From contig JAMNXU010000033.1 of assembly GCA_023623175.1 (NCBI GenBank), positions 1 to 64,000 of the forward strand: a stretch of DNA of 64,000 nt, read 5' to 3'. Positions 1-64,000 of this stretch are shown piece after piece (the stretch's first letter is position 1; every line of letters starts with the position of its first letter). The position numbers and the translations under genes were made by a program. This stretch comes from Bacillota bacterium (GTDB taxonomy: Bacteria; Bacillota; Clostridia; Acetivibrionales; JAMNXU01). The notes beneath the pieces are model-generated. The model made no database searches. It was not told the origin of the DNA and saw nothing but the letters and a program-made list of their open reading frames with translations.

Positions 1-70
1 CGGCAGTTAAGCTTCTCAGTGCCGATGATACTTGGGTGGAAACGCCCTGGGAAAGTAGGTCCCTGCCGGA
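1..70 (+). rRNA. rrf: 5S ribosomal RNA, 3' part (truncated by window edge)
   Basis: The first 70 bases match the 3' part of bacterial 5S rRNA. There is a GTTAAGCTTCTCAGTGCCGATG stretch (written here across loop C/helix III), a GGGTGG-AAACGCCC element, GAAAGTAGGTC corresponding to loop E/helix IV, and a closing CTGCCGG that would pair with the missing 5' end. A strong terminator follows at once, as expected at the end of an rRNA operon. The 5' part lies left of the window. The exact 3' end is set by the closing helix and may be off by one or two bases. Confidence 0.88.
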
Positions 71-77
71 ACTGATA

Positions 78-116
78 TCGGCGCCCTGTGTTAAATGCAC
101 GGGGCGCCGAATTTTA
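78..116 (+). terminator. Rho-independent terminator of the rRNA operon
   Basis: A 13-base stem (TCGGCGCCCTGTG, 78-90) pairs with 98-110 with a single G-T wobble around a 7-base loop, and is followed by ATTTTAT. It sits 8 bases after the 5S rRNA, so it closes the rrn operon. Confidence 0.85.
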
Positions 117-283
117 TGTACAAAGCATATCTGAATGTATATTCGATAATCCGCTCGATAAAAATCACAGACTGAACAATTCACTGCATAATAAATCGCT
201 GCATAATATGGGGATTGTAAGAAAACAGTATAAATTGAAAAGCAATTGAAATGATACAGGTTTGGACACAGGAGTGATTTATT
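117..283 (+). other. Intergenic leader before the P-loop ATPase gene
   Basis: This is AT-rich spacer between the rRNA terminator and the next gene. It carries a short direct repeat (CTGCATAATA-like, near 184-214) and an AGGAG ribosome site at 271-275. No promoter is convincing enough to name. Confidence 0.4.
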
Positions 284-1387
284 ATGGCAAAGGGCGGAAT
301 AAGGCGCATGTTTCCCGGCGGTAACACTTCGCAGGGTTTTTACAGTTTTTATGACAATATCATACCCCGGAAAGAAGCCGCGCGGCTTTTTATATTGAAA
401 GGCGGACCTGGTGTCGGCAAATCCACCATCATAAAACAAATAGCCAACGAAATGGTTGAAAGGGGATATGATGTAGAGCTCATGCACTGTTCATCGGACA
501 GTGATTCCCTGGACGGCGTCGTTATACCTGCGATAAGAGTGGCGATAATAGACGGCACTGCGCCCCATACAGTCGATCCCAAGTATCCCGGCGCTGTTGA
601 TGAAATTATTAATCTCGGGGAATTTTGGGATGAGGAAGGCATACGAAGCAACCGCAACGAAATCATGGAACTTGCGGAAATGAAATCGAAATTTTTTGAA
701 AGGGCGTACAGGTATCTCAGGGCTGCAGCTGAAGTATATTCGGACTGCGAGGCGATATATAATGAAGCGCTGGACGAGGGAAGGCTGAATTCGGCAACAT
801 GGGAAATAATCGTTGATATTTTCGGGAAAACGCCCATACCGATCAGGGCCGGACGCCAGAGGCACCTTTTTGCAAGCGCCATTACGCCAAAGGGAAATAT
901 CAGTTTCCTGGAGACGGTCCTAACGGGAAAAATATATAAACTTTCGGCGGATGTCGGCGCGGGGACCGATAGGATTCTGGAAAAAGTCCATAACGCTGCC
1001 GTTGAAAGAGGATTCAGCGTAGAATGCTTCCACTGTGCTTTAAATCCCCGGAGGATTGATCACCTGGTTATACCGGAACTAAATGTTTCAATTACCGCAT
1101 CAAACAAGTTTCATGATGCAAGGTTGCCGGTTTACAGGGAAATTGATTTTGGTGAACTGTTGGACGACAAGAACGTGAAGAAATACGGGGAGGCGCTGCG
1201 TTTCAATGAAAATGTTCTCGACGGCCTGCTCAACGCTGCGATATCTTCGCTGAACCAGGCAAAATCGCTGCATGGCAGGATAGAAAACTTTTATACGCCC
1301 CATATGAACTTTGAGTCGATACAACGCTGTTCGAATTCAATCAGGGAACGAATAATCAAATTTGCGCGGGAAATAACTGAAACATAA
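284..1387 (+). CDS. P-loop ATPase, PRK06851-like family
   Basis: This 367-residue cytoplasmic protein has a clear Walker A motif, GGPGVGKST, at residues 40-48 and a Phe/Tyr-rich N-terminus (GFYSFYDN). It looks like two tandem NTPase-type halves. The second half restarts near residue 205 (TGKIYKLSADVGAGTDR) but its P-loop is degenerate, so only the first half should bind nucleotide. Repeated HCSSD and HCALN segments occur at the same place in each half, supporting an internal duplication. It resembles the uncharacterised PRK06851 family of Clostridia and Bacilli, whose role is unknown. Start is ATG with AGGAG eight bases upstream. It stands alone between the rRNA operon and an unrelated membrane-anchored gene. 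Confidence 0.75.
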   Translation: MAKGGIRRMFPGGNTSQGFYSFYDNIIPRKEAARLFILKGGPGVGKSTIIKQIANEMVERGYDVELMHCSSDSDSLDGVVIPAIRVAIIDGTAPHTVDPKYPGAVDEIINLGEFWDEEGIRSNRNEIMELAEMKSKFFERAYRYLRAAAEVYSDCEAIYNEALDEGRLNSATWEIIVDIFGKTPIPIRAGRQRHLFASAITPKGNISFLETVLTGKIYKLSADVGAGTDRILEKVHNAAVERGFSVECFHCALNPRRIDHLVIPELNVSITASNKFHDARLPVYREIDFGELLDDKNVKKYGEALRFNENVLDGLLNAAISSLNQAKSLHGRIENFYTPHMNFESIQRCSNSIRERIIKFAREITET

Positions 1388-1671
1388 ATTTAATGAATCA
1401 TATCATTCATTTAACTGAATCATATTATTAATAAAGCTGCAATACTGTCGGAAAGCAGTTATGTTGCCGGCAAACGGCTCGCGGCAGGCATACCGGATTT
1501 AGCCGGAATTTTCAAAAAGCCAAGTTGCAGGTTAAAAATCGTAAGGCATAAGGCAAATATTATATAATACGGAAAATACTTTTAATAATGAAATGGATCT
1601 GCTACAATAATCCTATAGCGGCTTGAGCCATTACATCTTTGAAAATCAGCTTTACAAAGGATGAAGGTTAA

Positions 1672-3822
1672 ATGGGCCGTTTCAGGATTAAAGCGGTTTT
1701 CGGTACAAAATTTATCAGTATTGCAGCTTTTCTTACCGTCATTTCAATTATCGCCTTTGCCGTAAGCTACAGGTCAAATTTCAGAAAACGCGCGCTTGAA
1801 ACGCTTAGTAAGATGGACAGCGATACCGGCTTTACCTTGAGCGAGATGGAAAACATCGCCGGCAAAATGCTGCCGAAAAGCAAGGAACCCATTAACGGCA
1901 AAAACCCAAACATCAGCCCTTTTATCCAGGGCGACATGGACGGGGACGGCGTTAACGAAATAGCCGCGGTTTATAAAAATAAAAAATCGTCTAAAAACGG
2001 GGTCAACATTTTCAAATACGCGGACGGCAAATGGAAAACGGTTTTTGAACTTGAAGGTCTGGGAGATTTTGACCTTGCAGGATTTTACGACTTGACGGGC
2101 GAAGGATGCAGCGAACTTCTGATAGGAACTGTTTTCAGCGAAAACGGCAACGACGGGAAAAACAAGGGCGGAACAAGCACCGGCGGAGATGAAGTGAGCC
2201 GTCGCCTTGATATACTTGGATGGAATGGGGACGCCGTTGTAAGCGTCGCCCAGGTTGATTATCACAATATATACGTGGAAGACATGCCCGGAGGATACGG
2301 AAAGGACGGAATATATGAACTGGCAATAGGGCATGGGGACGGAAGCTTTGAAATTTGCAGGCTGTGGAGTTTTGGACAATTAATTCCCGCTGAAGAAGAA
2401 GCGTGGGCGCATTTCTTCGCCAAAGAACTGTCACGCCTTGAAAAAAGTTCTGACGGCGAAAAAAAGGTTGAAGATTTGTATTTGCTGGCCGAAGCGAGAT
2501 ATTACGCCGGGAAATATGGTGAATGCATTCGAACGATAACTGAAGCGCTGGAAATTGCAAAGGAAGACAGGGAGCTGCAGAACAGGTTCCTGGTTTTAAA
2601 AGCAAAGGCTCACATGAAAGAGGGAGAATTTGCTGAGACTGAAGATATCCTCCGCGAACTCATAAGCTCCCAGAGGGAAGCCGGCATAAAAAATGAGTTT
2701 CTTGCCGACTGCCTGCTTACACTGGGCCGCTGTCTCGGGGAAGCCGAGCGTTTTGAAGAAGCTTTGGAAGCTTTCAAAAACTGTTTCGATTTGTATGAGC
2801 AACTATATGAAAGCGACTATTTCAAAAAACTCGCAAGACAGGCGATCGTGCGCGACGCTGCAGGCAAACTGAAAACGGAGCGTGCCGCGAAAATTCTTGA
2901 AGACAGTATAAACGGGAAAGGCAACCTTTCGGCGGAGAATATAGCAAATGAGATTAAAGCATGGGGAAACGCCAATGGACTGGCAACCAACGTAATCCTG
3001 CCTGAAAAAAGCGATGCTGACGTTACAGTCATGCTCGTGGAAATGCAGACGGCAATCCTTGATAATTCTTCGGTCGGTACAGTAAAAGGATTTGCAATAC
3101 TCGAGTACGGAAACGGAAAAGCGGCGATTGAGCCGGTATATGCCGGGATCAATGAGAATTATGCAGGCAGGGTACTGGGTTTCAGGATTGCAAAGGCGCC
3201 GGGAGACGCTCTCGAAGCGGCGATTTTGCTGGATGATGAATCAATTAGCGGCATTAAATGCCCGGTATTCAGGCTTTTCAGGAAAGAGGAGGGGAAATGG
3301 ACGAAAATCTGGGCTTCTCCCAAAAACAGCTGGAGGAATTCCGACGGAAGCATTACTTTTATCGGCGAAGGTATTTCTGAGTTTGTAATAAAGAGCAGTT
3401 CATTCTGTTACATGGATTCAAGGACCGGCATTTTCCTTGAAAGCAATACCGGTCCCCGCCGGTGGTTCTTGGACACATGGATCAGGCAGGGCGACGAATA
3501 CGTGATAAAGACCGCCGACACGGTTCCTTCCGCCTATAATACGCTTGTAGAATTCATATACAGCATAAGCGTAGGAGACAATAAAACCGCTGCGGGCTGT
3601 GTCGCCGAAAAGGAACTTGTCAGCAAGGCAACAAGACTTGGTCTTGCGCAGAAGCCCCCCGGGCAGGAGTGGGGCATCGAAAACGACGGCAACGACATGA
3701 CAGGGCCTCTTACGGTTGTTGTAAAAAGCGAAAAAACTCCTCTTCAAAGGAGAATTGAGTTTTCCTTTGTGAACAGGGATGGCCGTTACCTGATTTCAGC
3801 CATAATTCCCCTTTCACAGTGA
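1672..3822 (+). CDS. Membrane-anchored FG-GAP/TPR-like protein of unknown function
   Basis: This 716-residue protein was not assigned to a named family. Residues 13-33 form one hydrophobic segment after a basic N-terminus, so the bulk should be extracytoplasmic. Around residues 86-100 lies a GDMDGDGVNEIAAVY segment, the Ca-binding loop plus strand seen in FG-GAP/VCBS propeller repeats, with a second LAGFYDLTGEGCSELLIG copy near 133-150. Residues about 250-375 are helical TPR-like repeats (AEARYYAGKYGECIRTITEA and similar). The C-terminal 300 residues are beta-rich, without a motif I can name. The ATG follows AAGGATGAAGGTTAA. The gene stands alone and converges with the DUF1638 gene only four bases away. 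A surface-exposed sensor or scaffold role is conceivable but is inference. Confidence 0.6.
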   Translation: MGRFRIKAVFGTKFISIAAFLTVISIIAFAVSYRSNFRKRALETLSKMDSDTGFTLSEMENIAGKMLPKSKEPINGKNPNISPFIQGDMDGDGVNEIAAVYKNKKSSKNGVNIFKYADGKWKTVFELEGLGDFDLAGFYDLTGEGCSELLIGTVFSENGNDGKNKGGTSTGGDEVSRRLDILGWNGDAVVSVAQVDYHNIYVEDMPGGYGKDGIYELAIGHGDGSFEICRLWSFGQLIPAEEEAWAHFFAKELSRLEKSSDGEKKVEDLYLLAEARYYAGKYGECIRTITEALEIAKEDRELQNRFLVLKAKAHMKEGEFAETEDILRELISSQREAGIKNEFLADCLLTLGRCLGEAERFEEALEAFKNCFDLYEQLYESDYFKKLARQAIVRDAAGKLKTERAAKILEDSINGKGNLSAENIANEIKAWGNANGLATNVILPEKSDADVTVMLVEMQTAILDNSSVGTVKGFAILEYGNGKAAIEPVYAGINENYAGRVLGFRIAKAPGDALEAAILLDDESISGIKCPVFRLFRKEEGKWTKIWASPKNSWRNSDGSITFIGEGISEFVIKSSSFCYMDSRTGIFLESNTGPRRWFLDTWIRQGDEYVIKTADTVPSAYNTLVEFIYSISVGDNKTAAGCVAEKELVSKATRLGLAQKPPGQEWGIENDGNDMTGPLTVVVKSEKTPLQRRIEFSFVNRDGRYLISAIIPLSQ

Positions 3823-3826
3823 TACT

Positions 3827-4555
3827 TTATATGGTAACAATTTTTTCATGGTCGTAGACTGCCCTGATGGATTTGCCCGGCGGCACGACGAGGAATTCTT
3901 CATCGTTCCAGTCTCCGTTGACCAATGCCCGGACAAGCCTCATGTCTCCCTGTATGACTTTCAGTTTTTGTCCCTGTTGTGAGGCAATTTCTTCGAACTT
4001 CTGCCTGAAATTAAGATGGGCAGTCTCAGGAATTTCTATAAAAATCAAATCGTTGTTTTCCGTTGCAGGATAAAGGGTATCCCAGATGTAACGGGCATTC
4101 TCCTCGCCGTATTGCTCCACGAGCTCGCGGTAGGATTTGTCGAGACCCAGGAGCCTTCCCGAGTCGGCCTCCCTCAGATAATTCGTACCCCTTTCCGCAT
4201 AACCCACGGAACTCCATTCAGCACTCAGGTTGTCACCGAAATGTTCCATGAATTTTCGCCTTGATCCCAGCAATATCGTGCAGCAGTCATGAGCCCTGGG
4301 AATGACCAGGGGTATGGAGCGCGCTGTAAGCCCCAGCGTGGCATTTCCGCACAGGCCGAAACCGAGAAGGATATAATCGTATGTTCCGTCTTCGCTGGTC
4401 CTGTCTATAATAGACTGCAGCTGCTCCCTAAGTTTATCGGGACTGTCGTGCGCCCCCTTGGGCGTGAATTCGGGATCGATTACATGGGGTGAAGCCGCCA
4501 TGGCAAGGCAGGCTTCCCTGAAAAAAACTTCGCAGCATATAAATTTTAATTTCAC
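3827..4555 (-). CDS. DUF1638 domain protein
   Basis: About 242 residues with the DUF1638 signature: an N-terminal KLKFICCEVFFRE strand, GFGLCGNATLGL near the middle, and IPRAHDCCTILLGS shortly after. The conserved Cys and His-Asp-Cys residues suggest a metal or corrinoid-type site. The family is uncharacterised, with some members near corrinoid methyltransferases. The GTG at 4555 is preferred because AGGTGG stands seven bases before it and homologues begin with KLK. A GTG at 4567 would overlap that ribosome site. It is the third gene behind murT-gatD, 41 bases after gatD, so it is probably co-transcribed, although no functional link to lipid II amidation is known. Confidence 0.75.
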   Translation of the reverse strand: MKLKFICCEVFFREACLAMAASPHVIDPEFTPKGAHDSPDKLREQLQSIIDRTSEDGTYDYILLGFGLCGNATLGLTARSIPLVIPRAHDCCTILLGSRRKFMEHFGDNLSAEWSSVGYAERGTNYLREADSGRLLGLDKSYRELVEQYGEENARYIWDTLYPATENNDLIFIEIPETAHLNFRQKFEEIASQQGQKLKVIQGDMRLVRALVNGDWNDEEFLVVPPGKSIRAVYDHEKIVTI

Positions 4556-4596
4556 GACTGATACCACCTGTAAAGTATTTTGTATAATGCAACCTG

Positions 4597-5343
4597 CTAT
4601 TTCAACAAGCGGCTGATCATACTTTCCCTGGCCATGTTTTCAAAAGTATCATCAAGCCTCGGCAAACCTGCAAAGTCGCCGTATTTTTGTTTCAGCGCCC
4701 TGCTCAGCAATAGATCGGCAAGTGCGGGATTTTTGGGCAGAAGGCTTCCGTGGGCATAACTGCAGAAAACGTTTTTGTAAACTGCGCCTTCAAGGCCGTC
4801 TTCACCGTTATTGCCCCCGCCTGTCAATATCCTGCCGAGGGGCTTTACATCGGGTCCCAGGTATGTTCTGCCCTGATGGTTTTCAAATCCCACAATTTTG
4901 CTGTCATAGCCTTCCGCAGCAAGAATGTCGCATTCAAACAGAATGTTGCCTATTATCCTTGTTTCCCCTTCCACGGTCCACAGGTCCAGAGCGCCCAGGA
5001 ATTCTATTTCTTCACCTTCCCGTGTCCTGTAGTATCTGCCCAGCATCTGGAATCCCCCGCAGATGCACAGGAAAACCTTGTTGCCTTCAATTGCGCTTTT
5101 TATTTCAGAGGCTTTTTCACTCAGCAGATCGGGACTAATGATTTTCTGTTCATAGGTTTGACCGCCGCCCAGAACCGTGATGTCATATTTTTCTGAATCA
5201 TAGGCATCCCCTATGGTGACTGCATCAATGCTGACCTTTATATTCCGCCATTCGGCGCGTTTTTTCAGCGCGATGACATTGCCGCGGTCCCCGTACAGAT
5301 TGAGAAGGTCAGGGTATAAATGGCAAATGTTTAATTCATACAT
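4597..5343 (-). CDS. gatD: Lipid II isoglutaminyl synthase, glutaminase subunit GatD
   Basis: This 248-residue class I (triad) glutamine amidotransferase is of the CobB/CobQ-like type. Cys95 in CICGGFQMLG is the nucleophile and His198 in SYAHGSLLP is the conserved partner. LYGDRGNVIAL near residue 16 and the LGGGQTYEQ stretch are typical of GatD. The enzyme frees ammonia from glutamine and feeds it to MurT, which amidates the alpha-carboxyl of D-Glu in lipid II to D-isoglutamine at the cytoplasmic membrane face. Start is ATG with GGAGGT upstream. It lies 15 bases downstream of murT, the order usual in Gram-positives. Confidence 0.93.
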   Translation of the reverse strand: MYELNICHLYPDLLNLYGDRGNVIALKKRAEWRNIKVSIDAVTIGDAYDSEKYDITVLGGGQTYEQKIISPDLLSEKASEIKSAIEGNKVFLCICGGFQMLGRYYRTREGEEIEFLGALDLWTVEGETRIIGNILFECDILAAEGYDSKIVGFENHQGRTYLGPDVKPLGRILTGGGNNGEDGLEGAVYKNVFCSYAHGSLLPKNPALADLLLSRALKQKYGDFAGLPRLDDTFENMARESMISRLLK

Positions 5344-5358
5344 GGGTTTACCTCCGCA

Positions 5359-6903
5359 TTATTTCCAAAAATCCCTCAGCCTGAACTTATTTTTCAGATG
5401 TTTCCTGATATCCAGCATCGCGGTATATGTAGGAAGCAGGTAAAGGGTATGGCCTTCCGGCGTGTCGGCCAGCGCTTTGTCAATCAATCGCCCGTAATTT
5501 CTTTCGATCTCAATTTTATCCGTGTCCATGCCGCAATACTTCAGCCGCACGGCCATGTCGCCGGCCCGGGTGCCTGACACGTATACGCTGTCCATTAGGG
5601 GAAAAATCGGTTGCATTTTTTCAAAGTCCACGTCCCAGAGCCATGAAACATCGGTGCCGTCGGCAATCCTGTCGTTTATTATAAAGGCTGCAACGAAATT
5701 CTTTTTTTCGGTGAGCAGATAATTAATTACCTGGTTGAAGCCGGCGGGGTTTTTTATCAGGATTACTTTAACGGTTTTGCCGCCGGCATCGATGGTTTCC
5801 ATCCTTCCAAAGCCGCTTTCGACTTTTGAAAGGGAAGCGAGCGCAGTGTCCATGTCGGTATCGAGCGCCCGGCTGCAGCCAACGGCTGCGAGCGCATTGT
5901 ATATGTTGTAAAGCCCGGGAAGGCTGATTTTTACCGAATAAATTTCATTTTTGTTTTGTGCATGAATACCGCCTTTTTCTGAGGACAATCCGTTGCATTC
6001 CGTATTCATCAGGCCGCTTTTTTCAGCAGACAAGACGTTTTCTGCGGAAATTTCGTCGCACGGCGAAAATTGCTCAGTATTATCAGTATCAGATTTTATA
6101 CAGGAAGGTTTCGCGAGTCTCAGCCTGATTGCGGAACCAGTGGCCGACAGTTCTTCCACTTCCGTGCACGCCACATTTGATTCGGGTCTTGCGTAGCCAC
6201 AGGTCGGACAGCGGAACCAGCCAAGGTGGCCGTATATGTAACTGTCGTATTCATAGCGTGTTTTGCAGTAAATGCAGAAATTTGCGTCGCTGCTTCCGCT
6301 GTCGGCAACGCCTTTACAGGCTCCGGGATCAAAACCGTAATAAATGACTTCATTGCCTGCGTTTTTTCCAAGGGAAGCACAAAGAGAATCGTCGGCGTTC
6401 AAAACGAGCTTTGCGTTCGGGGATTTGCGAATGCCCGATGCCACGTTTTCAACTGTCGTGTAAAGCTCGCCGTAACGATCGAGCTGGTCCCTGAAAAAGT
6501 TGGTGACGACAAGAATATCAGGAGAAATATGGTTGGTTACCGCGTTAAAAGCCGCTTCATCGATTTCGAGCAGCGCGGTGGATACTCCGGAATCGCCCCT
6601 GTAATTTACGTTTTCAATAAAAGTGGTGACAATGCCGCTTACAAGGTTGGCTCCCGATTTGTTGGTTATATAGCCTATATTATTATCCTTAAGAATCTGG
6701 CCTATCATTTTCGTCGTGGTAGTTTTGCCGTTGGTGCCCGTTACCATTATTATCCTGAAATTTTTGGCCGTTTCACGGAGAACGTTCGGATAAATTTTCA
6801 GCGCGAGTTTGCCGGGAAGGCTCGTTCCTCCGCGCCTGAAAAGCCTGCAGGCAATAATGGCAAATTTGGCGGTTAGTATTGATAAAATGTACCTTATTTT
6901 CAT
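5359..6903 (-). CDS. murT: Lipid II isoglutaminyl synthase, Mur-ligase subunit MurT
   Basis: About 514 residues. A Mur-ligase P-loop (MVTGTNGKTTTTK) and the Mur central-domain TNFFRDQLDRYGE stretch are clear. A four-cysteine zinc ribbon (CIYC...CPTC) is the MurT-specific insertion. A low-complexity acidic, Ser-rich segment of about 50 residues follows the ribbon (coded near 5945-6105), making the protein longer than typical MurT of about 450 residues. MurT uses ATP to activate the D-Glu carboxylate of lipid II and GatD supplies ammonia. The ATG at 6903 is chosen because AAAGGAGC lies just before it and homologues start MKIRYIL. An upstream in-frame ATG at 7026 would place the promoter -10 inside the gene. 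Confidence 0.92.
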   Translation of the reverse strand: MKIRYILSILTAKFAIIACRLFRRGGTSLPGKLALKIYPNVLRETAKNFRIIMVTGTNGKTTTTKMIGQILKDNNIGYITNKSGANLVSGIVTTFIENVNYRGDSGVSTALLEIDEAAFNAVTNHISPDILVVTNFFRDQLDRYGELYTTVENVASGIRKSPNAKLVLNADDSLCASLGKNAGNEVIYYGFDPGACKGVADSGSSDANFCIYCKTRYEYDSYIYGHLGWFRCPTCGYARPESNVACTEVEELSATGSAIRLRLAKPSCIKSDTDNTEQFSPCDEISAENVLSAEKSGLMNTECNGLSSEKGGIHAQNKNEIYSVKISLPGLYNIYNALAAVGCSRALDTDMDTALASLSKVESGFGRMETIDAGGKTVKVILIKNPAGFNQVINYLLTEKKNFVAAFIINDRIADGTDVSWLWDVDFEKMQPIFPLMDSVYVSGTRAGDMAVRLKYCGMDTDKIEIERNYGRLIDKALADTPEGHTLYLLPTYTAMLDIRKHLKNKFRLRDFWK

Positions 6904-6975
6904 ACGTGCTCCTTTTAAATCAAAAAAACTCCTTAAAATGTTTTGCCCGAAAAACCGGTGCATGTCCATAAAAGG

Positions 6976-6984
6976 ATTATAACA
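6976..6984 (-). promoter_or_regulatory. Extended -10 promoter of murT-gatD
   Basis: On the minus strand TGTTATAAT (a TGn plus perfect TATAAT) lies about 73 bases before the murT ATG. No good -35 stands 17 bases upstream, which is tolerated by extended -10 promoters. Its position supports the shorter murT start. Confidence 0.55.
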
Positions 6985-7172
6985 CAGTCTTAGATCGTCT
7001 GTATTAATTTTTTCGTATTTGGACATTTCCCAAAAGGGTAGTTATATAGTTGTTGAATGGTTGTTGCCGTGATGTTAAAATAGGCTTGAAGCGGAATTTT
7101 TACTTATAATAGGCAAATAACGATTAATAGGCTGCTGGCGGGCAAATAACCTTTTATGAGCCAATAAACCAA

Positions 7173-7190
7173 CACACCCGGGAGGGTGTG
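7173..7190. repeat. Perfect short palindrome at the murA break
   Basis: CACACCC (7173-7179) and GGGTGTG (7184-7190) form a perfect 7-base stem around GGGA. The right arm belongs to murA (Gly-Gly-Cys codons), while the left arm belongs almost wholly to the non-homologous upstream DNA. Homology to MurA begins at 7178, inside this palindrome. Confidence 0.8.
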
Positions 7191-8101
7191 AAATAGGTCC
7201 AAGACCCATTGATTTGCACCTGAAAGCCCTCAGGAGCATGGGCGCCAGGATCCGGGACGCTCAGCACGGTTTTATTTTTTGCGAAACGGATAAGCTCCAG
7301 GGAACGGACATCATGCTGGATTACCCGAGTGTGGGAGCTACTGAGAATATTATGCTTGCAGCGGTTTTTTCCGAAGGAGTCACCCAGATCAGGAACGCTG
7401 CAAAGGAGCCTGAAATTGTTGATTTGCAGAGTTTCCTCAACGCCCTTGGAGTCAATGTTGTCGGGGCCGGCACCCATCTGATAAGGATTGAGGGATGTAA
7501 AAAGAAGTTGCGCGATGTGGAGCATAAAATCATACCGGATCGCATAGTTGCAGGTACATACATGGTGGCGGCGGCCATGACCGGAGGCGAAGTCCTGCTC
7601 AGGAATGTCATACCCGAACATCTCGTTTCGATAATGTATAATTTGAGGGAAGCAGGCTGCCAGATACGCACCAACGGGGATTGGGTCCATATACAGGGAC
7701 CCGAGAGACTCAATTCAATAGACATGGTCAGAACGCTTCCTTATCCAGGTTTTCCGACGGATATGCAGCCCCAGACGGTAGCAATGCTTTCCATTGCCAG
7801 GGGAACAAGCATAGTTGTGGAAACGGTATTTGAAAACCGGTACAAGCATGTGGAAGAAATGTTGCGCATGGGAGCGAATATAAAACTGGAAGGCAGGATA
7901 GCCATTATCAAGGGTGTAAATAAGCTCGCCGGAGCGGAGATTTACGCGAGGGACTTGAGAGGAGGAGCTGCCCTGGTACTGGCAGGTCTTGCGGCGGAAG
8001 GAACAACCATTGTGCACGGTGTAAAGCATATTGACCGTGGATACGAGAAAATTGAAGACAGGCTGAGGCATTTGGGTGCCAAAATATCTAGAGTCGATTG
8101 A
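7178..8101 (+). pseudogene. murA: UDP-GlcNAc enolpyruvyl transferase MurA, 5'-truncated
   Basis: Reading from 7178 the frame gives PGGCEIGPRPIDLH, the MurA loop carrying the catalytic cysteine (E. coli Cys115), and continues co-linearly to the normal MurA C-terminus (DIDRGYEKIEDRLRHLGA type). The first roughly 113 residues are absent. Upstream the same frame is non-homologous for six codons and then meets TGA at 7157-7159, with no ATG or ribosome site. The only in-frame start, TTG at 7214, would lack the catalytic cysteine. As drawn this copy cannot make active MurA, so a second murA elsewhere, or an assembly or rearrangement error here, is implied. It occupies the usual place before divIB in the division cluster and its stop overlaps the upstream divIB start option. 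Confidence 0.85.
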
Positions 8102-8990
8102 AGGGGTAGGATTGAAACAGCAGGAAGTAACCATTACGCCGAAAAAATACCTTGAGAGGAAAAGAAGGCGGGAAAAGAGACTAAGGAGAATACTGTGGTG
8201 GTTCAAAACAATAATGCTGGTTTCTTTAACGATAACGACGCTGGTATTGCTGGCGCTTTCGCCGCTCTTCAATATAACCGCGATAGAAGTGCACGGGAAC
8301 CGGCATTATACCTCTGAAGAAATTGTGCAGGCCACCGGGATTGCCATCGGAAGCAACGGGTTCAAGAATATTGGGAGCAACTGGAAAAATATTTTCGCTC
8401 TTCGGTTTGGAGAATCGGAAGAATATTTGCTCCACTCCAAACCGTATATTGAGCACGTGACTGTCAGGTTCATACTTCCCGGAACCGTCAGGGTTACGCT
8501 TACGGAAAGGAAGCCCCTGGCCGTTGTTAACTACATGGGCAATGAGGTAATTGTTGATAAAAACGGATATGCCCTCGATTATTTTGTGGACGATGCCGAG
8601 GTCGAAAGCATAAAGCTCCCGGCGATTCTGGGCGTAGGGATAAAGTCGCTCAGACTTGGACAGGTCCTTGAATTTGAGACCCAAAACGGCAGCGAGGGTT
8701 TTTATGCCGCTGTCAGGCTTCTTTTATCCATAAAGGAATCCGATGAATCCACCGAGACTTATAAGTTGTACAAATATGTGGATTCGGTGGACGCGGGCGA
8801 TCCTAAAAACATCATCCTCGGTTTTGACGGAAGATTCAGGGTTAAATTCGGGGATTTGAAGGAACTTGACCATAATTTGAATTTCTTCAGGTATATTTAC
8901 TACTCCAATCTGAAGTATTCCAATGACAGGGGAACACTCGACATGACGGCGCTGAAGCCCGTGCTTATAGAGGAAACTGCTGTTGATTAA
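8076..8990 (+). CDS. divIB: Cell division protein DivIB/FtsQ
   Basis: A 304-residue single-pass membrane protein. A Lys/Arg-rich cytoplasmic N-terminus is followed by one transmembrane segment (about residues 46-66), then a POTRA domain beginning FNITAIEVHGNRHYTSEEIV, and a beta domain with the GTVRVTLTERKPLAVV strand typical of FtsQ. It joins the FtsL/FtsB complex that activates septal wall synthesis. The ATG at 8076 overlaps murA by 26 bases. An alternative TTG at 8112 has GAAGGGG seven bases upstream and would begin at residue 13. Which one is used cannot be settled here. It sits between murA and sbp, the normal Gram-positive order. Confidence 0.88.
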   Translation: MPKYLESIEGVGLKQQEVTITPKKYLERKRRREKRLRRILWWFKTIMLVSLTITTLVLLALSPLFNITAIEVHGNRHYTSEEIVQATGIAIGSNGFKNIGSNWKNIFALRFGESEEYLLHSKPYIEHVTVRFILPGTVRVTLTERKPLAVVNYMGNEVIVDKNGYALDYFVDDAEVESIKLPAILGVGIKSLRLGQVLEFETQNGSEGFYAAVRLLLSIKESDESTETYKLYKYVDSVDAGDPKNIILGFDGRFRVKFGDLKELDHNLNFFRYIYYSNLKYSNDRGTLDMTALKPVLIEETAVD

Positions 8991-9015
8991 ATATAAACAT
9001 TGGGAGGACAAGCAT

Positions 9016-9375
9016 ATGTTACCTATGTTTGGATTTGTAATAGGCATAATAATCGGAGCATTTTTCATTCAATACAATATTCCGCCCCAATATTCCAAGT
9101 ATGTGGCCGTAGCGATACTGGCGTCATTGGATTCGGTGTTCGGCGGGCTCGCGGCCAATGTGCAGAAAAAATTCGACTTTAAAATCTTCGTTTCGGGATT
9201 CCTGTGCAATTCGCTGCTGGCCGCGGCTTTGGTGTTTCTGGGCGATCAGCTCGGCCTCGACATTTATGTCGCAGCAATTTTTACATTTGTTTACAGACTG
9301 TTTTTAAACTTCTCAATTATTCGAAGATTTCTATTGAACAAACCTGTAAAAAAAGATAATATTAAAGTGAAGTAG
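9016..9375 (+). CDS. sbp: Small basic family protein (DUF1290, Sbp)
   Basis: A 119-residue integral membrane protein with three or four hydrophobic segments. The conserved VAVAILASLDSVFGGLAANVQKKFD stretch is split here as ASLDSVFGGLAA followed by a basic turn, and the tail is basic (NKPVKKDNIKVK). The family lies between divIB and ftsA in Bacillus and clostridial division clusters. Its biochemical role is unknown. The ATG at 9016 is chosen because GGGAGGAC stands nine bases before it. An upstream start at 8983 would overlap the divIB stop. It is probably co-transcribed with divIB and ftsA. Confidence 0.85.
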   Translation: MLPMFGFVIGIIIGAFFIQYNIPPQYSKYVAVAILASLDSVFGGLAANVQKKFDFKIFVSGFLCNSLLAAALVFLGDQLGLDIYVAAIFTFVYRLFLNFSIIRRFLLNKPVKKDNIKVK

Positions 9376-9396
9376 GACTCCGGGGGGTTAATTTCA

Positions 9397-10632
9397 GTGG
9401 GGAAAATTATTGTTTCCATAGATATCGGTTCTTCCAAGGTTTGCGCAATAATCGGGAAAATCTCTGATTACAACACGGTGCAGATACTTGGCAAGGGAAT
9501 GGATATATGCAATGGTGTCAAAAAAGGCATTATTGTGGATATAGATGCAACTTCCAGGTCCGTTAAGAACGCTGTGGAACGCGCTGAAGAAATGGCAAAC
9601 CTCAAGGTCTTTTCAGCTTTCGTCAATATATCGGCAACTCACGTTGACATCATAAAAAGCAGAAACAGCATAGTAATCGGAAATGAAAGCCGTGAGATAA
9701 CACCCAAGGATGTCGAAAAAGTACTTTACTCTTCGATGGATTTTGACCTCCCAGAAGGAAGAGAAATAGTTGGCGTAATACCCGAACAGTTTACCGTAGA
9801 CGGATGTGACGGCATCGTGGATCCTGTGGGAATGACCGGCTCGAGGCTTGAAGCCGATGTAAATATTATTGCCGGCAAGGTGACGTCGATACAGAATATA
9901 ATTAAGAGCCTTGAAAGAGCGGGCATAAAAACCGAGGATCTCATTGTTGAAGGGTTTGCCACCGCCCATGTGGCGCTGACCCCCGAGGAAAAGGAAATAG
10001 GTGTCGTGCTGCTCGATATAGGCGGCGGGACCACGGACATAAGCGTGTTCAGAAACAAGAATCTCGTTTATTACGGCGCCATACCCGTAGGCGGAGACCA
10101 TATAACCAATGATATTGCAATTGGGCTCAAGATTCCTTTCTCTGAAGCCGAAAAAATAAAGAGGCAATATGAACTTGCCCTCACTTCACTCATAAAGAAC
10201 GACCAGGAGATTTCGGTAACGGATCTCAATGACGAACGCAAGGAAATTAAGGTATCGGAATTCGTCGAAATTATCGAAGCGCGAGTTTATGAAATATTCT
10301 CACTTGCCCGTGAACAGATTGAAAAGAACGGAATAGACAGCAGCAAATACGACGGCGTTGTGCTTACGGGCGCTGGAATATCGTACATAGACGGAAGCAC
10401 CCATCTCGCCCGAGAAGTTTTTGAGAAACCCGTCCGCGTTGCGTCAATAAAACTTGGCGAGCCGCTTAAGTGCGAATATGCGGCAGCGGCGGGCATCGTT
10501 AAATATATCGCCGCGCACAACCGGGAAAACACAGCGGGGAACGCAGTCAAGCCGTTGAAATCAAATGCTGACCGCAAGGAATCAAAAGGATTTCTGAAAA
10601 AGCTTTTCCGGTTCCTGCACAGCTTGTTTTAA
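9397..10632 (+). CDS. ftsA: Cell division protein FtsA
   Basis: A 411-residue actin-fold ATPase that tethers FtsZ to the membrane. The phosphate-1 loop is VSIDIGSSKVCAIIG at residues 6-20, phosphate-2 is VVLLDIGGGTTDISVF, and the adenosine motif is VVLTGAGISYIDG. The C-terminus ends in an amphipathic membrane-targeting helix (FLKKLFRFLHSLF). The start is GTG with GGGGGGT eight bases upstream. It lies 21 bases after sbp and 196 bases before ftsZ, so ftsZ may have additional independent expression. Confidence 0.95.
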   Translation: MGKIIVSIDIGSSKVCAIIGKISDYNTVQILGKGMDICNGVKKGIIVDIDATSRSVKNAVERAEEMANLKVFSAFVNISATHVDIIKSRNSIVIGNESREITPKDVEKVLYSSMDFDLPEGREIVGVIPEQFTVDGCDGIVDPVGMTGSRLEADVNIIAGKVTSIQNIIKSLERAGIKTEDLIVEGFATAHVALTPEEKEIGVVLLDIGGGTTDISVFRNKNLVYYGAIPVGGDHITNDIAIGLKIPFSEAEKIKRQYELALTSLIKNDQEISVTDLNDERKEIKVSEFVEIIEARVYEIFSLAREQIEKNGIDSSKYDGVVLTGAGISYIDGSTHLAREVFEKPVRVASIKLGEPLKCEYAAAAGIVKYIAAHNRENTAGNAVKPLKSNADRKESKGFLKKLFRFLHSLF

Positions 10633-10828
10633 GGATATATGGGGGCAATACACGGCAATAATCAAACCGCTGTACATAAAAGGAATTATGATATATAATA
10701 TATTTTACATAATTTGTATTTCGGAATTATCTTGACCAAAATGCGACTTTAGGGATGGGACTGAAACAGGAATAAATCAGCGGTCAGCCGTACAAAGGAC
10801 AAGATCTTGAAATAAAGGGGGATTTACA

Positions 10829-11950
10829 TTGCTGGAGTTTGATATGGATATGGAACAGTTTGCTCAGATCAAGGTTATCGGAGTGGGCGGCGGCGGCAAT
10901 AACGCGGTAAACAGGATGATTTCCGCAGGTTTGCGCGGGGTTGAGTTTATAGCCATAAATACGGACAAGCAGGCTCTGATGATGTCGCAGGCTAATCTGA
11001 AAATTCAGATAGGCGAGAAGCTTACGCGGGGTCTTGGAGCCGGGGCTAATCCCGAAATCGGCGAAAAAGCCGCAGAGGAAAGCAGGGAAGAAATAAGCCA
11101 GGCCATCAAGGGCGCCGACATGGTTTTTGTAACCGCGGGAATGGGCGGTGGAACCGGAACCGGCGCGGCTCCCATAGTCGCTCAGATTGCGAAGGAAATG
11201 GGAATACTGACCGTTGCCGTTGTTACTAAGCCTTTCATGTTTGAAAGCCGGATTCGCGCCCAACAGGCCGAAAGAGGCATTGAGAACCTGAAAACCGTGG
11301 TGGATTCGCTTTTGACCATACCCAACGACAGGCTGCTGCAGGTTGTTGAAAAGAAAACGTCCATAATTGAAGCATTCCGTCTTGCCGATGACGTGTTGCG
11401 CCAGGGCGTGCAGGGTATTTCTGACCTGATTGCCGTTCCCGGAATGATTAACCTTGATTTTGCCGACGTGAAGGCGGTAATGATGAATTCGGGCATGGCC
11501 CACATGGGAATAGGCAGGGCATCGGGTGAAAACAAGGCTGAAGAGGCGGCAAAGATGGCAATTCACAGCCCGCTGCTCGAAACTTCGATTGAAGGAGCAA
11601 GGCGCGTGCTGATTAACGTGACGGGCGGTCCCGATCTCGGCCTCTTTGAGATTAACCAGGCCGCTGACATCATAACAAAATCGGTGGATCCCGACTCGGT
11701 TGTAATTTTCGGCGCATCCATTGACGAAAATCTCAAGGATGAAATAAGCATAACCGTTATCGCTACGGGATTTGACAAGGGTCCCGCGATCAAGAAAACC
11801 GAAAGGACCGAGGAGAAGGTTCATGGGGGCAAGGCTCCGAATTTACAGCCCGAGCAGGTTGAAAAGACAGCGCAGAAAATCCAGGCCCCGGAGCCTTCGG
11901 ATGAACTGGATATCCCGACATTCCTGAGAAAAAGCAACCGTTTCAGGTAG
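10829..11950 (+). CDS. ftsZ: Cell division GTPase FtsZ
   Basis: A 373-residue tubulin homologue forming the Z-ring. The GTP-binding signature GGGTGTG is at residues 106-112, the N-terminal [17 protein letters not shown] loop is present, and the T7 synergy loop NLDFADVK follows near residue 207. The conserved C-terminal peptide DIPTFLRK ends the protein and should bind FtsA and SepF. The start is TTG with AAAGGGGGA eight bases before it. The 196-base spacer after ftsA is AT-rich. A long hairpin at 12113-12153 closes the gene. Confidence 0.97.
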
Positions 11951-12112
11951 GATCAGGGCTCGCTTCAAAACCGAATGAGACTGAATTGCAAAACTGGACG
12001 GAATTGAGCTGGAATAGAAATAAACTGAATTGATTTCTGATAATATGATAATATTTTATATAGTTTAGGATAAATTTTCTGCATAAATTATTCGCAATAG
12101 GTTATTACATAT

Positions 12113-12153
12113 AGAAATAAACCGTGGGGTTTTATACCCGACGGTTTATTTCT
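12113..12153. terminator. Bidirectional terminator between ftsZ and the antiporter gene
   Basis: AGAAATAAACCGT (12113-12125) pairs perfectly with 12141-12153 and the stem extends inward through GGGG/CCC with one mismatch. T-rich DNA follows on the plus side (TTTATTTCTATTTCT) and the complement gives T-rich ends on the minus side. The hairpin overlaps the last seven codons and the stop of the minus-strand antiporter gene. Confidence 0.7.
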
Positions 12154-13316
12154 ATTTCTCCGGCGCGTTCCAGTGAAATTTTGGTGACTGCGGGCCCTGT
12201 CAGTTCGTATATAAATGTGGCGCAGAGCACGACAGCGCGGATGGTCCGGCCAAGTTCAGGAAGCATTGACGATGCAATGAGCGAAAGTCCTATTGCTACG
12301 CCGGCCTGGGGTATCAGCGCAAAGCCGAGGTATTTTTTCACGCTTCCCGGAGCTTTCATGAGGACGGCGCCGATATAGGCCCCGGCTATTTTGCCGGCCA
12401 CGCGGAATATTACGTACAGAATTCCTATCAGCCCTATCTTGGGAAGAATGGTGACATCCATTTCCATTCCTGAAATCACGAAGAACATCAGGAAAATTGG
12501 CGGAGTTATTCCGTCGGTGAGCGCCAGGATGGACTCTCCCGCTTCGCTTATGTTGACGAGCATGGCGCTCATGGCCATGCACAGCAGAAGGGGGGACAGG
12601 CCGAGCATTGTTGCAAGCGCCGATCCAAGAAAAACAAAGCCCGTTGTAATTATAATCCGGTTGGAATCCTTCCTGAAAAACCTGAGCGGAACGGTGAAAA
12701 GCGCTCCGAGTACAAACCCGAGAAGAATAGAACCCATTATTTCCACCAGCGGCCAGATAACTGACAATATAACAGCTTTTTCACCGGGGTGCTGGATTAC
12801 ATCCACTATGGATACCGCAAAACCGAAGGCAATTATGGCGACGGCGTCATCCAGCGCAACGACGCTCAGCAGCATTTCGGTGACAGGACCTTTCGCCCTG
12901 TACTGCTTTATGACCATTACCGTAGCTGCAGGAGCCGTGGCGGAAGCGATTGCTCCCAGCAGTATTGAGATTCTGACGTCAAATCCTGCAATAACCAGGA
13001 TCGCCGTCACAAAGGCGGAAGCGACGAGCCCTTCGAAAATGGCTATTACCACGGGTGTCATTCCGACCCTTTTTAAATAGGATAATTTAAATTCCGCACC
13101 TATGGAAAAGGCAATAAAGGCCAGGGCCATTTCCGATACCAGTTCAAGGTTCTTTACAAGATTTATGGGGACCAGTTTCAGAATATACGGTCCTATAAGC
13201 AGTCCTGCAACCAGGTATCCTGTAACATTGGGCAGCCTTGCCAATTTTACGATTCGACCGAAAATCAGGCCGGAAAACAGGATCAGCGCAAGATAGAACA
13301 GTATGTTGTACTCCAT
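12132..13316 (-). CDS. CPA2-type monovalent cation:proton antiporter
   Basis: A 394-residue membrane protein with about 12 hydrophobic segments covering the whole length and no C-terminal TrkA-N domain. LPNVTGYLVAGLLIGPYIL near residue 30, the ATAPAATVMVIKQY segment and ALDDAVAIIAF are hallmarks of the Kef/NhaS transmembrane family, with acidic residues in the ion-exchange helices. It should exchange Na+ or K+ for protons. The ATG at 13316 shares its A with the TGA of the upstream gene (TGATG), with AAGGAG ten bases before it. A TTG three codons earlier has no room for a ribosome site. Coupling to the PII-like gene suggests gating by that protein. Confidence 0.85.
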   Translation of the reverse strand: MEYNILFYLALILFSGLIFGRIVKLARLPNVTGYLVAGLLIGPYILKLVPINLVKNLELVSEMALAFIAFSIGAEFKLSYLKRVGMTPVVIAIFEGLVASAFVTAILVIAGFDVRISILLGAIASATAPAATVMVIKQYRAKGPVTEMLLSVVALDDAVAIIAFGFAVSIVDVIQHPGEKAVILSVIWPLVEIMGSILLGFVLGALFTVPLRFFRKDSNRIIITTGFVFLGSALATMLGLSPLLLCMAMSAMLVNISEAGESILALTDGITPPIFLMFFVISGMEMDVTILPKIGLIGILYVIFRVAGKIAGAYIGAVLMKAPGSVKKYLGFALIPQAGVAIGLSLIASSMLPELGRTIRAVVLCATFIYELTGPAVTKISLERAGEIEINRRV

Positions 13317-13654
13317 CAGAAACAAACTCCTTCTGCAGATAATACCGGCAATGTAAACATAACGGCAGTGTCGGGCTGTGACAGGTCTCCTACGACTTTT
13401 CTGACGATAGATTTCGCTGTATCAAGCTGTTCATCCCTGAGAACCATGAATATTGTTTTACTCTCCTGGTGTTCCATGTCGATGAATTTGCGCAGGGCTC
13501 CGAAAAAAGGAAGTTCTTCATTGTTCCTTGCAAGTTCCCTTGCCATTCCCCGGCTGTTCAGGATGGTCGCTCCGCAGACGCCATGTTTTACAAATTCGTC
13601 CAGGAGCTCATTGAGCTTTTCAACCCTGTTCAGAACGATCAACAAAAACTTCAT
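13316..13654 (-). CDS. PII-like regulatory protein coupled to antiporter
   Basis: A 112-residue protein beginning MKFLLIVLNRVEKLNELLDEF and containing GVCGATILNSRGM, a beta-alpha-beta pattern like the first half of the PII/CutA fold. A second alpha-beta unit (TIFMVLRDEQLDTAKSIVRKVVGDL) follows. The PII uridylylation-loop signature is absent. Its stop overlaps the antiporter start by one base, so the two are translationally coupled. By analogy with PII-like partners of transporters it may bind a nucleotide or small ligand and gate the antiporter, which is inference. GGGAGAG precedes the ATG. Confidence 0.7.
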   Translation of the reverse strand: MKFLLIVLNRVEKLNELLDEFVKHGVCGATILNSRGMARELARNNEELPFFGALRKFIDMEHQESKTIFMVLRDEQLDTAKSIVRKVVGDLSQPDTAVMFTLPVLSAEGVCF

Positions 13655-13867
13655 TTTTCATCTCTCCCGAAGAAATTATTAACTGGCGGAAAAATCCCGG
13701 CAGACGGAAAATTAATCCGTAAAACCCTAATAAGTATAGCACCTTTTTGCTTCATCGCAAATATTAGCGTGGAATATTTCATCAATGTTCAAAATACAAT
13801 TTATAAGAGCGGGGATTTTTTGCTGCACATTTTTTGTCATATGAATTATATTTTTCTACATACCCTT
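13655..13867. other. Gene-free spacer upstream of spoIIGA
   Basis: AT-rich DNA between the divergent PII-like and spoIIGA genes. Plus-strand reading frames across it are the reverse of the PII-like gene and have no ribosome site. The promoter for the minus-strand pair must lie here but no clear -35/-10 pair was found. The spoIIGA promoter begins at 13868. Confidence 0.4.
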
Positions 13868-13900
13868 TTGACAAAATTCTTTGTTTCGGGATTGTATAAT
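13868..13900 (+). promoter_or_regulatory. spoIIG-type promoter (TTGACA-21 bp-TATAAT)
   Basis: Consensus TTGACA (13868-13873) and TATAAT (13895-13900) are separated by 21 bases rather than 17. The B. subtilis spoIIG promoter is known for the same overlong spacing and is activated by Spo0A-P. TTTGACA overlapping the -35 is one mismatch from the reverse of the 0A box TGTCGAA. The spoIIGA start lies 77 bases after the -10. Confidence 0.65.
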
Positions 13901-13976
13901 TAACATATTCAAACGGTCTGTTTAAAAAAAGAAAACCAGGCAGCATTTAACATAATGGGTTTGTGGGGTATCGCAT

Positions 13977-14879
13977 GTGTATATGGAGATATATCCCGAC
14001 ATAATCTTTCTTGAAAATCTTGTGATTAATTACCTGATTTTGCAGGTTACGGCCAAGTTTGCCAGGAGGAATGCAAGCAACCTGCGCATTTTTACCGGGG
14101 CGCTGATTGGTGCGATTTATGTTGTGGCACTGCTCCTGCTTCCGGATTCATCGGTTTATTATACGATTGAAGCAAAAATTCTTCTTTCTTTGGTAATAGT
14201 CGCCGTTACTTTTTCTCCCGGGAAAATCAGCAGTTTTATTAAGGTTTTAGCGGTGTTTTACCTGTCAACGTTTGTATTTGCCGGCGCAGCGTTTGCCTTC
14301 ATATACTTCAATCCGGCGGGCGGATTTGTGAAGAACGGGGTCATATACATGTTCCGCGACTCAAAATGGACTACGCTCGTTCTTTCGCTTTTAACCGCCG
14401 TTATAGTCGTCCGGGTATTCTGGGAAGTGATACAGTTCAAATTCGGAAAGGAAAAACTCATTTTCCCCGTGCTGATAACCTTTGACAAAAATTCCATCAG
14501 GCTTTCAGCCCTGGTCGACACGGGCAATTCGCTCAAGGATCCGCTTACGAACATGCCGGTCGTCGTCGTGGAGTTTGCAGCGATAAAGAACATACTGCCC
14601 GAAGAAATCAAGAAGATATTTGACCATAACAAGGAAGACGACCTTAATACAGTGACCGACGCGGTGACAAACTCCGGGTGGCATTCGCGGTTCAGGCTTA
14701 TTCCCTTCACTTCCCTCGGGAAGGAAAATGGAATGCTCCTGGGTTTCAAGCCGGATTACATTGAAATCGGCGAGGAGGATGAAAAGAAGGACGTCAGCGA
14801 CGTTATTGTCGGCATATACAACAGGGCGCTTTCACGAAATGAAAAATACAGGGCCCTGCTGAGCCCTGAACTGATTTAG
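13977..14879 (+). CDS. spoIIGA: Sigma-E processing peptidase SpoIIGA
   Basis: A 300-residue protein with five hydrophobic segments in the first 150 residues and a C-terminal aspartic-protease domain. The catalytic Asp181 lies in ALVDTGNSLKDP. It cleaves pro-sigma-E in the mother cell after a signal from the forespore. The start is GTG at 13977, or ATG two codons later. It directly precedes sigE (37 bases), the order conserved in endospore formers. Expression is probably from the Spo0A-type promoter at 13868-13900. Confidence 0.93.
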   Translation: MYMEIYPDIIFLENLVINYLILQVTAKFARRNASNLRIFTGALIGAIYVVALLLLPDSSVYYTIEAKILLSLVIVAVTFSPGKISSFIKVLAVFYLSTFVFAGAAFAFIYFNPAGGFVKNGVIYMFRDSKWTTLVLSLLTAVIVVRVFWEVIQFKFGKEKLIFPVLITFDKNSIRLSALVDTGNSLKDPLTNMPVVVVEFAAIKNILPEEIKKIFDHNKEDDLNTVTDAVTNSGWHSRFRLIPFTSLGKENGMLLGFKPDYIEIGEEDEKKDVSDVIVGIYNRALSRNEKYRALLSPELI

Positions 14880-14916
14880 GCACGATATACGCATTACTTT
14901 GAAAGGAGACGTTTGA

Positions 14917-15648
14917 ATGAAACCTGTCAAAAAACTGAAACTTGCGCTGAGGATAAAGCTTTTGAACCTGATGAGACGGCTTGGGCTGCCCGTTGAATCC
15001 ATGGTGTATTATATCGGCGGAAGCGAGGCGCTGCCGCCGCCGCTGAGCAACGACGAGGAAACCTACCTGCTTGATAAGCTGAAACAGTCGGACTTTGGCG
15101 TTAAGTCCATTTTGATAGAGCGCAATTTAAGGCTTGTGGTATATATTGCGAGAAAATTTGAAAATACGGGAGTCGGAGTGGAGGACCTGATTTCCATAGG
15201 AACCATCGGGTTGATAAAAGCCATTAACACATTCAACCCGTCGAAAAATATAAAACTGGCGACTTATGCAAGCCGCTGCATAGAAAACGAGATACTGATG
15301 TACCTCAGGAGGAACAATCGGCTTAAAGCTGAGATTTCCATTGACGAGCCCCTTAATATAGACTGGGATGGAAATGAACTGCTGCTTTCGGACATCCTTG
15401 GCACTGACAACGACATGATTCACAGGAGTCTCGAAGATGAAGTGGACAGGGAACTTTTAAATGCCGCGATGAAGAAACTGTCAGCGCGGGAAAAAAAGAT
15501 AATGGAGCTGCGTTTCGGGCTCAAGACCGGCGTCGAAAAAACCCAGAAGGAGGTTGCGGACATTCTCGGCATATCCCAGTCATATATTTCAAGACTGGAA
15601 AAAAGGATTATCAGCCGGTTGAAAAAAGAGATCAACAGGATGGTCTAG
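14917..15648 (+). CDS. sigE: RNA polymerase sporulation sigma factor sigma-E precursor
   Basis: A 243-residue sigma-70 family protein. Residues 1-40 form a basic/hydrophobic pro-sequence ending around [13 protein letters not shown], the usual SpoIIGA cleavage neighbourhood. Region 2 ([48 protein letters not shown]) and region 4 helix-turn-helix ([22 protein letters not shown]) are complete. It drives early mother-cell genes. GAAAGGAG precedes the ATG. It is co-transcribed with spoIIGA, while sigG behind it has its own promoter. Confidence 0.96.
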
Positions 15649-15715
15649 CCCATGGCTGAAGACCGGAAATGCACTTGTCAAGGGGGTTTGCGAAAATTTA
15701 ATAAAAATTTTAACA

Positions 15716-15744
15716 GTATAATTCGAGCCTCCGTGGCAATAATG
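15716..15744 (+). promoter_or_regulatory. Forespore (sigma-F/sigma-G) promoter of sigG
   Basis: GTATA at 15716-15720 and GGCAATAATG at 15735-15744 match the sigma-F consensus GYATA / GGnnAnAnTn, with 14 bases between the boxes. It lies 34 bases before the sigG ATG, in the spacer after sigE where B. subtilis sigG also has its forespore promoter. Confidence 0.65.
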
Positions 15745-15777
15745 TTACTGACAGAATTAATTGCCAGGAGGTTGCTT

Positions 15778-16551
15778 ATGCCGGCTAACAAGGTGGAAAT
15801 ATGCGGAGTAAACACTTCAAAACTTCCCGTGCTGACAAACGAACAGAAAAAAGCGCTGTTTGAACGGATGCACAAGGGAGACGCGTCGGCAAGGGAAGAA
15901 TTCATCAAGGGTAATCTCAGGCTTGTTTTGAGCGTTATACAGAGGTTCAACAACCGCGGCGAGTACGTGGACGACCTGTTCCAGGTGGGATGCATAGGTC
16001 TTATAAAGGCCATCGATAATTTTGACGTAAACCAGAATGTAAAATTTTCCACCTATGCAGTCCCCATGATTATTGGAGAAATCAGGAGATACCTTCGTGA
16101 CAACAACTCAATCCGCGTAAGCAGATCCCTGCGCGATATTGCATACAAGGCTCTTCAGGCCAAGGAACGGCTGACCAACAAGAATTCAAAGGAACCGACC
16201 ATATCGGAAATAGCCGAAGAGCTTCAGATACCAAAGGAAGATATTGTAATGGCGCTTGATGCGATACAGGATCCCATATCGCTTTTCGAGTCGGTTTACC
16301 ACGACGGCGGAGACGCGATTTACGTCATGGACCAGGTCAGCGACGATAAAAACGTGGATGAAAACTGGCTCGAGGAAATAGCGCTGAAGGAAGCCATGCG
16401 AAAACTGAACGACAGGGAAAAACTGATCCTGAACCTCAGGTTTTTTGAAGGAAGGACGCAGATGGAGGTAGCGGAAGAAATAGGAATTTCCCAGGCCCAG
16501 GTTTCGAGGCTTGAAAAAACGGCGCTCATGCACATGAGAAAATATATATAA
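15778..16551 (+). CDS. sigG: RNA polymerase sporulation sigma factor sigma-G
   Basis: A 257-residue late forespore sigma factor, matching the family length. It begins MPANKVEICGVNTSKLPVL as other SigG proteins do. Region 2 (NLRLVLSVIQRFNNRGEYVDDLFQ), region 3 and the region 4 helix-turn-helix (TQMEVAEEIGISQAQVSRLEK) are intact. The ATG at 15778 has AGGAGG seven bases upstream. The frame stays open back to 15652, but that longer version would place the promoter inside the gene. It turns on forespore genes after engulfment. A terminator begins at its stop codon. Confidence 0.96.
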   Translation: MPANKVEICGVNTSKLPVLTNEQKKALFERMHKGDASAREEFIKGNLRLVLSVIQRFNNRGEYVDDLFQVGCIGLIKAIDNFDVNQNVKFSTYAVPMIIGEIRRYLRDNNSIRVSRSLRDIAYKALQAKERLTNKNSKEPTISEIAEELQIPKEDIVMALDAIQDPISLFESVYHDGGDAIYVMDQVSDDKNVDENWLEEIALKEAMRKLNDREKLILNLRFFEGRTQMEVAEEIGISQAQVSRLEKTALMHMRKYI

Positions 16552-16589
16552 AAGCTTCAGGCGGCAAAACCGGCTGGAGCTTTATTTTT
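16551..16589 (+). terminator. Rho-independent terminator after sigG
   Basis: AAAGCTTCAGGCGG (16551-16564) pairs with CCGGCTGGAGCTTT (16570-16583) with one wobble and one mismatch around a 5-base A-rich loop, followed by TATTTTT. It starts on the last base of the sigG stop. Confidence 0.8.
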
Positions 16590-16645
16590 CTGATTAAGTC
16601 CGGCATTTTTTTTGCGTATATATGGAAGAAGTTTTACGCTGGCGG

Positions 16646-16671
16646 CAATATATAACTTCAATATATAACTT
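16646..16671. repeat. Perfect 13-bp tandem duplication
   Basis: CAATATATAACTT occurs twice head to tail (16646-16658 and 16659-16671) in the spacer between sigG and the ylmC/ymxH-type gene. Its function is not known. It could be an AT-rich operator or a slippage product. Confidence 0.75.
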
Positions 16672-16745
16672 GTTCCGTTACTGGTAAGCTTCGCGAATTT
16701 TTTACCAATGCGTTCTATGAGTTTCGCCACTGCATATAAATATAT

Positions 16746-16824
16746 CAAGGGGTTACAGCATTCATTTCCGTAACAACGACAACGGGGCGACGGTTGTAAG
16801 GGGGAAATAACCTGTAACCCCTTG
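16746..16824. repeat. 79-bp unit bounded by 13-bp perfect inverted repeats
   Basis: CAAGGGGTTACAG (16746-16758) and CTGTAACCCCTTG (16812-16824) are exact inverted copies separated by 53 bases. The inside carries weaker dyads (GTAACAACG versus CGGTTGTAA). It could be a tiny non-autonomous element (MITE) or a large RNA hairpin in the leader of the next gene. No T-run follows, so it is not a terminator. The 16590-16849 spacer otherwise holds only the tandem repeat at 16646. Confidence 0.6.
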
Positions 16825-16849
16825 TAAATTGCTTCCTGGAGTGGTGTCC

Positions 16850-17110
16850 ATGTGCCGTGCTTCGGATATCAGGCAGAAAGAAATTATAAATATCACTGAC
16901 GGAAGGCGGCTCGGTTTTGTGGGCGATGTCGAAATAAACTTTGAAGAGGGGAAAATAGAGTCGATAATCGTTCCTACGGGGGGAAGATGGTTCGGCCTGA
17001 TAGGCAGGGACAGCGAAATTGTAATTCCATGGGACAGGGTGAGGCGCATAGGCGAAGATATCATCCTCGTCGAGGTGGATGAACGGTTTATGCGAAAATA
17101 CTACGAATAA
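16850..17110 (+). CDS. YlmC/YmxH family PRC-barrel sporulation protein
   Basis: An 86-residue protein with a PRC-barrel-like fold: RQKEIINITDGRRLGFVGDV, then KIESIIVPTGGRWFGLIG, then IPWDRVRRIGEDIILVEV. The family is widespread in endospore formers, often under sporulation control, and has no known biochemical activity. The ATG at 16850 is preferred because CTGGAG lies eight bases upstream. An in-frame TTG at 16829 has none. Its place behind sigG matches other clostridial genomes. Confidence 0.85.
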   Translation: MCRASDIRQKEIINITDGRRLGFVGDVEINFEEGKIESIIVPTGGRWFGLIGRDSEIVIPWDRVRRIGEDIILVEVDERFMRKYYE

Positions 17111-17209
17111 TTTTGCGGAAAATTTGATTTTGGTGTACTATTATCAAGTAGGAGTATCAGGAAGAAAAACAAAGAAACCCCGGAGGCGGAAAAAACGGAG
17201 GGATTATCG

Positions 17210-17665
17210 ATGAAGTGCCCTTTTTGTGGTTATGACGAGGACAAGGTCATCGACTCGAGACCGACCGACGAAGGCACGGCCATCAGGCGCAGACGCGAAT
17301 GCACTAAGTGCCAGAAGCGTTTTACCACCTATGAAAAAGTTGAAAGCCTGCCGCTGATGGTAATAAAGAAGGACAAGTCAAGGCAGCCGTTCAGCAGGGA
17401 AAAGCTTCTTAACGGACTGATGAGGGCCTGCGAAAAAAGGCCTGTTTCGATAGATGACCTTGAAAAACTGGTAACCGATATCGAAACGCAGATAATGAAC
17501 ACGCTCAAACGCGAAATAACGTCGCGGGAGATAGGCGAAATGGTCATGGCACGGCTCAAGAATCTTGACGAAGTCGCCTATGTGCGTTTTGCATCGGTAT
17601 ATCGGCAGTTCAAGGATATCAATACTTTTATGGACGAATTGAGGAAGCTGCTCAACGAAAAATGA
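17210..17665 (+). CDS. nrdR: Transcriptional repressor NrdR
   Basis: A 151-residue repressor of ribonucleotide reductase genes. A zinc ribbon has Cys3, Cys6, Cys31 and Cys34 ([10 protein letters not shown] and ECTKCQKRF), followed by an ATP-cone domain ([24 protein letters not shown], split at the basic stretch) that senses ATP/dATP. Length and motifs are those of the family. GGAGGGA precedes the ATG. It converges with the PHP gene, the two stops being only 14 bases apart with no visible terminator between them. Confidence 0.96.
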
Positions 17666-17679
17666 TGCGGGACATTAAC

Positions 17680-18354
17680 CTAATCGCATATCAGCCTGAT
17701 AATTCGTCCTGCCCTGAGAAGAGCCGCAAATTCGGCCGAATTTGACGGTGCCTCGGGTAAAACAACTCCTCCGTGCGCGAGATCCTCGGGCCTGTGAAAA
17801 TCAGATCCGGATATTTTCTTAAGGCTGTGCTTCGCGGCATATTCAAAGGCCAGTTCATTGCGCGATTCATGCCTGGGATTGCCGTTATATACCTCGACCC
17901 CGTCAAGAAATTTAGGATTCGCGGGGACCACGCCCTGCCTGAAGGGGTGCGCCTGGTATATCATGATTCCTGTGCCTTTCATTTTTGCAGCGAATTTTTC
18001 AATACCCCATGTATGGATATTTTCATTTTTTTTCAAAAATTCCTCATCTATCCCGTAAACGAGATAGTCATTATTCCTGTATTCCGAAAAACTTAATTCG
18101 ATGCCCAGCAGAACCCTTAGCCCTATTTTTTCGCCGTGCTTTTTTGCGATCCTGTATCCTTTCAAATAGGCGTCGATTTTATCTTCCCAGCAGCCCTGCA
18201 CAAAATCAATGATACTGTCAACGAAGTGATCCGTGATAACAATGCCGTCATAACCTGCATCCTTGTACATTTCCACGACCGTAGCCGCATCCACTTGTGC
18301 GCACGGACTCACTTCACTGGTGTGAACATGGGTATCATACCTGTATTCCCTCAT
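17680..18354 (-). CDS. PHP domain phosphoesterase
   Basis: About 224 residues. The metal-binding PHP motifs are present in order: YDTHVHTSE at the start, IVITDHF, LLGIELSF, a mid-protein IYQAHPFRQ and GSDFHRPEDL near the end. These usually coordinate two or three metal ions in histidinol-phosphatase or nuclease-like enzymes. The substrate is unknown. The ATG at 18354 is chosen because GGGAGG lies six bases before it. The open frame continues upstream to 18396, but those extra 14 residues are a translation of the palindromic repeat at 18368-18394. Confidence 0.85.
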   Translation of the reverse strand: MREYRYDTHVHTSEVSPCAQVDAATVVEMYKDAGYDGIVITDHFVDSIIDFVQGCWEDKIDAYLKGYRIAKKHGEKIGLRVLLGIELSFSEYRNNDYLVYGIDEEFLKKNENIHTWGIEKFAAKMKGTGIMIYQAHPFRQGVVPANPKFLDGVEVYNGNPRHESRNELAFEYAAKHSLKKISGSDFHRPEDLAHGGVVLPEAPSNSAEFAALLRAGRIIRLICD

Positions 18355-18367
18355 TTGCGACCTCCCT

Positions 18368-18394
18368 GGGACACGGGGACGGTTCTCCTGTCCC
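18368..18394. repeat. REP-like palindromic repeat (GGGACA...TGTCCC)
   Basis: GGGACACGGGGACGG followed by TTCTCCTGTCCC forms an imperfect palindrome with GGGACA/TGTCCC ends. Very similar units are, from general knowledge, scattered through many clostridial and other genomes, often linked to IS200-like REP-associated transposases. It lies just before the PHP gene's ribosome site. Only one copy was noticed in this window. Confidence 0.6.
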
Positions 18395-18786
18395 ATTATC
18401 TTTATTCATAAATTGTGTTGTTAGTATATTATGCCGTCAGTATATTATGTTGTAAGTTTTGCTAACGATTATATAATCACACATGATATATAACCGTGCG
18501 TAAAAAATGCAAACATAAAAAAATGATCTGATATATGCTGACGGTTTACAACAATGAATAATATAAAAAAACGGCATTAAATTCAAACACAATAAATATA
18601 AACACAGAAAACGGAGTTGTCAATTGATAAAACATGTTTTTGCCCATGAAGGAAACAACGGTAAGATACCGGACAATGACCGGTTCTGGCAATTCCGATT
18701 AGCCTGTACTGCCGTGCACTGGTGGACAAAGTGAAGACCCTTGTGACTGCTTCCTGCCTTCCCATGTATAAAAATTCTTTACATTG
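18395..18786. other. Gene-free AT-rich spacer before yifB
   Basis: No gene is supported here. It holds a short direct repeat AGTATATTATG (near 18425 and 18440), many A-runs, and a TTTACAT-TG-ATGTAAA dyad around 18778-18793 that merges into the yifB promoter. Both strands should carry promoters, since the flanking genes are divergent. Confidence 0.4.
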
Positions 18787-18827
18787 ATGTAAAAATATTG
18801 CATAAGAATGTAAAAATATAGTATAAT
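18787..18827 (+). promoter_or_regulatory. yifB promoter with phased direct repeats
   Basis: TTGCAT (18798-18803) and TATAAT (18822-18827) are 18 bases apart. ATGTAAAAATAT is perfectly repeated at 18787-18798 and 18808-18819, a 21-base spacing, i.e. two helical turns, overlapping the -35 and the spacer. This layout fits binding of a regulator to one face of the DNA. The -10 is only 10 bases from the first ATG of yifB. Confidence 0.6.
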
Positions 18828-18837
18828 TACTATAAAA

Positions 18838-20394
18838 ATGCAACAAGGGGGCGATTTTCTGCTTTCCACGGTCAAAAGCTGTGCGCTGCTAGGTATAGAC
18901 GGCCGGGTCGTGGACGTTGAGGTTGACATAAGCAACGGAATTCCTTCTTTCGACATTGTCGGTCTTGGAGATGCGGCAGTCAGGGAATCCAGGGAAAGGG
19001 TCCGCGCAGCAATAAAGAATTCCGGTTTTGAATATCCCGTCCGGAGGATTACGGTCAACCTGGCTCCGGCAAACCTGAGAAAGGAAGGTTCTTCCTACGA
19101 CCTTGCCGTTGCAATAGGTATTTTATACGCGTCGGGGCAGCTTTCCGGATTTGATGCTGACAAGTACATGTTTGTTGGCGAATTGTCCCTTGACGGCGAG
19201 ATAAAGCCTGTCAACGGCGCTCTTTCCATGGCCGCATGCGCGCAGCAAAACGGTATTGAAAACCTTGTACTGCCCGTTCAGAACGCCGACGAAGCGGCTG
19301 TAGTAAAAGGTGTGAATATTCTTCCCGCGGGGCACATTCTCGAAGTTGCAGATCATTTACAGGAATTGAATAAAATAACTCCGCATAAAGTGAATTCGGA
19401 AAATCTTTTCAGCAGGTTCGATCCGGACGCGCCGGATTTTGCCGATGTAAAAGGGCAGGATATCGCCAAGAGGGCGCTGGAAGTGGCAGCTTCGGGGGGA
19501 CATAACGTTCTTATGGTCGGCCCGGCCGGATCGGGGAAAACGATGCTTGCGCGGCGACTGCCTGGCATCCTTCCGTCCTTGACCTTTGAAGAAGCCATAG
19601 AGGTAACAAAGATTTACAGCATTGCAGGGCTTCTTCCTCCCGGCAGTTCCCTTATAACAAAAAGACCGTTCAGGAACCCGCATCACACGATATCGGCAGT
19701 AGGGCTCACGGGCGGCGGGAAAATACCGAAACCCGGCGAAATAAGCCTTTCCCATTATGGAGTTCTTTTCCTTGACGAGTTGCCCGAATTTGGATGCGAA
19801 GCGCTCGAAGCGCTTAGACAGCCCCTGGAGGACGGCAGTGTAACCGTGGCAAGACTCAATGCCAGTATAACGTACCCGGCAAGGTTCATGCTGCTATGCG
19901 CTGCAAATCCCTGCAAGTGCGGGAATTACCTGAGCGGTTCACGCGAATGCACCTGTTCGCCGCAGTCACGGTCAAGGTACCTCGGGAGGTTGAGCGCACC
20001 GCTGCTTGACCGCATAGATATACAGATAGAAATAAGCCCGGTTAAATATACGGAACTCGGTTGCAAAAAACGTGCCGAGAGCAGCCGCGCCATTCGCAAA
20101 AGGGTGGAGAAGGCAAGGGAAATACAGCTAAAAAGGTACAGGGGAACGGGGATATATTCCAACTCCCAGCTTAAGCCGCCAATGATTGATGAGTTCTGCG
20201 TTCTCGATGGCGCGGCGGCCGAATTGCTCGGCAAGGCCTTCGAAAGCCTGGGATTGAGCGCCAGGGCCCATGACAGGATACTCAAGGTTGCAAGGACAAT
20301 CGCCGACCTGGACGAAAGCGAAACCATCAGGACCTGCCACGTGGCTGAAGCCATGCAGTACAGGAGCCTTGACAGAAAACTCCGTGATCTTTGA
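18838..20394 (+). CDS. YifB/ComM-type Mg-chelatase-like AAA+ ATPase
   Basis: A 518-residue protein with an N-terminal ChlI-like domain (VDVEVDISNGIPSFDIVGL), Walker A GPAGSGKT at 228-235, a FLDELPEF Walker B, and a C-terminal Mg_chelatase_C domain with a CAANPCKCG cysteine cluster. ComM, the best known member, drives branch migration during natural transformation, which fits dprA ten bases downstream. Homologues start MLS-VKS. That position corresponds to CTG at 18859, which has AAGGGGG eight bases before it, whereas the ATG at 18838 has no ribosome site and would leave almost no leader. Confidence 0.92.
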   Translation: MQQGGDFLLSTVKSCALLGIDGRVVDVEVDISNGIPSFDIVGLGDAAVRESRERVRAAIKNSGFEYPVRRITVNLAPANLRKEGSSYDLAVAIGILYASGQLSGFDADKYMFVGELSLDGEIKPVNGALSMAACAQQNGIENLVLPVQNADEAAVVKGVNILPAGHILEVADHLQELNKITPHKVNSENLFSRFDPDAPDFADVKGQDIAKRALEVAASGGHNVLMVGPAGSGKTMLARRLPGILPSLTFEEAIEVTKIYSIAGLLPPGSSLITKRPFRNPHHTISAVGLTGGGKIPKPGEISLSHYGVLFLDELPEFGCEALEALRQPLEDGSVTVARLNASITYPARFMLLCAANPCKCGNYLSGSRECTCSPQSRSRYLGRLSAPLLDRIDIQIEISPVKYTELGCKKRAESSRAIRKRVEKAREIQLKRYRGTGIYSNSQLKPPMIDEFCVLDGAAAELLGKAFESLGLSARAHDRILKVARTIADLDESETIRTCHVAEAMQYRSLDRKLRDL

Positions 20395-20403
20395 GGAGGG
20401 AAA

Positions 20404-21531
20404 ATGTTTGAAAGGTTAAAATACTGGATCTGGCTGGCATCACTCGACAGTATGGGGCCGAGAAAAATGAACCTGCTGCTGGATATGTTCGGGGATCCCC
20501 TGAACCTGTGGCACTGTTCGCCGGACGAACTTAAAAAAATCAGTTTTTTGAATGAGAACAACCTGAACCAGCTGGCCGACAGGAAAAGAAGGGAATATTC
20601 GTCAGCGTGTCTTGAGGAACTCAAGGCGAAGGGCATTCGCGTCATAACCATCAGGGATCCCGAATACCCGGAACTGCTGAGGCATATATATGACCCGCCT
20701 GCAGTATTGTTTGTAAGGGGAACGCTTCACTGCGATGAAAAAATGATCGCAATAGTCGGATCAAGGAAAGCCAGCGCCTACGGGGCAAAAGTCGCGTATA
20801 CGCTCGCTTATAAACTGTCCAAGGCCGGATTTGTTATTATCAGCGGCATGGCGAAAGGCATTGACACCCAAGCCCACAGGGGGGCGCTCGAGGCCGGCGG
20901 CAGAACCGTGGCTGTTCTGGGCTGCGGAATAGACAATGTATATCCGCCTGAAAACCGGGGACTTGCAGAAAGGATTGTGCAGAATGGAGCGGTTGCCTCC
21001 GAATACTTGCCCGGCAGCAAACCGATGCCCTATAATTTTCCTGCAAGGAACCGTATTATAAGCGGCATGTCGCTGGGAACAATTGTTGTCGAAGCAGGTG
21101 AAAAAAGCGGCTCGCTGATTACGGCCGGCTACGCCCTGGACCAGGGAAGGGAAGTGTTTGCCGTACCGGGAAATATCGACAGCATGAACAGCGTGGGAAC
21201 CAACAGGCTGATAAAAGAAGGGGCCAAACCTGTCACCGATGTGAAGGATGTACTCGAGGAGTTCGGAATAACGTCCGATACGCGGCATTGCATATCGGGA
21301 AATGAAAGGGCGAACCGGAAGGCGACGTTTTTTCCTCCGAACCTCAGCGATGAGGAAAAAATACTTCTTAAGTGTCTCGCCGAAGGCAGGCAGCACATTG
21401 ACATCATCGCGGCGAAGTGCGGCATGGACAGCGCAAGTATCTCAGCGTTGCTTACGATGATGGAACTCAGCGGTTTTGTGCATCAGCTTCCGGGTAAATA
21501 TTTTGAGATAGATGAGAAGCTTTTGTTTTAA
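20404..21531 (+). CDS. dprA: DNA processing protein DprA
   Basis: A 375-residue protein with an N-terminal SAM-like region (residues 1-75), a Rossmann-like DprA core (IVGSRKASAYG, ISGMAKGIDTQAHRGAL, VLGCGIDNVYPPEN, SLITAGYALDQGREVFAVPG) and a C-terminal winged-helix-like region with many lysines and a DprA_WH end. It loads RecA on incoming single-stranded DNA during transformation or recombination. It follows yifB by nine bases with a GGAGGG site, so the two form a small DNA-uptake or repair operon. Confidence 0.95.
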   Translation: MFERLKYWIWLASLDSMGPRKMNLLLDMFGDPLNLWHCSPDELKKISFLNENNLNQLADRKRREYSSACLEELKAKGIRVITIRDPEYPELLRHIYDPPAVLFVRGTLHCDEKMIAIVGSRKASAYGAKVAYTLAYKLSKAGFVIISGMAKGIDTQAHRGALEAGGRTVAVLGCGIDNVYPPENRGLAERIVQNGAVASEYLPGSKPMPYNFPARNRIISGMSLGTIVVEAGEKSGSLITAGYALDQGREVFAVPGNIDSMNSVGTNRLIKEGAKPVTDVKDVLEEFGITSDTRHCISGNERANRKATFFPPNLSDEEKILLKCLAEGRQHIDIIAAKCGMDSASISALLTMMELSGFVHQLPGKYFEIDEKLLF

Positions 21532-21639
21532 TATAATTTGTCTGGATTTTATATTAAAATGTGTTAATATAAAGATTGAATTTTGCGAAAAACATAAAGA
21601 ACCGTATTGCGGAGATTCGGAGAAAGCACAATAACTGAA

Positions 21640-21810
21640 TAACAATAATTAAAAAATTAAATAAATGATTAAACAGGCAGTTAAATGAGCAATAAAATAA
21701 GTTTATTAAATAAGCAGTAAAAACAAGCAGTAAAATAATCGCATTAAATAAGCAGTAACAATAAATAATTATAAACAGTTAAACAAACAATTAAACAAAG
21801 CGTTAAAATC
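21640..21810. repeat. Degenerate A-rich tandem repeats upstream of topA
   Basis: The 302-base gap between dprA and topA holds repeated TTAAA-(C/T)AA-GCAGTAA units. ATTAAATAAGCAGTAA is exact at 21705-21720 and 21743-21758, with partial copies between and around them down to ACAATTAAACAAAG. The plus strand is almost free of C and has frequent A-runs. It contains no gene. It may be a bent or easily unwound DNA tract; the topA ribosome site GGAGGT follows at 21825. Confidence 0.65.
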
Positions 21811-21833
21811 GCTTAAAACGACCGGAGGTAGAA

Positions 21834-23942
21834 ATGGCAGATTATCTTGTTATCGTCGAATCGCCTGCTAAGGCTAAAACCATTGGGAAATTTCTCGGAA
21901 AGTCGTATAAGATAGAAGCATCTATGGGCCACGTGAGAGATTTGCCGAAGAGCCAGATGGGTGTCGACATAGAAAATGATTTCAGTCCCAGGTATATAAC
22001 GATACGTGGCAAGGGAGACCTGATATCAAAACTGAAAAAAGAAGCTAAAAGCGTAAAAAAAGTATATCTTGCGACGGACCCTGACCGCGAAGGTGAGGCA
22101 ATATCATGGCACCTTGCCAACCTGCTCAACCTTGATGAAAAGGAAGACTGCCGCATAACCTTTAATGAAATAACAAAAACTGCGGTTATGAATGCCCTTA
22201 AATCACCAAGGCCGATAAACATGGACCTCGTTGATGCCCAGCAGGCCAGGAGGGTGCTGGACAGGTTAGTGGGATACAAAATCAGCCCGCTGCTCTGGAA
22301 GAAAGTCAAGAAGGGGCTGAGTGCAGGAAGGGTCCAGTCGGTTGCTACACGGCTCATAGTTGACAGGGAAGAGGAAATTGAGAATTTTGTCCCCGAGGAA
22401 TACTGGACCATAGACGTAAAACTTGCAAAACTCAATGAGCAGACAAGGAAGGGAACCTTTACTGCCAGGTTTTACGGAAAAACCGATGAAAAAATCGAAC
22501 TGGCTGATTCCGCCCAGGTGGACAGAATCCTCAGGGAACTTGAAGGCAAGGAGTATACGGTTCTCAGCGTGAAGAAGACCGAGAAAAAGAGATCTCCCGC
22601 TCCGCCCTTCATTACAAGTACGCTGCAGCAGGAGGCAGCAAGAAAGCTTGGATTCACCACGAAAAAAACTATGATGGTAGCCCAGCAGCTTTATGAGGGC
22701 GTGGAAATCAAGGGCAGGGGTTCCGTGGGACTGATTACATACATGAGAACCGATTCTACGAGGATTTCGCGGGAAATACAGGAGGAAGCCAGAAAACTCA
22801 TCGGCGAAAAATACGGCAGCGCCTATCTGCCTGAAACCACCAGGGTATATAAAAACAAATCGGCTTCCCAGGATGCACACGAGGCAATACGTCCGAGTTA
22901 CCTTGACCTTGATCCCGAATCGGTAAAATCATCGCTGACCCAGGATCAGCAAAAATTATATAAACTGATCTGGGACAGGTTCATAGCCAGCCAGATGTCA
23001 TCGGCCGTATATGACACCGTAAGCGTGGACATTGGCGCCGGAGAGTATGTCTTCAGGGCCAACGGATCAAAAATAAAGTTCAGGGGGTTTATGGCGGTAT
23101 ATACCGAGGGCCGGGACGATGAATCCGAGGAAGAAAAAGAGGCGGAGATACCAGAACTGGCAGAAGGAGAGAAACTCAATCCGGTTAAAATTGAACCCGC
23201 CCAGCATTTTACACAGCCACCCCAGCGCTATACCGAGGCCACGCTGGTCAAAACCCTCGAAGAATTGGGCATTGGGCGCCCGAGCACCTACGCTCCCATT
23301 ATTTCGACCATTTTGTCAAGAGGTTACGTCGTCAAGGAGAAAAAACAGCTTGTGCCCACTGAACTGGGCAAGATAGTGACCGACATAATGAAAAAATACT
23401 TCGAAGAGATAGTGGATGTCAATTTCACAGCGCAGCTCGAGAAAAAACTTGACGACGTGGAAGAAGGGACGATCAAATGGATTGACATCATGAAAGAATT
23501 CTACCCGCGATTTGTCGAAGTATTGAAGGAAGCGGAAGAAAAAATAGGAAATATTGAGATTCCCGACGAAGTTTCCGATGTAATATGCGAGAAATGCGGA
23601 CGCAACATGGTTGTTAAGACGGGAAGATTCGGAAAGTTCCTTGCGTGTCCCGGTTTCCCCGAATGCAGGAATACAATGCCAATATTTGAGGAAGCCGGAG
23701 TGGACTGCCCCGTATGCGGCGGCAGAGTTCTCGTAAAAAAGACCAGGACGGGAAGGAAATATTACGGATGTGAAAACAATCCGACATGCGGCTTCATGAC
23801 ATGGGACAGACCCGTCAATGAGAAATGCCCCAAGTGCGGAAGCATTCTTGTAAGCAAATCCGAGGGCAGGACAACGAGGCTGAGATGTTCCAATAAGGAA
23901 TGTGATTATACAAAGGAAAGCGGAGAAAAGCAAAATGGCTGA
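21834..23942 (+). CDS. topA: DNA topoisomerase I
   Basis: A 702-residue type IA topoisomerase that relaxes negative supercoils. The Toprim site has Glu9 and Asp82-x-Asp84-x-Glu86 (TDPDREGE). The catalytic tyrosine is Tyr303 in [10 protein letters not shown]. The C-terminus carries three four-cysteine zinc fingers (CEKCGRN..., CPVCGGR..., CPKCGS...), the usual arrangement in Firmicutes. GGAGGT precedes the ATG. It overlaps trmFO by eight bases, a gene pair conserved in Firmicutes. Confidence 0.97.
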
Positions 23943-25251
23943 CTTCATAAGGGTCATAGGCGCGGGTCTCGCCGGATGCGAGGCTGCCTGGCAGATTGCA
24001 GAAAGAGGAATAAACGTAAAACTTTACGAGATGAAACCTGGAAAATATACCCCTGCGCACCATTATCCCGCCTTTGCGGAGCTGGTTTGTTCCAATTCGC
24101 TCAGGGCAGACGGGCTTGAAAACGCAGTGGGTCTTTTAAAGGAAGAAATGCGAAGGCTGGGATCGCTGATAATGCAATGCGCTGACAAAACGCGGATCCC
24201 GGCCGGAGGGGCATTGGCCGTCGACAGGGTGAAATTTTCCGAAGCGGTGACCGATGCCGTTAAATCTCATGCTCGTATAGAGATAATCAACGAGGAAGTT
24301 ACAAAGATAGAAGACGATGCGATGACCATCGTGGCAACGGGACCGCTTACTTCGGAAAGCCTGTCGCAATATATTGGAAAGCTGCTCGGCAGGGATTACC
24401 TGTATTTTTTTGACGCTGCAGCTCCGATAGTAACATTGGAGTCCATAGATATGTCAAAAGCCTTCAGGGCATCGCGATACAACAAGGGGACCGACGATTA
24501 CATCAACTGCCCCATGGAAAAAGAGCAGTATGAAGAATTCTGGAAGCAGCTTGTCGAAGCCGAAACCGCCGAGCTTAAGGGTCCTGACGCAGAAATAGTT
24601 TTTGAAGGCTGTATGCCCGTTGAAACTATGGCCAAAAGGGGAAAGGATACGCTGCGGTTCGGGCCGATGAAACCCGTAGGTCTTATAAATCCTGCCACGG
24701 GTCGGGAACCATATGCCGTGGTTCAGCTCAGGCAGGACAATTCGGAAGGCACACTTTACAATATGGTAGGTTTTCAAACCAGGCTCAAATGGCCCGAGCA
24801 GAAAAGGGTATTCCACATGATACCTGGTCTTGAAAATGCGGAATTTGTACGCTATGGAGTAATGCACAGGAACACGTACATAAATTCCCCGGGTCTCCTG
24901 GACTGGAGTTATCGTCTCATCAGAAGGCCCAATATTTATTTCGCCGGCCAGATAACGGGTGTCGAGGGATATGTCGAATCGGCTGCCTCGGGACTCGTCG
25001 CGGGCATAAATGCCGCGCTGAGGTTCAGCGGTGGAGAGGGTTTTCGCTTTCCTCCGATCACGGCATTGGGAGCGCTCGCAAGGTATATTTCGGATGCGAA
25101 TATAAGGAACTTCCAACCGATGAATATTAATTTCGGACTGATTGATCCACTGGATATACGCGTCAGGGATAAAAGGCAGAAGAATCTCATGATTTCTGAA
25201 AGGTCGCTCAAATTCATAGACTCCGTCAGGAGTACTATCGGACTGTCTTGA
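23935..25251 (+). CDS. trmFO: tRNA (uracil-54-C5) methyltransferase TrmFO
   Basis: A 438-residue folate/FAD-dependent enzyme that makes ribothymidine 54 in tRNA. The N-terminal dinucleotide fold reads [31 protein letters not shown] holds a conserved cysteine, [14 protein letters not shown] and the C-terminal [15 protein letters not shown] motif are diagnostic. The ATG at 23935 is inside the topA stop region, with GGAG ten bases upstream, and homologues begin here. The frame is open to 23902 but that would extend into topA. Confidence 0.95.
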
Positions 25252-25308
25252 ATTTAAGACTTTTTTGCCATAAACTGAAAGCTCCGGGTTACCATTTTAA
25301 CCAGGACT

Positions 25309-25340
25309 AAAGTACTATTTTATTAATAGTACTTTTATAT
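25309..25340 (+). terminator. AT-rich hairpin after trmFO, probable terminator
   Basis: AAAGTACTATT (25309-25319) and AATAGTACTTT (25325-25335) form a perfect 11-bp stem with a 5-base loop, followed by TATAT. The stem is weak in GC and the T tail short, so termination is likely but not certain. It stands between trmFO and the motility operon. The rest of this 304-base gap holds the operon promoter and Spo0A box. Confidence 0.55.
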
Positions 25341-25442
25341 CATACATCCGGAACACCGCTTATTTCAAGCACTTCAGGACACTAAAACGTGAAAGCGGGC
25401 AAAATGAACTGGAAGCAGCGAAAGCAAAGCCGCAGTTAATCA

Positions 25443-25471
25443 TTGAGTTCAGTGTCAAAATATGTTATTAT
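25443..25471 (+). promoter_or_regulatory. Sigma-A promoter of the fla/che operon
   Basis: TTGAGT (25443-25448) and TATTAT (25466-25471) are exactly 17 bases apart. Transcription would start near 25478, 78 bases before flgB. No sigma-D motif (TAAA...GCCGATAA) was seen here. Confidence 0.55.
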
Positions 25472-25495
25472 GATGTATAAAAGTGGTATTTTTAT

Positions 25496-25502
25496 TGTCG
25501 AA
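25496..25502 (+). promoter_or_regulatory. Spo0A box (TGTCGAA)
   Basis: A perfect TGTCGAA, within TTGTCGAAT, lies about 20 bases downstream of the predicted start of the motility transcript. Bound Spo0A there would block transcription. A one-mismatch copy, GGTCGAA, occurs at 25536-25542 overlapping the ribosome-site hairpin. Confidence 0.5.
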
Positions 25503-25538
25503 TTTCATTTCTAAAAATAGAATAAATGCGTAACAGGT

Positions 25539-25553
25539 CGAACAGGAGGTTCG
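25539..25553 (+). promoter_or_regulatory. flgB ribosome site in a hairpin loop
   Basis: CGAAC (25539-25543) pairs with GTTCG (25549-25553) around AGGAG, so the Shine-Dalgarno core of flgB sits in the loop of a 5-bp hairpin, two bases before the ATG. This may modulate translation of the first operon gene. Confidence 0.4.
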
Positions 25554-25555
25554 CA

Positions 25556-25939
25556 ATGCTGGAAAGAATCTTATCAAGAACAAATCTTGTCGAAAAAGCT
25601 CTTGATGCCGCATGGCTGAGGAACGAAGTCATAGCCCATAATATTGCCAATGCCGACACGCCGGGATACAAAAAAAAGGCGGTGGCGTTTGAGGAATATC
25701 TCAACGGGTACGGCAATGAACTGAAGAAAAAAGGATTAAAAAGGGCTGCCGGCATTCCCGAACCTACGATTAAAACAGTGAACACGGAAACAAGCACGCG
25801 TCTCGACGGAAATAACGTGGATATTGAGGCGGAAATGGCACAGATGGCAAAAAACACGATAAAATACAACACACTGATTCAAAGAATCAGCGGAACGTTC
25901 AGCACCATAAAAACCGTCATCAACGATGGGAGGAGATAA
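25556..25939 (+). CDS. flgB: Flagellar basal-body rod protein FlgB
   Basis: A 127-residue proximal rod subunit exported by the flagellar type III system. The family motif AHNIANADTPGYKKKAVAFEEYL is recognisable (ANADTPGYK). The C-terminal half has the NNVDIEAEMAQMAKNTIKYNTL pattern. The ATG at 25556 carries AGGAGG; longer reading back to 25526 is not supported. It is the first gene of the fla/che operon, three bases from flgC. Confidence 0.95.
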   Translation: MLERILSRTNLVEKALDAAWLRNEVIAHNIANADTPGYKKKAVAFEEYLNGYGNELKKKGLKRAAGIPEPTIKTVNTETSTRLDGNNVDIEAEMAQMAKNTIKYNTLIQRISGTFSTIKTVINDGRR

Positions 25940-25942
25940 TTA

Positions 25943-26386
25943 ATGGGTTTTTTAAAGGCGTTGGATATAAGCGCTTCTGCCCTGACGGCTCAGAGACTCA
26001 GGATGGACGTTATTTCCCAGAATATAGCAAATATTGACACCACAAGGGCACAGAACGGGCTTCCTTACAGAAGAAAGCTTGTTGTCTTCGAGGAAAAAAC
26101 CGGTAATGTCCCCTTTTCACAATATCTGAGCGCTGCGACAAGGGAAAAAATTTTTGGCTCAGGAGTCAGGGTGGCGCGGATCGTGGAAGATATGTCCGAA
26201 TTTCGCAGGAAATATGATCCGGGGCATCCTGATGCAGATGAAGAAGGTTATGTCCTGACACCCAACGTTGATATTGTATCGGAAATGGTCGACATGATCT
26301 CGGCGACCAGGGCTTATGAGGCAAACGTCACCGCTGTCAATACAACCAAAAGCATGGCTGTGAAGGCTCTTGAAATCGGCAGGTAG
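25943..26386 (+). CDS. flgC: Flagellar basal-body rod protein FlgC
   Basis: A 147-residue rod subunit. The N-terminus has SASALTAQRLRMDVISQNIANIDTT (LRMDVISQNIAN is the rod/hook family signature), and the C-terminus has NVDIVSEMVDMISATRAYEANV for helix pairing. A central RKYDPGHPDADEEGYV segment is typical of FlgC. Start ATG with GGGAGGAG upstream, three bases after flgB. Confidence 0.96.
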   Translation: MGFLKALDISASALTAQRLRMDVISQNIANIDTTRAQNGLPYRRKLVVFEEKTGNVPFSQYLSAATREKIFGSGVRVARIVEDMSEFRRKYDPGHPDADEEGYVLTPNVDIVSEMVDMISATRAYEANVTAVNTTKSMAVKALEIGR

Positions 26387-26453
26387 AGTTTTTGACAGCT
26401 TCTTTTTTTACATTCAGTTTATGTTTTCCACGGTTTAGAGGGAGGTAAATATA

Positions 26454-26753
26454 ATGCAAACAATGGTTCAGCAAATAGGCAGCTTTTCCGGATCTCTCCG
26501 CGAAGTGAAAGGCGGAGATAAGGCAGGCGGCAGCACAAGTTTTGCCGGCTACCTCAAGGAAGCTCTTGATAAGGTGAACCAGCTCCAGATAGAGGCAGAA
26601 AATTTGACAAATGCTTTTGCGTCAGGAGCCACTGATAATATCCACCAAGTCCTGATAGCGGCTGAGAAAGCTGATATTGCACTTCAGTTCACGCTGCAGG
26701 TGCGCAACAAAATACTGGATGCTTACAATGAAATAATGCGAATGCAGATTTAA
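26454..26753 (+). CDS. fliE: Flagellar hook-basal body complex protein FliE
   Basis: A 99-residue protein that joins the MS ring to the rod. SFAGYLKEALDKVNQLQIEAENLTNAF and DNIHQVLIAAEKADIALQFTLQVRNKILDAYNEIMRMQI contain the usual FliE helices (shown in pieces such as QVRNKILDAYNEIM). Length is normal. AGGGAGG precedes the ATG. It lies 67 bases after flgC and 107 bases before fliF. Confidence 0.95.
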   Translation: MQTMVQQIGSFSGSLREVKGGDKAGGSTSFAGYLKEALDKVNQLQIEAENLTNAFASGATDNIHQVLIAAEKADIALQFTLQVRNKILDAYNEIMRMQI

Positions 26754-26860
26754 AGGAAACGGCAGTTATTCAGCAGTGATTGCAGTTTGCAACGTACCGA
26801 CGGCAACGGTTTCTTGCAGCAACAAATATAGTATGAGTATGTAATCCAGGTGGTGGTATA

Positions 26861-28444
26861 ATGCCTGAGGCATTAAAACGTTTCGGCCAGCAAATTGCCG
26901 AGTATTGGAAAAATCTTGACAAATCACAAAAGAGAAGAATTTACATAACTTCCGCCATTTTAGCCGTTTCAATAATTTTGGGCCTTATCTGGATCACCCG
27001 TCCCAATAATGTAGTACTGGTCTCCGGTGCCGATCCGAAAGAAGTCAAGGAAATGCAGGCAATTCTTAGTGAAAGAGGCATAAAAAACAGTGTTATGGGC
27101 GGCAATCTCATCGTGGACATGAAAGACAGCGACAGAGCGCGTTTTGAACTGGCGGCTTCGGGTTATCCCAAGCACGGGATGACTTTTGCCGACGCTCTGG
27201 AGCTTATCAGCTTCAATTCCACCGAAAGCGACAAAAAACAGGTCTGGAAGGAAAGGGACAGGCAAAGCATTATTGCGCAGCTCAAAATGTTCGATTTTAT
27301 CGAAGATGCGGAAATTCAGATAGTTGTCCCCGAAAAATCCTATTTTGACAATGTGGAGAAGAAACCTACCGCGGCTGTTACAGTTAAAACCAGGGACGGC
27401 ACTTTGACTCCGTCGCAGGTAGAAGGGATAAAAGCCGTTGTTTCAAAAAGCATAGAAGGCCTGGATCCTGAAGATATTACCGTGGTAGACACAACGGGAA
27501 GGATGTTCGATTCGGAATATGCCGACAGCACCATGGCGGCTTTGAACACCCAGGAATCTCTCAGGCTCAAAAGGAAATACGAACTTACAAATGCCGTGTA
27601 CGAACTGTTTAATGTTCAAAGCGACGCGTACGACATGGTCAAGGTAGTGGTAAACCCCGTCCTTGACTTTGACCGGCAGGTGTCGCAGTCAAGGGAAATA
27701 TCGTCTCCCGAAGGCGCGGAACCCGGCCTGGGACTTGTGGAAAGCAGTGAAGTTATCAAGGAAAGCGTAGTGAATACAGCTGCCGCCGGGGTTCCCGGGA
27801 TAGAGACCAATCCCGGCGACGAACCGCCGGTATACCAGATAGGAGACAACCAAAACGGAAATTATCAGAAAAACCATTCAGTTTATTCATATCTGTATAA
27901 TCAAACGGAAACAGAACATGAAAAAGCCGTTGGAAACATCATCCCGGAAAAAACCACGGCGACTATAACGCTCATGTACGGCAACCGTGTAAAGGATGAC
28001 AGCAGGCTGACGCCTGAATATATCGAAGCCTTCAGGCAGGCGGCAGGCAATGCCATAGGCGTTCCGCCCCAAAATGTTTCCGTCGTAAGTCTGAAGCTCG
28101 CTCCGGCTGAAGTTGCCGAACCCACACTAAACGACAGGTTGAAGGAAATAGTCAACGATTACGGATTCTTCGCGGTAATGATGGTACTGATCCTCGTACT
28201 TATGATTTCGGCAATACCGCGCAGGAAACAGGAAGAAGTTGCGGAACTTGCCGCAGCCGCTGCGGAAGAACAGGCAGCTGTGGCCGTCCCCCGTTTCGTC
28301 GCGCCGGAGCCTACCGAACCTTTGCCTGAAATAGATCTTGAAGAAAAATCCGAGGTAAAGAAACAGATAGACAAATTTGTTACTCAAAAACCTGAAGCGG
28401 TAGCCCAGTTGCTCAGGAACTGGCTTTCCGAAGATTGGGAATAG
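26861..28444 (+). CDS. fliF: Flagellar MS-ring protein FliF
   Basis: A 527-residue protein forming the membrane ring on which the motor assembles. There is one transmembrane segment near residues 27-46 (RIYITSAILAVSIILGLIW region) and another near 440-457, with the YscJ-like ring-building domain between them (GADPKEVKEMQAILSERGI). The C-terminal cytoplasmic tail (KKQIDKFVTQKPEAVAQLLRNWLSED) is the FliG-binding peptide. Start ATG with AGGTGG upstream. It is followed by fliG after 14 bases. Confidence 0.96.
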   Translation: MPEALKRFGQQIAEYWKNLDKSQKRRIYITSAILAVSIILGLIWITRPNNVVLVSGADPKEVKEMQAILSERGIKNSVMGGNLIVDMKDSDRARFELAASGYPKHGMTFADALELISFNSTESDKKQVWKERDRQSIIAQLKMFDFIEDAEIQIVVPEKSYFDNVEKKPTAAVTVKTRDGTLTPSQVEGIKAVVSKSIEGLDPEDITVVDTTGRMFDSEYADSTMAALNTQESLRLKRKYELTNAVYELFNVQSDAYDMVKVVVNPVLDFDRQVSQSREISSPEGAEPGLGLVESSEVIKESVVNTAAAGVPGIETNPGDEPPVYQIGDNQNGNYQKNHSVYSYLYNQTETEHEKAVGNIIPEKTTATITLMYGNRVKDDSRLTPEYIEAFRQAAGNAIGVPPQNVSVVSLKLAPAEVAEPTLNDRLKEIVNDYGFFAVMMVLILVLMISAIPRRKQEEVAELAAAAAEEQAAVAVPRFVAPEPTEPLPEIDLEEKSEVKKQIDKFVTQKPEAVAQLLRNWLSEDWE

Positions 28445-28458
28445 AGGAGTGTTGAAGG

Positions 28459-29481
28459 TTGGCCCGCATGCAAGCATCCAGGAATGAACTGAGCGGCAGG
28501 CAAAAGGCTGCAATGCTTTTGATAACCCTCGGGCCTGAAAAGTCTGCCCAAATATTCAAACACCTTAAAGAAGACGAGATCGAACAGCTTACGCTCGAGA
28601 TTGCAAATATAAGGACTGTGACACCCGAAGAAAAGGAAATGGTGCTCGAGGAGTTTTACCAGATATGTTTAGCCCAGGAGTACATAGCGGAGGGCGGCAT
28701 AGAATATGCGAGGGAGATTCTCGAAAAAGCCCTCGGCACCCAGAAAGCTCTTGAAGTAATCAACAAGCTGACGGTATCGCTGCAGGTCAGGCCTTTTGAG
28801 TTTATCAGGAAAACTGACCCGTCCCAGTTGCTGAACTTTATTCATACGGAGCATCCACAGACTATCGCGCTCATACTTGCATACCTGAAACCGCAGCAGG
28901 CTGCGACGGTACTTTCCGCGCTGCCGCAGGACAAGCAGGCCGATGTTGCAAAGCGCATAGCCACCATGGACAGGACATCGCCGGAAATTATAAAGGAAGT
29001 GGAAAGGGTGCTTGAGAAAAAGCTGTCTTCCCTTGTAACGGAAGACTTCACGGCTGCCGGCGGTATCCAGTCGATTGTCGACATATTGAACAACGTGGAC
29101 AGGGGTACGGAAAAACATATCATGGAAACCCTCGAAATTGAGGATATGGAACTTGCGGAAGAAATACGCAAGAGGATGTTCGTATTTGAAGACATTCTTA
29201 CGCTTGACAACAGGTCCATACAGAGATTCCTCAGGGAAGTGGATTCAAGCCAGCTTGCAATAGCCCTCAAAGGCGCCACTGAGGATGTGAAGAATGCAAT
29301 ATTCTCCAACATGTCGAAGCGCATGGCCGAGATAATCAAGGAAGACATTGAATTCATGGGCCCCGTGAGGCTCAGGGATGTTGAAGAGGCACAGCAGAAA
29401 ATTGTCAATATTATCCGAAGGCTTGAAGATTCAGGCGAGATTGTAATTTCGAGAGGCGGAGGCGACGAGATAATTGTATAA
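28459..29481 (+). CDS. fliG: Flagellar motor switch protein FliG
   Basis: A 340-residue rotor protein with the three FliG domains: the FliF-binding N-domain (GRQKAAMLLITLGPEKSAQIFKHL), an armadillo middle with the EHPQTIALILAYL motif, and a C-domain with conserved charged torque residues (LREVDSSQLAIALKGA). It couples stator contact to rotation. The start is TTG at 28459 with GAGGAG upstream; an ATG three codons later is possible. It overlaps fliH by eight bases. Confidence 0.96.
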   Translation: MARMQASRNELSGRQKAAMLLITLGPEKSAQIFKHLKEDEIEQLTLEIANIRTVTPEEKEMVLEEFYQICLAQEYIAEGGIEYAREILEKALGTQKALEVINKLTVSLQVRPFEFIRKTDPSQLLNFIHTEHPQTIALILAYLKPQQAATVLSALPQDKQADVAKRIATMDRTSPEIIKEVERVLEKKLSSLVTEDFTAAGGIQSIVDILNNVDRGTEKHIMETLEIEDMELAEEIRKRMFVFEDILTLDNRSIQRFLREVDSSQLAIALKGATEDVKNAIFSNMSKRMAEIIKEDIEFMGPVRLRDVEEAQQKIVNIIRRLEDSGEIVISRGGGDEIIV

Positions 29482-30307
29482 CAGGGTTTTGAAAAATTAC
29501 AGGATCGTTGACACGGTTCCGGGACATTCGGCAACGCCTGGCAGTGCAGGCGCCGGCCCAAAGGCTGATAAAGGCGTTGAAAACCTGATAAGAAAGCTGA
29601 AGGATATTGAGAATATAAACCTGGATATCAATAAGAACCAGGTTCATACTGACCTGGTCCTGCAAAGCAAGCAAATCCTCGATGATGCGAGAAAAGAGGC
29701 TGACAGGATAATTGAAGAGGCAATGAATGAAGCCTCAAGGATGCTGGAAGCAGCGAAAAAAGAGTGCGAGGAAATAAAAAAGGCCGCCCGTGAACTGGGA
29801 GAAAAGGAAGGCTACGTTGAAGGGCTCGAAAGGGCAATCAGTGAATGCAAAGCCATGACCGAGGAAGCAAAGCAGCTCAGGGACAAGGCAAGGGAGGAAT
29901 TCGAGAAGACTGTTGCCTCGATTGAAAGCGAAATTGTTAAGCTTGTAATTGATATTGCGAAAAAGGTGCTTGACCGCGAGCTGGCGCAGGACCGCGGAAG
30001 TATCCTGGACCTGATCAGGCAGGCTGTCAGCAAGTGTAATATAAGCGGAGGGGCATTGCTGCGGCTGTCTGAACAGGATTATGAATTCGTGCAGTTGAAT
30101 CTTTCGCAGTTTCATAAAGCCGTTGAAGATTCAAACAAGATAGAAATAATGAAAGACCCCGTTTTAAGCCCCGGTTCGTGCATCCTGGAAACATCATACG
30201 GATTCATTGACGCGGGAATTGATACACAGCTGGAAAAAATTCGGGAGCTTTTCAGCCGTCAGCTTGGCTGTGAACTGTCCCTGGAAACAAGGGCAGCTTC
30301 CAGGTAG
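29474..30307 (+). CDS. fliH: Flagellar assembly protein FliH
   Basis: A 277-residue regulator of the export ATPase. A long charged coiled coil (about residues 75-150, rich in EAAKKECEEIKKAARELGEKEG) leads to the FliH/V-ATPase E-like C-terminal domain (VKLVIDIAKKVLDRELAQD). It tethers FliI to the export gate. The TTG at 29474 is taken, with GGAGG about ten bases before it. A second TTG at 29489 would start MKNYRIV, closer to the family's beginning. It sits between fliG and fliI as in Bacillus. Confidence 0.9.
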   Translation: MYNRVLKNYRIVDTVPGHSATPGSAGAGPKADKGVENLIRKLKDIENINLDINKNQVHTDLVLQSKQILDDARKEADRIIEEAMNEASRMLEAAKKECEEIKKAARELGEKEGYVEGLERAISECKAMTEEAKQLRDKAREEFEKTVASIESEIVKLVIDIAKKVLDRELAQDRGSILDLIRQAVSKCNISGGALLRLSEQDYEFVQLNLSQFHKAVEDSNKIEIMKDPVLSPGSCILETSYGFIDAGIDTQLEKIRELFSRQLGCELSLETRAASR

Positions 30308-30340
30308 ACCAAAGGTAGTTTATCTTCAGAGAGGTGTGCA

Positions 30341-31657
30341 ATGACCCTCAGTCTCGACAAATACAGCCGTATTATTGAGGAATCGGATCTTGTCAGTTAC
30401 TTCGGCCGCGTATCCAAAGTGGTTGGACTGACCATAGAATCTGTCGGACCTGAAGCGAGCATAGGCGAAGTTTGCAGAGTCCAGGGATTACGGAACAAGG
30501 GATACCTTGACGCTGAAGTGGTAGGTTTCAGGGACAACAAGGTCCTGCTCATGCCGCTGGGACAGCTGGAGGGGATAGGTCCCGGCAGTACCGTCATGAG
30601 CACCGGGCAATACCTCAGGGTCGGCGTCGGGAACGCGCTGATAGGCAGGGTGCTCGACGGTTTGGGCAGACCCATCGACAACAAGGGTGATATAGTTTAT
30701 GAAACATATTATCCTGTCAACAACTCTCCGCCGGATCCACTTACGAGGAAAAGGATAACGGAGCCGCTGTGCCTTGGCGTAAAAGCCATTGACGGACTTC
30801 TGACCGTCGGGAAAGGCCAGAGGGTTGGCATATTTGCAGGAAGCGGCGTGGGAAAGAGCACCCTGATAGGCATGATTGCCAGGAACACCAAGGCAGATGT
30901 CAACGTAATAGCACTGATAGGCGAAAGGGGCAGGGAGGTAAGGGAGTTCCTGGAAAAGGACCTCAAGGAAGACGGTTTAAAGCGCTCAGTAGTAATAGTG
31001 GCCACATCGGACCAGCCGGCTCTTATCAGGCAGAAGGGCGCCCTGCTGGCAACCGCGGTGGCCGAGTATTTCAGGGACCAGGGCAGGGACGTTCTGCTGC
31101 TCATGGACAGCCTTACGCGGTTTGCGATGGCCCAGAGGGAAATCGGCCTGGCTATAGGCGAGCCCCCGGTATCAAGGGGATACACGCCGTCGGTTTTTGC
31201 AATAATGCCAAGGCTGCTTGAACGCTCGGGATGCTCCGAGACAGGATCCATAACGGGCCTTTACACCGTGCTCGTTGACGGTGACGATCTGACCGAGCCC
31301 GTTACCGATACGGCGAGGGGCATACTGGACGGGCATATTGTTCTTTCAAGAAAACTGGCGAACAAGAACCAGTATCCGGCTATTGACGTTCTTGCAAGCG
31401 TGAGCAGGGTAATGAGCGATGTTGTCAGCAGGGAGCACCTGGAGAAAGCCAACAGGATCAAGAAAGCAATGGCAGTGTACCAGGAAGCGGAAGACCTGAT
31501 TAATATAGGAGCTTATTCTAAGGGCAGCAATGCCCGGATCGACGAAGCGATAGATGTATACGACAACATTATTAAGTTCATAGAACAGGGTGTACATGAC
31601 AAATTTGACTTTGAAGAGGTGGAAGACCTGCTGGGGAAGGTGTTTGACGCGCCATGA
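30341..31657 (+). CDS. fliI: Flagellum-specific ATPase FliI
   Basis: A 438-residue AAA/F1-beta-like ATPase that powers type III export of flagellar proteins. Walker A GSGVGKST is at residues 167-174, Walker B is LLLMDSLTRFAMAQREI, and PSVFAIMPRLLERSG is the family motif. AGAGAGGTG precedes the ATG. It overlaps fliJ by four bases (ATGA), indicating coupling. Confidence 0.97.
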   Translation: MTLSLDKYSRIIEESDLVSYFGRVSKVVGLTIESVGPEASIGEVCRVQGLRNKGYLDAEVVGFRDNKVLLMPLGQLEGIGPGSTVMSTGQYLRVGVGNALIGRVLDGLGRPIDNKGDIVYETYYPVNNSPPDPLTRKRITEPLCLGVKAIDGLLTVGKGQRVGIFAGSGVGKSTLIGMIARNTKADVNVIALIGERGREVREFLEKDLKEDGLKRSVVIVATSDQPALIRQKGALLATAVAEYFRDQGRDVLLLMDSLTRFAMAQREIGLAIGEPPVSRGYTPSVFAIMPRLLERSGCSETGSITGLYTVLVDGDDLTEPVTDTARGILDGHIVLSRKLANKNQYPAIDVLASVSRVMSDVVSREHLEKANRIKKAMAVYQEAEDLINIGAYSKGSNARIDEAIDVYDNIIKFIEQGVHDKFDFEEVEDLLGKVFDAP

Positions 31658-32106
31658 CAAAATTTTCGTTCAGGCTTCAGGCGGTACTGAAGCTAAAAAG
31701 CCAGCTCGAAGAAAAGGCAAAAGGCGAATTTGCCATGGCCATGCTGAAACTGCAGGCCGAAAGGCGAAAACTGCAGCAGATCCAACAAGAACAAAGCGGT
31801 TGCATGGAAGAGCTGAGGCAGCATGAGGAAACAGGCATAACCGTGGGCAGATTGAAGGAATTCAATGCATACATCATGCTGCTGCGAGACCACATAACCG
31901 AGCAGAAAATCGCAGTAAACGAAGCCCGTGAGAATGCCGATAAACATAGGGAAAAGCTCATAAAGGCAGTACAGGAACGGGAGATACTTGAGAAGCTCAG
32001 GGAAAGAAAATACGAGGAGTTCTTGCAGTCTGTCAGAAAGGACGAGCAAAAACACCTCGATGAAGTTGCTGGATATAAATACTATTTAGGTATGGCAGGG
32101 GAATGA
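31654..32106 (+). CDS. fliJ: Flagellar export protein FliJ
   Basis: A 150-residue, almost wholly coiled-coil protein (FSFRLQAVLKLKSQLEEKAKGEFA start) that stabilises the export ATPase ring and escorts substrates. The FRLQ-VL-LK start, high Lys/Glu/Gln content and length are those of FliJ. It overlaps fliI by four bases and is followed by the MotE-like gene one base after its stop. Confidence 0.92.
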   Translation: MTKFSFRLQAVLKLKSQLEEKAKGEFAMAMLKLQAERRKLQQIQQEQSGCMEELRQHEETGITVGRLKEFNAYIMLLRDHITEQKIAVNEARENADKHREKLIKAVQEREILEKLRERKYEEFLQSVRKDEQKHLDEVAGYKYYLGMAGE

Positions 32107-32107
32107 A

Positions 32108-32956
32108 ATGTCCGCACTGATAAGCAACAGGGCATCAGGCAAAAAAACAGGCTCAATGAAAACCGCGACGGTTTCCGGAACAGCCGTCGCAGAAGAAAGG
32201 ACCGGACCGCTTTTTTATGTACTGGTAGTGGCCACGGCCCTTCTGATAATGGCCTTAATATTCGGCGGAACTTTTTTCTTCATTGTACGCAAAAATATAA
32301 ACGGCATAGGAGAGCAACTGAGAAAAGACCTGCAGGATGTGCCCCTGCTGAAACTGGCGCTGCCGAAACCGCCGGATCCCTATGACGAAAAATACATGTC
32401 GGAGAGCGAAGTCAGGAAGAGATATACCCAGTTGAGGCAGGAACTTACGTCCCTCCAGCAGGAGCTGGAAAACGCGAATCAGAAAATCGGCGAACTTGAA
32501 AAAAATCTCGAGGAAGCTCAATCGGTAAAGTCTGAAGGAGAAAAAGCGCTCAAGGAAGCCGAAGACAAAATGAATTCTTTGCAGCAACAGGAAAAAATGC
32601 TCGAGGAAGAACGCCGGAAGCTTTATGAAATAGCGGCGAAATCCGACAGGGAAGGCTTCAGGAAATACTATGAAAACCTTTACGGGGAAACGGCCGAAAA
32701 AATATACAGGGAAATTGTAAAAGAGGAAGCCGTTTCAAAGGAAGTTCAGCAATTCGTTAAGCTCTATGAAGCAATGGACGCGTCCGCTGCCGCGCGCATA
32801 TTCGAACAACTGGGGAAGGACAGGCTTCAGCTGGTTGTTGACATCCTGACCAATATGAAAAGAGAAACGGCATCGGAGATTCTCGCGTCGATGAATGCAT
32901 CCCTGGCCGCCGAAATTACAAACAAGCTTGCACAGCAATACCTTCCCGGGGAATAA
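32108..32956 (+). CDS. MotE/YlxF-like membrane protein with coiled coil and MgtE-N domain
   Basis: A 282-residue protein: cytoplasmic N-terminus of about 35 residues, one transmembrane segment (about 36-60, LFYVLVVATALLIMALIFGG), a long coiled coil (100-175) and a C-terminal MgtE_N-like helical domain (SAAARIFEQLGKDRLQLVVDIL and ASEILASMNASLAAEITNKL). Such proteins (YlxF, MotE) sit between fliJ and fliK in Gram-positive fla/che operons. MotE acts as a MotB chaperone in alphaproteobacteria, but the Gram-positive role is not established. It starts ATG one base after fliJ. Confidence 0.82.
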   Translation: MSALISNRASGKKTGSMKTATVSGTAVAEERTGPLFYVLVVATALLIMALIFGGTFFFIVRKNINGIGEQLRKDLQDVPLLKLALPKPPDPYDEKYMSESEVRKRYTQLRQELTSLQQELENANQKIGELEKNLEEAQSVKSEGEKALKEAEDKMNSLQQQEKMLEEERRKLYEIAAKSDREGFRKYYENLYGETAEKIYREIVKEEAVSKEVQQFVKLYEAMDASAAARIFEQLGKDRLQLVVDILTNMKRETASEILASMNASLAAEITNKLAQQYLPGE

Positions 32957-33025
32957 GCGGCTGATGCCATCATGCATCGACCGCATTCCATAAACAGGAA
33001 ACTGGCCGGAAAGGAGGTGAAGACG

Positions 33026-34582
33026 GTGATAAATGCAGGTACAGCAGCCCTTTTATGTTTCAACGCAACGGAGCCCGGGCAAAACACCGGCGAATCAAAA
33101 GTAGCGCAGCGTCCAGCTCCGGGAGAGAACAAGCCGCGGTTTTGTGCAATTTTGCAAAATTCCATCGGCGAAAGGAATATGGCAAAACCAAGGCCTTCGG
33201 GAGCAAACGCATCCGGAGAAAGGAACGAAGGCCCAAATCCGGTCGCTGAAAGTAACGGTTTCAAAAGACCATTCTTCAGGCATAAAGCTGAAAAATCCGC
33301 TGATGGTGCGGACCAAGGCGCTGAACTGAAACTGCGCGGCAAAGTTCAGGAACCGGACAAATCTTCGGGCGCAGAAGCGGGAGAAGGGAAAAATTACTTA
33401 GTAATTTTGCCTGCCATGAACCTTGTTATTCCGGCGGCAACGGCGACTGATACAACTGAAAACGCGGGTGTTTCCGGTGAGCTGGCAGCTTCGCTGCAGT
33501 TGGACGCGGAAGCGGCAGTATTGCCAAATGTCGGATATCCGGGTGAAAAAACCTCAGGGCTAATCCCCAACAGTGTAAATCACGTCGCGGACAGCGCAGG
33601 TGGTGAAAGCTTTTTGGAAGCACCGGAAACAGGGGATGGCAATATGGTTTTGACCACGGTCGTCAATTCCGCTGAACCGGTTAAGGAAATTCAAACGGTT
33701 ATGGCAACGGAAGCAGGTTTTTCAGTCGGAATCGCTGAAGCCACGATGCAGGAGCCCGGGGAAACCGGTTTGAGGGAGGCCGGAATATTAGGCGATGAGT
33801 TTCTCAACACTGATGACAGGGTAGTTTTAAGGCAATCGAACACGCAGATTTTTGCGGAAAGCCCGGAAATAACAAGCTTCAGCGACGACGATGCAGCGGA
33901 TAAATCCGTGGTTCCGGAAGCACAGGAGACAGTAATGACAACAGCCGTTGATGAAAATGCTTTTCCCAAAACAGCAGAAACGGAGAATGAATCCTTCGAA
34001 AGCGATCCCGGCGAAACACAGGGAGAACCACAGGGCGAACCACAGATCCGGCAGGATGAAATCGTTTCCTGGCAGGTTGTATCCGCTGAATCCCGCAGCT
34101 TTGCAACAGTGACGCGTGAAGCAGCTGGAAGCAGATTTTCCGATGTGATGCCTGCAAGGGAAATCATAAACCAGGTGGCTGAAAAGGTAAAAATTGTATT
34201 AAGCAGCGGCAAATCGGAAATGGTCATTGATCTCAAGCCGGATCAGTTTGGGAGGCTCGCGCTCCGCGTGGTGACAGAAGGCAACCGGGTTTCGGCAAGT
34301 TTCATAGCTGAAAACCGGCAGGTAAAAGAAGTGCTCGATTCCAACATGCAGTTTTTGAAGGATTCCCTTGAAAAACAGGGCTTTGCACTCGAAGGCTTCA
34401 GTGTTTCGGTGGGAAACGGCTCGACAGGCCAGGCCGCCGATTCGCAACGCGCAATGCACACGCAGGGCCGAAGCCGTACGTCGGCAGGCGCTGTAATGAA
34501 CCCGGTTGGGATTTCGGAACTGTCGGAAAAGGTGGAAAGCCTGTACGCCTTTTATGGCAGCACTGTGAACATTAAGGTATAG
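33026..34582 (+). CDS. fliK: Flagellar hook-length control protein FliK
   Basis: About 518 residues. The first 380 are low-complexity, rich in Glu, Ala, Gly and Ser, as expected for the molecular ruler. The C-terminal 110 residues form the conserved FliK_C switch domain (EMVIDLKPDQFGRLALRVV and VKEVLDSNMQFLKDSLEKQG). Exported during hook growth, it switches FlhB specificity. The GTG at 33026 is chosen because AAAGGAGG lies ten bases before it; the frame is open to 32972. A small GEPQGEPQ repeat occurs in the ruler part. It is followed by flgD. Confidence 0.88.
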   Translation: MINAGTAALLCFNATEPGQNTGESKVAQRPAPGENKPRFCAILQNSIGERNMAKPRPSGANASGERNEGPNPVAESNGFKRPFFRHKAEKSADGADQGAELKLRGKVQEPDKSSGAEAGEGKNYLVILPAMNLVIPAATATDTTENAGVSGELAASLQLDAEAAVLPNVGYPGEKTSGLIPNSVNHVADSAGGESFLEAPETGDGNMVLTTVVNSAEPVKEIQTVMATEAGFSVGIAEATMQEPGETGLREAGILGDEFLNTDDRVVLRQSNTQIFAESPEITSFSDDDAADKSVVPEAQETVMTTAVDENAFPKTAETENESFESDPGETQGEPQGEPQIRQDEIVSWQVVSAESRSFATVTREAAGSRFSDVMPAREIINQVAEKVKIVLSSGKSEMVIDLKPDQFGRLALRVVTEGNRVSASFIAENRQVKEVLDSNMQFLKDSLEKQGFALEGFSVSVGNGSTGQAADSQRAMHTQGRSRTSAGAVMNPVGISELSEKVESLYAFYGSTVNIKV

Positions 34583-34594
34583 GGAGGTGAGAGA

Positions 34595-35815
34595 ATGGAA
34601 GCGATATATGCCGGGAACTTCAAGACCATTGAACAGATAATAGCGGATTCGGCGAAAAATACGTCGGACAGGAAACTGGGCGAACTGGGAAAGGATGAAT
34701 TTCTCAACCTGCTGATAACCCAGCTGAGGTACCAGGATCCGCTCAACCCGGTGGACGACAAGGAATTCATAGCCCAAATGGCCCAGTTCAGCGCTCTTGA
34801 ACAGATGCGGAACCTTAACGACGGCATGTCCCAGTACAGGGCCTACTCGCTGCTGGGGAAATCCGTTACGGCAAATCTTGTTGATAAAGACTCCAATGAG
34901 TCGATGCTGATTTCAGGAATTGTAGCAGGCGTCAGGGTCCAGCAGGGCAGGACCTACGTGATTGTCAAGGGCCGCGAAATTCCCGTAGAAAACATAATGG
35001 AAGTGGCTGAGGGCACCTCCGCTTCATCGGGACTGCATGCCTATTCGGGTTATGTAGGCAGGAAAGCTGAAGGCGGCATATTCGATCCGGAAACCGGCGA
35101 TATTATTTACGTTAACGGTGTCATCAGTTCTGTCCAGAAGGGAATTTACGAGGATTATGCAGTAATGGACGGCGTACGCGTCATCATATCGGGTATTCTC
35201 GCGGAGGAGCAGTCGGCTGATCCGAATTTCAGGATTGAATATCTTGAAAGCCACAGGGACAGAAAGGTGGATGTGGAAATTACGGATCAAAACGGAGCGT
35301 TTGTCGCGGTAAGAGGCCTGCTCAGGGACTTCGAAACCGATGCTTACGGCACTATATACGCAACCCTTGATGAAGTTTATGTCCCCGTAGACAACATAAC
35401 CAACCTCGAAAAAATTGCAAAAGATAACATTTCCGCCTACACCGGTCTTATCGGATACAACGTTTCAGGCAGTGTCCGCGGGAGCGGTTTCTCCGATTAT
35501 GTGGCAGTAAGCGGCACAGTCAGGTACGTTGAGGCGGGACAGTATGAAAACTATGTGGTCATTGACGGAGCGAGCGTTGAAATAGTGGATGTCGTAACAG
35601 GCAGTTCCGATGCCGATATGGATTACAAAAAGAACTGGCTGTCCGAAAATGTCGGTAATACGGTAACCGTTGTAATCCGGGACGGAAAAACGGGCAAGAG
35701 AGCCACGGTAACAGCCGTGCTGAACAGCTGCGAATTCAACGAAAACGGCGATATTACAGCCCTTCTTGACAGCCTGCGCGTTCCTGCCGACAGCATAACG
35801 GAAATACGCCCATAG
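34595..35815 (+). CDS. flgD: Flagellar hook assembly protein FlgD with expanded C-terminal repeats
   Basis: A 406-residue hook cap protein. Residues 28-80 are a perfect FlgD N-domain (LGKDEFLNLLITQLRYQDPL, FIAQMAQFSALEQM). After it come five beta-rich modules of about 53-58 residues, roughly 84-137, 150-202, 213-271, 281-334 and 347-404. Modules 1, 2 and 4 share a G-K/Y-S/V, V-x-G-V-x-x-V, G-x-Y-x-x-Y-V-V-x-D/K-G order, whereas 3 and 5 share a V-x-I-x-D-x-x-G and LDxxxVPxDxIT pattern. Usual FlgD proteins are 140-230 residues. AGGGAGGTGAG precedes the ATG. Confidence 0.9.
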   Translation: MEAIYAGNFKTIEQIIADSAKNTSDRKLGELGKDEFLNLLITQLRYQDPLNPVDDKEFIAQMAQFSALEQMRNLNDGMSQYRAYSLLGKSVTANLVDKDSNESMLISGIVAGVRVQQGRTYVIVKGREIPVENIMEVAEGTSASSGLHAYSGYVGRKAEGGIFDPETGDIIYVNGVISSVQKGIYEDYAVMDGVRVIISGILAEEQSADPNFRIEYLESHRDRKVDVEITDQNGAFVAVRGLLRDFETDAYGTIYATLDEVYVPVDNITNLEKIAKDNISAYTGLIGYNVSGSVRGSGFSDYVAVSGTVRYVEAGQYENYVVIDGASVEIVDVVTGSSDADMDYKKNWLSENVGNTVTVVIRDGKTGKRATVTAVLNSCEFNENGDITALLDSLRVPADSITEIRP

Positions 35816-35848
35816 TCTTTCCAAGGTTTTGAAAGGCAGGTGAGAGGC

Positions 35849-36238
35849 ATGGATGTAAATAACAGGATAATACAGCCCAACATAATAAGAACCGGCAATG
35901 CAAACGCGCTGCAAAAGGCACCTGTAAGGCATGAAAAAACGCAGGGATTCGAAGAAATACTCAGGCAGAAGATAGATGAGACATCGGGACTGAAGTTTTC
36001 AAAGCATGCCGAAAACAGGCTCAGGGAAAGAAACATCAGCCTTACATCGGACCAGAAGGAAAAACTCGGCAACGCGGTGAGCAAGGCAGGCAGCAAGGGT
36101 GTGAAAGACACGCTGGTGCTCGTTGACAACCTGGCCTTTGTGGTAAACGTAAGAAGCAGGACTGTTATAACGGCCGTGACGAGCAACGAACTGAAGGAAA
36201 ATGTATTTACTAACATTGACGGAGCGGTCATAACCTGA
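35849..36238 (+). CDS. Flagellar operon protein, TIGR02530 family
   Basis: A 129-residue protein of the small family found between flgD and flgE in Firmicutes. FSKHAENRLRERNISLTSDQKEKL and VKDTLVLVDNLAFVVNVRSRTVITAV (given in part: LVLVDNLAFVVNV) are the family hallmarks. It has no signal or membrane segment. The function is not established. The ATG at 35849 follows GGTGAGAGG; a GTG at 35840 overlaps that site. It is 33 bases after flgD, and a 143-base leader separates it from flgE. Confidence 0.82.
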   Translation: MDVNNRIIQPNIIRTGNANALQKAPVRHEKTQGFEEILRQKIDETSGLKFSKHAENRLRERNISLTSDQKEKLGNAVSKAGSKGVKDTLVLVDNLAFVVNVRSRTVITAVTSNELKENVFTNIDGAVIT

Positions 36239-36303
36239 CATCCTGCACAGATACGTTCTTAAAAGTAAATATCTCTGAAATTAATCACAATTATGTGCCA
36301 GAT

Positions 36304-36356
36304 ACAGCCGGACCCCTTTGGGGAGGCTGTCTATTCCGGATCGACGGAAGGAATAG
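36304..36356 (+). promoter_or_regulatory. Two tandem hairpins in the flgE leader
   Basis: ACAGCC (36304-36309) pairs with GGCTGT (36325-36330), with inner CCCC/GGGG around a TTT loop. Immediately after, CTATTCC (36331-36337) pairs with GGAATAG (36350-36356). The flgE ribosome site AAAGGAGG follows at 36365. There is no T-run, so these are RNA structures for processing, stability or translation rather than a terminator. Confidence 0.6.
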
Positions 36357-36381
36357 GGTAACTTAAAGGAGGTCGTTTATT

Positions 36382-37713
36382 ATGATGAGGTCAATGTTTT
36401 CCGGTGTGTCAGGGCTCATGGCGCACCAGGTAAGAATGGACGTAATCGGCAACAATGTTGCAAACGTAAACACCATAGGCTTCAAGTCGGGAAGAGTGAC
36501 GTTCCAGGAAGTTTTCAGCCAAACGATCAAGGGAGCAAGCGCGCCGGACGCAGCGACGGGCCGGGGTGGAACCAACCCTATGCAGATTGGTCTTGGTATA
36601 GGCGTCGGCAACGTGGATACGATTGTTACAAGGGGCAGCCTGCAGCGTACGGACAACCCGACGGACCTGGCCATTGAAGGCGACGGTTTCTTCATTGTAC
36701 AGGGCGGAGCAGGAGACACGTACAGGTTTACGAGAGCTGGCAATTTTGGCATTGACAAGCTTGGCAACCTTGTAGCAGGAAACGGCATGAATGTCATGGG
36801 CTGGCAGGCATACACGAGAAATCCTGACGGCAGTTATGAATTTGATACCGAGCAGCCTGTAGGACCGATAAATATTTATTATGACGAATTCAACAACAAT
36901 AAAAGGATAATAGCCGCAAGGGCCACGACTGACGCCGTTTTTTCAGGGAATCTCGATTCGTCGAGGCCCATAATAACCAATCCCGATGATTCCAACGTGC
37001 AGTTCAAGGTCCCGGTAACGGTATATGACGACCTTGGCAACCAATACAAGTTAACCATTAAGTTCTGGAAAACAGCTGCAAGCGCGGGAACTTCGACCAC
37101 GTGGACATGGGAGATTGACGGAGGAGCTTCGGGGGGCAACGCAGTTACGCCGAGTACGGCCCAGGGAACGATAACTTTCGACAACTTCGGAAGAATACAG
37201 GCCGGATCCACAAGCGCGTTTGATATTCAACTGAGTCCCCAGACAACGGATATCGGAGTCCAGCCTTTTACCGTCAGGTTTGATTTCAGTAATCTTACGA
37301 TGTACAACGCCGACAGTTCGGTTAAACCGACCAATGTGAACGGGTATCCCACGGGTAATCTCGTAAGTTTCAACATAGGGCCTGACGGCATAATTACCGG
37401 CATATACAGCAATGGTCAGCAGCAGCCTCTGGGACTTATTGCGCTCGCAAGTTTTGAAAATCCGGCGGGACTGCAAAAGGTCGGAGACAACATGTTTATT
37501 CCGTCCACCAACTCCGGTGATTTCAACAAGGCTGTTAAACCAGGATCTGAAGGAGTGGGCATGCTGAATCCTGGAACGCTCGAAATGTCGAATGTTGATC
37601 TTTCAAGGGAATTCACCGACATGATAATAACGCAGAGAGGTTTCCAGGCAAACAGCAGGATTATTACCACATCCGATGAAATGCTGCAGGAACTTGTGAA
37701 CCTCAAGAGATAA
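36382..37713 (+). CDS. flgE: Flagellar hook protein FlgE
   Basis: A 443-residue axial protein. The rod/hook N-terminus (MAHQVRMDVIGNNVANVNT, GFKSGRVTFQEVF) and C-terminus (NVDLSREFTDMIITQRGFQANSRIITTSDEMLQEL, e.g. MIITQRGFQANSRI) form the D0/D1 coiled coil. The middle is the FlgE-type D2 domain. AAAGGAGG precedes the ATG by nine bases. It stands after a structured leader, unlike the tightly packed neighbours. No separate flgG-like gene follows in this operon. Confidence 0.94.
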   Translation: MMRSMFSGVSGLMAHQVRMDVIGNNVANVNTIGFKSGRVTFQEVFSQTIKGASAPDAATGRGGTNPMQIGLGIGVGNVDTIVTRGSLQRTDNPTDLAIEGDGFFIVQGGAGDTYRFTRAGNFGIDKLGNLVAGNGMNVMGWQAYTRNPDGSYEFDTEQPVGPINIYYDEFNNNKRIIAARATTDAVFSGNLDSSRPIITNPDDSNVQFKVPVTVYDDLGNQYKLTIKFWKTAASAGTSTTWTWEIDGGASGGNAVTPSTAQGTITFDNFGRIQAGSTSAFDIQLSPQTTDIGVQPFTVRFDFSNLTMYNADSSVKPTNVNGYPTGNLVSFNIGPDGIITGIYSNGQQQPLGLIALASFENPAGLQKVGDNMFIPSTNSGDFNKAVKPGSEGVGMLNPGTLEMSNVDLSREFTDMIITQRGFQANSRIITTSDEMLQELVNLKR

Positions 37714-37723
37714 GTAACTGTCA

Positions 37724-37754
37724 TTTCCGGCCTCCGGGTTCCGGGGGCCGGAAA
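37724..37754. repeat. Inverted repeat after flgE
   Basis: TTTCCGGCC (37724-37732) and GGCCGGAAA (37746-37754) form a perfect 9-bp stem with a 13-base GC-rich loop. AAACATG rather than T follows, so it is not a standard terminator. It could slow the 3' decay of the hook message. Confidence 0.6.
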
Positions 37755-37819
37755 AACATGATTTCAGCGCCTGGCGCGAATTATAGAAGAATTTATTGTT
37801 TTTTGGCAGGAACAATATT

Positions 37820-38035
37820 ATGATAAAAATAACCAGGTTGAATAATACATCATTTTACCTGAACAGTGAACTTATAGAAACTGTGGAAGCAACCCCTGAT
37901 ACTGTTATTACGACAATTGAAGGAAAAAAATACATCGTCAGCGAACCGGTTGAGAAAGTCATCGAGCTCATTCTAGATTACAAGGCTTCAGTGCTGAGAA
38001 GAGCTCAACAACCGGTCGATTGCGACATGAAATAA
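37820..38035 (+). CDS. flbD: Flagellar FlbD family protein
   Basis: A 71-residue protein beginning MIKITRLNNTSFYLNSELIETVEATPDTVITT, whose RLNNTSFYLN and IETVEATPDTVI parts define the FlbD family. The role is unclear, although it is commonly encoded just before the stator genes motA and motB. Here fliL follows instead. The ATG at 37820 has GGCAGGA about ten bases upstream. Confidence 0.88.
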   Translation: MIKITRLNNTSFYLNSELIETVEATPDTVITTIEGKKYIVSEPVEKVIELILDYKASVLRRAQQPVDCDMK

Positions 38036-38073
38036 AGCAAGCTTGTCCGATTATGCAAAAAGGGGGTCTTTAG

Positions 38074-38583
38074 ATGGAAGGCAGGAGCAGCTTTGTATTG
38101 CTGCTTGTTATTGTAGCTGTGTTAACTCTTACCCTGGCTCTCCTTTCCGGGTATGTTTTTATCGTGGGAGGAGCCCAGTCACGGGGCGCTGAAAAGGTCG
38201 TTGAAGTAAGAATGCCCGATTCCGATGAACTCAACAAAAAGCCGATTTTTGGAGACAAGGCGGAAGTATTCAATTTAAAACAGGACATTGACGGCACGCT
38301 CGGAGTAATGCAGCTTAATGCCGAACTTGTTTATTTCAAGAAGGTAAAGGGCATTAAGAACACTGATGAATTAATTGACAACTATATCAGCGAAATTAAG
38401 GAAGCCATTACCCAATACCTGCTCGACAGGACCTATTCCGAGGTAAATCACCGCGACGGCCTTCAAAAGGCGAAAGAAGATCTCAAGGTCTTAACCAACA
38501 ATATTTTTAAGGAAAAAGAAGGTCTGACAAGCGATGTAGTCTGGGAAGTGGTCATTTCAAAGTGGAACGTTCAGGCCATGTGA
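38074..38583 (+). CDS. fliL: Flagellar basal body-associated protein FliL
   Basis: A 169-residue single-pass protein: transmembrane segment at residues 6-30 (SFVLLLVIVAVLTLTLALLSG), then a periplasmic-type FliL domain (DGTLGVMQLNAELVYFKKV, TYSEVNHRDGLQKAKEDL). It surrounds the stator and supports torque or switching. Start ATG with AAAGGGGG upstream. It lies between flbD and fliM, where motA-motB would normally precede it. Confidence 0.88.
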   Translation: MEGRSSFVLLLVIVAVLTLTLALLSGYVFIVGGAQSRGAEKVVEVRMPDSDELNKKPIFGDKAEVFNLKQDIDGTLGVMQLNAELVYFKKVKGIKNTDELIDNYISEIKEAITQYLLDRTYSEVNHRDGLQKAKEDLKVLTNNIFKEKEGLTSDVVWEVVISKWNVQAM

Positions 38584-38617
38584 TCCGGGATGATAACGAA
38601 AGGCAGGTGGTTGCCGG

Positions 38618-39610
38618 ATGGGTGACATTCTTACCCAGGAAGAAATAAATGAGCTGATAAATGCGCTTAACAAGGGCGAGCTTGATGTTGAAAAGATAAA
38701 GGAATCCAGGAAGGAAAAAAAGGTCAGGAATTATGATTTCAACTTTCCTGAAAAATTTGCAAAAGATCAGATAAAAACGTTGCAGTTTATTAATGAAAAC
38801 TATGCAAGAATTCTTACTAGCTTTCTGACGGGTTACCTGCGCACGCTCGTCCATGTTGAGGTGGCCTTTGACGTTGATTCCCTGCTGTACAAGGATTTCA
38901 GCAATTCGCTGCCCAGTCCCCTTGTCCTGGCCGTTGTGGATTTTAATCCCCTGCCGGGGCAAATAATCATAGAATTGGATCCCAGCATCGCCTTTGCAAT
39001 GGTTGACCGCATCCTGGGCGGCAAGGGCAGCCCGATGGAAAAAGTCAGGGAGTTTACCGAAATTGAGCTGGCCATTCTTGAAAGAGTTATAAATCTCATG
39101 CTGGAACGCATGAGGGAGCCCTGGGAAAATATTATAGCCATTCGACCGAGGCTCGACAAAATTGAGACAAACATCCAGTTTGCGCAGATTGCGAGCCCCA
39201 ATGACGTTGTGGCGCTTGTTACAATGAACGCTAAAGTCGGCGAAGCCGAGGGCATGATCAACATATGCATTCCCCATGCCGTGGTGGAGCCCGTGATAAC
39301 AAAGCTCAGCACCAGAATATGGTTTACGAGAACTGAAAAGGAAAATCCGAAGGAAAACAGGGAAGTTATTGAAAACAGGATTGCCATGACCGAAATACCG
39401 ATCAGGGCCATCCTCGGCAGGTCCGTCATATCGGTCGCCGATGTGCTGGAACTCCAGTGCGGTGATATCATACCCCTGGGAACCTCCGTGAATGACGATC
39501 TGGAAATACTGGTCGGAAACCTGAAGAAATTCCGTGCAAAACCAGGGGTGCGAAGAAACAGGGTGTCGGTAAAAATTACCGAAATTATTGCAAGGGAGGA
39601 TGATTTATAA
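38618..39610 (+). CDS. fliM: Flagellar motor switch protein FliM
   Basis: A 330-residue C-ring protein. The N-terminus MGDILTQEEINELINALN is the CheY-P binding peptide, followed by a CheC-like middle domain (YARILTSFLTGYLRTLV, MVDRILGGKG) and a SpoA/FliN-like C-domain (LGRSVISVADVLELQCGDIIPL). It controls the direction of rotation. GGTGG precedes the ATG. It overlaps fliY by one base. Confidence 0.96.
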   Translation: MGDILTQEEINELINALNKGELDVEKIKESRKEKKVRNYDFNFPEKFAKDQIKTLQFINENYARILTSFLTGYLRTLVHVEVAFDVDSLLYKDFSNSLPSPLVLAVVDFNPLPGQIIIELDPSIAFAMVDRILGGKGSPMEKVREFTEIELAILERVINLMLERMREPWENIIAIRPRLDKIETNIQFAQIASPNDVVALVTMNAKVGEAEGMINICIPHAVVEPVITKLSTRIWFTRTEKENPKENREVIENRIAMTEIPIRAILGRSVISVADVLELQCGDIIPLGTSVNDDLEILVGNLKKFRAKPGVRRNRVSVKITEIIAREDDL

Positions 39611-40764
39611 TGGGTGAAACGCTGTCACAGGCTGAAATAGATGCATTGCTTAAAAGCAGCGAGTTTTCAGACATTGATGATTCGCAGCACGATGTGCTTA
39701 CATCCCAGGAAATTGACGCCCTTGGAGAAATCGGCAACATAAGCATGGGTACTTCAGCCACCACGCTTTTTACGCTGATTCAGCAGAAAGTTTTAATTAC
39801 GACACCGAAGGTTTCGATTACTACATGGAATGAGCTGGAATCCCAGTACAACCAGGGATATGTCGCGGTAAAGGTGGAGTACACTCACGGGCTCGTGGGA
39901 ACCAACCTGCTGCTTTTGAAGGACAAGGACGTGATGGTGATTACCGATCTCATGATGGGCGGCGACGGAACCAATATACAGGGAGAAATAAACGACCTGC
40001 ATTTAAGCGCCGTCAGCGAGGCCATGAACCAGATGATCGGATCGGCTGCCACCTCCATGTCCTCAATGTTCAACAAGAGGATAGAAATATCGCCTCCGAA
40101 AGCATTCAGTTTTCATTTTGCCTCACCACCTGAGCATTTTGTCGTAAACCAGGATGAGAAAATCGTGTGCGTCGCGTTCAGGATGGTCATAGGAGAACTG
40201 GTGGACAGTGAAATTATGCAGCTTATGCCTGTCCAGTTTGCCAAGGACCTTGTTTATAACCTGTTAAACATAACCGAGCTGGGCGTCGATACAGGCGCCG
40301 ATACCACCAGGCAGGAAGCTCCTCAGCAAACATACGCATCGCCGTCTCCGGCGCAGCCGTTCGCGCAGCCGCAGATGCAACAGCCACTGCACCCGCAGGC
40401 AGGTTTTCAGCCACAACAGGGCCATTTTACAGGAAGCGCTGCGGGAAATAGCCGCACTGTTGATGTGCGCCCCATGCAATTTGAATCCTTCGAAGATGAA
40501 GCTCTGAACATTGAAAAAAAGAATATCAGCCTTATTATGGACGTGCCGCTTGAGGTAACGGTCGAACTGGGCCGCACCCACAAGCCAATTAAGGAGATAC
40601 TTGAGTTCGGTGCTGGCTCCATAATCGAGCTGGACAAACTGGCAGGAGAACCCGTTGATATACTCGTAAACGGAAAACCCATAGCCAAGGGAGAAGTAGT
40701 GGTTATAGACGAAAACTTTGGCGTGAGGATTACCGACATAATACAACCTTCCAAAAGACTTTAA
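39610..40764 (+). CDS. fliY: Flagellar motor switch phosphatase FliY
   Basis: A 384-residue protein of Gram-positive type: N-terminal CheY-P-like peptide (GETLSQAEIDALLKSS), a CheC/CheX phosphatase domain with both E-x2-N sites (EIGNISMG and SEAMNQMIG), a Gln/Pro-rich linker near 232-275, and a C-terminal FliN domain (VELGRTHKPIKEILEFGAGSI). It both builds the switch and dephosphorylates CheY. It overlaps fliM by one base. Confidence 0.95.
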   Translation: MGETLSQAEIDALLKSSEFSDIDDSQHDVLTSQEIDALGEIGNISMGTSATTLFTLIQQKVLITTPKVSITTWNELESQYNQGYVAVKVEYTHGLVGTNLLLLKDKDVMVITDLMMGGDGTNIQGEINDLHLSAVSEAMNQMIGSAATSMSSMFNKRIEISPPKAFSFHFASPPEHFVVNQDEKIVCVAFRMVIGELVDSEIMQLMPVQFAKDLVYNLLNITELGVDTGADTTRQEAPQQTYASPSPAQPFAQPQMQQPLHPQAGFQPQQGHFTGSAAGNSRTVDVRPMQFESFEDEALNIEKKNISLIMDVPLEVTVELGRTHKPIKEILEFGAGSIIELDKLAGEPVDILVNGKPIAKGEVVVIDENFGVRITDIIQPSKRL

Positions 40765-40803
40765 ACTTTGAATACCAAGAATTTACATAAGGAGAGGGAA
40801 CTA

Positions 40804-41166
40804 ATGGGAAAAAGGATTCTTATTGTTGACGACGCTGCATTTATGAGGATGATGCTCAAGGATATACTGCACAAGAACGGTTACGAGGTTGCAGGAGAAG
40901 CAGAAAACGGCGCCAGGGCCGTTGAAAAATACAGGGAACTTTCACCTGATCTTGTGGTAATGGACATAACAATGCCTGAAGTTGACGGGATCACCGCGGT
41001 GAAGGAAATCAAGAAAATAGATCGCGACGCCAAGATTATCATGTGTTCAGCCATGGGTCAGCAGGCCTATGTTATCGAATCAATACAGGCAGGTGCCAGG
41101 GATTTCGTGGTAAAGCCCTTCCAGCCCGACAGGGTTGTGGAAGCCGTCAGGAAGGTGCTTGGATAA
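40804..41166 (+). CDS. cheY: Chemotaxis response regulator CheY
   Basis: A 120-residue single-domain receiver. The acidic pocket is Asp9-Asp10, phospho-acceptor Asp54 (VVMDITMP), Ser82 and Lys104 (VVKPFQ). It carries the CheA signal to FliM. The ATG at 40804 has GGAGAGGG eight bases before it; the frame opens earlier but unsupported. It lies between fliY and fliO, the B. subtilis arrangement. Confidence 0.95.
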   Translation: MGKRILIVDDAAFMRMMLKDILHKNGYEVAGEAENGARAVEKYRELSPDLVVMDITMPEVDGITAVKEIKKIDRDAKIIMCSAMGQQAYVIESIQAGARDFVVKPFQPDRVVEAVRKVLG

Positions 41167-41187
41167 TATATCGGGAGAAAATCAAAT

Positions 41188-41709
41188 ATGGGCATTTTTG
41201 AGGAAATTGTCAGTTTCATTCTTTTCCTTATGGTATTTGCTGCAATAACCTTCCTGGCCTTTGTAGCGGCGAAATACGCGGGCATCAGGGCCGGCAGGGC
41301 GATGCGCGGCAAATACATGCAAATAGTGGATTCAATCAGCCTGGGGATGGATAAGAGGCTGTTGCTTGTTAAGGCTGCCGATCAGTTTTTCCTTATTGCA
41401 TCAAGCGGTAAAAGCCTGAATTTCCTCGCTGAAGTAAAAATCGAGGAATTCGTCGGCGAAACGGAAAACGATACCGCGGCTCCCGCGTTTGACTTCAGGG
41501 CATTTTTTGAAAAGTATTTAAAAAACATAAAACTGCCCGGAAATACCGCGGTTTCTGAAAAAGCAGTGCATGATGACGCCGCCGCGGAGACTCGTACAGG
41601 CGCGGTCAAAAGCGTATTCAGGAATAACCTTGAGCGGTTGCGCACAATTACAAGAAGGACTGAAACAGATGAAAACGGTGACAGGAAAGACACCTCTAAA
41701 AATCAATAA
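41188..41709 (+). CDS. fliO: Flagellar biosynthetic protein FliO/FliZ
   Basis: A 173-residue protein with one transmembrane segment (residues 8-28, FILFLMVFAAITFLAFVAA) followed by the FliO soluble domain (MQIVDSISLGMDKRLLLVKAADQFFLIASS). It assists assembly of the FliP ring of the export gate. The C-terminal 70 residues are low in conservation. It overlaps fliP by 41 bases. Confidence 0.87.
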   Translation: MGIFEEIVSFILFLMVFAAITFLAFVAAKYAGIRAGRAMRGKYMQIVDSISLGMDKRLLLVKAADQFFLIASSGKSLNFLAEVKIEEFVGETENDTAAPAFDFRAFFEKYLKNIKLPGNTAVSEKAVHDDAAAETRTGAVKSVFRNNLERLRTITRRTETDENGDRKDTSKNQ

Positions 41710-42478
41710 AAAAACCGTTTGCCAGTTCCTGGTGCTGGTTGGTTTTTTGGCAGTTTTCTCGGTTTATGCCCATGCCGAGCCCAGTATTACAATAAACAGG
41801 GACGGGATTACAATCGGCACGGCGGACAATCCGGCCGAGACATCGGCCACCATCCAGGTGCTCCTGCTTTTGACGGTGCTTTCCCTTGCACCGTCCATAT
41901 TGATAATGATGACTTCCTTTATCAGGACCGTGATAATTCTTTCCTTTGTGCGCAACTCGGTGGGAACCCAGCAAATGCCTCCGAACCAGATCCTCATAGG
42001 GCTTGCGCTCTTTTTAACGTTTTTTATAATGAGTCCCGTGCTGAGCGATTTGAACAGCAATGCGCTGCAGCCCTATACAAAAGGGGAGATTACCCAGCAG
42101 GAGGCGCTGGCGCGGTCCTCGGAGACCATTAAGACTTTCATGCTCAACCAGATGAAAAATGTCGGCAGAGACAAGGACCTGGCATTTTTCGCTTCGCTTT
42201 CAGGCATTGACAGCACGGTGAAACCCGAGGAGCTGCCGCTGACTGTAATCATACCGGCTTTCATAGTCAATGAGCTTACCGTTGCATTTAAAATGGGTTT
42301 TATAATATACATACCTTTTTTGGTAATAGATATGGTGGTATCAAGCACGCTCATGTCGATGGGCATGATGATGCTGCCACCCGTTATGATTTCTCTTCCG
42401 TTTAAAATCATGCTTTTTGTAATGGTTGACGGCTGGAGTCTCGTGGTAAGAACAATTGTTAACAGCTTCGCAAGATGA
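41669..42478 (+). CDS. fliP: Flagellar export gate protein FliP
   Basis: A 269-residue protein: cleavable-type signal (about residues 16-40, ending YAHAEP), four transmembrane segments, and FliP signatures (LSLAPSILIMMTSFIRTVIILSFVR given in part, TQQMPPNQILIGLALFLTFF, and AFKMGFIIYIPFLVIDMVV). The ATG at 41669 has AGAAGGAC upstream; longer starts lie deeper in fliO. It forms the gate with FliQ and FliR. Confidence 0.95.
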   Translation: MKTVTGKTPLKINKKTVCQFLVLVGFLAVFSVYAHAEPSITINRDGITIGTADNPAETSATIQVLLLLTVLSLAPSILIMMTSFIRTVIILSFVRNSVGTQQMPPNQILIGLALFLTFFIMSPVLSDLNSNALQPYTKGEITQQEALARSSETIKTFMLNQMKNVGRDKDLAFFASLSGIDSTVKPEELPLTVIIPAFIVNELTVAFKMGFIIYIPFLVIDMVVSSTLMSMGMMMLPPVMISLPFKIMLFVMVDGWSLVVRTIVNSFAR

Positions 42479-42492
42479 CAGGGGGTTATCCG

Positions 42493-42762
42493 TTGGATCA
42501 GGGTACAATTATTGATTTGGCACAGGAAGCATTGAAAACGATTATTTACGTATCGGCCCCGATGCTGGCGATAAGCATTATTATCGGCCTGGCTGTAAGC
42601 ATTTTTCAGGCCACAACACAAATCCAGGAGCAGACCCTGTCTTTTGTGCCCAAGATCCTTGCGGTACTTGCGTCAATAATCGTGTTCGGTCCGTGGATGC
42701 TCAGGATCTTGGTAGAGTTTACAAACAGGCTTTTTGGAAACATGCATATTTACATGAAATAG
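42493..42762 (+). CDS. fliQ: Flagellar export gate protein FliQ
   Basis: An 89-residue, two-helix membrane protein. DQGTIIDLAQEALKTIIYVSAP and FQATTQIQEQTLSFVPKI are the FliQ signatures. The TTG at 42493 gives the exact family length and has CAGGGGG ahead of it. An ATG at 42475 overlapping the fliP stop would add six residues. It is a component of the export gate. Confidence 0.94.
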   Translation: MDQGTIIDLAQEALKTIIYVSAPMLAISIIIGLAVSIFQATTQIQEQTLSFVPKILAVLASIIVFGPWMLRILVEFTNRLFGNMHIYMK

Positions 42763-42781
42763 ACGTGGTGGGGGAAAACCG

Positions 42782-43573
42782 TTGAACATACAGCTTGGGC
42801 CAGTGTTTGAATACGTCGATGCGTTTTTGCTGGTTTTTGTGCGGATGACGGGACTGTTTGTCGCGGCTCCGATTTTCAGCCGCAGGAACATACCTAACCA
42901 TGCAAAAATCGGCATAGCGTTCCTGACCACCGTTTTAATCGCCGACAAGATAAAAAGGCCGGACCTGCTGGAATACCGCACCGTCCTGCAGTTCGGACTG
43001 CTGGTAACAAAAGAATTTCTCGTTGGAATAACCATCGGATTTGCGGCTTACCTTGTTTTTTCTGCCGTTTATGTCGCAGGCCAGGTAATCGACATGCAGA
43101 TCGGGTTCGGAATGGTCAATGTAATTGACCCGATGAGCAACATACAGGTTCCGATTACTTCGAATTTTTACTTTATTTTGAGCATGCTGCTTTTTTTGAC
43201 ACTGAACGGGCACCACTTGCTGATCAGGGCGCTGTACGACAGTTTTGGAGTTGTACCGCTGGGAGGAGCGGTTTTCGGAAGCAACCTCACGAATGAGATA
43301 GTCAGCATGTTTGTGGGGATGTTTGTTCTGGGTTTTAAAATCAGCGCTCCCATTATTGCGGCTACATTGATAACTGAAGTGGCGCTCGGGGTGATGGCGA
43401 GAACCATTCCGCAGCTGAATGTTTTTGTGGTGGGTCTGCCCGTGAGAATTATCATTGGACTGATTGTAATGATGATTACTGTTCCCGTGCTGGTTGGCGC
43501 GATTCAATCCATTGTAACCGGCATGAAGGAGAATATATATGAATTGATCAGGAACATGGTGAATACGGGATGA
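42782..43573 (+). CDS. fliR: Flagellar export gate protein FliR
   Basis: A 263-residue membrane protein with about six hydrophobic segments. FVRMTGLFVAAPIFSRRNIP, GQVIDMQIGFGMVNVIDPMSN and the C-terminal NVFVVGLPVRIIIGLIVM region are typical. The start is TTG with GGTGGGGGA upstream. It overlaps flhB by four bases. Confidence 0.95.
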   Translation: MNIQLGPVFEYVDAFLLVFVRMTGLFVAAPIFSRRNIPNHAKIGIAFLTTVLIADKIKRPDLLEYRTVLQFGLLVTKEFLVGITIGFAAYLVFSAVYVAGQVIDMQIGFGMVNVIDPMSNIQVPITSNFYFILSMLLFLTLNGHHLLIRALYDSFGVVPLGGAVFGSNLTNEIVSMFVGMFVLGFKISAPIIAATLITEVALGVMARTIPQLNVFVVGLPVRIIIGLIVMMITVPVLVGAIQSIVTGMKENIYELIRNMVNTG

Positions 43574-44673
43574 ACAAATACCTGCAAATCGATCTCCAGT
43601 TGTTTGCCGACGGAAGCAGGACGGAAAAGGCTACGCCAAGGAAAAGACAGGAAGCAAGAAAAAAAGGCCAGGTTTTTCAGAGCAGGGAAGTTGCTTCGGC
43701 CGTGGTACTCATTGCTGTTTTTTTGGGCCTAAGGATTTTCGGGGGGTATATAGGCAATGTGATCGCGGGTTTTTATAAAAGCGCTTTTACGGAATATATG
43801 CAGACGGAAAGTCTGTTCACCATAGAGATGCAGTCAAAATTGATGACGGAGACTTTTATTGTCTTTATTAAGGCAATGGCTCCGGTTTTTATTATAGCGC
43901 TGGCAGCCTCGATGACCGCGGGGCTGGGTCAGGTAGGATTTTTGTTCACAACGGAAACGCTGGGTTTCAAACTTGACAGGATTAATCCTCTGCAAGGCAT
44001 AAAAAGGGTATTTTCATCCCACTCGGTAGTTGAGCTTCTGAAATCCATATTTAAAATTACGGTTGTGGTATATATCGCGTACCGGTATCTCCAGGGAGAA
44101 GCGGTCAATGCGATGAACCTTGCAGGCAGGGAACCCGGCGGGATTATTGCGTACATAGCCAATGTTTCGCTGAACGTGGCGATCCGGATATGCCTTGCGC
44201 TGATCATACTGGGGTTGTTCGATTACGGCTACCAGTGGTGGCAGTATGAAAAAAATCTCAGGATGTCCAAGCAGGAAATCAAGGAAGAGTTTAAACAGCT
44301 CGAAGGAAACCCGGAAATCAAGTCGAAAATACGGCAGAAACAGAGACAGATGTCAATGCGCAGGATGATCCAGGAAGTACCGAAGGCCGACGTGATAATC
44401 ACGAACCCAACCCACTACGCTGTGGCGCTGAAGTATGACCCCGATGAATCTGACGCGCCCGTGGTGATTGCCAAGGGACAGGATTTTGTAGCGCTGAGAA
44501 TCAGGGAAGTCGCAAGGCAAAACAATGTCGAGATAGTAGAAAATCGTGAACTGGCAAGGACACTGTACGAAACCGTGGAAGTAGGGGAGGCCATTCCCCC
44601 GGAACTCTACCAGGCCGTGGCGGAAGTTCTGGCATTTGTTTACAGCATCAGAAACCAGGGCAGAGTAGGATAG
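43570..44673 (+). CDS. flhB: Flagellar export switch protein FlhB
   Basis: A 367-residue protein with four transmembrane segments and a cytoplasmic C-domain that self-cleaves in NPTH (residues 279-282, ITNPTHYAVALKY), altering export specificity after FliK acts. The N-terminal ADGSRTEKATPRKRQEARKKGQV signature is present (seen as EKATPRKRQEAR). The gene begins at ATGA overlapping fliR. Confidence 0.96.
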   Translation: MNKYLQIDLQLFADGSRTEKATPRKRQEARKKGQVFQSREVASAVVLIAVFLGLRIFGGYIGNVIAGFYKSAFTEYMQTESLFTIEMQSKLMTETFIVFIKAMAPVFIIALAASMTAGLGQVGFLFTTETLGFKLDRINPLQGIKRVFSSHSVVELLKSIFKITVVVYIAYRYLQGEAVNAMNLAGREPGGIIAYIANVSLNVAIRICLALIILGLFDYGYQWWQYEKNLRMSKQEIKEEFKQLEGNPEIKSKIRQKQRQMSMRRMIQEVPKADVIITNPTHYAVALKYDPDESDAPVVIAKGQDFVALRIREVARQNNVEIVENRELARTLYETVEVGEAIPPELYQAVAEVLAFVYSIRNQGRVG

Positions 44674-44689
44674 AAAGGGGAGAAATCGC

Positions 44690-46717
44690 ATGAAGATCGG
44701 AAGCTATTCAGTTCCAATAATGATCGCAATAATCATACTTACCATAATTCTGCCCGTGCCGGGAGCGGTGCTTGACATCCTCCTTGCCGTAAACATCATC
44801 ATTTCCGCGATAATACTTTTCAACTCGATATATATGAAAGACTCGCTGGAACTGTCAATATTTCCTTCGATGCTTGTCATAACAACCATATTCAGGCTTG
44901 CCCTCAACATCACGGCGGCAAAGCTCATACTTTCGAGAGGAGAAGCCGGAAGGGTCATATACAGTTTCGGAAGGTTCGTTGGACAGGGGAATCTTGTTGT
45001 AGGTTTCATCATATTCTTCACGCTGATGATAGTCAACTTCCTCGTCATAACAAGGGGTACCGAAAGGGTTGCCGAAGTGGCGGCAAGGTTTACGCTCGAC
45101 GCCATGCCGGGCAAACAGATGGCTATTGATGCGGATTTAAGCGCGGGCCTCATCGACGAAAACGAGGCAAAAAAGAGACGCAAGGCTGTTCAACTGGAAG
45201 CAGATTTTTACGGCGCGATGGACGGCGCCACCAAGTTTGTGAAAAACGACGCCATTGCCAGTATCATCATTACTTTTCTCAATATTGCCGGTGGTCTGAT
45301 AATCGGAATGGTAATGAGGGGAGAGTCTTTTGACCAGGCTTCGGAAACCTATGTCATACTGACTATCGGAAATGGCCTTGTAAACCAGGTGCCGGCGCTT
45401 ATGGTATCGACGGCCACCAGCTTCATCGTGACGAGGGCCGGTTCCGAATCGAGCATAAGCCAGGATTTGCTGAAACAGCTTGCATTTAACCCGAAGGTGA
45501 TGTTCCTTTCGGCGGCACTGTGCGCCGGGATGGCCCCGATACTTTCTCCGGTTCCGTTCCTGCTTCTTGCCGCGCTGCTCGCCTTTACGGGCTTCAAGCT
45601 TAAAAACCTGCAGGAAGAGGTGCAGAGGAGCGAAAAGGAGCTTGTGCAGGAGAGCGAGGTAGAAGAAATCAGGAAGCCCGAAAGCGCCATTTCACTGCTG
45701 CATGTGGATCCAATCGAATTTGAATTCGGATACAGCATTATTCCGTTTGCGGATGCCGCCCAGGGCGGAGACCTGCCCGACAGGTTCGTGATGATCAGGC
45801 GGCAGCTTGCCCTGGAACTTGGAATGATCGTTCCTGCGATAAGGTTAAGGGACAATATCCAGCAGCTGGCGCCCAATGAATACATTTTCAAAATAAAAGG
45901 AGTTGAGGTGGCACGCGGCGAACTCATGGTTGACCACCTGATGGCAATGAACCCGGGATTTGTGGAAGAGAAGATTGAAGGCATAGAAACTACTGAGCCG
46001 GCATTCGGCCTGCCATCGATCTGGATCAGCGAAGACCAGCGCGACAGGGCGGAAGCTTTAGGATACACCGTTGTTGATCCTCCAACGATAATTTCAACCC
46101 ACCTGACGGAGGTAATAAAGAAGTATGCTCATGAACTGCTCGGAAGGCAGGAAGTCCAGACGCTTATAGAAAACCTTAAGCAGTCCTATCCCGCGGTAGT
46201 GGAGGAACTGACGCCCAAACTTCTTTCTGTCGGAGAAATTCAAAAGGTCCTGGCCAACCTTCTCAAGGAAGGAGTTTCGATAAGGGATCTCGTAACTATA
46301 TTTGAAACCCTTGCAGATTACGCTCCGATTACGAGGGATACGGATTTGCTGACGGAATACGCTCGCCAGGCGCTGGGAAGGGCAATAACGAAAAAATTCA
46401 TGTCCGATGGCAAAAACGGGGTTATAACACTGGATCCCGGCCTGGAGCAGGTTATACTGGATTCCATACAGAGAAACGAGTATGGGGCTTACCTTGCGAT
46501 GGAGCCTTCGCTTTCGAACAAAATAATTAACAATCTTACAAACCAGGTACAAAAGCTCCTGCAGCTGGGACAGCAGCCCATTGTGCTGGCATCGCCTGTG
46601 GTGAGGTTTTATTTTAAAAGGCTGACGGAAAATGCGATACCGGGTCTTGTGGTATTATCATACAATGAGCTCGATCCTGGCATGGAAATACGATCAGTGG
46701 GGACGGTGAGTGTCTGA
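44690..46717 (+). CDS. flhA: Flagellar export apparatus protein FlhA
   Basis: A 675-residue protein. Eight transmembrane segments cover residues 1-300, with the conserved FHIPEP-family RMRE-like stretch (ARFTLDAMPGKQMAIDADL, LNIAGGLIIGMVMRG). The cytoplasmic C-domain (from about 330) includes FGLPSIWISEDQRDRAEALGY (FGLPSIWI part) used in chaperone docking. GAAAGGGGAG precedes the ATG. Confidence 0.97.
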   Translation: MKIGSYSVPIMIAIIILTIILPVPGAVLDILLAVNIIISAIILFNSIYMKDSLELSIFPSMLVITTIFRLALNITAAKLILSRGEAGRVIYSFGRFVGQGNLVVGFIIFFTLMIVNFLVITRGTERVAEVAARFTLDAMPGKQMAIDADLSAGLIDENEAKKRRKAVQLEADFYGAMDGATKFVKNDAIASIIITFLNIAGGLIIGMVMRGESFDQASETYVILTIGNGLVNQVPALMVSTATSFIVTRAGSESSISQDLLKQLAFNPKVMFLSAALCAGMAPILSPVPFLLLAALLAFTGFKLKNLQEEVQRSEKELVQESEVEEIRKPESAISLLHVDPIEFEFGYSIIPFADAAQGGDLPDRFVMIRRQLALELGMIVPAIRLRDNIQQLAPNEYIFKIKGVEVARGELMVDHLMAMNPGFVEEKIEGIETTEPAFGLPSIWISEDQRDRAEALGYTVVDPPTIISTHLTEVIKKYAHELLGRQEVQTLIENLKQSYPAVVEELTPKLLSVGEIQKVLANLLKEGVSIRDLVTIFETLADYAPITRDTDLLTEYARQALGRAITKKFMSDGKNGVITLDPGLEQVILDSIQRNEYGAYLAMEPSLSNKIINNLTNQVQKLLQLGQQPIVLASPVVRFYFKRLTENAIPGLVVLSYNELDPGMEIRSVGTVSV

Positions 46718-46719
46718 AA

Positions 46720-47868
46720 ATGAAAATCAGGCGATACGTTGGAAAGGACGCCCAGGAAGCCATATTGAAAGTTAAAATGGATTTGGGAAGCGATGCAGTT
46801 ATATTTAATACCCGGAAGGTAAAACAGAAAGGTTTGAAGAAATTTTTCACAAAACCGATGGTTGAGGTTCTTGCGGCACTGGACGATGACTACAGGCACA
46901 GCCAGGGCAGCGTGCTCCAAAAAAACGGATGGCAAAGGGGAAGTGAGGACAATTCAAGAATTTCCGTGCTGGAAGAAAAAATGAGCAATATTGAAAAGAT
47001 GCTCGAGCAGTTGTTCCGGAAACAGCAGCCGGAAGAGGACAAAAACACCGCTGCAAAGGCAGATGCCGATAATGTGCCGTATTTGTGGGTTTTGAACCGG
47101 TTTTATAATAACCTTGTAAAAAATGACGTGGACCCGGATATTGCCCGGCGCATCATTAACACGGCCGCTTCGAAACTGACCCGGAACAGTGACATCAATG
47201 AAGCGGTACAGGTGGTTTATTCGGTGGTCACAAACATTCTCGGGAAACCTGACACGATAAAACTGAGAGAGGACGGAAAGCCCACGGTGGCAATATTTGT
47301 CGGTCCCACGGGCGTCGGGAAAACCACGACAATGGCCAAGCTTGCGGCCAATTTTGCGCTGAATGAAAAAAAGAGCGTGGGGCTTATAACCGCCGATACA
47401 TACAGGATAGCAGCGATAGACCAGCTGAAGACCTACGCAGAAATACTCGACATTCCGCTAACCGTTGTGTATTCGCCCGACGAAATGAAAGAAGCTCTGA
47501 ACCTGCACCGCGACAAGGATTTGATTCTGATCGATACGGCGGGCAGGTGCCATAACAACAGGGCGCAGTTTGACGAACTGAAAGCGGTTGTGGAGGCTTC
47601 CCGGGCTGACGAGGTATTTCTCCTCATAAACTCCGTTACAAGTTTACATAATTGCAGGGAAATAATTAAGCATTACAACTTCTTGAGCAAATACAAGCTG
47701 ATTTTCACAAAAATTGATGAAACCTCCGTTACCGGCATCATCCTGAATGCGAGGGTTTTAACGGGAAAAAGCATTTCTTATGTTACCACCGGGCAGAATG
47801 TGCCCGATGATATAGAAACAGCAAATATAGAAAAAATTGCGAAAAATTTGTTGGGGAGCATTAATTGA
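46720..47868 (+). CDS. flhF: Flagellar biosynthesis SRP-type GTPase FlhF
   Basis: A 382-residue SRP54-family GTPase with a basic N-terminus (MKIRRYVGKDAQEAILKVKMDLG). The G1 P-loop GPTGVGKTT is at residues 195-203, G2/G3 are DTYRIAAIDQL and LIDTAGR, and the G4-type TKIDE is near residue 338. It governs flagellar number and placement. It begins two bases after flhA and ends three bases before flhG. Confidence 0.96.
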   Translation: MKIRRYVGKDAQEAILKVKMDLGSDAVIFNTRKVKQKGLKKFFTKPMVEVLAALDDDYRHSQGSVLQKNGWQRGSEDNSRISVLEEKMSNIEKMLEQLFRKQQPEEDKNTAAKADADNVPYLWVLNRFYNNLVKNDVDPDIARRIINTAASKLTRNSDINEAVQVVYSVVTNILGKPDTIKLREDGKPTVAIFVGPTGVGKTTTMAKLAANFALNEKKSVGLITADTYRIAAIDQLKTYAEILDIPLTVVYSPDEMKEALNLHRDKDLILIDTAGRCHNNRAQFDELKAVVEASRADEVFLLINSVTSLHNCREIIKHYNFLSKYKLIFTKIDETSVTGIILNARVLTGKSISYVTTGQNVPDDIETANIEKIAKNLLGSIN

Positions 47869-47871
47869 AAA

Positions 47872-48777
47872 ATGAATGACCAGGCTGACAAACTGAGAAA
47901 AGCGGTCGAAGTTTTGAAGTTCCGCCGGGAGAAAGAGCAGGAAAACGCGTCCGCGGAGCGGAGAAACACCTGTGCAAGAGTCATTGCCGTAACAAGTGGT
48001 AAAGGGGGAGTCGGCAAAACCAATATCGCGATAAATCTCGCGATTGCCTTGGGCGAACTGGGGTACAGGGTAATAATACTGGACGCGGACCTGGGACTGG
48101 CCAATGTTGATGTGCTTTTCGGAATAATTCCGAAATATACGCTGGTAGATGTTATTAAAAACAGGAAAAACATACTGGAGGTACTGACCGACGGACCGGG
48201 AAGAGTGAAATTTATATCCGGCGGCTCCGGCGTGGAAGAGCTTTTGAGAATCGACCGACATGCACTGAACAAATTCATAAATGAAATTTCGCTGCTTGAC
48301 CGGCTTGCGGACATTATTATAATTGACACCGGAGCAGGGCTTTCGGAAGTCGTGCTAAGCATGATCATGGCAGCCGATGAGGCTTTGCTGGTAACGACGC
48401 CCGAACCGACTTCAATAACCGATGCCTATGCACTGATAAAGACGGTTTCAAACCGTGACAGGAGCAAACCCATCAAGGTTCTGGTCAATAAGGCCGAAAA
48501 CCGGGAAGAGGCTAACGACCTGCTGAACAGGCTCGTAATTGTGGCCGACAAGTTTTTGGCAGTTACACTGCAACCCGTGGGTTTTGTACTCAAAGACGAC
48601 ACGGTGTCTAAGGCAGTCATGCAGCAGCAGCCTTTTGCGCTGTATTATCCCAGATGCGCCGCAGCAAGGAGCCTTCGGGATGTCACGCTGAAGCTGACGG
48701 AGAAAAAGACGGACTCGGAAAGGTTGGCAGGGTTTAAAGGTTTCCTGCAGAGACTTGCCGGTTATATGAATGTTTAA
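47872..48777 (+). CDS. flhG: MinD-like ATPase FlhG/YlxH
   Basis: A 301-residue deviant-Walker ATPase. TSGKGGVGKTN at 41-51 gives the signature lysine (GKGGVGKT), ILDADLGLANVDVLFGI and IIDTGAGLSEVVLSM follow. An N-terminal tail MNDQADKLRKAV is the FlhG DQAxxLR motif that stimulates FlhF. It counterbalances FlhF in setting flagellar number. Confidence 0.95.
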   Translation: MNDQADKLRKAVEVLKFRREKEQENASAERRNTCARVIAVTSGKGGVGKTNIAINLAIALGELGYRVIILDADLGLANVDVLFGIIPKYTLVDVIKNRKNILEVLTDGPGRVKFISGGSGVEELLRIDRHALNKFINEISLLDRLADIIIIDTGAGLSEVVLSMIMAADEALLVTTPEPTSITDAYALIKTVSNRDRSKPIKVLVNKAENREEANDLLNRLVIVADKFLAVTLQPVGFVLKDDTVSKAVMQQQPFALYYPRCAAARSLRDVTLKLTEKKTDSERLAGFKGFLQRLAGYMNV

Positions 48778-48819
48778 TTTTAGTGAATCCGCCTTAAATC
48801 ATTCAGGGGGTGCGGTTAA

Positions 48820-49503
48820 TTGAAGCTTAGCGATATTGCAATCGGTACAAAACTGCAACTGGACGTATTTGATTCTTTTAACAGGGAAATTCAGCAAAAT
48901 CTTATAAGCCAGTTTGAATCGCTTGAAGACGAAGATACCATTATCATTGCTGCGCCTTTTTATGAAGGAAACATCTACCCGGTTCGGAGCGGCTGGTTAG
49001 TGGACATTTACTTTATACATGAAGATTCGCTGTACAAATTCAGGGGACAGGTCATAACAAGGAGCATTAACAACGAACTGTCCTTTCTGAAGGTCAAGGT
49101 CACCAGTGATATAGGAAAAATTCAGCGCCGAAAGTATTACAGGTTCAAGCATTCGGTAACCGTGCACTACAGGCTCCATGAAGAGGAAAAACCCGGCGAA
49201 GAGAAGGAGGAAAAACCTTTTAAAAAGACCATAACGAAGGACATTTCGGGTGGCGGTATAAGCATGCTGCTCAGGGAAAAAGAATTTGAAAAGGGAGCGC
49301 TGATTGACTGCAGGCTTGAACTGGGCAGCCTGAAAATTAATTTTACCGGCGAGGTGGTCAGGATCGGCGAACATGATCGTGAAGGAAAATTCAAGTTTGA
49401 AGCAGGAATTTTGTATAAAATTATCGAAAATAAAGACAGGGAAAACATAATTAAGTTTATTTTCAATGAACAAAGGAAACTGCTCAAAAAAAGAATATTA
49501 TAG
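48820..49503 (+). CDS. PilZ-domain flagellar brake protein (YcgR/DgrA-like)
   Basis: A 227-residue protein with an N-terminal YcgR-N-like domain (KLQLDVFDSFNREIQQNLIS) and a C-terminal PilZ domain. The c-di-GMP site residues are RRKYYR (103-108) and DISGGG (141-146). Ligand-bound YcgR/YpfB proteins brake the motor. The start is TTG at 48820 with GGGGGTGCGG upstream. It follows flhG and directly precedes the cheB-like gene. Confidence 0.92.
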   Translation: MKLSDIAIGTKLQLDVFDSFNREIQQNLISQFESLEDEDTIIIAAPFYEGNIYPVRSGWLVDIYFIHEDSLYKFRGQVITRSINNELSFLKVKVTSDIGKIQRRKYYRFKHSVTVHYRLHEEEKPGEEKEEKPFKKTITKDISGGGISMLLREKEFEKGALIDCRLELGSLKINFTGEVVRIGEHDREGKFKFEAGILYKIIENKDRENIIKFIFNEQRKLLKKRIL

Positions 49504-49534
49504 CCACAATCACGATGAAACAGGATGGATACCA

Positions 49535-50158
49535 GTGAAAAAGCCATTTGACGCAGATTCTAACGAGACCGTTTTGAAGTATGTTATTGCAATAGGTGTT
49601 TCCACAGGTGGACCAAGATCCCTGCCGCTGATACTGTCGCAGTTGCCGGCTGACTTCCCGGCTGCGCTGCTGATTGTGCAGCATATGCCGTCGGGTTTTA
49701 CGCGTTCCCTGGCCGAAAGGCTCAACAATCTGAGCAGGATAAGGGTCAAGGAAGCAGAAGACGGAGAAATTGTCGAAGCCGGCTGCGCATATATCGCGCC
49801 GGGGGATTTTCACATGAAAATAGTCAGGACGCGGAAAAACCTGCTCGCCGTTTCCCTGTCCGATGAACCGCCGATATCGGGACACAGGCCTTCGATAGAT
49901 GTTATGATGAAATCCCTTTCTGACACCGGGTTTACGAACATCATCGGCGTAATCATGACGGGAATGGGAAGCGACGGCAGCAAGGGGATTGTCAAACTAA
50001 AAAAGAAAAACAAGGCGGTTATCATTGCCCAGGATGAAGAAAGCAGCGTGGTTTACGGCATGCCGAAAGCCGCTTTGCAAACCGGCGCAGTGGACAAGGT
50101 TGTGCCCCTGACGGAAATTGCACAGGAGATAATGAAAATTGTGGAGGTGCAGGACTAG
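49535..50158 (+). CDS. cheB: CheB methylesterase catalytic domain without receiver
   Basis: About 207 residues corresponding only to the C-terminal domain of CheB. The triad is visible: Ser in IGVSTGGPRS, His in IVQHMPSGFT and Asp in IMTGMGSDGSKG. The N-terminal phospho-receiver (about 130 residues) of normal CheB is missing and nothing like it lies upstream; PilZ is there. The GTG at 49535 with AGGATGG seven bases before it is chosen. A frame open from ATG 49466 overlaps pilZ by 38 bases. It removes methyl or amide groups from chemoreceptors. Confidence 0.87.
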   Translation: MKKPFDADSNETVLKYVIAIGVSTGGPRSLPLILSQLPADFPAALLIVQHMPSGFTRSLAERLNNLSRIRVKEAEDGEIVEAGCAYIAPGDFHMKIVRTRKNLLAVSLSDEPPISGHRPSIDVMMKSLSDTGFTNIIGVIMTGMGSDGSKGIVKLKKKNKAVIIAQDEESSVVYGMPKAALQTGAVDKVVPLTEIAQEIMKIVEVQD

Positions 50159-52210
50159 ATGAACATGAATCAATACCTGGATATATTCATAGAAGAAACC
50201 AGGGAAAATCTGCAGAATTTAAACCAATCTCTGTTGGAGCTTGAAAAGAATTCCGACGACGTTTCAATTTTAAATGAAATATTCAGGGTTGCCCACACGT
50301 TAAAGGGAATGTCGGGCACAATGGGATTTAGCAGAATGTCCAACCTGACCCATACCATGGAAAGCGTCCTGCAGGCTTTGAGAAACAATACGCTCAAAAT
50401 GGAAAAATCCATAGTGGATCTTCTGTTCAAATGCCTTGACGCACTGGAGGATTACCTTGAATCGATTGTAGCCACGAGTTCGGAAGGATCAAAGGATTAC
50501 AGCGATCTGACAGATGCGCTGGCAAGACTCATTGAAAAGGGCACAGGCGGAGAAGAGACATCAGGCGGCTCTTCCGGCAATTCTGCATACAAAACCGCAT
50601 ACAAAACCGCACAGTTTGAGCTCAACCAGTATGAGCAGAATGTTGTGAACAGGGCAGCCAAAATGGGCTACAACATATACAGGATAACGGTTTTGCTCAA
50701 CAAGGGATGTCTGCTGAAATCGGCACGCGCCTTCGTGGTATTTCAGACAATAGAAAGATACTCGGAAATAATAAAGTCGGTTCCGAAAGTGGAAGACATA
50801 GAAGATGAACGGTTTGATTTCGAATTTACCGTTGTCGTGGTAACAAAGGAGAGCGCCGAATTTTTGTCCCGGCAGATTAACAATATTGCGGAAATTGACG
50901 AAGTTGAGATATCAGCCGTTGCTGCGACGCCCGATACCGGCGTTGCGGCAGGTACAGCCGGGGAAGTTGCCGATTTTTCAAGGAAGAACGTTCCGGGTGC
51001 GGGTCTGTTCAGGAAAGCGGAGGAAGAAGCTGCCGCAACCAAGACAACGGCTGCGAGGACGAGAACAGGCAAAACCGTCAGGGTCGATATTGACCGCCTT
51101 GATTTACTGATGAACCTTGTCAGCGAACTTATCATAACCAAAAACAGGCTCGAAGGAATGGATGAGATTCAAAAATCCAAGGAAATTTCTTCCGAAATAA
51201 ACAACCTTGAAAGAATCACGACGAATATTCATGACGCGGTCATGAAGGTAAGAATGGTGCCAGTGGAAACAGTGTTCAACCGTTTTCCGAGAATGATCCG
51301 GGATATCTCCCAGGAACTCGGCAAGCAGATTGAACTGGTGATGACCGGTATTGAGACAGAACTTGACAGAACTGTTATTGACGAAATAGGCGAACCGCTC
51401 ATACATCTGCTGCGCAATTCCGCTGATCACGGCATAGAACCCGCAGAAGCCAGGAAAGCCGCAGGAAAGCCTGAAACAGGACGGATAAGCCTGAGCGCCT
51501 ATCAGTCAGGCAATAATGTCATAATTGAGGTCGAGGATGACGGATCCGGCATAGACACAGAAAAGATCAGGAGAAAAGTTGTGGAGAAAGGCCTGTGCAG
51601 CGAAGAGGACGCGAAATTCCTCTCCCAGAATGATCTTGTGGATTATCTCTTTACCCCGGGCTTCAGTACTGCGGACAAAGTAACGGATATTTCGGGAAGA
51701 GGCGTGGGGCTTGATGTGGTAAAGAGCAAAATCGAATCCCTGAGTGGCAGCGTAAGTGTTGAAACCGAGCTGGGAAAGGGAACGAGGTTTATTATCCGGT
51801 TGCCCCTTACGCTGGCGATTTACCAGGCTCTCCTTGTCAGAGTTGATTGTGAGAGGTATGCGATTCCTCTCAGCAACATAGAGAGGGTTATAAGGATAAA
51901 ACCCGGCGAAATTCAAACCGTAAGAAAGCAGCAGGTAATATTGCAGAACAACGTTGTAATTCCCATTATAAGGCTTGACGAAGTGCTTGGAATCAGGCCG
52001 AAGGGAGATGTTCCCGCACAGTACACCGTGGTTATTGCGCGAAAAGGGGACAAGCTCTCGGGATTGATAGTTGACGGCATTGTCGGGCAGATGGAGATAG
52101 TAATCAAAAATCTCGGAAAGCTTCTTGAAGGCACCAAAAATATCGCCGGAGCCACGATTCTCGGAGACGGCAGCGTGGTGCTCATCCTCGATATAAATTC
52201 CCTCATGTAA
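50159..52210 (+). CDS. cheA: Chemotaxis histidine kinase CheA
   Basis: A 683-residue kinase with P1 HPt (His46 in VAHTLKGMSG), P2 CheY-binding region (about 155-265), P3 dimerisation, P4 ATP-binding (N-box HLLRNSADHGIE, G1 VEDDGSGID, G2 GRGVGLDVVKSKI) and P5 CheW-like domain (from about 545). A 12-base tandem repeat lengthens the P1-P2 linker. GGAGGTG precedes the ATG, starting on the base after cheB. It phosphorylates CheY. Here CheB lacks the receiver that CheA would phosphorylate. Confidence 0.97.
   Translation: MNMNQYLDIFIEETRENLQNLNQSLLELEKNSDDVSILNEIFRVAHTLKGMSGTMGFSRMSNLTHTMESVLQALRNNTLKMEKSIVDLLFKCLDALEDYLESIVATSSEGSKDYSDLTDALARLIEKGTGGEETSGGSSGNSAYKTAYKTAQFELNQYEQNVVNRAAKMGYNIYRITVLLNKGCLLKSARAFVVFQTIERYSEIIKSVPKVEDIEDERFDFEFTVVVVTKESAEFLSRQINNIAEIDEVEISAVAATPDTGVAAGTAGEVADFSRKNVPGAGLFRKAEEEAAATKTTAARTRTGKTVRVDIDRLDLLMNLVSELIITKNRLEGMDEIQKSKEISSEINNLERITTNIHDAVMKVRMVPVETVFNRFPRMIRDISQELGKQIELVMTGIETELDRTVIDEIGEPLIHLLRNSADHGIEPAEARKAAGKPETGRISLSAYQSGNNVIIEVEDDGSGIDTEKIRRKVVEKGLCSEEDAKFLSQNDLVDYLFTPGFSTADKVTDISGRGVGLDVVKSKIESLSGSVSVETELGKGTRFIIRLPLTLAIYQALLVRVDCERYAIPLSNIERVIRIKPGEIQTVRKQQVILQNNVVIPIIRLDEVLGIRPKGDVPAQYTVVIARKGDKLSGLIVDGIVGQMEIVIKNLGKLLEGTKNIAGATILGDGSVVLILDINSLM
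50585..50608 (+). repeat. 12-bp tandem repeat in the cheA linker
   Basis: GCATACAAAACC occurs twice in a row and encodes Ala-Tyr-Lys-Thr twice in the flexible P1-P2 linker of CheA. It is in frame, so copy-number change would alter linker length only. Confidence 0.7.
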
Positions 52211-52223
52211 GGAGGCTCAAGGC

Positions 52224-52664
52224 ATGGAAACGACTGCAGCTGAAAAATACAGGCAATTGATTACGTTCAGACTGGACGATGAAGAATATGGCATTGAAAC
52301 GAAAAAGATACGCCACATAGAGGAAATGATGCCATATACAAGGGTTCCTGGAGCCCCGGATTACATAAAGGGCGTAATAAACCTGCGCGGTGAAATTGTT
52401 CCGCTGATGAGCATAAGAAAAAGATTCGGAATGGAAGAAAAGGAAACCGATGAAAACACCAGGATAATAATACTTTCTTCAGACAATGTCACGGCCGGCA
52501 TAATTGTTGACGAAGTAATCGGTACGCTGCAAATTGCCGAAGATGATATAGAGAGTCTTTTCGCCCATGACTCTGATACAGCCGCTGAATTTGTCAGTGG
52601 GGCCGGCAAGGTAAATAACAGGGTGATAACGATCCTGAACGCAGAGAGATTTTTGAAGATTTGA
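52224..52664 (+). CDS. cheW: Chemotaxis adaptor protein CheW
   Basis: A 146-residue SH3-like adaptor linking receptors to CheA. LITFRLDDEEYGIETKKIRHIEEMMPYTRVPGAPDYIKGVINLRGEIVPL holds the family pattern (PGAPDYIKGVINLRGE). The protein ends with LNAERFL, also typical. GGAGG precedes the ATG, 13 bases after cheA. Confidence 0.97.
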   Translation: METTAAEKYRQLITFRLDDEEYGIETKKIRHIEEMMPYTRVPGAPDYIKGVINLRGEIVPLMSIRKRFGMEEKETDENTRIIILSSDNVTAGIIVDEVIGTLQIAEDDIESLFAHDSDTAAEFVSGAGKVNNRVITILNAERFLKI

Positions 52665-52674
52665 GGAATCGGGT

Positions 52675-53298
52675 ATGGATATTTCAGATCTGGACAGTCA
52701 AAAACTCGATGTGTTGACCGAAATCGGAAATATTGGCGCGGGTAATGCGGCAACAGCTTTGTCCAAACTACTTGGAAAAAAAGTGGAAATGAACGTTCCC
52801 AAGGCTGAGGTACTGGGATTCAGGGAAGTTGCCGGATTGCTCGGAGGAGCCGAGTTGCCCGTGGCATGTGTGCTTCTCAGTGTCGACGGCGATTTAAAGG
52901 GGATAATCATGTTTATCCTTGAGTGCTCTGCAGCACGGGGCCTGCTAGACATGCTGCTTACGTTCCGGTGCGAGGAAAACGGCATGTTGTTCACGGAACT
53001 GGAGGTATCGGCTCTGAAAGAAATCGGAAACATTCTGGCAAGTTCCTATATTTCGGCGCTTTCGACATTGACCGGACTTCGCGCGATGCCGTCGGTACCG
53101 GATTTTGCCGTGGATATGGCCGGAGCCATTCTCAGCGTTCCTGCCATTGAATTCGGCAAGACCGGCGATTCGGTTTTATTCATAAAAACGGAGTTCTTCG
53201 AAGGCAGTAACAGGGTTGCAGGGAATTTTCTACTGGTCCCCTTTGTTGAATCTTATAACGTTTTATTAAAAGCATTGGGAGTTATAACGGATGAATAG
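52675..53298 (+). CDS. cheC: CheY-P phosphatase CheC
   Basis: A 207-residue protein with two E-x2-N phosphatase sites (EIGNIGAGNAATALS and EIGNILASSYISALS), each followed by a proline at the expected distance (MNVPKAEVL, AMPSVPDF). It dephosphorylates CheY-P and regulates CheD. GAGGAATCGGG precedes the ATG. It overlaps cheD by eight bases. Confidence 0.95.
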   Translation: MDISDLDSQKLDVLTEIGNIGAGNAATALSKLLGKKVEMNVPKAEVLGFREVAGLLGGAELPVACVLLSVDGDLKGIIMFILECSAARGLLDMLLTFRCEENGMLFTELEVSALKEIGNILASSYISALSTLTGLRAMPSVPDFAVDMAGAILSVPAIEFGKTGDSVLFIKTEFFEGSNRVAGNFLLVPFVESYNVLLKALGVITDE

Positions 53299-53773
53299 TG
53301 TCACGGTAGGGATGGCGGACCTGAATGTTCTGAAGCATCCCGGGGTCCTGGTAACACTTGGTTTGGGGTCCTGTGTGGGGATAGCCCTGTATGACAGACG
53401 AACGAAGGTTATAGGACTTGCCCATATAATGTTGCCTTACAGCTACCAGGCAAAAAACAACTCAAATATTGCGAAATTTGCCGATACAGCCATTTACAAG
53501 CTGGTTGAAGAAATGGAAAAACTCGGGGCTCACAGGGCGAGCATCGTGGCGAAACTTGCGGGAGGAGCGCAGATGTTCGCTTTTGAAAGCTCAAACGAAT
53601 TGATGAGAATAGGATACAGGAACGCAGCAGCTGCACGGGAAATCCTGGAGCAGCTTGGTATACCCGTGGTTGCCGAAGATACCGGCGGCAATTACGGGCG
53701 CACGATTGAGCTTTATTCTGACACGGGAAAGCTCAGGATCAAAACCATAGGCCATGGAATCAGGGAAATATGA
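53291..53773 (+). CDS. cheD: Chemoreceptor glutamine deamidase CheD
   Basis: A 160-residue enzyme with the Cys/His/Thr-type active site in GLGSCVGIAL and GLAHIMLP, plus KLAGGAQMF. It deamidates receptor glutamines and interacts with CheC. It overlaps both neighbours by a few bases, indicating translational coupling. Confidence 0.95.
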   Translation: MNSVTVGMADLNVLKHPGVLVTLGLGSCVGIALYDRRTKVIGLAHIMLPYSYQAKNNSNIAKFADTAIYKLVEEMEKLGAHRASIVAKLAGGAQMFAFESSNELMRIGYRNAAAAREILEQLGIPVVAEDTGGNYGRTIELYSDTGKLRIKTIGHGIREI

Positions 53774-54180
53774 TGAATGAACATCAAAGCATAATTCAGG
53801 TTGAAAACAGGAAGGACATAATGAAAATGCATTATGTGGAAAGACTGCCAATAATCCTGGGAGCGCTGGCTTCGCTCATAACGGGATTGATTAGTTATGA
53901 AGCCGGATACAGCCAACAAATTCTTTACTTACGAATGGCTGTCAGCATGGTGCTGTTTTTCTTCATAGGCCTTTTGGTCCGCAGCACCATTATGAGCATT
54001 ATCAACGGGACAGCGGAAAAAGAAGAAGAAGGGGAAAAAGAAAAAGAAGAAATGACGGCCGGCGAAAAAGTGTCCAATGCTGAGATTACCCCGAAAACCG
54101 ACAGAAGAATTGAAAATGATGAAGATTTTGACCCATTGAAGGTAAGTGATATAATAAAAGAAAGCCTGAAAAGCAAATAA
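53770..54180 (+). CDS. Small membrane protein between cheD and sigD, unknown
   Basis: A 136-residue protein with two transmembrane segments (about residues 27-46, LPIILGALASLITGLISYEAG, and 52-72, LRMAVSMVLFFFIGLLVRS) and a strongly acidic/basic C-terminal tail (EKEEEGEKEKEE), probably cytoplasmic. No family was recognised. The first ATG overlaps the cheD stop. The ATG at 53821 has AGGAAGG five bases upstream and would remove 17 residues while keeping both membrane segments. A role in motility is suggested only by its place. Confidence 0.65.
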   Translation: MMNEHQSIIQVENRKDIMKMHYVERLPIILGALASLITGLISYEAGYSQQILYLRMAVSMVLFFFIGLLVRSTIMSIINGTAEKEEEGEKEKEEMTAGEKVSNAEITPKTDRRIENDEDFDPLKVSDIIKESLKSK

Positions 54181-54214
54181 TACCAACCAAAGAGAAGTCT
54201 AACGGAGGATAGGG

Positions 54215-54979
54215 ATGTCTGCTGACGCTGCCAGTCGCAATGAATTGTGGAAGCAATACATGAAGTCCAAAAGTCCCGAGTTGCGGGAAAAAATAATACT
54301 GGAGTATGCTTACCTTGTAAAATATGTCGCCGGTCGCCTTAGTATTTATTTCGGCAACAACGTGGACTATGACGATCTGATAGGGTACGGGATTTTTGGG
54401 CTGATTGACGCAATAGACAAGTACGATATAAACAAGGGCGTGAAATTTGAAACCTATGCTTCCCTCCGTATTCGTGGAGCCATTCTGGACAGTATCCGCG
54501 AACTGGACTGGGTTCCCCGTTCGCTGCGCCAGAAGAACCGGCAGCTTGAGAAAGTCTACGCAGAACTGGAAAGCGAGCTGGGTCGCGCGGCTACGGATGA
54601 GGAAGCGGCAGAGAGAATGGGAATGACCCTTGATGAATTCAACAAGTTTTTGGACAGCATTAATGTTTCTACGATGATATCCCTTGAGGAGTTTCTTGAG
54701 CAAAAACACGACGCGGGACTGGAAGACAGGTATGCGGCCGATGACAGCAGTCCCGAAGCTTTTGCGGAGAGGAGCAACTTAAGGGACATACTGGCTGATT
54801 CCATTGACAAGCTTCCGGAAAAAGAGAGAATGGTTATAACCCTGTACTACTACGAAGAATTGACTTTGAAGGAAATAAGTGCAATAATGAAAGTGTCAGA
54901 GTCCAGAATTTCACAATTGCACACCAGGGCTATTGCGAGGATGAGAGGAAAACTTGCGCGTCACAAGTCGTTGTTGTAA
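54215..54979 (+). CDS. sigD: Motility sigma factor sigma-D (FliA/WhiG family)
   Basis: A 254-residue sigma factor for late flagellar and chemotaxis genes. Region 2 (LVKYVAGRLSIYFGNNVDYDDLIGYGIFGLIDAI in part), region 3 (RGAILDSIRELDWVPRSLRQK) and region 4 (LTLKEISAIMKVSESRISQLHTRAI) follow the FliA pattern. CGGAGGATAGGG precedes the ATG. It lies near the end of the operon, as in B. subtilis. Confidence 0.97.
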   Translation: MSADAASRNELWKQYMKSKSPELREKIILEYAYLVKYVAGRLSIYFGNNVDYDDLIGYGIFGLIDAIDKYDINKGVKFETYASLRIRGAILDSIRELDWVPRSLRQKNRQLEKVYAELESELGRAATDEEAAERMGMTLDEFNKFLDSINVSTMISLEEFLEQKHDAGLEDRYAADDSSPEAFAERSNLRDILADSIDKLPEKERMVITLYYYEELTLKEISAIMKVSESRISQLHTRAIARMRGKLARHKSLL

Positions 54980-55018
54980 ATATAAGTGTAATGCCTGTTA
55001 TAATATTAGGGGGAAAAA

Positions 55019-56644
55019 ATGAACAAAAAGGACATGTTAGCAGAAAATCCCGGCAATGGTTTTATTGAATTACTGTACCGAAAAGACGGTGTCTATCTTG
55101 TTGTTCATCCTCCCGGAGACAAAGGTGTCAAAGTAAGCTTGGACGATGTTATGGAAAGGATCGCCAGGAAGAGGATTTTTGGCTTCAACAGGGAAGCCGT
55201 CGCGATGGCGGTCTACAAGTCTGAAAGAGTTCCTGTCAAAATTGCCGAACCCCAGGATGAGGTTAAAATTGACGCTGAAGTTACCGTAAAGGTAACCCCG
55301 GACAAAATGAAAGCCTATATCAGCATTTCACCACCCGACGGAGGAAAACTGCCCGATCGCGATGAAATTTTGAAAGTCCTCGAAAAACACGGAGTCATAT
55401 ACGGTATCAACATGTCGCTTGTCGAAGACCTTGCGAGATTTCCCGTTTTTAACCAGGAAATATGCATAGCTGAAGGCACCCCGGCGGTAAGGGGAACGGA
55501 TGGCTCGATAGAGTATCATTTCAAAATAAAAAAAGATACCAGGCCTGTCATACTTGAAGACGGGAGCGTTGATTACAGGGATCTCGGGCTCATTGAAAAC
55601 GTGCACAAGGGACAGAGATTATGCACGGTGATTCCCCCCACAAAAGGAATAAAGGGAAGAAGAATTACCGGAGATGAAATACCGGCGATCGACGGAAAAC
55701 AAGTGATTTTGCCCAGGGGAAAAAACGTGGAAATCAGCGAGGACGGCCAGGGACTTGTTGCTGCAATTGACGGGCAGGTAGAGCTTGTCGACGGCAAGAT
55801 CAATGTATTTCCGACCTATGAAGTGCCGGGAGATGTGGGAATCGGAACCGGCAATATCAATTTTGTTGGAAGTGTAATAGTTCGCGGAAACGTTCTTTCA
55901 GGATTTACCGTTGAAGCCGGGGGCAACGTGGAAGTATGGGGCGTGGTTGAAGGAGCGGTTATCAAGGCGGGCGGAAATATTATTCTCAAAAGAGGAATCC
56001 AGGGCCTTGGCAAAGGCCTGCTGATAAGTGGCGGCGATATAGTGGCAAAGTATATCGAGCACAGTAACGTCGAAGCAAAAAATGATGTAAAAGCGGAAGC
56101 TATAATGCACAGCAATGTAAAATGCGGGAACAGGCTTGAACTTGGAGGAAGAAAAGGACTGCTTGTTGGCGGAACCTGCAAGGTGGGCAGGGAGATTGTG
56201 GCAAAAGTGATCGGTTCTCAGATGACAACTTCCACTGAACTTGAAGTCGGTGTTGATCCCATAGTGAGGGAAAGATACAAGGAAGCACGCGAAGAAATGC
56301 TGAAGATTGAAGAAGATTTGCGAAAAGCCGACCAGGCAATTTTCCTGCTTAAGAAACTGGAAGCGGCCGGCGCCATTACTCAGGAAAAAAAGGAACTGCT
56401 TGCAAAAACGATAAGGACCCGCCTGCATTACCTTGTCCGGAAGGAAGAGTTGAAGAAGGAGATAGAGGTAGCGGAAGAGATGCTCCAACATGAGACGCAT
56501 GCCAAGGTGCGCGCCTTGAGTTTTATCTATCCCGGCACAAAGGTGTCAATAGGAAACAGCGTGATGTATGTTAAGGAGCCGCTGCAACACTGTACCCTTT
56601 ACAGGGATGGAGTTGATATAAGAATAGGCTCCTTTGAAAGGTAA
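55019..56644 (+). CDS. FapA-like (DUF342) polymer/flagellar assembly protein A
   Basis: A 541-residue protein of the DUF342/FapA family, with a right-handed beta-helix core (repeated G-N-V-E, IVRGNVLSGFTVEAGGNVEV, GGDIVAKYIEHSNV) and a coiled-coil segment near 430-500 (EEMLKIEEDLRKADQAI). Members occur next to sigD or flhA in Firmicutes. Their exact role in flagellar assembly or polymer binding is not settled. The ATG follows AGGGGG. It lies 39 bases after sigD. Confidence 0.85.
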   Translation: MNKKDMLAENPGNGFIELLYRKDGVYLVVHPPGDKGVKVSLDDVMERIARKRIFGFNREAVAMAVYKSERVPVKIAEPQDEVKIDAEVTVKVTPDKMKAYISISPPDGGKLPDRDEILKVLEKHGVIYGINMSLVEDLARFPVFNQEICIAEGTPAVRGTDGSIEYHFKIKKDTRPVILEDGSVDYRDLGLIENVHKGQRLCTVIPPTKGIKGRRITGDEIPAIDGKQVILPRGKNVEISEDGQGLVAAIDGQVELVDGKINVFPTYEVPGDVGIGTGNINFVGSVIVRGNVLSGFTVEAGGNVEVWGVVEGAVIKAGGNIILKRGIQGLGKGLLISGGDIVAKYIEHSNVEAKNDVKAEAIMHSNVKCGNRLELGGRKGLLVGGTCKVGREIVAKVIGSQMTTSTELEVGVDPIVRERYKEAREEMLKIEEDLRKADQAIFLLKKLEAAGAITQEKKELLAKTIRTRLHYLVRKEELKKEIEVAEEMLQHETHAKVRALSFIYPGTKVSIGNSVMYVKEPLQHCTLYRDGVDIRIGSFER

Positions 56645-56686
56645 GCAGGATAACTGCCTGCTGTAAACGGAAAGGAACGATTGACG

Positions 56687-57019
56687 ATGTCAATAAGACC
56701 ATTGGATTACCAGGTCACGGTTCCGAAAACTGTTGAAGTTTCAAGGCTTCAGAACGAACAGGTGCAGAAGACCCTGGTGTCCCAGCAGATCCAGGCAGCG
56801 CAGACACAGTACAGGTCCGAAGAGAAGATGCGGTCTGTACAAAAGCGGGAAAAACCTGAAAGTGTTGCAATTCATGAAAAACAGGAACGGTCGGATCAGC
56901 GGCGGCATGAAAACCGGGAAAAGGAACAGCATCGGCGCAGCAGCCGTGAAAAGAACAAATTACAACGCAAAAACCCGTTGAACGAGAGCGCCGGAAGCAG
57001 GATTGACATCAGGTTGTAG
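56687..57019 (+). CDS. Small highly charged protein, unknown
   Basis: About 110 residues, rich in Arg, Lys, Glu and Gln and almost free of hydrophobic stretches. The N-terminus SIRPLDYQVTVPKTVEVSRLQ is the only conserved-looking part; residues 50-95 are likely a charged helix (EKQERSDQRRHENREKEQ) and SGSRIDIRL-like residues close it. The DIRL end is common in clostridial proteins at this place. ATG 56687 with GGAAAGGA upstream is preferred over a TTG at 56681. It lies between fapA-like and swrB-like genes. Function is unknown. Confidence 0.65.
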   Translation: MSIRPLDYQVTVPKTVEVSRLQNEQVQKTLVSQQIQAAQTQYRSEEKMRSVQKREKPESVAIHEKQERSDQRRHENREKEQHRRSSREKNKLQRKNPLNESAGSRIDIRL

Positions 57020-57079
57020 CACAGGTCACAGTACTTGACCAATGAAGTAAACACAAAAGAAAATGAGGGGTGTTTTTGC

Positions 57080-57745
57080 ATGGAAGGTTTTTATGTCAGC
57101 ATTATTTTTCTAGGAATTCTGCTCGTTATATTTTCACTGGCGTGGACGGCGCTGGACTGGAAAAAAAGCAGGGACCATGGAACGGAACTGACCGGGAAGA
57201 AAAATGAACTGGCTGAAATCATAAACGATGCCGACGAGATGATCCAGGAACTTAACAGGTTTTCCGACTATGTTGTTTCACAGATTTCGGAAAAGCAAAA
57301 TGAAGTTTTGCGTTTTTTGAAAGAAACGGAGCAAAAAATCCTGGAGCTTGAATCGAAAGCTAAAAACACCGCGGGAATAAGTCTGACGCCTGCGTCCAGG
57401 GCTGCTGAAGCATACAAAATCCAGGGCGCTCTTTCAAAAGCGGATGTTAAAACCAAACATGCAGCGGTTTATGAACAAGTTGAAGATAGCGAGAAAACCG
57501 CAGTTCATGAAAAAACTGAAGTCTATGAAAATCATCAATTTTATGAAAAAAAAGAGTCCGGGGAGGAAAAGCAAAAGGTCATTCCGCTTAACCGAAAGTA
57601 CAGCAATGTTCTGATGCTTGCGGGGCAGGGGCTTGATGAAACAGAAATTGCAAAAAGGCTTGGCCTCGGCAAGGGAGAGATACAGCTGATACTCGGCACA
57701 TCCGTTACGACTTCTAGCGTGCAGGAAGCCGGAAACAACGCGTAG
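57080..57745 (+). CDS. SwrB-like membrane protein (DUF6115 type)
   Basis: About 221 residues: a single transmembrane segment close to the start (about 3-25), a coiled coil (35-95) and a C-terminal helix-turn-helix-like segment NVLMLAGQGLDETEIAKRLGLGKGEIQLIL (shown in part as GLDETEIAKRLGLGKGEI). This layout resembles SwrB/YlxL, which lies just after sigD in Bacillus and aids flagellar basal-body assembly. ATG 57080 has GAGGGG upstream. The tail could also bind DNA or protein. Confidence 0.75.
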   Translation: MEGFYVSIIFLGILLVIFSLAWTALDWKKSRDHGTELTGKKNELAEIINDADEMIQELNRFSDYVVSQISEKQNEVLRFLKETEQKILELESKAKNTAGISLTPASRAAEAYKIQGALSKADVKTKHAAVYEQVEDSEKTAVHEKTEVYENHQFYEKKESGEEKQKVIPLNRKYSNVLMLAGQGLDETEIAKRLGLGKGEIQLILGTSVTTSSVQEAGNNA

Positions 57746-57754
57746 GAGGAAGAC

Positions 57755-58033
57755 ATGGGAAAGTTCAGCGTCAGGAGTATGATCCTAGGAATAGGAATCG
57801 GGTTGATACTGGCATCTCTGTTAAACATGATTTACCTGGCTGGGCAGGGTTCCGTCCGGCAGCTCAGCGACCAGGAAATCATAAACAGGGCCTATGAACT
57901 GGGGATGGTGCCGGCTTCAGGCGTAATAAAACAGGAAGACTCGAATAGCGATTCCGGAGAAGCTTCCGAAGACGGTTCACAGGAAGAGGATTCAAAGGCT
58001 GTTCAAAGCCAGGGCAATTTACCACTTGACTGA
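57755..58033 (+). CDS. Small membrane-anchored acidic protein, unknown
   Basis: A 92-residue protein with one transmembrane segment (residues 9-30, MILGIGIGLILASLLNMIY) and an outer part with LSDQEIINRAYELGMV, a helix seen in front of MltG-type and other clostridial wall proteins, followed by a Ser/Asp/Glu-rich tail. No enzymatic domain follows. It is the last gene of the operon; the tRNA-Leu promoter -35 overlaps its stop codon. Function is unknown. Confidence 0.65.
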   Translation: MGKFSVRSMILGIGIGLILASLLNMIYLAGQGSVRQLSDQEIINRAYELGMVPASGVIKQEDSNSDSGEASEDGSQEEDSKAVQSQGNLPLD

Positions 58034-58055
58034 AAGAGAGCCGGTATGCTAATAT
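58026..58055 (+). promoter_or_regulatory. Promoter of tRNA-Leu
   Basis: TTGACT (58026-58031) and TAATAT (58050-58055) are 18 bases apart. The -35 overlaps the stop codon of the preceding gene. The tRNA begins 26 bases after the -10. Confidence 0.65.
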
Positions 58056-58080
58056 AGTTAAGCAACAGTTGAAAACTTAA

Positions 58081-58166
58081 GCCGAAGTGGCGAAACTGGC
58101 AGACGCACTTGACTCAAAATCAAGCGCCCACAAAGCGTGCCGGTTCGAATCCGGCCTTCGGCACCA
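58081..58166 (+). tRNA. tRNA-Leu (anticodon CAA)
   Basis: A class II tRNA with a complete cloverleaf. GCCGAAG at the start pairs with CTTCGGC at 58156-58162. The anticodon loop is CTCAAAA between CTTGA and TCAAG, giving anticodon CAA for UUG codons. A long variable arm (CGCCCACAAAGCGTG region) and a TTCGAATCC T-loop follow. The CCA end is encoded at 58164-58166. Confidence 0.96.
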
Positions 58167-58172
58167 TGAAAT

Positions 58173-58211
58173 AAAGCTCCATAATTATCGGCTATGGAGC
58201 TTTTATTATTT
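58173..58211 (+). terminator. Rho-independent terminator after tRNA-Leu
   Basis: AAAGCTCCATA (58173-58183) pairs with TATGGAGCTTT (58193-58203) around a 9-base loop, followed by TTTTATTATTT. The stem is perfect. Confidence 0.9.
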
Positions 58212-58548
58212 CCGGCACTTTATTTATTCCTGGCAAGCTTATAATTGAAAGGTACAATGTAAATGAGAAAGTATTTTGGCCTATTCTTATACTTGCAAAC
58301 CCAAACTGCTGAAGAATGGTTTAATAAAGTCTTAATGTTACGTGCATAGATTGCATGGGTGTCGTCGCCAAGGTCTAAGAGGAAAAATGTCATGCGCCCT
58401 CGAACGTGATTTTCATGTTATAACAACTTTCACAATTTTTGATGATACGAAACTGAGAGCCCGACCAATAAGGGCAAGGCATGAGTTCTGAAAAACTCTT
58501 CAGGTTGATGAATTATCCAGTTTCAATAACAATGCGCCCGGATGATGA
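58212..58548. other. Gene-free spacer between tRNA-Leu and the glycosidase gene
   Basis: No full gene is supported. A 30-codon minus-strand frame at 58390-58482 (MPCPYWSG...NCESC) has spaced cysteines reminiscent of a zinc ribbon but no ribosome site was identified, and stops flank it. The region may be a decayed gene or mobile-element remnant, consistent with tRNA genes being insertion sites, but no attachment repeat was found. Confidence 0.35.
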
Positions 58549-58577
58549 TTGATAGAATTGCTGATTTGATGTATAAT
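58549..58577 (+). promoter_or_regulatory. Sigma-A promoter of the glycosidase gene
   Basis: TTGATA (58549-58554) and TATAAT (58572-58577) are exactly 17 bases apart, about 80 bases before the ATG of the downstream gene. Confidence 0.7.
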
Positions 58578-58657
58578 TCAACTCAACAGGGAAAAGCCGG
58601 CAATTTGTGCAACACCGGGAAACATGCCCTGAATATTTTTTTGCGAGGAGAATGGAC

Positions 58658-61252
58658 ATGTACGATATGAGGATTGAAAATGAAATGTTCGAAAGGGTTC
58701 AGAATGAAACCCCGATTTCATATGACGATCTTCGCGCGCTGATGCACAGAAATCCTGACAAAACCTATTTTGTTTTTCCCGAAGACCGGACATGGCCGAT
58801 TTACATGACTGATACCATTCCGTCGCGATGGAAGGACAGGACACCGGGCCATTCCTTTTCAGGACAGGCACAGCCCGGAGAGTTTTATACTTTCCAGTTA
58901 GCAGTGTATGCCTGCAGAATGAAGCTTGAAAACATAGGCATAGAGTTTTCGGACCTGGTTTCGGAAAGCGGGTCAAGAATTAATGCGGAAGCTTTCAAAT
59001 GTTTCAATCTCGGGGGTATTGACTGTTTCGGAAGGCCGTTCTCCAAGAACATTACCGTTCCTACGGGAAAACTGCAGACTTTGTGGATCGGGGTTCAGAT
59101 TCCGGAAAATGCTGAGAGGACAATATATAAAGGAGAGATAAAAATAAAGCCTGAAGACTTGCCGGAAACGAGTATCGAAATTGATCTTTCCGTCGACGGC
59201 GAAGTCCTTGCCGACGGAGGAGTCAGCGAACCCTGGCGGCATTCGAGGTTAAAATGGCTTGATTCCACCATTGCTATCGATGATGGCATTACCGCGCCCT
59301 ATGTTCCGGTCAGCCAGGAAGGTTCCACGATAAAATACCTGTGCAGGGAGACGACGCTGAACGCCGACGGACTGCCCGCAAGTCTCGTGAGCTTTGTCAA
59401 CGACACCATTGACGGGTTGACCGAGGATGGCAGGGAGATCCTTGCAGCCCCTGTGAAATTTTGCGTCGTGTCTGACAACGGGGAAGTGGCTTGGAGAGAT
59501 TCCAAATTTTCCATGGGCGAAAAATCCGACGCAAAAGTGTGCTGGCACAATGAAAAATCAAGTGACGAACTCGTTTTAAAATGTGACGGCTGGGTGGAAT
59601 ATGACGGATTCACGGGCTACAGGATCACGCTGAAAGCCTTGAAAACCACGAGCCTAAAGGATGTTTACCTCGAGGTCCCCTTCAGGCGCGATGTAGCTGT
59701 ATATGCAATGGGACTCGGCCACAAGGGCGGCTACAGGCCTGCGTCCGTGGACTGGAAGTGGGAAATGACGCTAAACCAGGATACGCTGTGGATGGGCGAC
59801 GTAAATGCCGGTCTCATGATAAGGCTCCTGGGACCGGAATACGAAAAGCCCCATATGCTGTTCTATTATGTAAATAAACCCCTTAAAATGCCAAAGGCAT
59901 GGTTCAATGAAGGGAAGGGCGGCTGCACCGTAAGGGAGGAAGAAAATGACCGCGTGGTATTCAGGGCTTACAGCGGCGACCGCATACTGGAAGAAGGGTG
60001 CGAGCTCCATTTTTACTTTGACCTGATGGTTACTCCCGTCAAGTTCATAAACAGGGAAGAGCACTGGAACTGCCGCTATTATCACAGCATTCCGAAAAAA
60101 GTTGAAGATGTCGTGAAAGCCGGTGCCAATGTGATCAATGTACATCATGGTAAAGCCATGAGCCCGTTCATCAACTATCCGTTTATAGAACATGAGGCCC
60201 TGGCCGAATTTGTAAAGGAATGCCACAAGCACGGGATCAAGACTAAGCTTTATTACACGGTGAAAGAACTTACCTACAGGATGGTTGAACTATTTGCTTT
60301 CAAGAGCCTGAACGGCGAAATAATTGCCGAAGGCAACGGGGTGGGCTTTTTCAGGTACATGCAGGAGCAGGATGAGTGGCTTGCAAAATACCTGGGTCCG
60401 AACTTCATACCAGCATGGAAGTCGAGGCTGAAAAACGAAAAGTATAATGGCGTAATGGAAGCATCGGTTGTTGTCAATCCCATGTCGAGGTACAATAACT
60501 ATTACCTTGAGGACATAAACTGGATGCTTGAAAATACCAACATTGACGGCCTGTATTTTGATGACGTGGCCTATGACCGCACGATCCTGAGAAGGGTCAG
60601 AAAAGTCCTGGACAGGCACCATGAAGGGTGCATGATAGACCTGCATTCGTGGAATTATTTTAAAAATAATACCATTGATGACAGCCGCCTTGCCGGTTGG
60701 GGCAACAGCGTAAATCTCTATATCGACGGTTTTCCGTATATCGACAGGATGTGGTTTGGAGAAGGGTTTGATTACGATGAAACCCCGGACTTCTGGCTTA
60801 TTGAGATGAGCGGTATTCCCTTCGGCATGATGGGCGAAATGCTTCAAAACGGCGGCAATTCCTACAGGGGAATGGTATACGGAATGACGGGAAGACTGCC
60901 GAGCGTCGATCCCACTGGACTGTGGAAGCTCTGGGACGAATTCGGCATACTCGACGCCAGGATGCTTGGTTACTGGAACAGCAACTGCCCTGTGCGTATG
61001 TCGCGTCCAGACGTGCTCGCCACGGTTTACGCAAAAAAGGACAAGGCAATGATTGCCGCGGCCAGCTGGGCCGACGGGGATGTGGAAGCGAGGCTTGTAA
61101 TTGACTGGGATGCCCTGGGACTTGATCCCGCGAAAACCCGCCTGGAAGTCCCCGAAATTCACTGCTTCCAGTCAGCCCAAAACTTCGATATCAATGACAG
61201 CATACCCTTTGAAAAGGGCAAGGGGTGGATATTCATCCTGACCCAGGAATAA
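58658..61252 (+). CDS. Glycoside hydrolase-like protein (DUF6067/GH123-related)
   Basis: About 864 residues, without signal peptide. The N-terminal 500 residues are beta-rich, then a likely TIM-barrel begins (NVINVHHGKAMSPFINYPFIEHEALAEFVKECHKHGIKTKLYYTV, seen in part as HGIKTKLYYTV) and contains NIDGLYFDDVAYDR, the acidic strand end expected for a catalytic pair. A beta domain ends the protein (ATVYAKKDKAMIAAASWADGD). The overall pattern resembles DUF6067 proteins related to family GH123 (N-acetyl-galactosaminidase). The substrate is not known. ATG 58658 lies seven bases after GAGGAG; an ATG at 58652 is too close. It has its own promoter and terminator. Confidence 0.75.
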   Translation: MYDMRIENEMFERVQNETPISYDDLRALMHRNPDKTYFVFPEDRTWPIYMTDTIPSRWKDRTPGHSFSGQAQPGEFYTFQLAVYACRMKLENIGIEFSDLVSESGSRINAEAFKCFNLGGIDCFGRPFSKNITVPTGKLQTLWIGVQIPENAERTIYKGEIKIKPEDLPETSIEIDLSVDGEVLADGGVSEPWRHSRLKWLDSTIAIDDGITAPYVPVSQEGSTIKYLCRETTLNADGLPASLVSFVNDTIDGLTEDGREILAAPVKFCVVSDNGEVAWRDSKFSMGEKSDAKVCWHNEKSSDELVLKCDGWVEYDGFTGYRITLKALKTTSLKDVYLEVPFRRDVAVYAMGLGHKGGYRPASVDWKWEMTLNQDTLWMGDVNAGLMIRLLGPEYEKPHMLFYYVNKPLKMPKAWFNEGKGGCTVREEENDRVVFRAYSGDRILEEGCELHFYFDLMVTPVKFINREEHWNCRYYHSIPKKVEDVVKAGANVINVHHGKAMSPFINYPFIEHEALAEFVKECHKHGIKTKLYYTVKELTYRMVELFAFKSLNGEIIAEGNGVGFFRYMQEQDEWLAKYLGPNFIPAWKSRLKNEKYNGVMEASVVVNPMSRYNNYYLEDINWMLENTNIDGLYFDDVAYDRTILRRVRKVLDRHHEGCMIDLHSWNYFKNNTIDDSRLAGWGNSVNLYIDGFPYIDRMWFGEGFDYDETPDFWLIEMSGIPFGMMGEMLQNGGNSYRGMVYGMTGRLPSVDPTGLWKLWDEFGILDARMLGYWNSNCPVRMSRPDVLATVYAKKDKAMIAAASWADGDVEARLVIDWDALGLDPAKTRLEVPEIHCFQSAQNFDINDSIPFEKGKGWIFILTQE

Positions 61253-61363
61253 TGAGCATAAAAGTGCGGAAATTCCGGGTGGATGAATAAAAAGAGATTT
61301 TGAGAAAATGTTCAAAATGAAGGAATCCGGATGCAGGAAATTCGGAATTAAAAGTAACTTAAA

Positions 61364-61406
61364 GGGCTGCCGGCAAAACAACCGGCAGCCCGATAATAAT
61401 TTTTGT
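61364..61406 (+). terminator. Rho-independent terminator after the glycosidase gene
   Basis: GGGCTGCCGG (61364-61373) pairs perfectly with CCGGCAGCCC (61382-61391) with an A-rich loop, followed after GATAATAA by TTTTT. It lies inside an open frame that reaches back from the GNAT gene, which argues for the later GNAT start. Confidence 0.8.
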
Positions 61407-61457
61407 ATATTTTTGGAGCAAATAAGGCAAAAATTATCAGGGGAGGTTGCCATCTGC

Positions 61458-62051
61458 TTGGAAGATAACAGAGTTTTCCTGGGGAATCCTGATTTGCACA
61501 CTGAAAGGCTGCTTTTGAGGAAATATGAGCCCGGGGATGTTGATTCGCTGTTCAGGATATATTCCAATCCTGACTATGCGCGGTACGCCACGGGAGAAAC
61601 GTACGGGAGCCGCGAAGATGTCGAGCATTTTGTCAGCGATGTCATTGAAATGTACGAAAACGACGAAGCAGGCGAGTGGGCTGTAATACTGAAATCTACA
61701 GGAAAGCTTATTGGTTCCTGCGGTTTTGCGTGGTGCGACACGAAAAACTCCTGCGCCCAAATAGGTTTTGCACTTGATCCGGATTACCGTGGCAGGGGAT
61801 TGATGACCGAAGCCGTAAAAGCCTTGCTTGACTTTGGTTTTAAGAAAATGAATCTTAACAGGATTGAGGGTTTCCATATTTCCGGGAATGAAGCTTCAGG
61901 CCGCGTGATGGAAAAGGCGGGAATGCGTTTTGAAGGCTTCCTCCGCAAGAAATTGTACCTGAGAGGCGAATACCATGATTTGAAAATTTACGCGGCATTA
62001 AAATCTGATTTCAATAAAATGGACGTTTGTGAGAACAGTAGCATAGAATGA
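61458..62051 (+). CDS. GNAT family N-acetyltransferase (RimJ/RimL type)
   Basis: About 198 residues. TERLLLRKYEPGDVDSLFRIYSNPDYARY is the beginning of RimJ-like enzymes, GFALDPDYRGRGLMTEAVKALLDFGF holds the acetyl-CoA loop (RGRGLMTEA), and NEASGRVMEKAGMRFEG is the usual end. The acceptor, an amino terminus or small molecule, is not known. The TTG at 61458 with GGGGAGG 11 bases upstream is chosen since a terminator lies further upstream in the same frame. Confidence 0.88.
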   Translation: MEDNRVFLGNPDLHTERLLLRKYEPGDVDSLFRIYSNPDYARYATGETYGSREDVEHFVSDVIEMYENDEAGEWAVILKSTGKLIGSCGFAWCDTKNSCAQIGFALDPDYRGRGLMTEAVKALLDFGFKKMNLNRIEGFHISGNEASGRVMEKAGMRFEGFLRKKLYLRGEYHDLKIYAALKSDFNKMDVCENSSIE

Positions 62052-62135
62052 ATACTAAAGAAATTGTGGTTGGTTTTTAATTATATATTGGGACAAAGCT
62101 TGGGTTTACAGTAAATTGCCCCTTGGCAGGAAAGT

Positions 62136-62165
62136 TTGACACGCCGTTTTGCCATATAGTATAAT
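62136..62165 (+). promoter_or_regulatory. Sigma-A promoter of the riboswitch transcript
   Basis: A perfect TTGACA (62136-62141) and a perfect TATAAT (62160-62165) are 18 bases apart, about 45 bases before the riboswitch. Confidence 0.8.
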
Positions 62166-62204
62166 TAGCGTGTTAATTATAGCAGCTTTGCATGAAATAT
62201 CAAA

Positions 62205-62335
62205 ATCCTGAAAAAGCTGAATTCCCGCCATCAGGCGGGATACGGGGGAACCGCTTTTTGGGGTGAATCCGAATATTTCGGTAGGGCTTACCTTCAGTCC
62301 GAACCCGTCAGCTAACCTCGGAAGAAGTAAGAAGG
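62205..62335 (+). promoter_or_regulatory. Cyclic-di-AMP riboswitch (ydaO/yuaA type)
   Basis: The ydaO consensus blocks occur in order: GGGGGAACC at 62244-62252, GGGGTGAATCC at 62260-62270, TAGGGCTTACC at 62282-62292, and CCGAACCCGTCAGCTAACC at 62299-62317. A 7-bp hairpin TCCCGCC/GGCGGGA precedes them. Members bind c-di-AMP and generally switch gene expression off. The next gene encodes a cell-wall hydrolase, a known class of ydaO-controlled genes. Outer boundaries are approximate. Confidence 0.9.
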
Positions 62336-62342
62336 GAGACTA

Positions 62343-64000
62343 ATGAACCATATTATGCTGGGATTATTAAGACACAATGACAATGGTTTTAAAAAATCAG
62401 CGAAATTTGCAGGAATGTCCGATTATGAGTCGAGCAGAAAAAAGGTTCTGAAAGGCAGCGGCAAAGGTGCCAGGAAGCATGGAGGATCAGGCAGGCAAAA
62501 ACACGGATGTTCCGTTTTATATACATGTCACGGGTATAAGCGCCACGCCCGGTACGGAAAAATGGTGAAAAAGAATTCAAACCTGCTAAAGTGGCGGTTT
62601 GATATAAAGGCTTGTCTCTCCGGAATCTTTTGTTCAATTAAGAGCTTTTGCCAAAATTCCGTAAAAAGCTCTGAAGAATATATACAACACTTGTATAAAC
62701 GCGTTCCGGAATTATTCTCGGGTTTGAAAATCAAAAAGAACGACCCGCGGATCACTAAAGCCCTGACTTTCTGCGTCGGCATGACCGTTGTAATCGTGCT
62801 TCTGGGCATAGGAACGAGGGCATATGAATTCAGCATCGACGGCGAAGTCATGGGTTTTGTAAAGGACAAGGCCCTCGTAAGCGACAGGATAGAACAGATA
62901 ATTGCTGATAATGAAAAGCAGTACAATGTAAATATCCATATTCCCAGCAGGGTTTCATTCAAAAAGGTCCTGTTCCATTTCGGGAATAACCTGTCCGAGA
63001 GCCAGGTCGTAAATATTCTCGACTCAAATCTCAGTGTAAAAGCCAACGCATTTTCCATTAATGTTAACGGGATGGATATAGCGTATCTGAAAGACAGGGA
63101 ATCCGCCGAAACGGTTCTGAACAGGCTTAAGGAGCCGTATCTTAAAAGCGGTGTCAGCGAAAAGGATATAGATTTCCTTGAAGACGTGAAAATAATCGAA
63201 CGGGAAATAATGGCCATCAATATAGAAGATGCGGACAACGTGTATAAAAGGCTCGCCGAGGGAAGCCAGGGCGTAAAGAAATATGTTGTCCAGGCAGGGG
63301 ACACCATCTGGGATATTGCTCAGCATTATAACGTAAAAATTGATGACATTAAAAAGGCAAATCCCGGTCTCAACATAGACCGCATTCAAATAGGCCAGCA
63401 AATAAACCTCGCCGTGCCGAGGTATGCCATCAATGTTACTGAGAAAAAGATTACTACATACGAAGAAAAAATTCCTTATGAAGTGAAATATGAAAACACG
63501 GACACGCTGTACCAGGGCCAGGAACAGGTCAAAGTCAGCGGAAGCGAAGGGAAAAAACGCGTAAAGGCGGAAGTTGTATACGTAAATGGCATTGCGGAAA
63601 AAACCGTGGTTTTGCAGGAGGAAGTCCTGCAAACGCCCAAACCACAGGTCGTTTTGAAAGGCACAAAGCAGAGACCCAGTACACTGGCCTACGGCGTATT
63701 CATTAGACCGTCGGGGGGCGCTGTCACATCGCGTTACGGCATGCGGTGGGGAAGCATGCATACGGGCGTGGACCTGGGAGCAGCATACGGCGACCCCATA
63801 AAAGCCGCGGACGGAGGAAAGGTGATTTTTGCCGGCTGGGAGGGTGCGTACGGCCAGCTGATAAAAATAGACCATGAAAACGGTTTTGTTACGTATTACG
63901 GCCATTGCAGCAAACTCTATGTAAAAGCCGGCGACAGAGTGGCAAGGGGTGAAGTGATCGGCGCTGTCGGAACCACCGGCAGGGTCACCGGACCCCATCT
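62343..64000 (+). CDS. LysM/G5/M23 peptidoglycan endopeptidase, 3' end beyond window
   Basis: The frame is open from ATG 62343 (AAGGGAG upstream) to the window end, 552 codons. A long basic, Cys/His-rich N-terminal region (about residues 1-135) precedes one transmembrane segment (139-158, KALTFCVGMTVVIVLLGIG). Outside lie a region with EFSIDGEVMGFVKDK (160-300), a LysM domain (about 313-358, YVVQAGDTIWDIAQHY), a G5-like domain (about 364-440) and an M23 metallopeptidase (about 450 on; TSRYGMRWG, HTGVDLGA, VTYYGHCSKLYVKAGDRV). The HxH of the GPHLH motif is just beyond the edge. It should cut peptide bridges in the wall under c-di-AMP control. Confidence 0.9.
   Translation, partial: MNHIMLGLLRHNDNGFKKSAKFAGMSDYESSRKKVLKGSGKGARKHGGSGRQKHGCSVLYTCHGYKRHARYGKMVKKNSNLLKWRFDIKACLSGIFCSIKSFCQNSVKSSEEYIQHLYKRVPELFSGLKIKKNDPRITKALTFCVGMTVVIVLLGIGTRAYEFSIDGEVMGFVKDKALVSDRIEQIIADNEKQYNVNIHIPSRVSFKKVLFHFGNNLSESQVVNILDSNLSVKANAFSINVNGMDIAYLKDRESAETVLNRLKEPYLKSGVSEKDIDFLEDVKIIEREIMAINIEDADNVYKRLAEGSQGVKKYVVQAGDTIWDIAQHYNVKIDDIKKANPGLNIDRIQIGQQINLAVPRYAINVTEKKITTYEEKIPYEVKYENTDTLYQGQEQVKVSGSEGKKRVKAEVVYVNGIAEKTVVLQEEVLQTPKPQVVLKGTKQRPSTLAYGVFIRPSGGAVTSRYGMRWGSMHTGVDLGAAYGDPIKAADGGKVIFAGWEGAYGQLIKIDHENGFVTYYGHCSKLYVKAGDRVARGEVIGAVGTTGRVTGPH

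Follow-up and report, generated by a model that had tools for sequence, protein, structure and literature searches.

What is a murA gene without a beginning doing in the division and cell wall cluster of a bacterium, and why is it cut off exactly at a palindrome? This question is raised by the window, that is, the whole stretch of 64,000 nucleotides analysed here. Direct reading of the window gives an in-frame TGA at 7157-7159, followed by GCC AAT AAA CCA ACA CAC and, from 7178, by CCG GGA GGG TGT GAA ATA GGT CCA, the first four codons of which (7178-7189) spell P-G-G-C. The stretch from the TGA to P-G-G-C contains no start codon. The frame of 307 aa that extends from there (7178-8101, plus strand) corresponds to positions 113-416 of the MurA model, above the curated cut-off of the profile search; it is a murA 3' half without a usable 5' start codon. 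The palindrome, CACACCC-GGGA-GGGTGTG, occupies 7173-7190 (direct reading), with its centre between 7181 and 7182. Directly downstream of the 3' half come divIB (8076-8990, plus strand, ORF as listed, overlapping the end of murA), sbp, ftsA and ftsZ; on the other side are the divergent murT (5359-7026, minus strand) and its partner gatD (4597-5343, minus strand). A murA cut at this palindrome, with MurA similarity from 7178, a TGA at 7157 and a position in the proper slot ahead of divIB, had been reported in a preliminary description of this DNA, and direct reading and profile search bear it out in all these points. Farther along the window, an ORF at 13977-14879 (plus strand) resembles spoIIGA by eye, in agreement with a spore-forming host.

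The source genome (2.85 Mb in 39 contigs, 99.99% complete) was searched with the murA model, and the missing murA 5' part was found at C35:45370-45717 (model positions 2-118, profile search), well inside a contig of 93.6 kb. The two halves are, in consequence, on different contigs. The 5' half reads ...ISYPGGC and then departs from MurA into a short tail. The 13-mer CCGGGAGGGTGTG, located at 7178-7190 (plus strand) in the window and at C35:45369-45381(-), has exactly two exact matches in the source genome, one at each junction. It had been anticipated that, if the truncation were real, the cell would depend on another murA; in line with this, the same search returned three full-length paralogues, on contigs C1, C16 and C24, together with one distant match on C14, below the cut-off. 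On C35 itself (L005:1860-2280), murG is absent between the murA 5' half and an ftsW-like gene, the place where most relatives carry it.

The comparison set consisted of 60 relatives and provided 52 scorable genomes of the order. The murA of this cluster is split in at least 44 of the 52, complete genomes included: both halves were found in 44 genomes, counting the source genome, and only one half in four further assemblies. In most of the 60 relatives, the reading frame of the orthologous 3' part opens only at the same codons and has some 310-350 aa, and a 5' part ending at the same place is present in nearly all genomes having a 3' half. The break is identical to the codon in 12 families of the order, single-contig genomes among them. 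A continuous murA frame (421-438 aa) occurs in eight genomes (G001, G007, G011, G015, G021, G023, G030 and G037), in which the gene order is ftsW-murG-murA-divIB-sbp-ftsA-ftsZ. In split genomes, a break within murA divides the same cluster; the 3' half is then commonly next to murT-gatD (murT adjoins it in many of them, as in the window), and several families have sigW-rsiW next to the 5' half. The genomes compared include those of Acetivibrio mesophilus, Anaerobacterium chartisolvens and Ruminiclostridium cellobioparum subsp. termitidis, as well as G045 and G027, which we take to be C. thermocellum ATCC 27405 and C. cellulolyticum H10, respectively; G046 corresponds to R. papyrosolvens DSM 2782 (PMC10701907). 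A split murA was not found in the literature, in a search that covered few subscription papers and preprints.

Regarding the geometry of the halves, in family f4 (G027, G032, G046, G003, G017, G036, G043, G040, G051) and in G039 they have the same orientation, with the 5' half upstream and some 10-12 kb between them. The same orientation is found with larger gaps in G004 (23 kb), G006 (49 kb), G042 (91 kb), G028 (92 kb) and G035 (254 kb). Inverted halves, which would bring the inverted flanking sites of an inverton, occur only in G002 (528 kb) and G045 (606 kb), nearly all one-contig pairs being in the same orientation. In C. cellulolyticum, the intervening 10 kb contain sigW, rsiW, polA, coaE, a lytic transglycosylase gene (slt), a small ORF, a DAHP synthase gene (aroF), gatD and murT, names assigned by reading the sequences; judged by this content, the interval is chromosome and not phage. 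No recombinase gene lies in those 10 kb. In other genomes, up to 254 kb of ordinary chromosome separate the halves, and so they do not enclose an exogenous element.

Both junctions share, within every genome compared, the GG of the Gly codon in CCN-GG-N; the base before GG differs between junctions in 8 of 37 genomes, and the base after it in 3 of 37. The palindrome is centred exactly on this GG, in line with the 2-bp crossover made by large serine recombinases. The outer arms were compared as the non-coding DNA to the left of the 3' half against the reverse complement of that to the right of the 5' half. Conservation of their consensus, ATGTGCCAATAAAnTAACACAnCC, spans about -25 to -1 and ends there: within a genome, the mean identity of the arms is 0.65, compared with 0.30 farther out and a maximum of 0.32 among 500 shuffles. 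Putting the outer arms together gives a palindrome of about 52 bp (attP type); the inner halves together give murA itself (attB type). By sequence comparison, then, the locus has the site of about 50 bp expected of a large serine recombinase, with the non-palindromic GG at the crossover and arms of 25 bp, and the junctions look like attL and attR. In the window, the attR-like site extends over 7156-7207 (plus strand), with a 25-bp left arm of attP type (7156-7180), the central GG (7181-7182), the palindrome as its core and a right arm within murA, whose limit at 7207 is set by symmetry only. The left arm mirrors the right one since it forms one half of a conserved recombinase site; the other half is at the end of the murA 5' part.

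The coding sequences point in the same direction. PGGC is read as sequenced in only 16 of 39 5' halves (the others have PGEC, PGDC, PGVC, PGEW and so on), and it appears in 37 of 37 after in silico joining at GG. As for the 3' halves, an in-frame start ahead of PGGC is missing in 33 of 46, and a start together with a ribosome site was found there in none of the 46. The gene is interrupted in frame, with a short core shared by both junctions, and joining would give a full-length predicted MurA with its catalytic Cys loop. Among relatives, the median dN/dS of the 3' half is 0.05 and that of the 5' half 0.08; by this measure, both halves are under purifying selection. A joined murA or attP was not found in any assembly or viral contig searched.

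Only one large serine recombinase, LSR-A (C20:65531-67165), is encoded in the source genome. It has the Resolvase, Recombinase and Zn-ribbon domains and the catalytic Ser in Y-x-R-x-S; this residue, S26, is invariant in 18 sequences. Its nearest solved structure is SPbeta SprA/YokA, and it matches XisF weakly, far below the cut-off. Of the 44 genomes with both halves, 43 have an orthologue (47-60% identical, in some cases broken into two or more pieces), whereas all eight intact genomes lack one (Fisher p=1.2e-8, with genomes treated as independent and kinship ignored). The contrast holds within family f5, in which G037 is intact and lacks LSR-A, whereas the others are split and have it. Furthermore, LSR-A and MurA distances are correlated (r=0.75; 0 of 2000 permutations). 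LSR-A is an orphan gene, located beside rpoN and a phosphoglycerate mutase gene in many genomes; in C. cellulolyticum it is encoded elsewhere in the chromosome and not between the halves. Two fragmented assemblies depart from this pattern: (i) G009, with the 5' half only and no LSR-A; and (ii) G029, with both halves and no LSR-A orthologue. About 1 kb beyond the murA 5' half, G029 carries a different serine recombinase (C503, L132:1813-3435), some 40% identical to LSR-A, and the right arm of its 5' half departs from the consensus. It is possibly a newer element in the same site, and G029 may be an exception in having the recombinase inside the intervening element.

The three tyrosine recombinases of the source genome were set aside as the agent, since site anatomy and co-occurrence point to a serine enzyme. 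Pelotomaculum and Peptococcaceae have LSR cousins (39-43% identical) together with an intact murA, hence the system does not extend there. The cousins of Peptococcaceae BRH_c8a and Pelotomaculum (L165, L166) stand among sporulation-like genes (yabG-like and SPOCS-like, by eye) and may rejoin another gene.

A link with sporulation is suggested by gene neighbourhood and by a putative promoter. In about 10 genomes, LSR-A lies just upstream of spoIVA on the same strand, and SpoIVA is encoded in 44 of the 44 genomes with both halves. The members of the order that lack SpoIVA are G037 and the 1.2-Mb genome G013, neither of which is split. Seven SpoIVA-positive genomes have an intact murA and no LSR-A; the split is therefore not required for sporulation as such. 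Just upstream of LSR-A, most genomes contain a tiny, poorly conserved ORF of 32-54 codons that, from its position and size, we would guess to be a candidate directionality factor. A scan for the sigma-E consensus was negative directly upstream of LSR-A and weakly positive upstream of the tiny ORF, where alignment then revealed a conserved block with constant spacing, GGACAAwTTTTAwT...GCATATATATT. GGAC-N24-CATA occurs in 18 of 36 genomes, versus 0.006 expected in each; GAATATA variants are found in further f4 and f5 genomes, and the source genome has GGACAAACCGTGCGGCATATATTT, with a shorter spacing. CATA is presumably a -10 element of sigma-E/sigma-K type, and GGACA presumably a SpoIIID box. 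Sigma-E and sigma-K promoters have similar -10 elements (PMC3789822), and in B. subtilis the skin recombinase gene spoIVCA is controlled by sigma-E and SpoIIID (PMC5025042, PMC517825). From the spoIVA linkage and this block, rejoining would probably take place in the sporulating mother cell.

LSR-A is itself split in some genomes: it is in pieces in family f4 (G017, G027, G032, G036, G043, G046, G049) and in G028 and G018 (f5). Wherever the break is readable, it falls at the W-F/Y-N-E-R-Y codons; its core, taken from G028, is AACGAnCGATAnGC. The LSR-A pieces of C. cellulolyticum (G027:C1:2507000-2526500) are 14 kb apart, and the DNA between them carries a second serine recombinase, LSR-B. LSR-B is 53-72% identical among four genomes with a split LSR-A, and its element looks like a classical recombinase-bearing element within a recombinase gene. 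We give about even odds to a two-tier cascade in sporulation: LSR-B would restore LSR-A, which would act next on murA, and the mother cell would thereby lose chromosome-sized segments by excision or, in the case of C. thermocellum, invert some 600 kb.

The reading proposed here, with a probability of roughly 0.85, is that murA is reassembled by programmed DNA recombination, with LSR-A acting in trans on attL and attR, probably in the mother cell. The murA of the dcw cluster is stored as two distant halves, each ending in half a recombination site: attL would comprise the murA 5' half and the attP right arm (C35), and attR the attP left arm and the murA 3' half (window). The chromosomal LSR-A, probably assisted by the tiny protein encoded just upstream of it, would recombine them at the GG of the Gly codon beside the catalytic Cys, the products being an intact murA and an attP-type palindrome on the other product. 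With halves in the same orientation, the intervening DNA would leave as a circle; with inverted halves, the segment would flip. In this way the terminally differentiating mother cell would obtain MurA for spore peptidoglycan, and growing cells would use the other murA genes.

The preliminary description had put forward a fold-back or template switch at the palindrome, in vivo or during amplification or assembly, to account for the mirrored left arm. A palindrome at the breakpoint does invite such an artefact, and one with 7-bp arms could, on its own, arise by chance within 64 kb; chance does not account for a breakpoint that is shared by at least 44 species and has arms conserved over 25 bp. 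Comparison with relatives shows an order-wide split at the same P-G-G-C codons instead of a local event: it recurs in at least 44 independently assembled genomes, several of them single-contig, with the 5' half intact elsewhere (in the source genome, on another contig), so that an artefact or a fold-back is refuted, its probability being practically nil. Just as improbable is an old accidental rearrangement that left decaying gene remnants; the other murA genes could make the split one dispensable, but dN/dS values of 0.05-0.08 in both halves and sites conserved across the order contradict decay. Purifying selection also agrees with a frozen split enzyme, in which the halves are made separately and assemble into MurA without the DNA ever being rejoined. 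The catalytic loop of MurA is flexible, and the break falls in that loop. Nevertheless, such an enzyme is very unlikely in view of the missing starts of the 3' halves, the 23 of 39 5' halves that do not read PGGC, the conservation of non-coding arms 25 bp out and the strict tie to a recombinase. Taken together, purifying selection, the regained PGGC, the missing starts and the site anatomy argue for DNA joining and against a split enzyme or a pseudogene.

A closer rival keeps the recombinase-dependent rejoining and unties it from sporulation, as a phase switch in some growing cells or a response to stress. The inverted halves of two genomes would permit a reversible flip, and sporulation timing is suggested by promoter resemblance and gene neighbourhood. 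Even so, we consider this rival unlikely: LSR-A stands beside spoIVA, the GGACA/CATA block precedes it, the split occurs only where SpoIVA is present, and joining of halves in the same orientation would remove 10-254 kb (in C. cellulolyticum, with polA and coaE), a loss that a growing lineage could hardly survive.

Concerning the origin of the split, the backbone of the MurA tree is not resolved, and intact sequences appear in several places. One origin with several reversions fits the shared neighbours, the alternative being independent origins. Reversion by site-specific joining would be scarless; a murT-sigW adjacency, looked for as a trace of the original site, is absent from the intact genomes. 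In G013 (C126, L245), which lacks SpoIVA and in which a dcw murA was not found, murT-gatD and divIB are immediate neighbours, the layout expected if a split ancestor had lost its 3' half.

Known gene rearrangements in sporulation are due to mobile elements, mostly patchy among strains. If the proposed reading is true, murA is an old, order-wide and apparently domesticated case, with the recombinase outside, ordinary chromosome in between and a split gene that belongs to the central cluster for cell division and cell wall synthesis. It predicts that much-studied bacteria such as Clostridium thermocellum carry a murA unable to make the enzyme until its DNA is recombined, and the persistence of such splits becomes a directly testable question. 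In addition, it would provide some 40 recombinase/site pairs of natural origin in which the GG crossover is defined and, as candidate directionality factor, a protein of only about 35-50 residues.

The murA split likely works, by analogy, like the skin system in sigK (B. subtilis SpoIVCA; C. difficile CD1231 and CD1234), which also has a two-part gene and a large serine recombinase (PMC5025042, PMC517825). Mother-cell joining and a small directionality factor belong to skin and are only candidate features of the murA system. On the other hand, skin has its recombinase inside a prophage-like element and a sigma factor as target, whereas the murA system has a peptidoglycan enzyme as target, chromosomal DNA between the halves and its recombinase gene at another place in the chromosome. 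Other genes related to sporulation are likewise interrupted: spsM by SPbeta (SprA/SprB), spoVFB by vfbin, gerE by gin and yabG by yin. In these cases, too, the att cores are short and the recombinases are of the serine type (PMC4191935, PMC5595907, PMC10747680). The inserts are prophages or islands of exogenous origin that bring their own recombinases and have a patchy distribution among strains; the murA split, in contrast, is order-wide and inherited with the host. In the excision of nif/fdxN elements in heterocysts (XisF), as in the proposal for murA, a serine recombinase rejoins genes in a terminally differentiated cell, although the genes and the cell type are different. The recombinases of the nif/fdxN elements are encoded within them. 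Since neither a recombinase inside the interval nor an exogenous element was found, the murA split is not a skin-type gene-intervening element as defined, and it is best called a domesticated, trans-acting variant.
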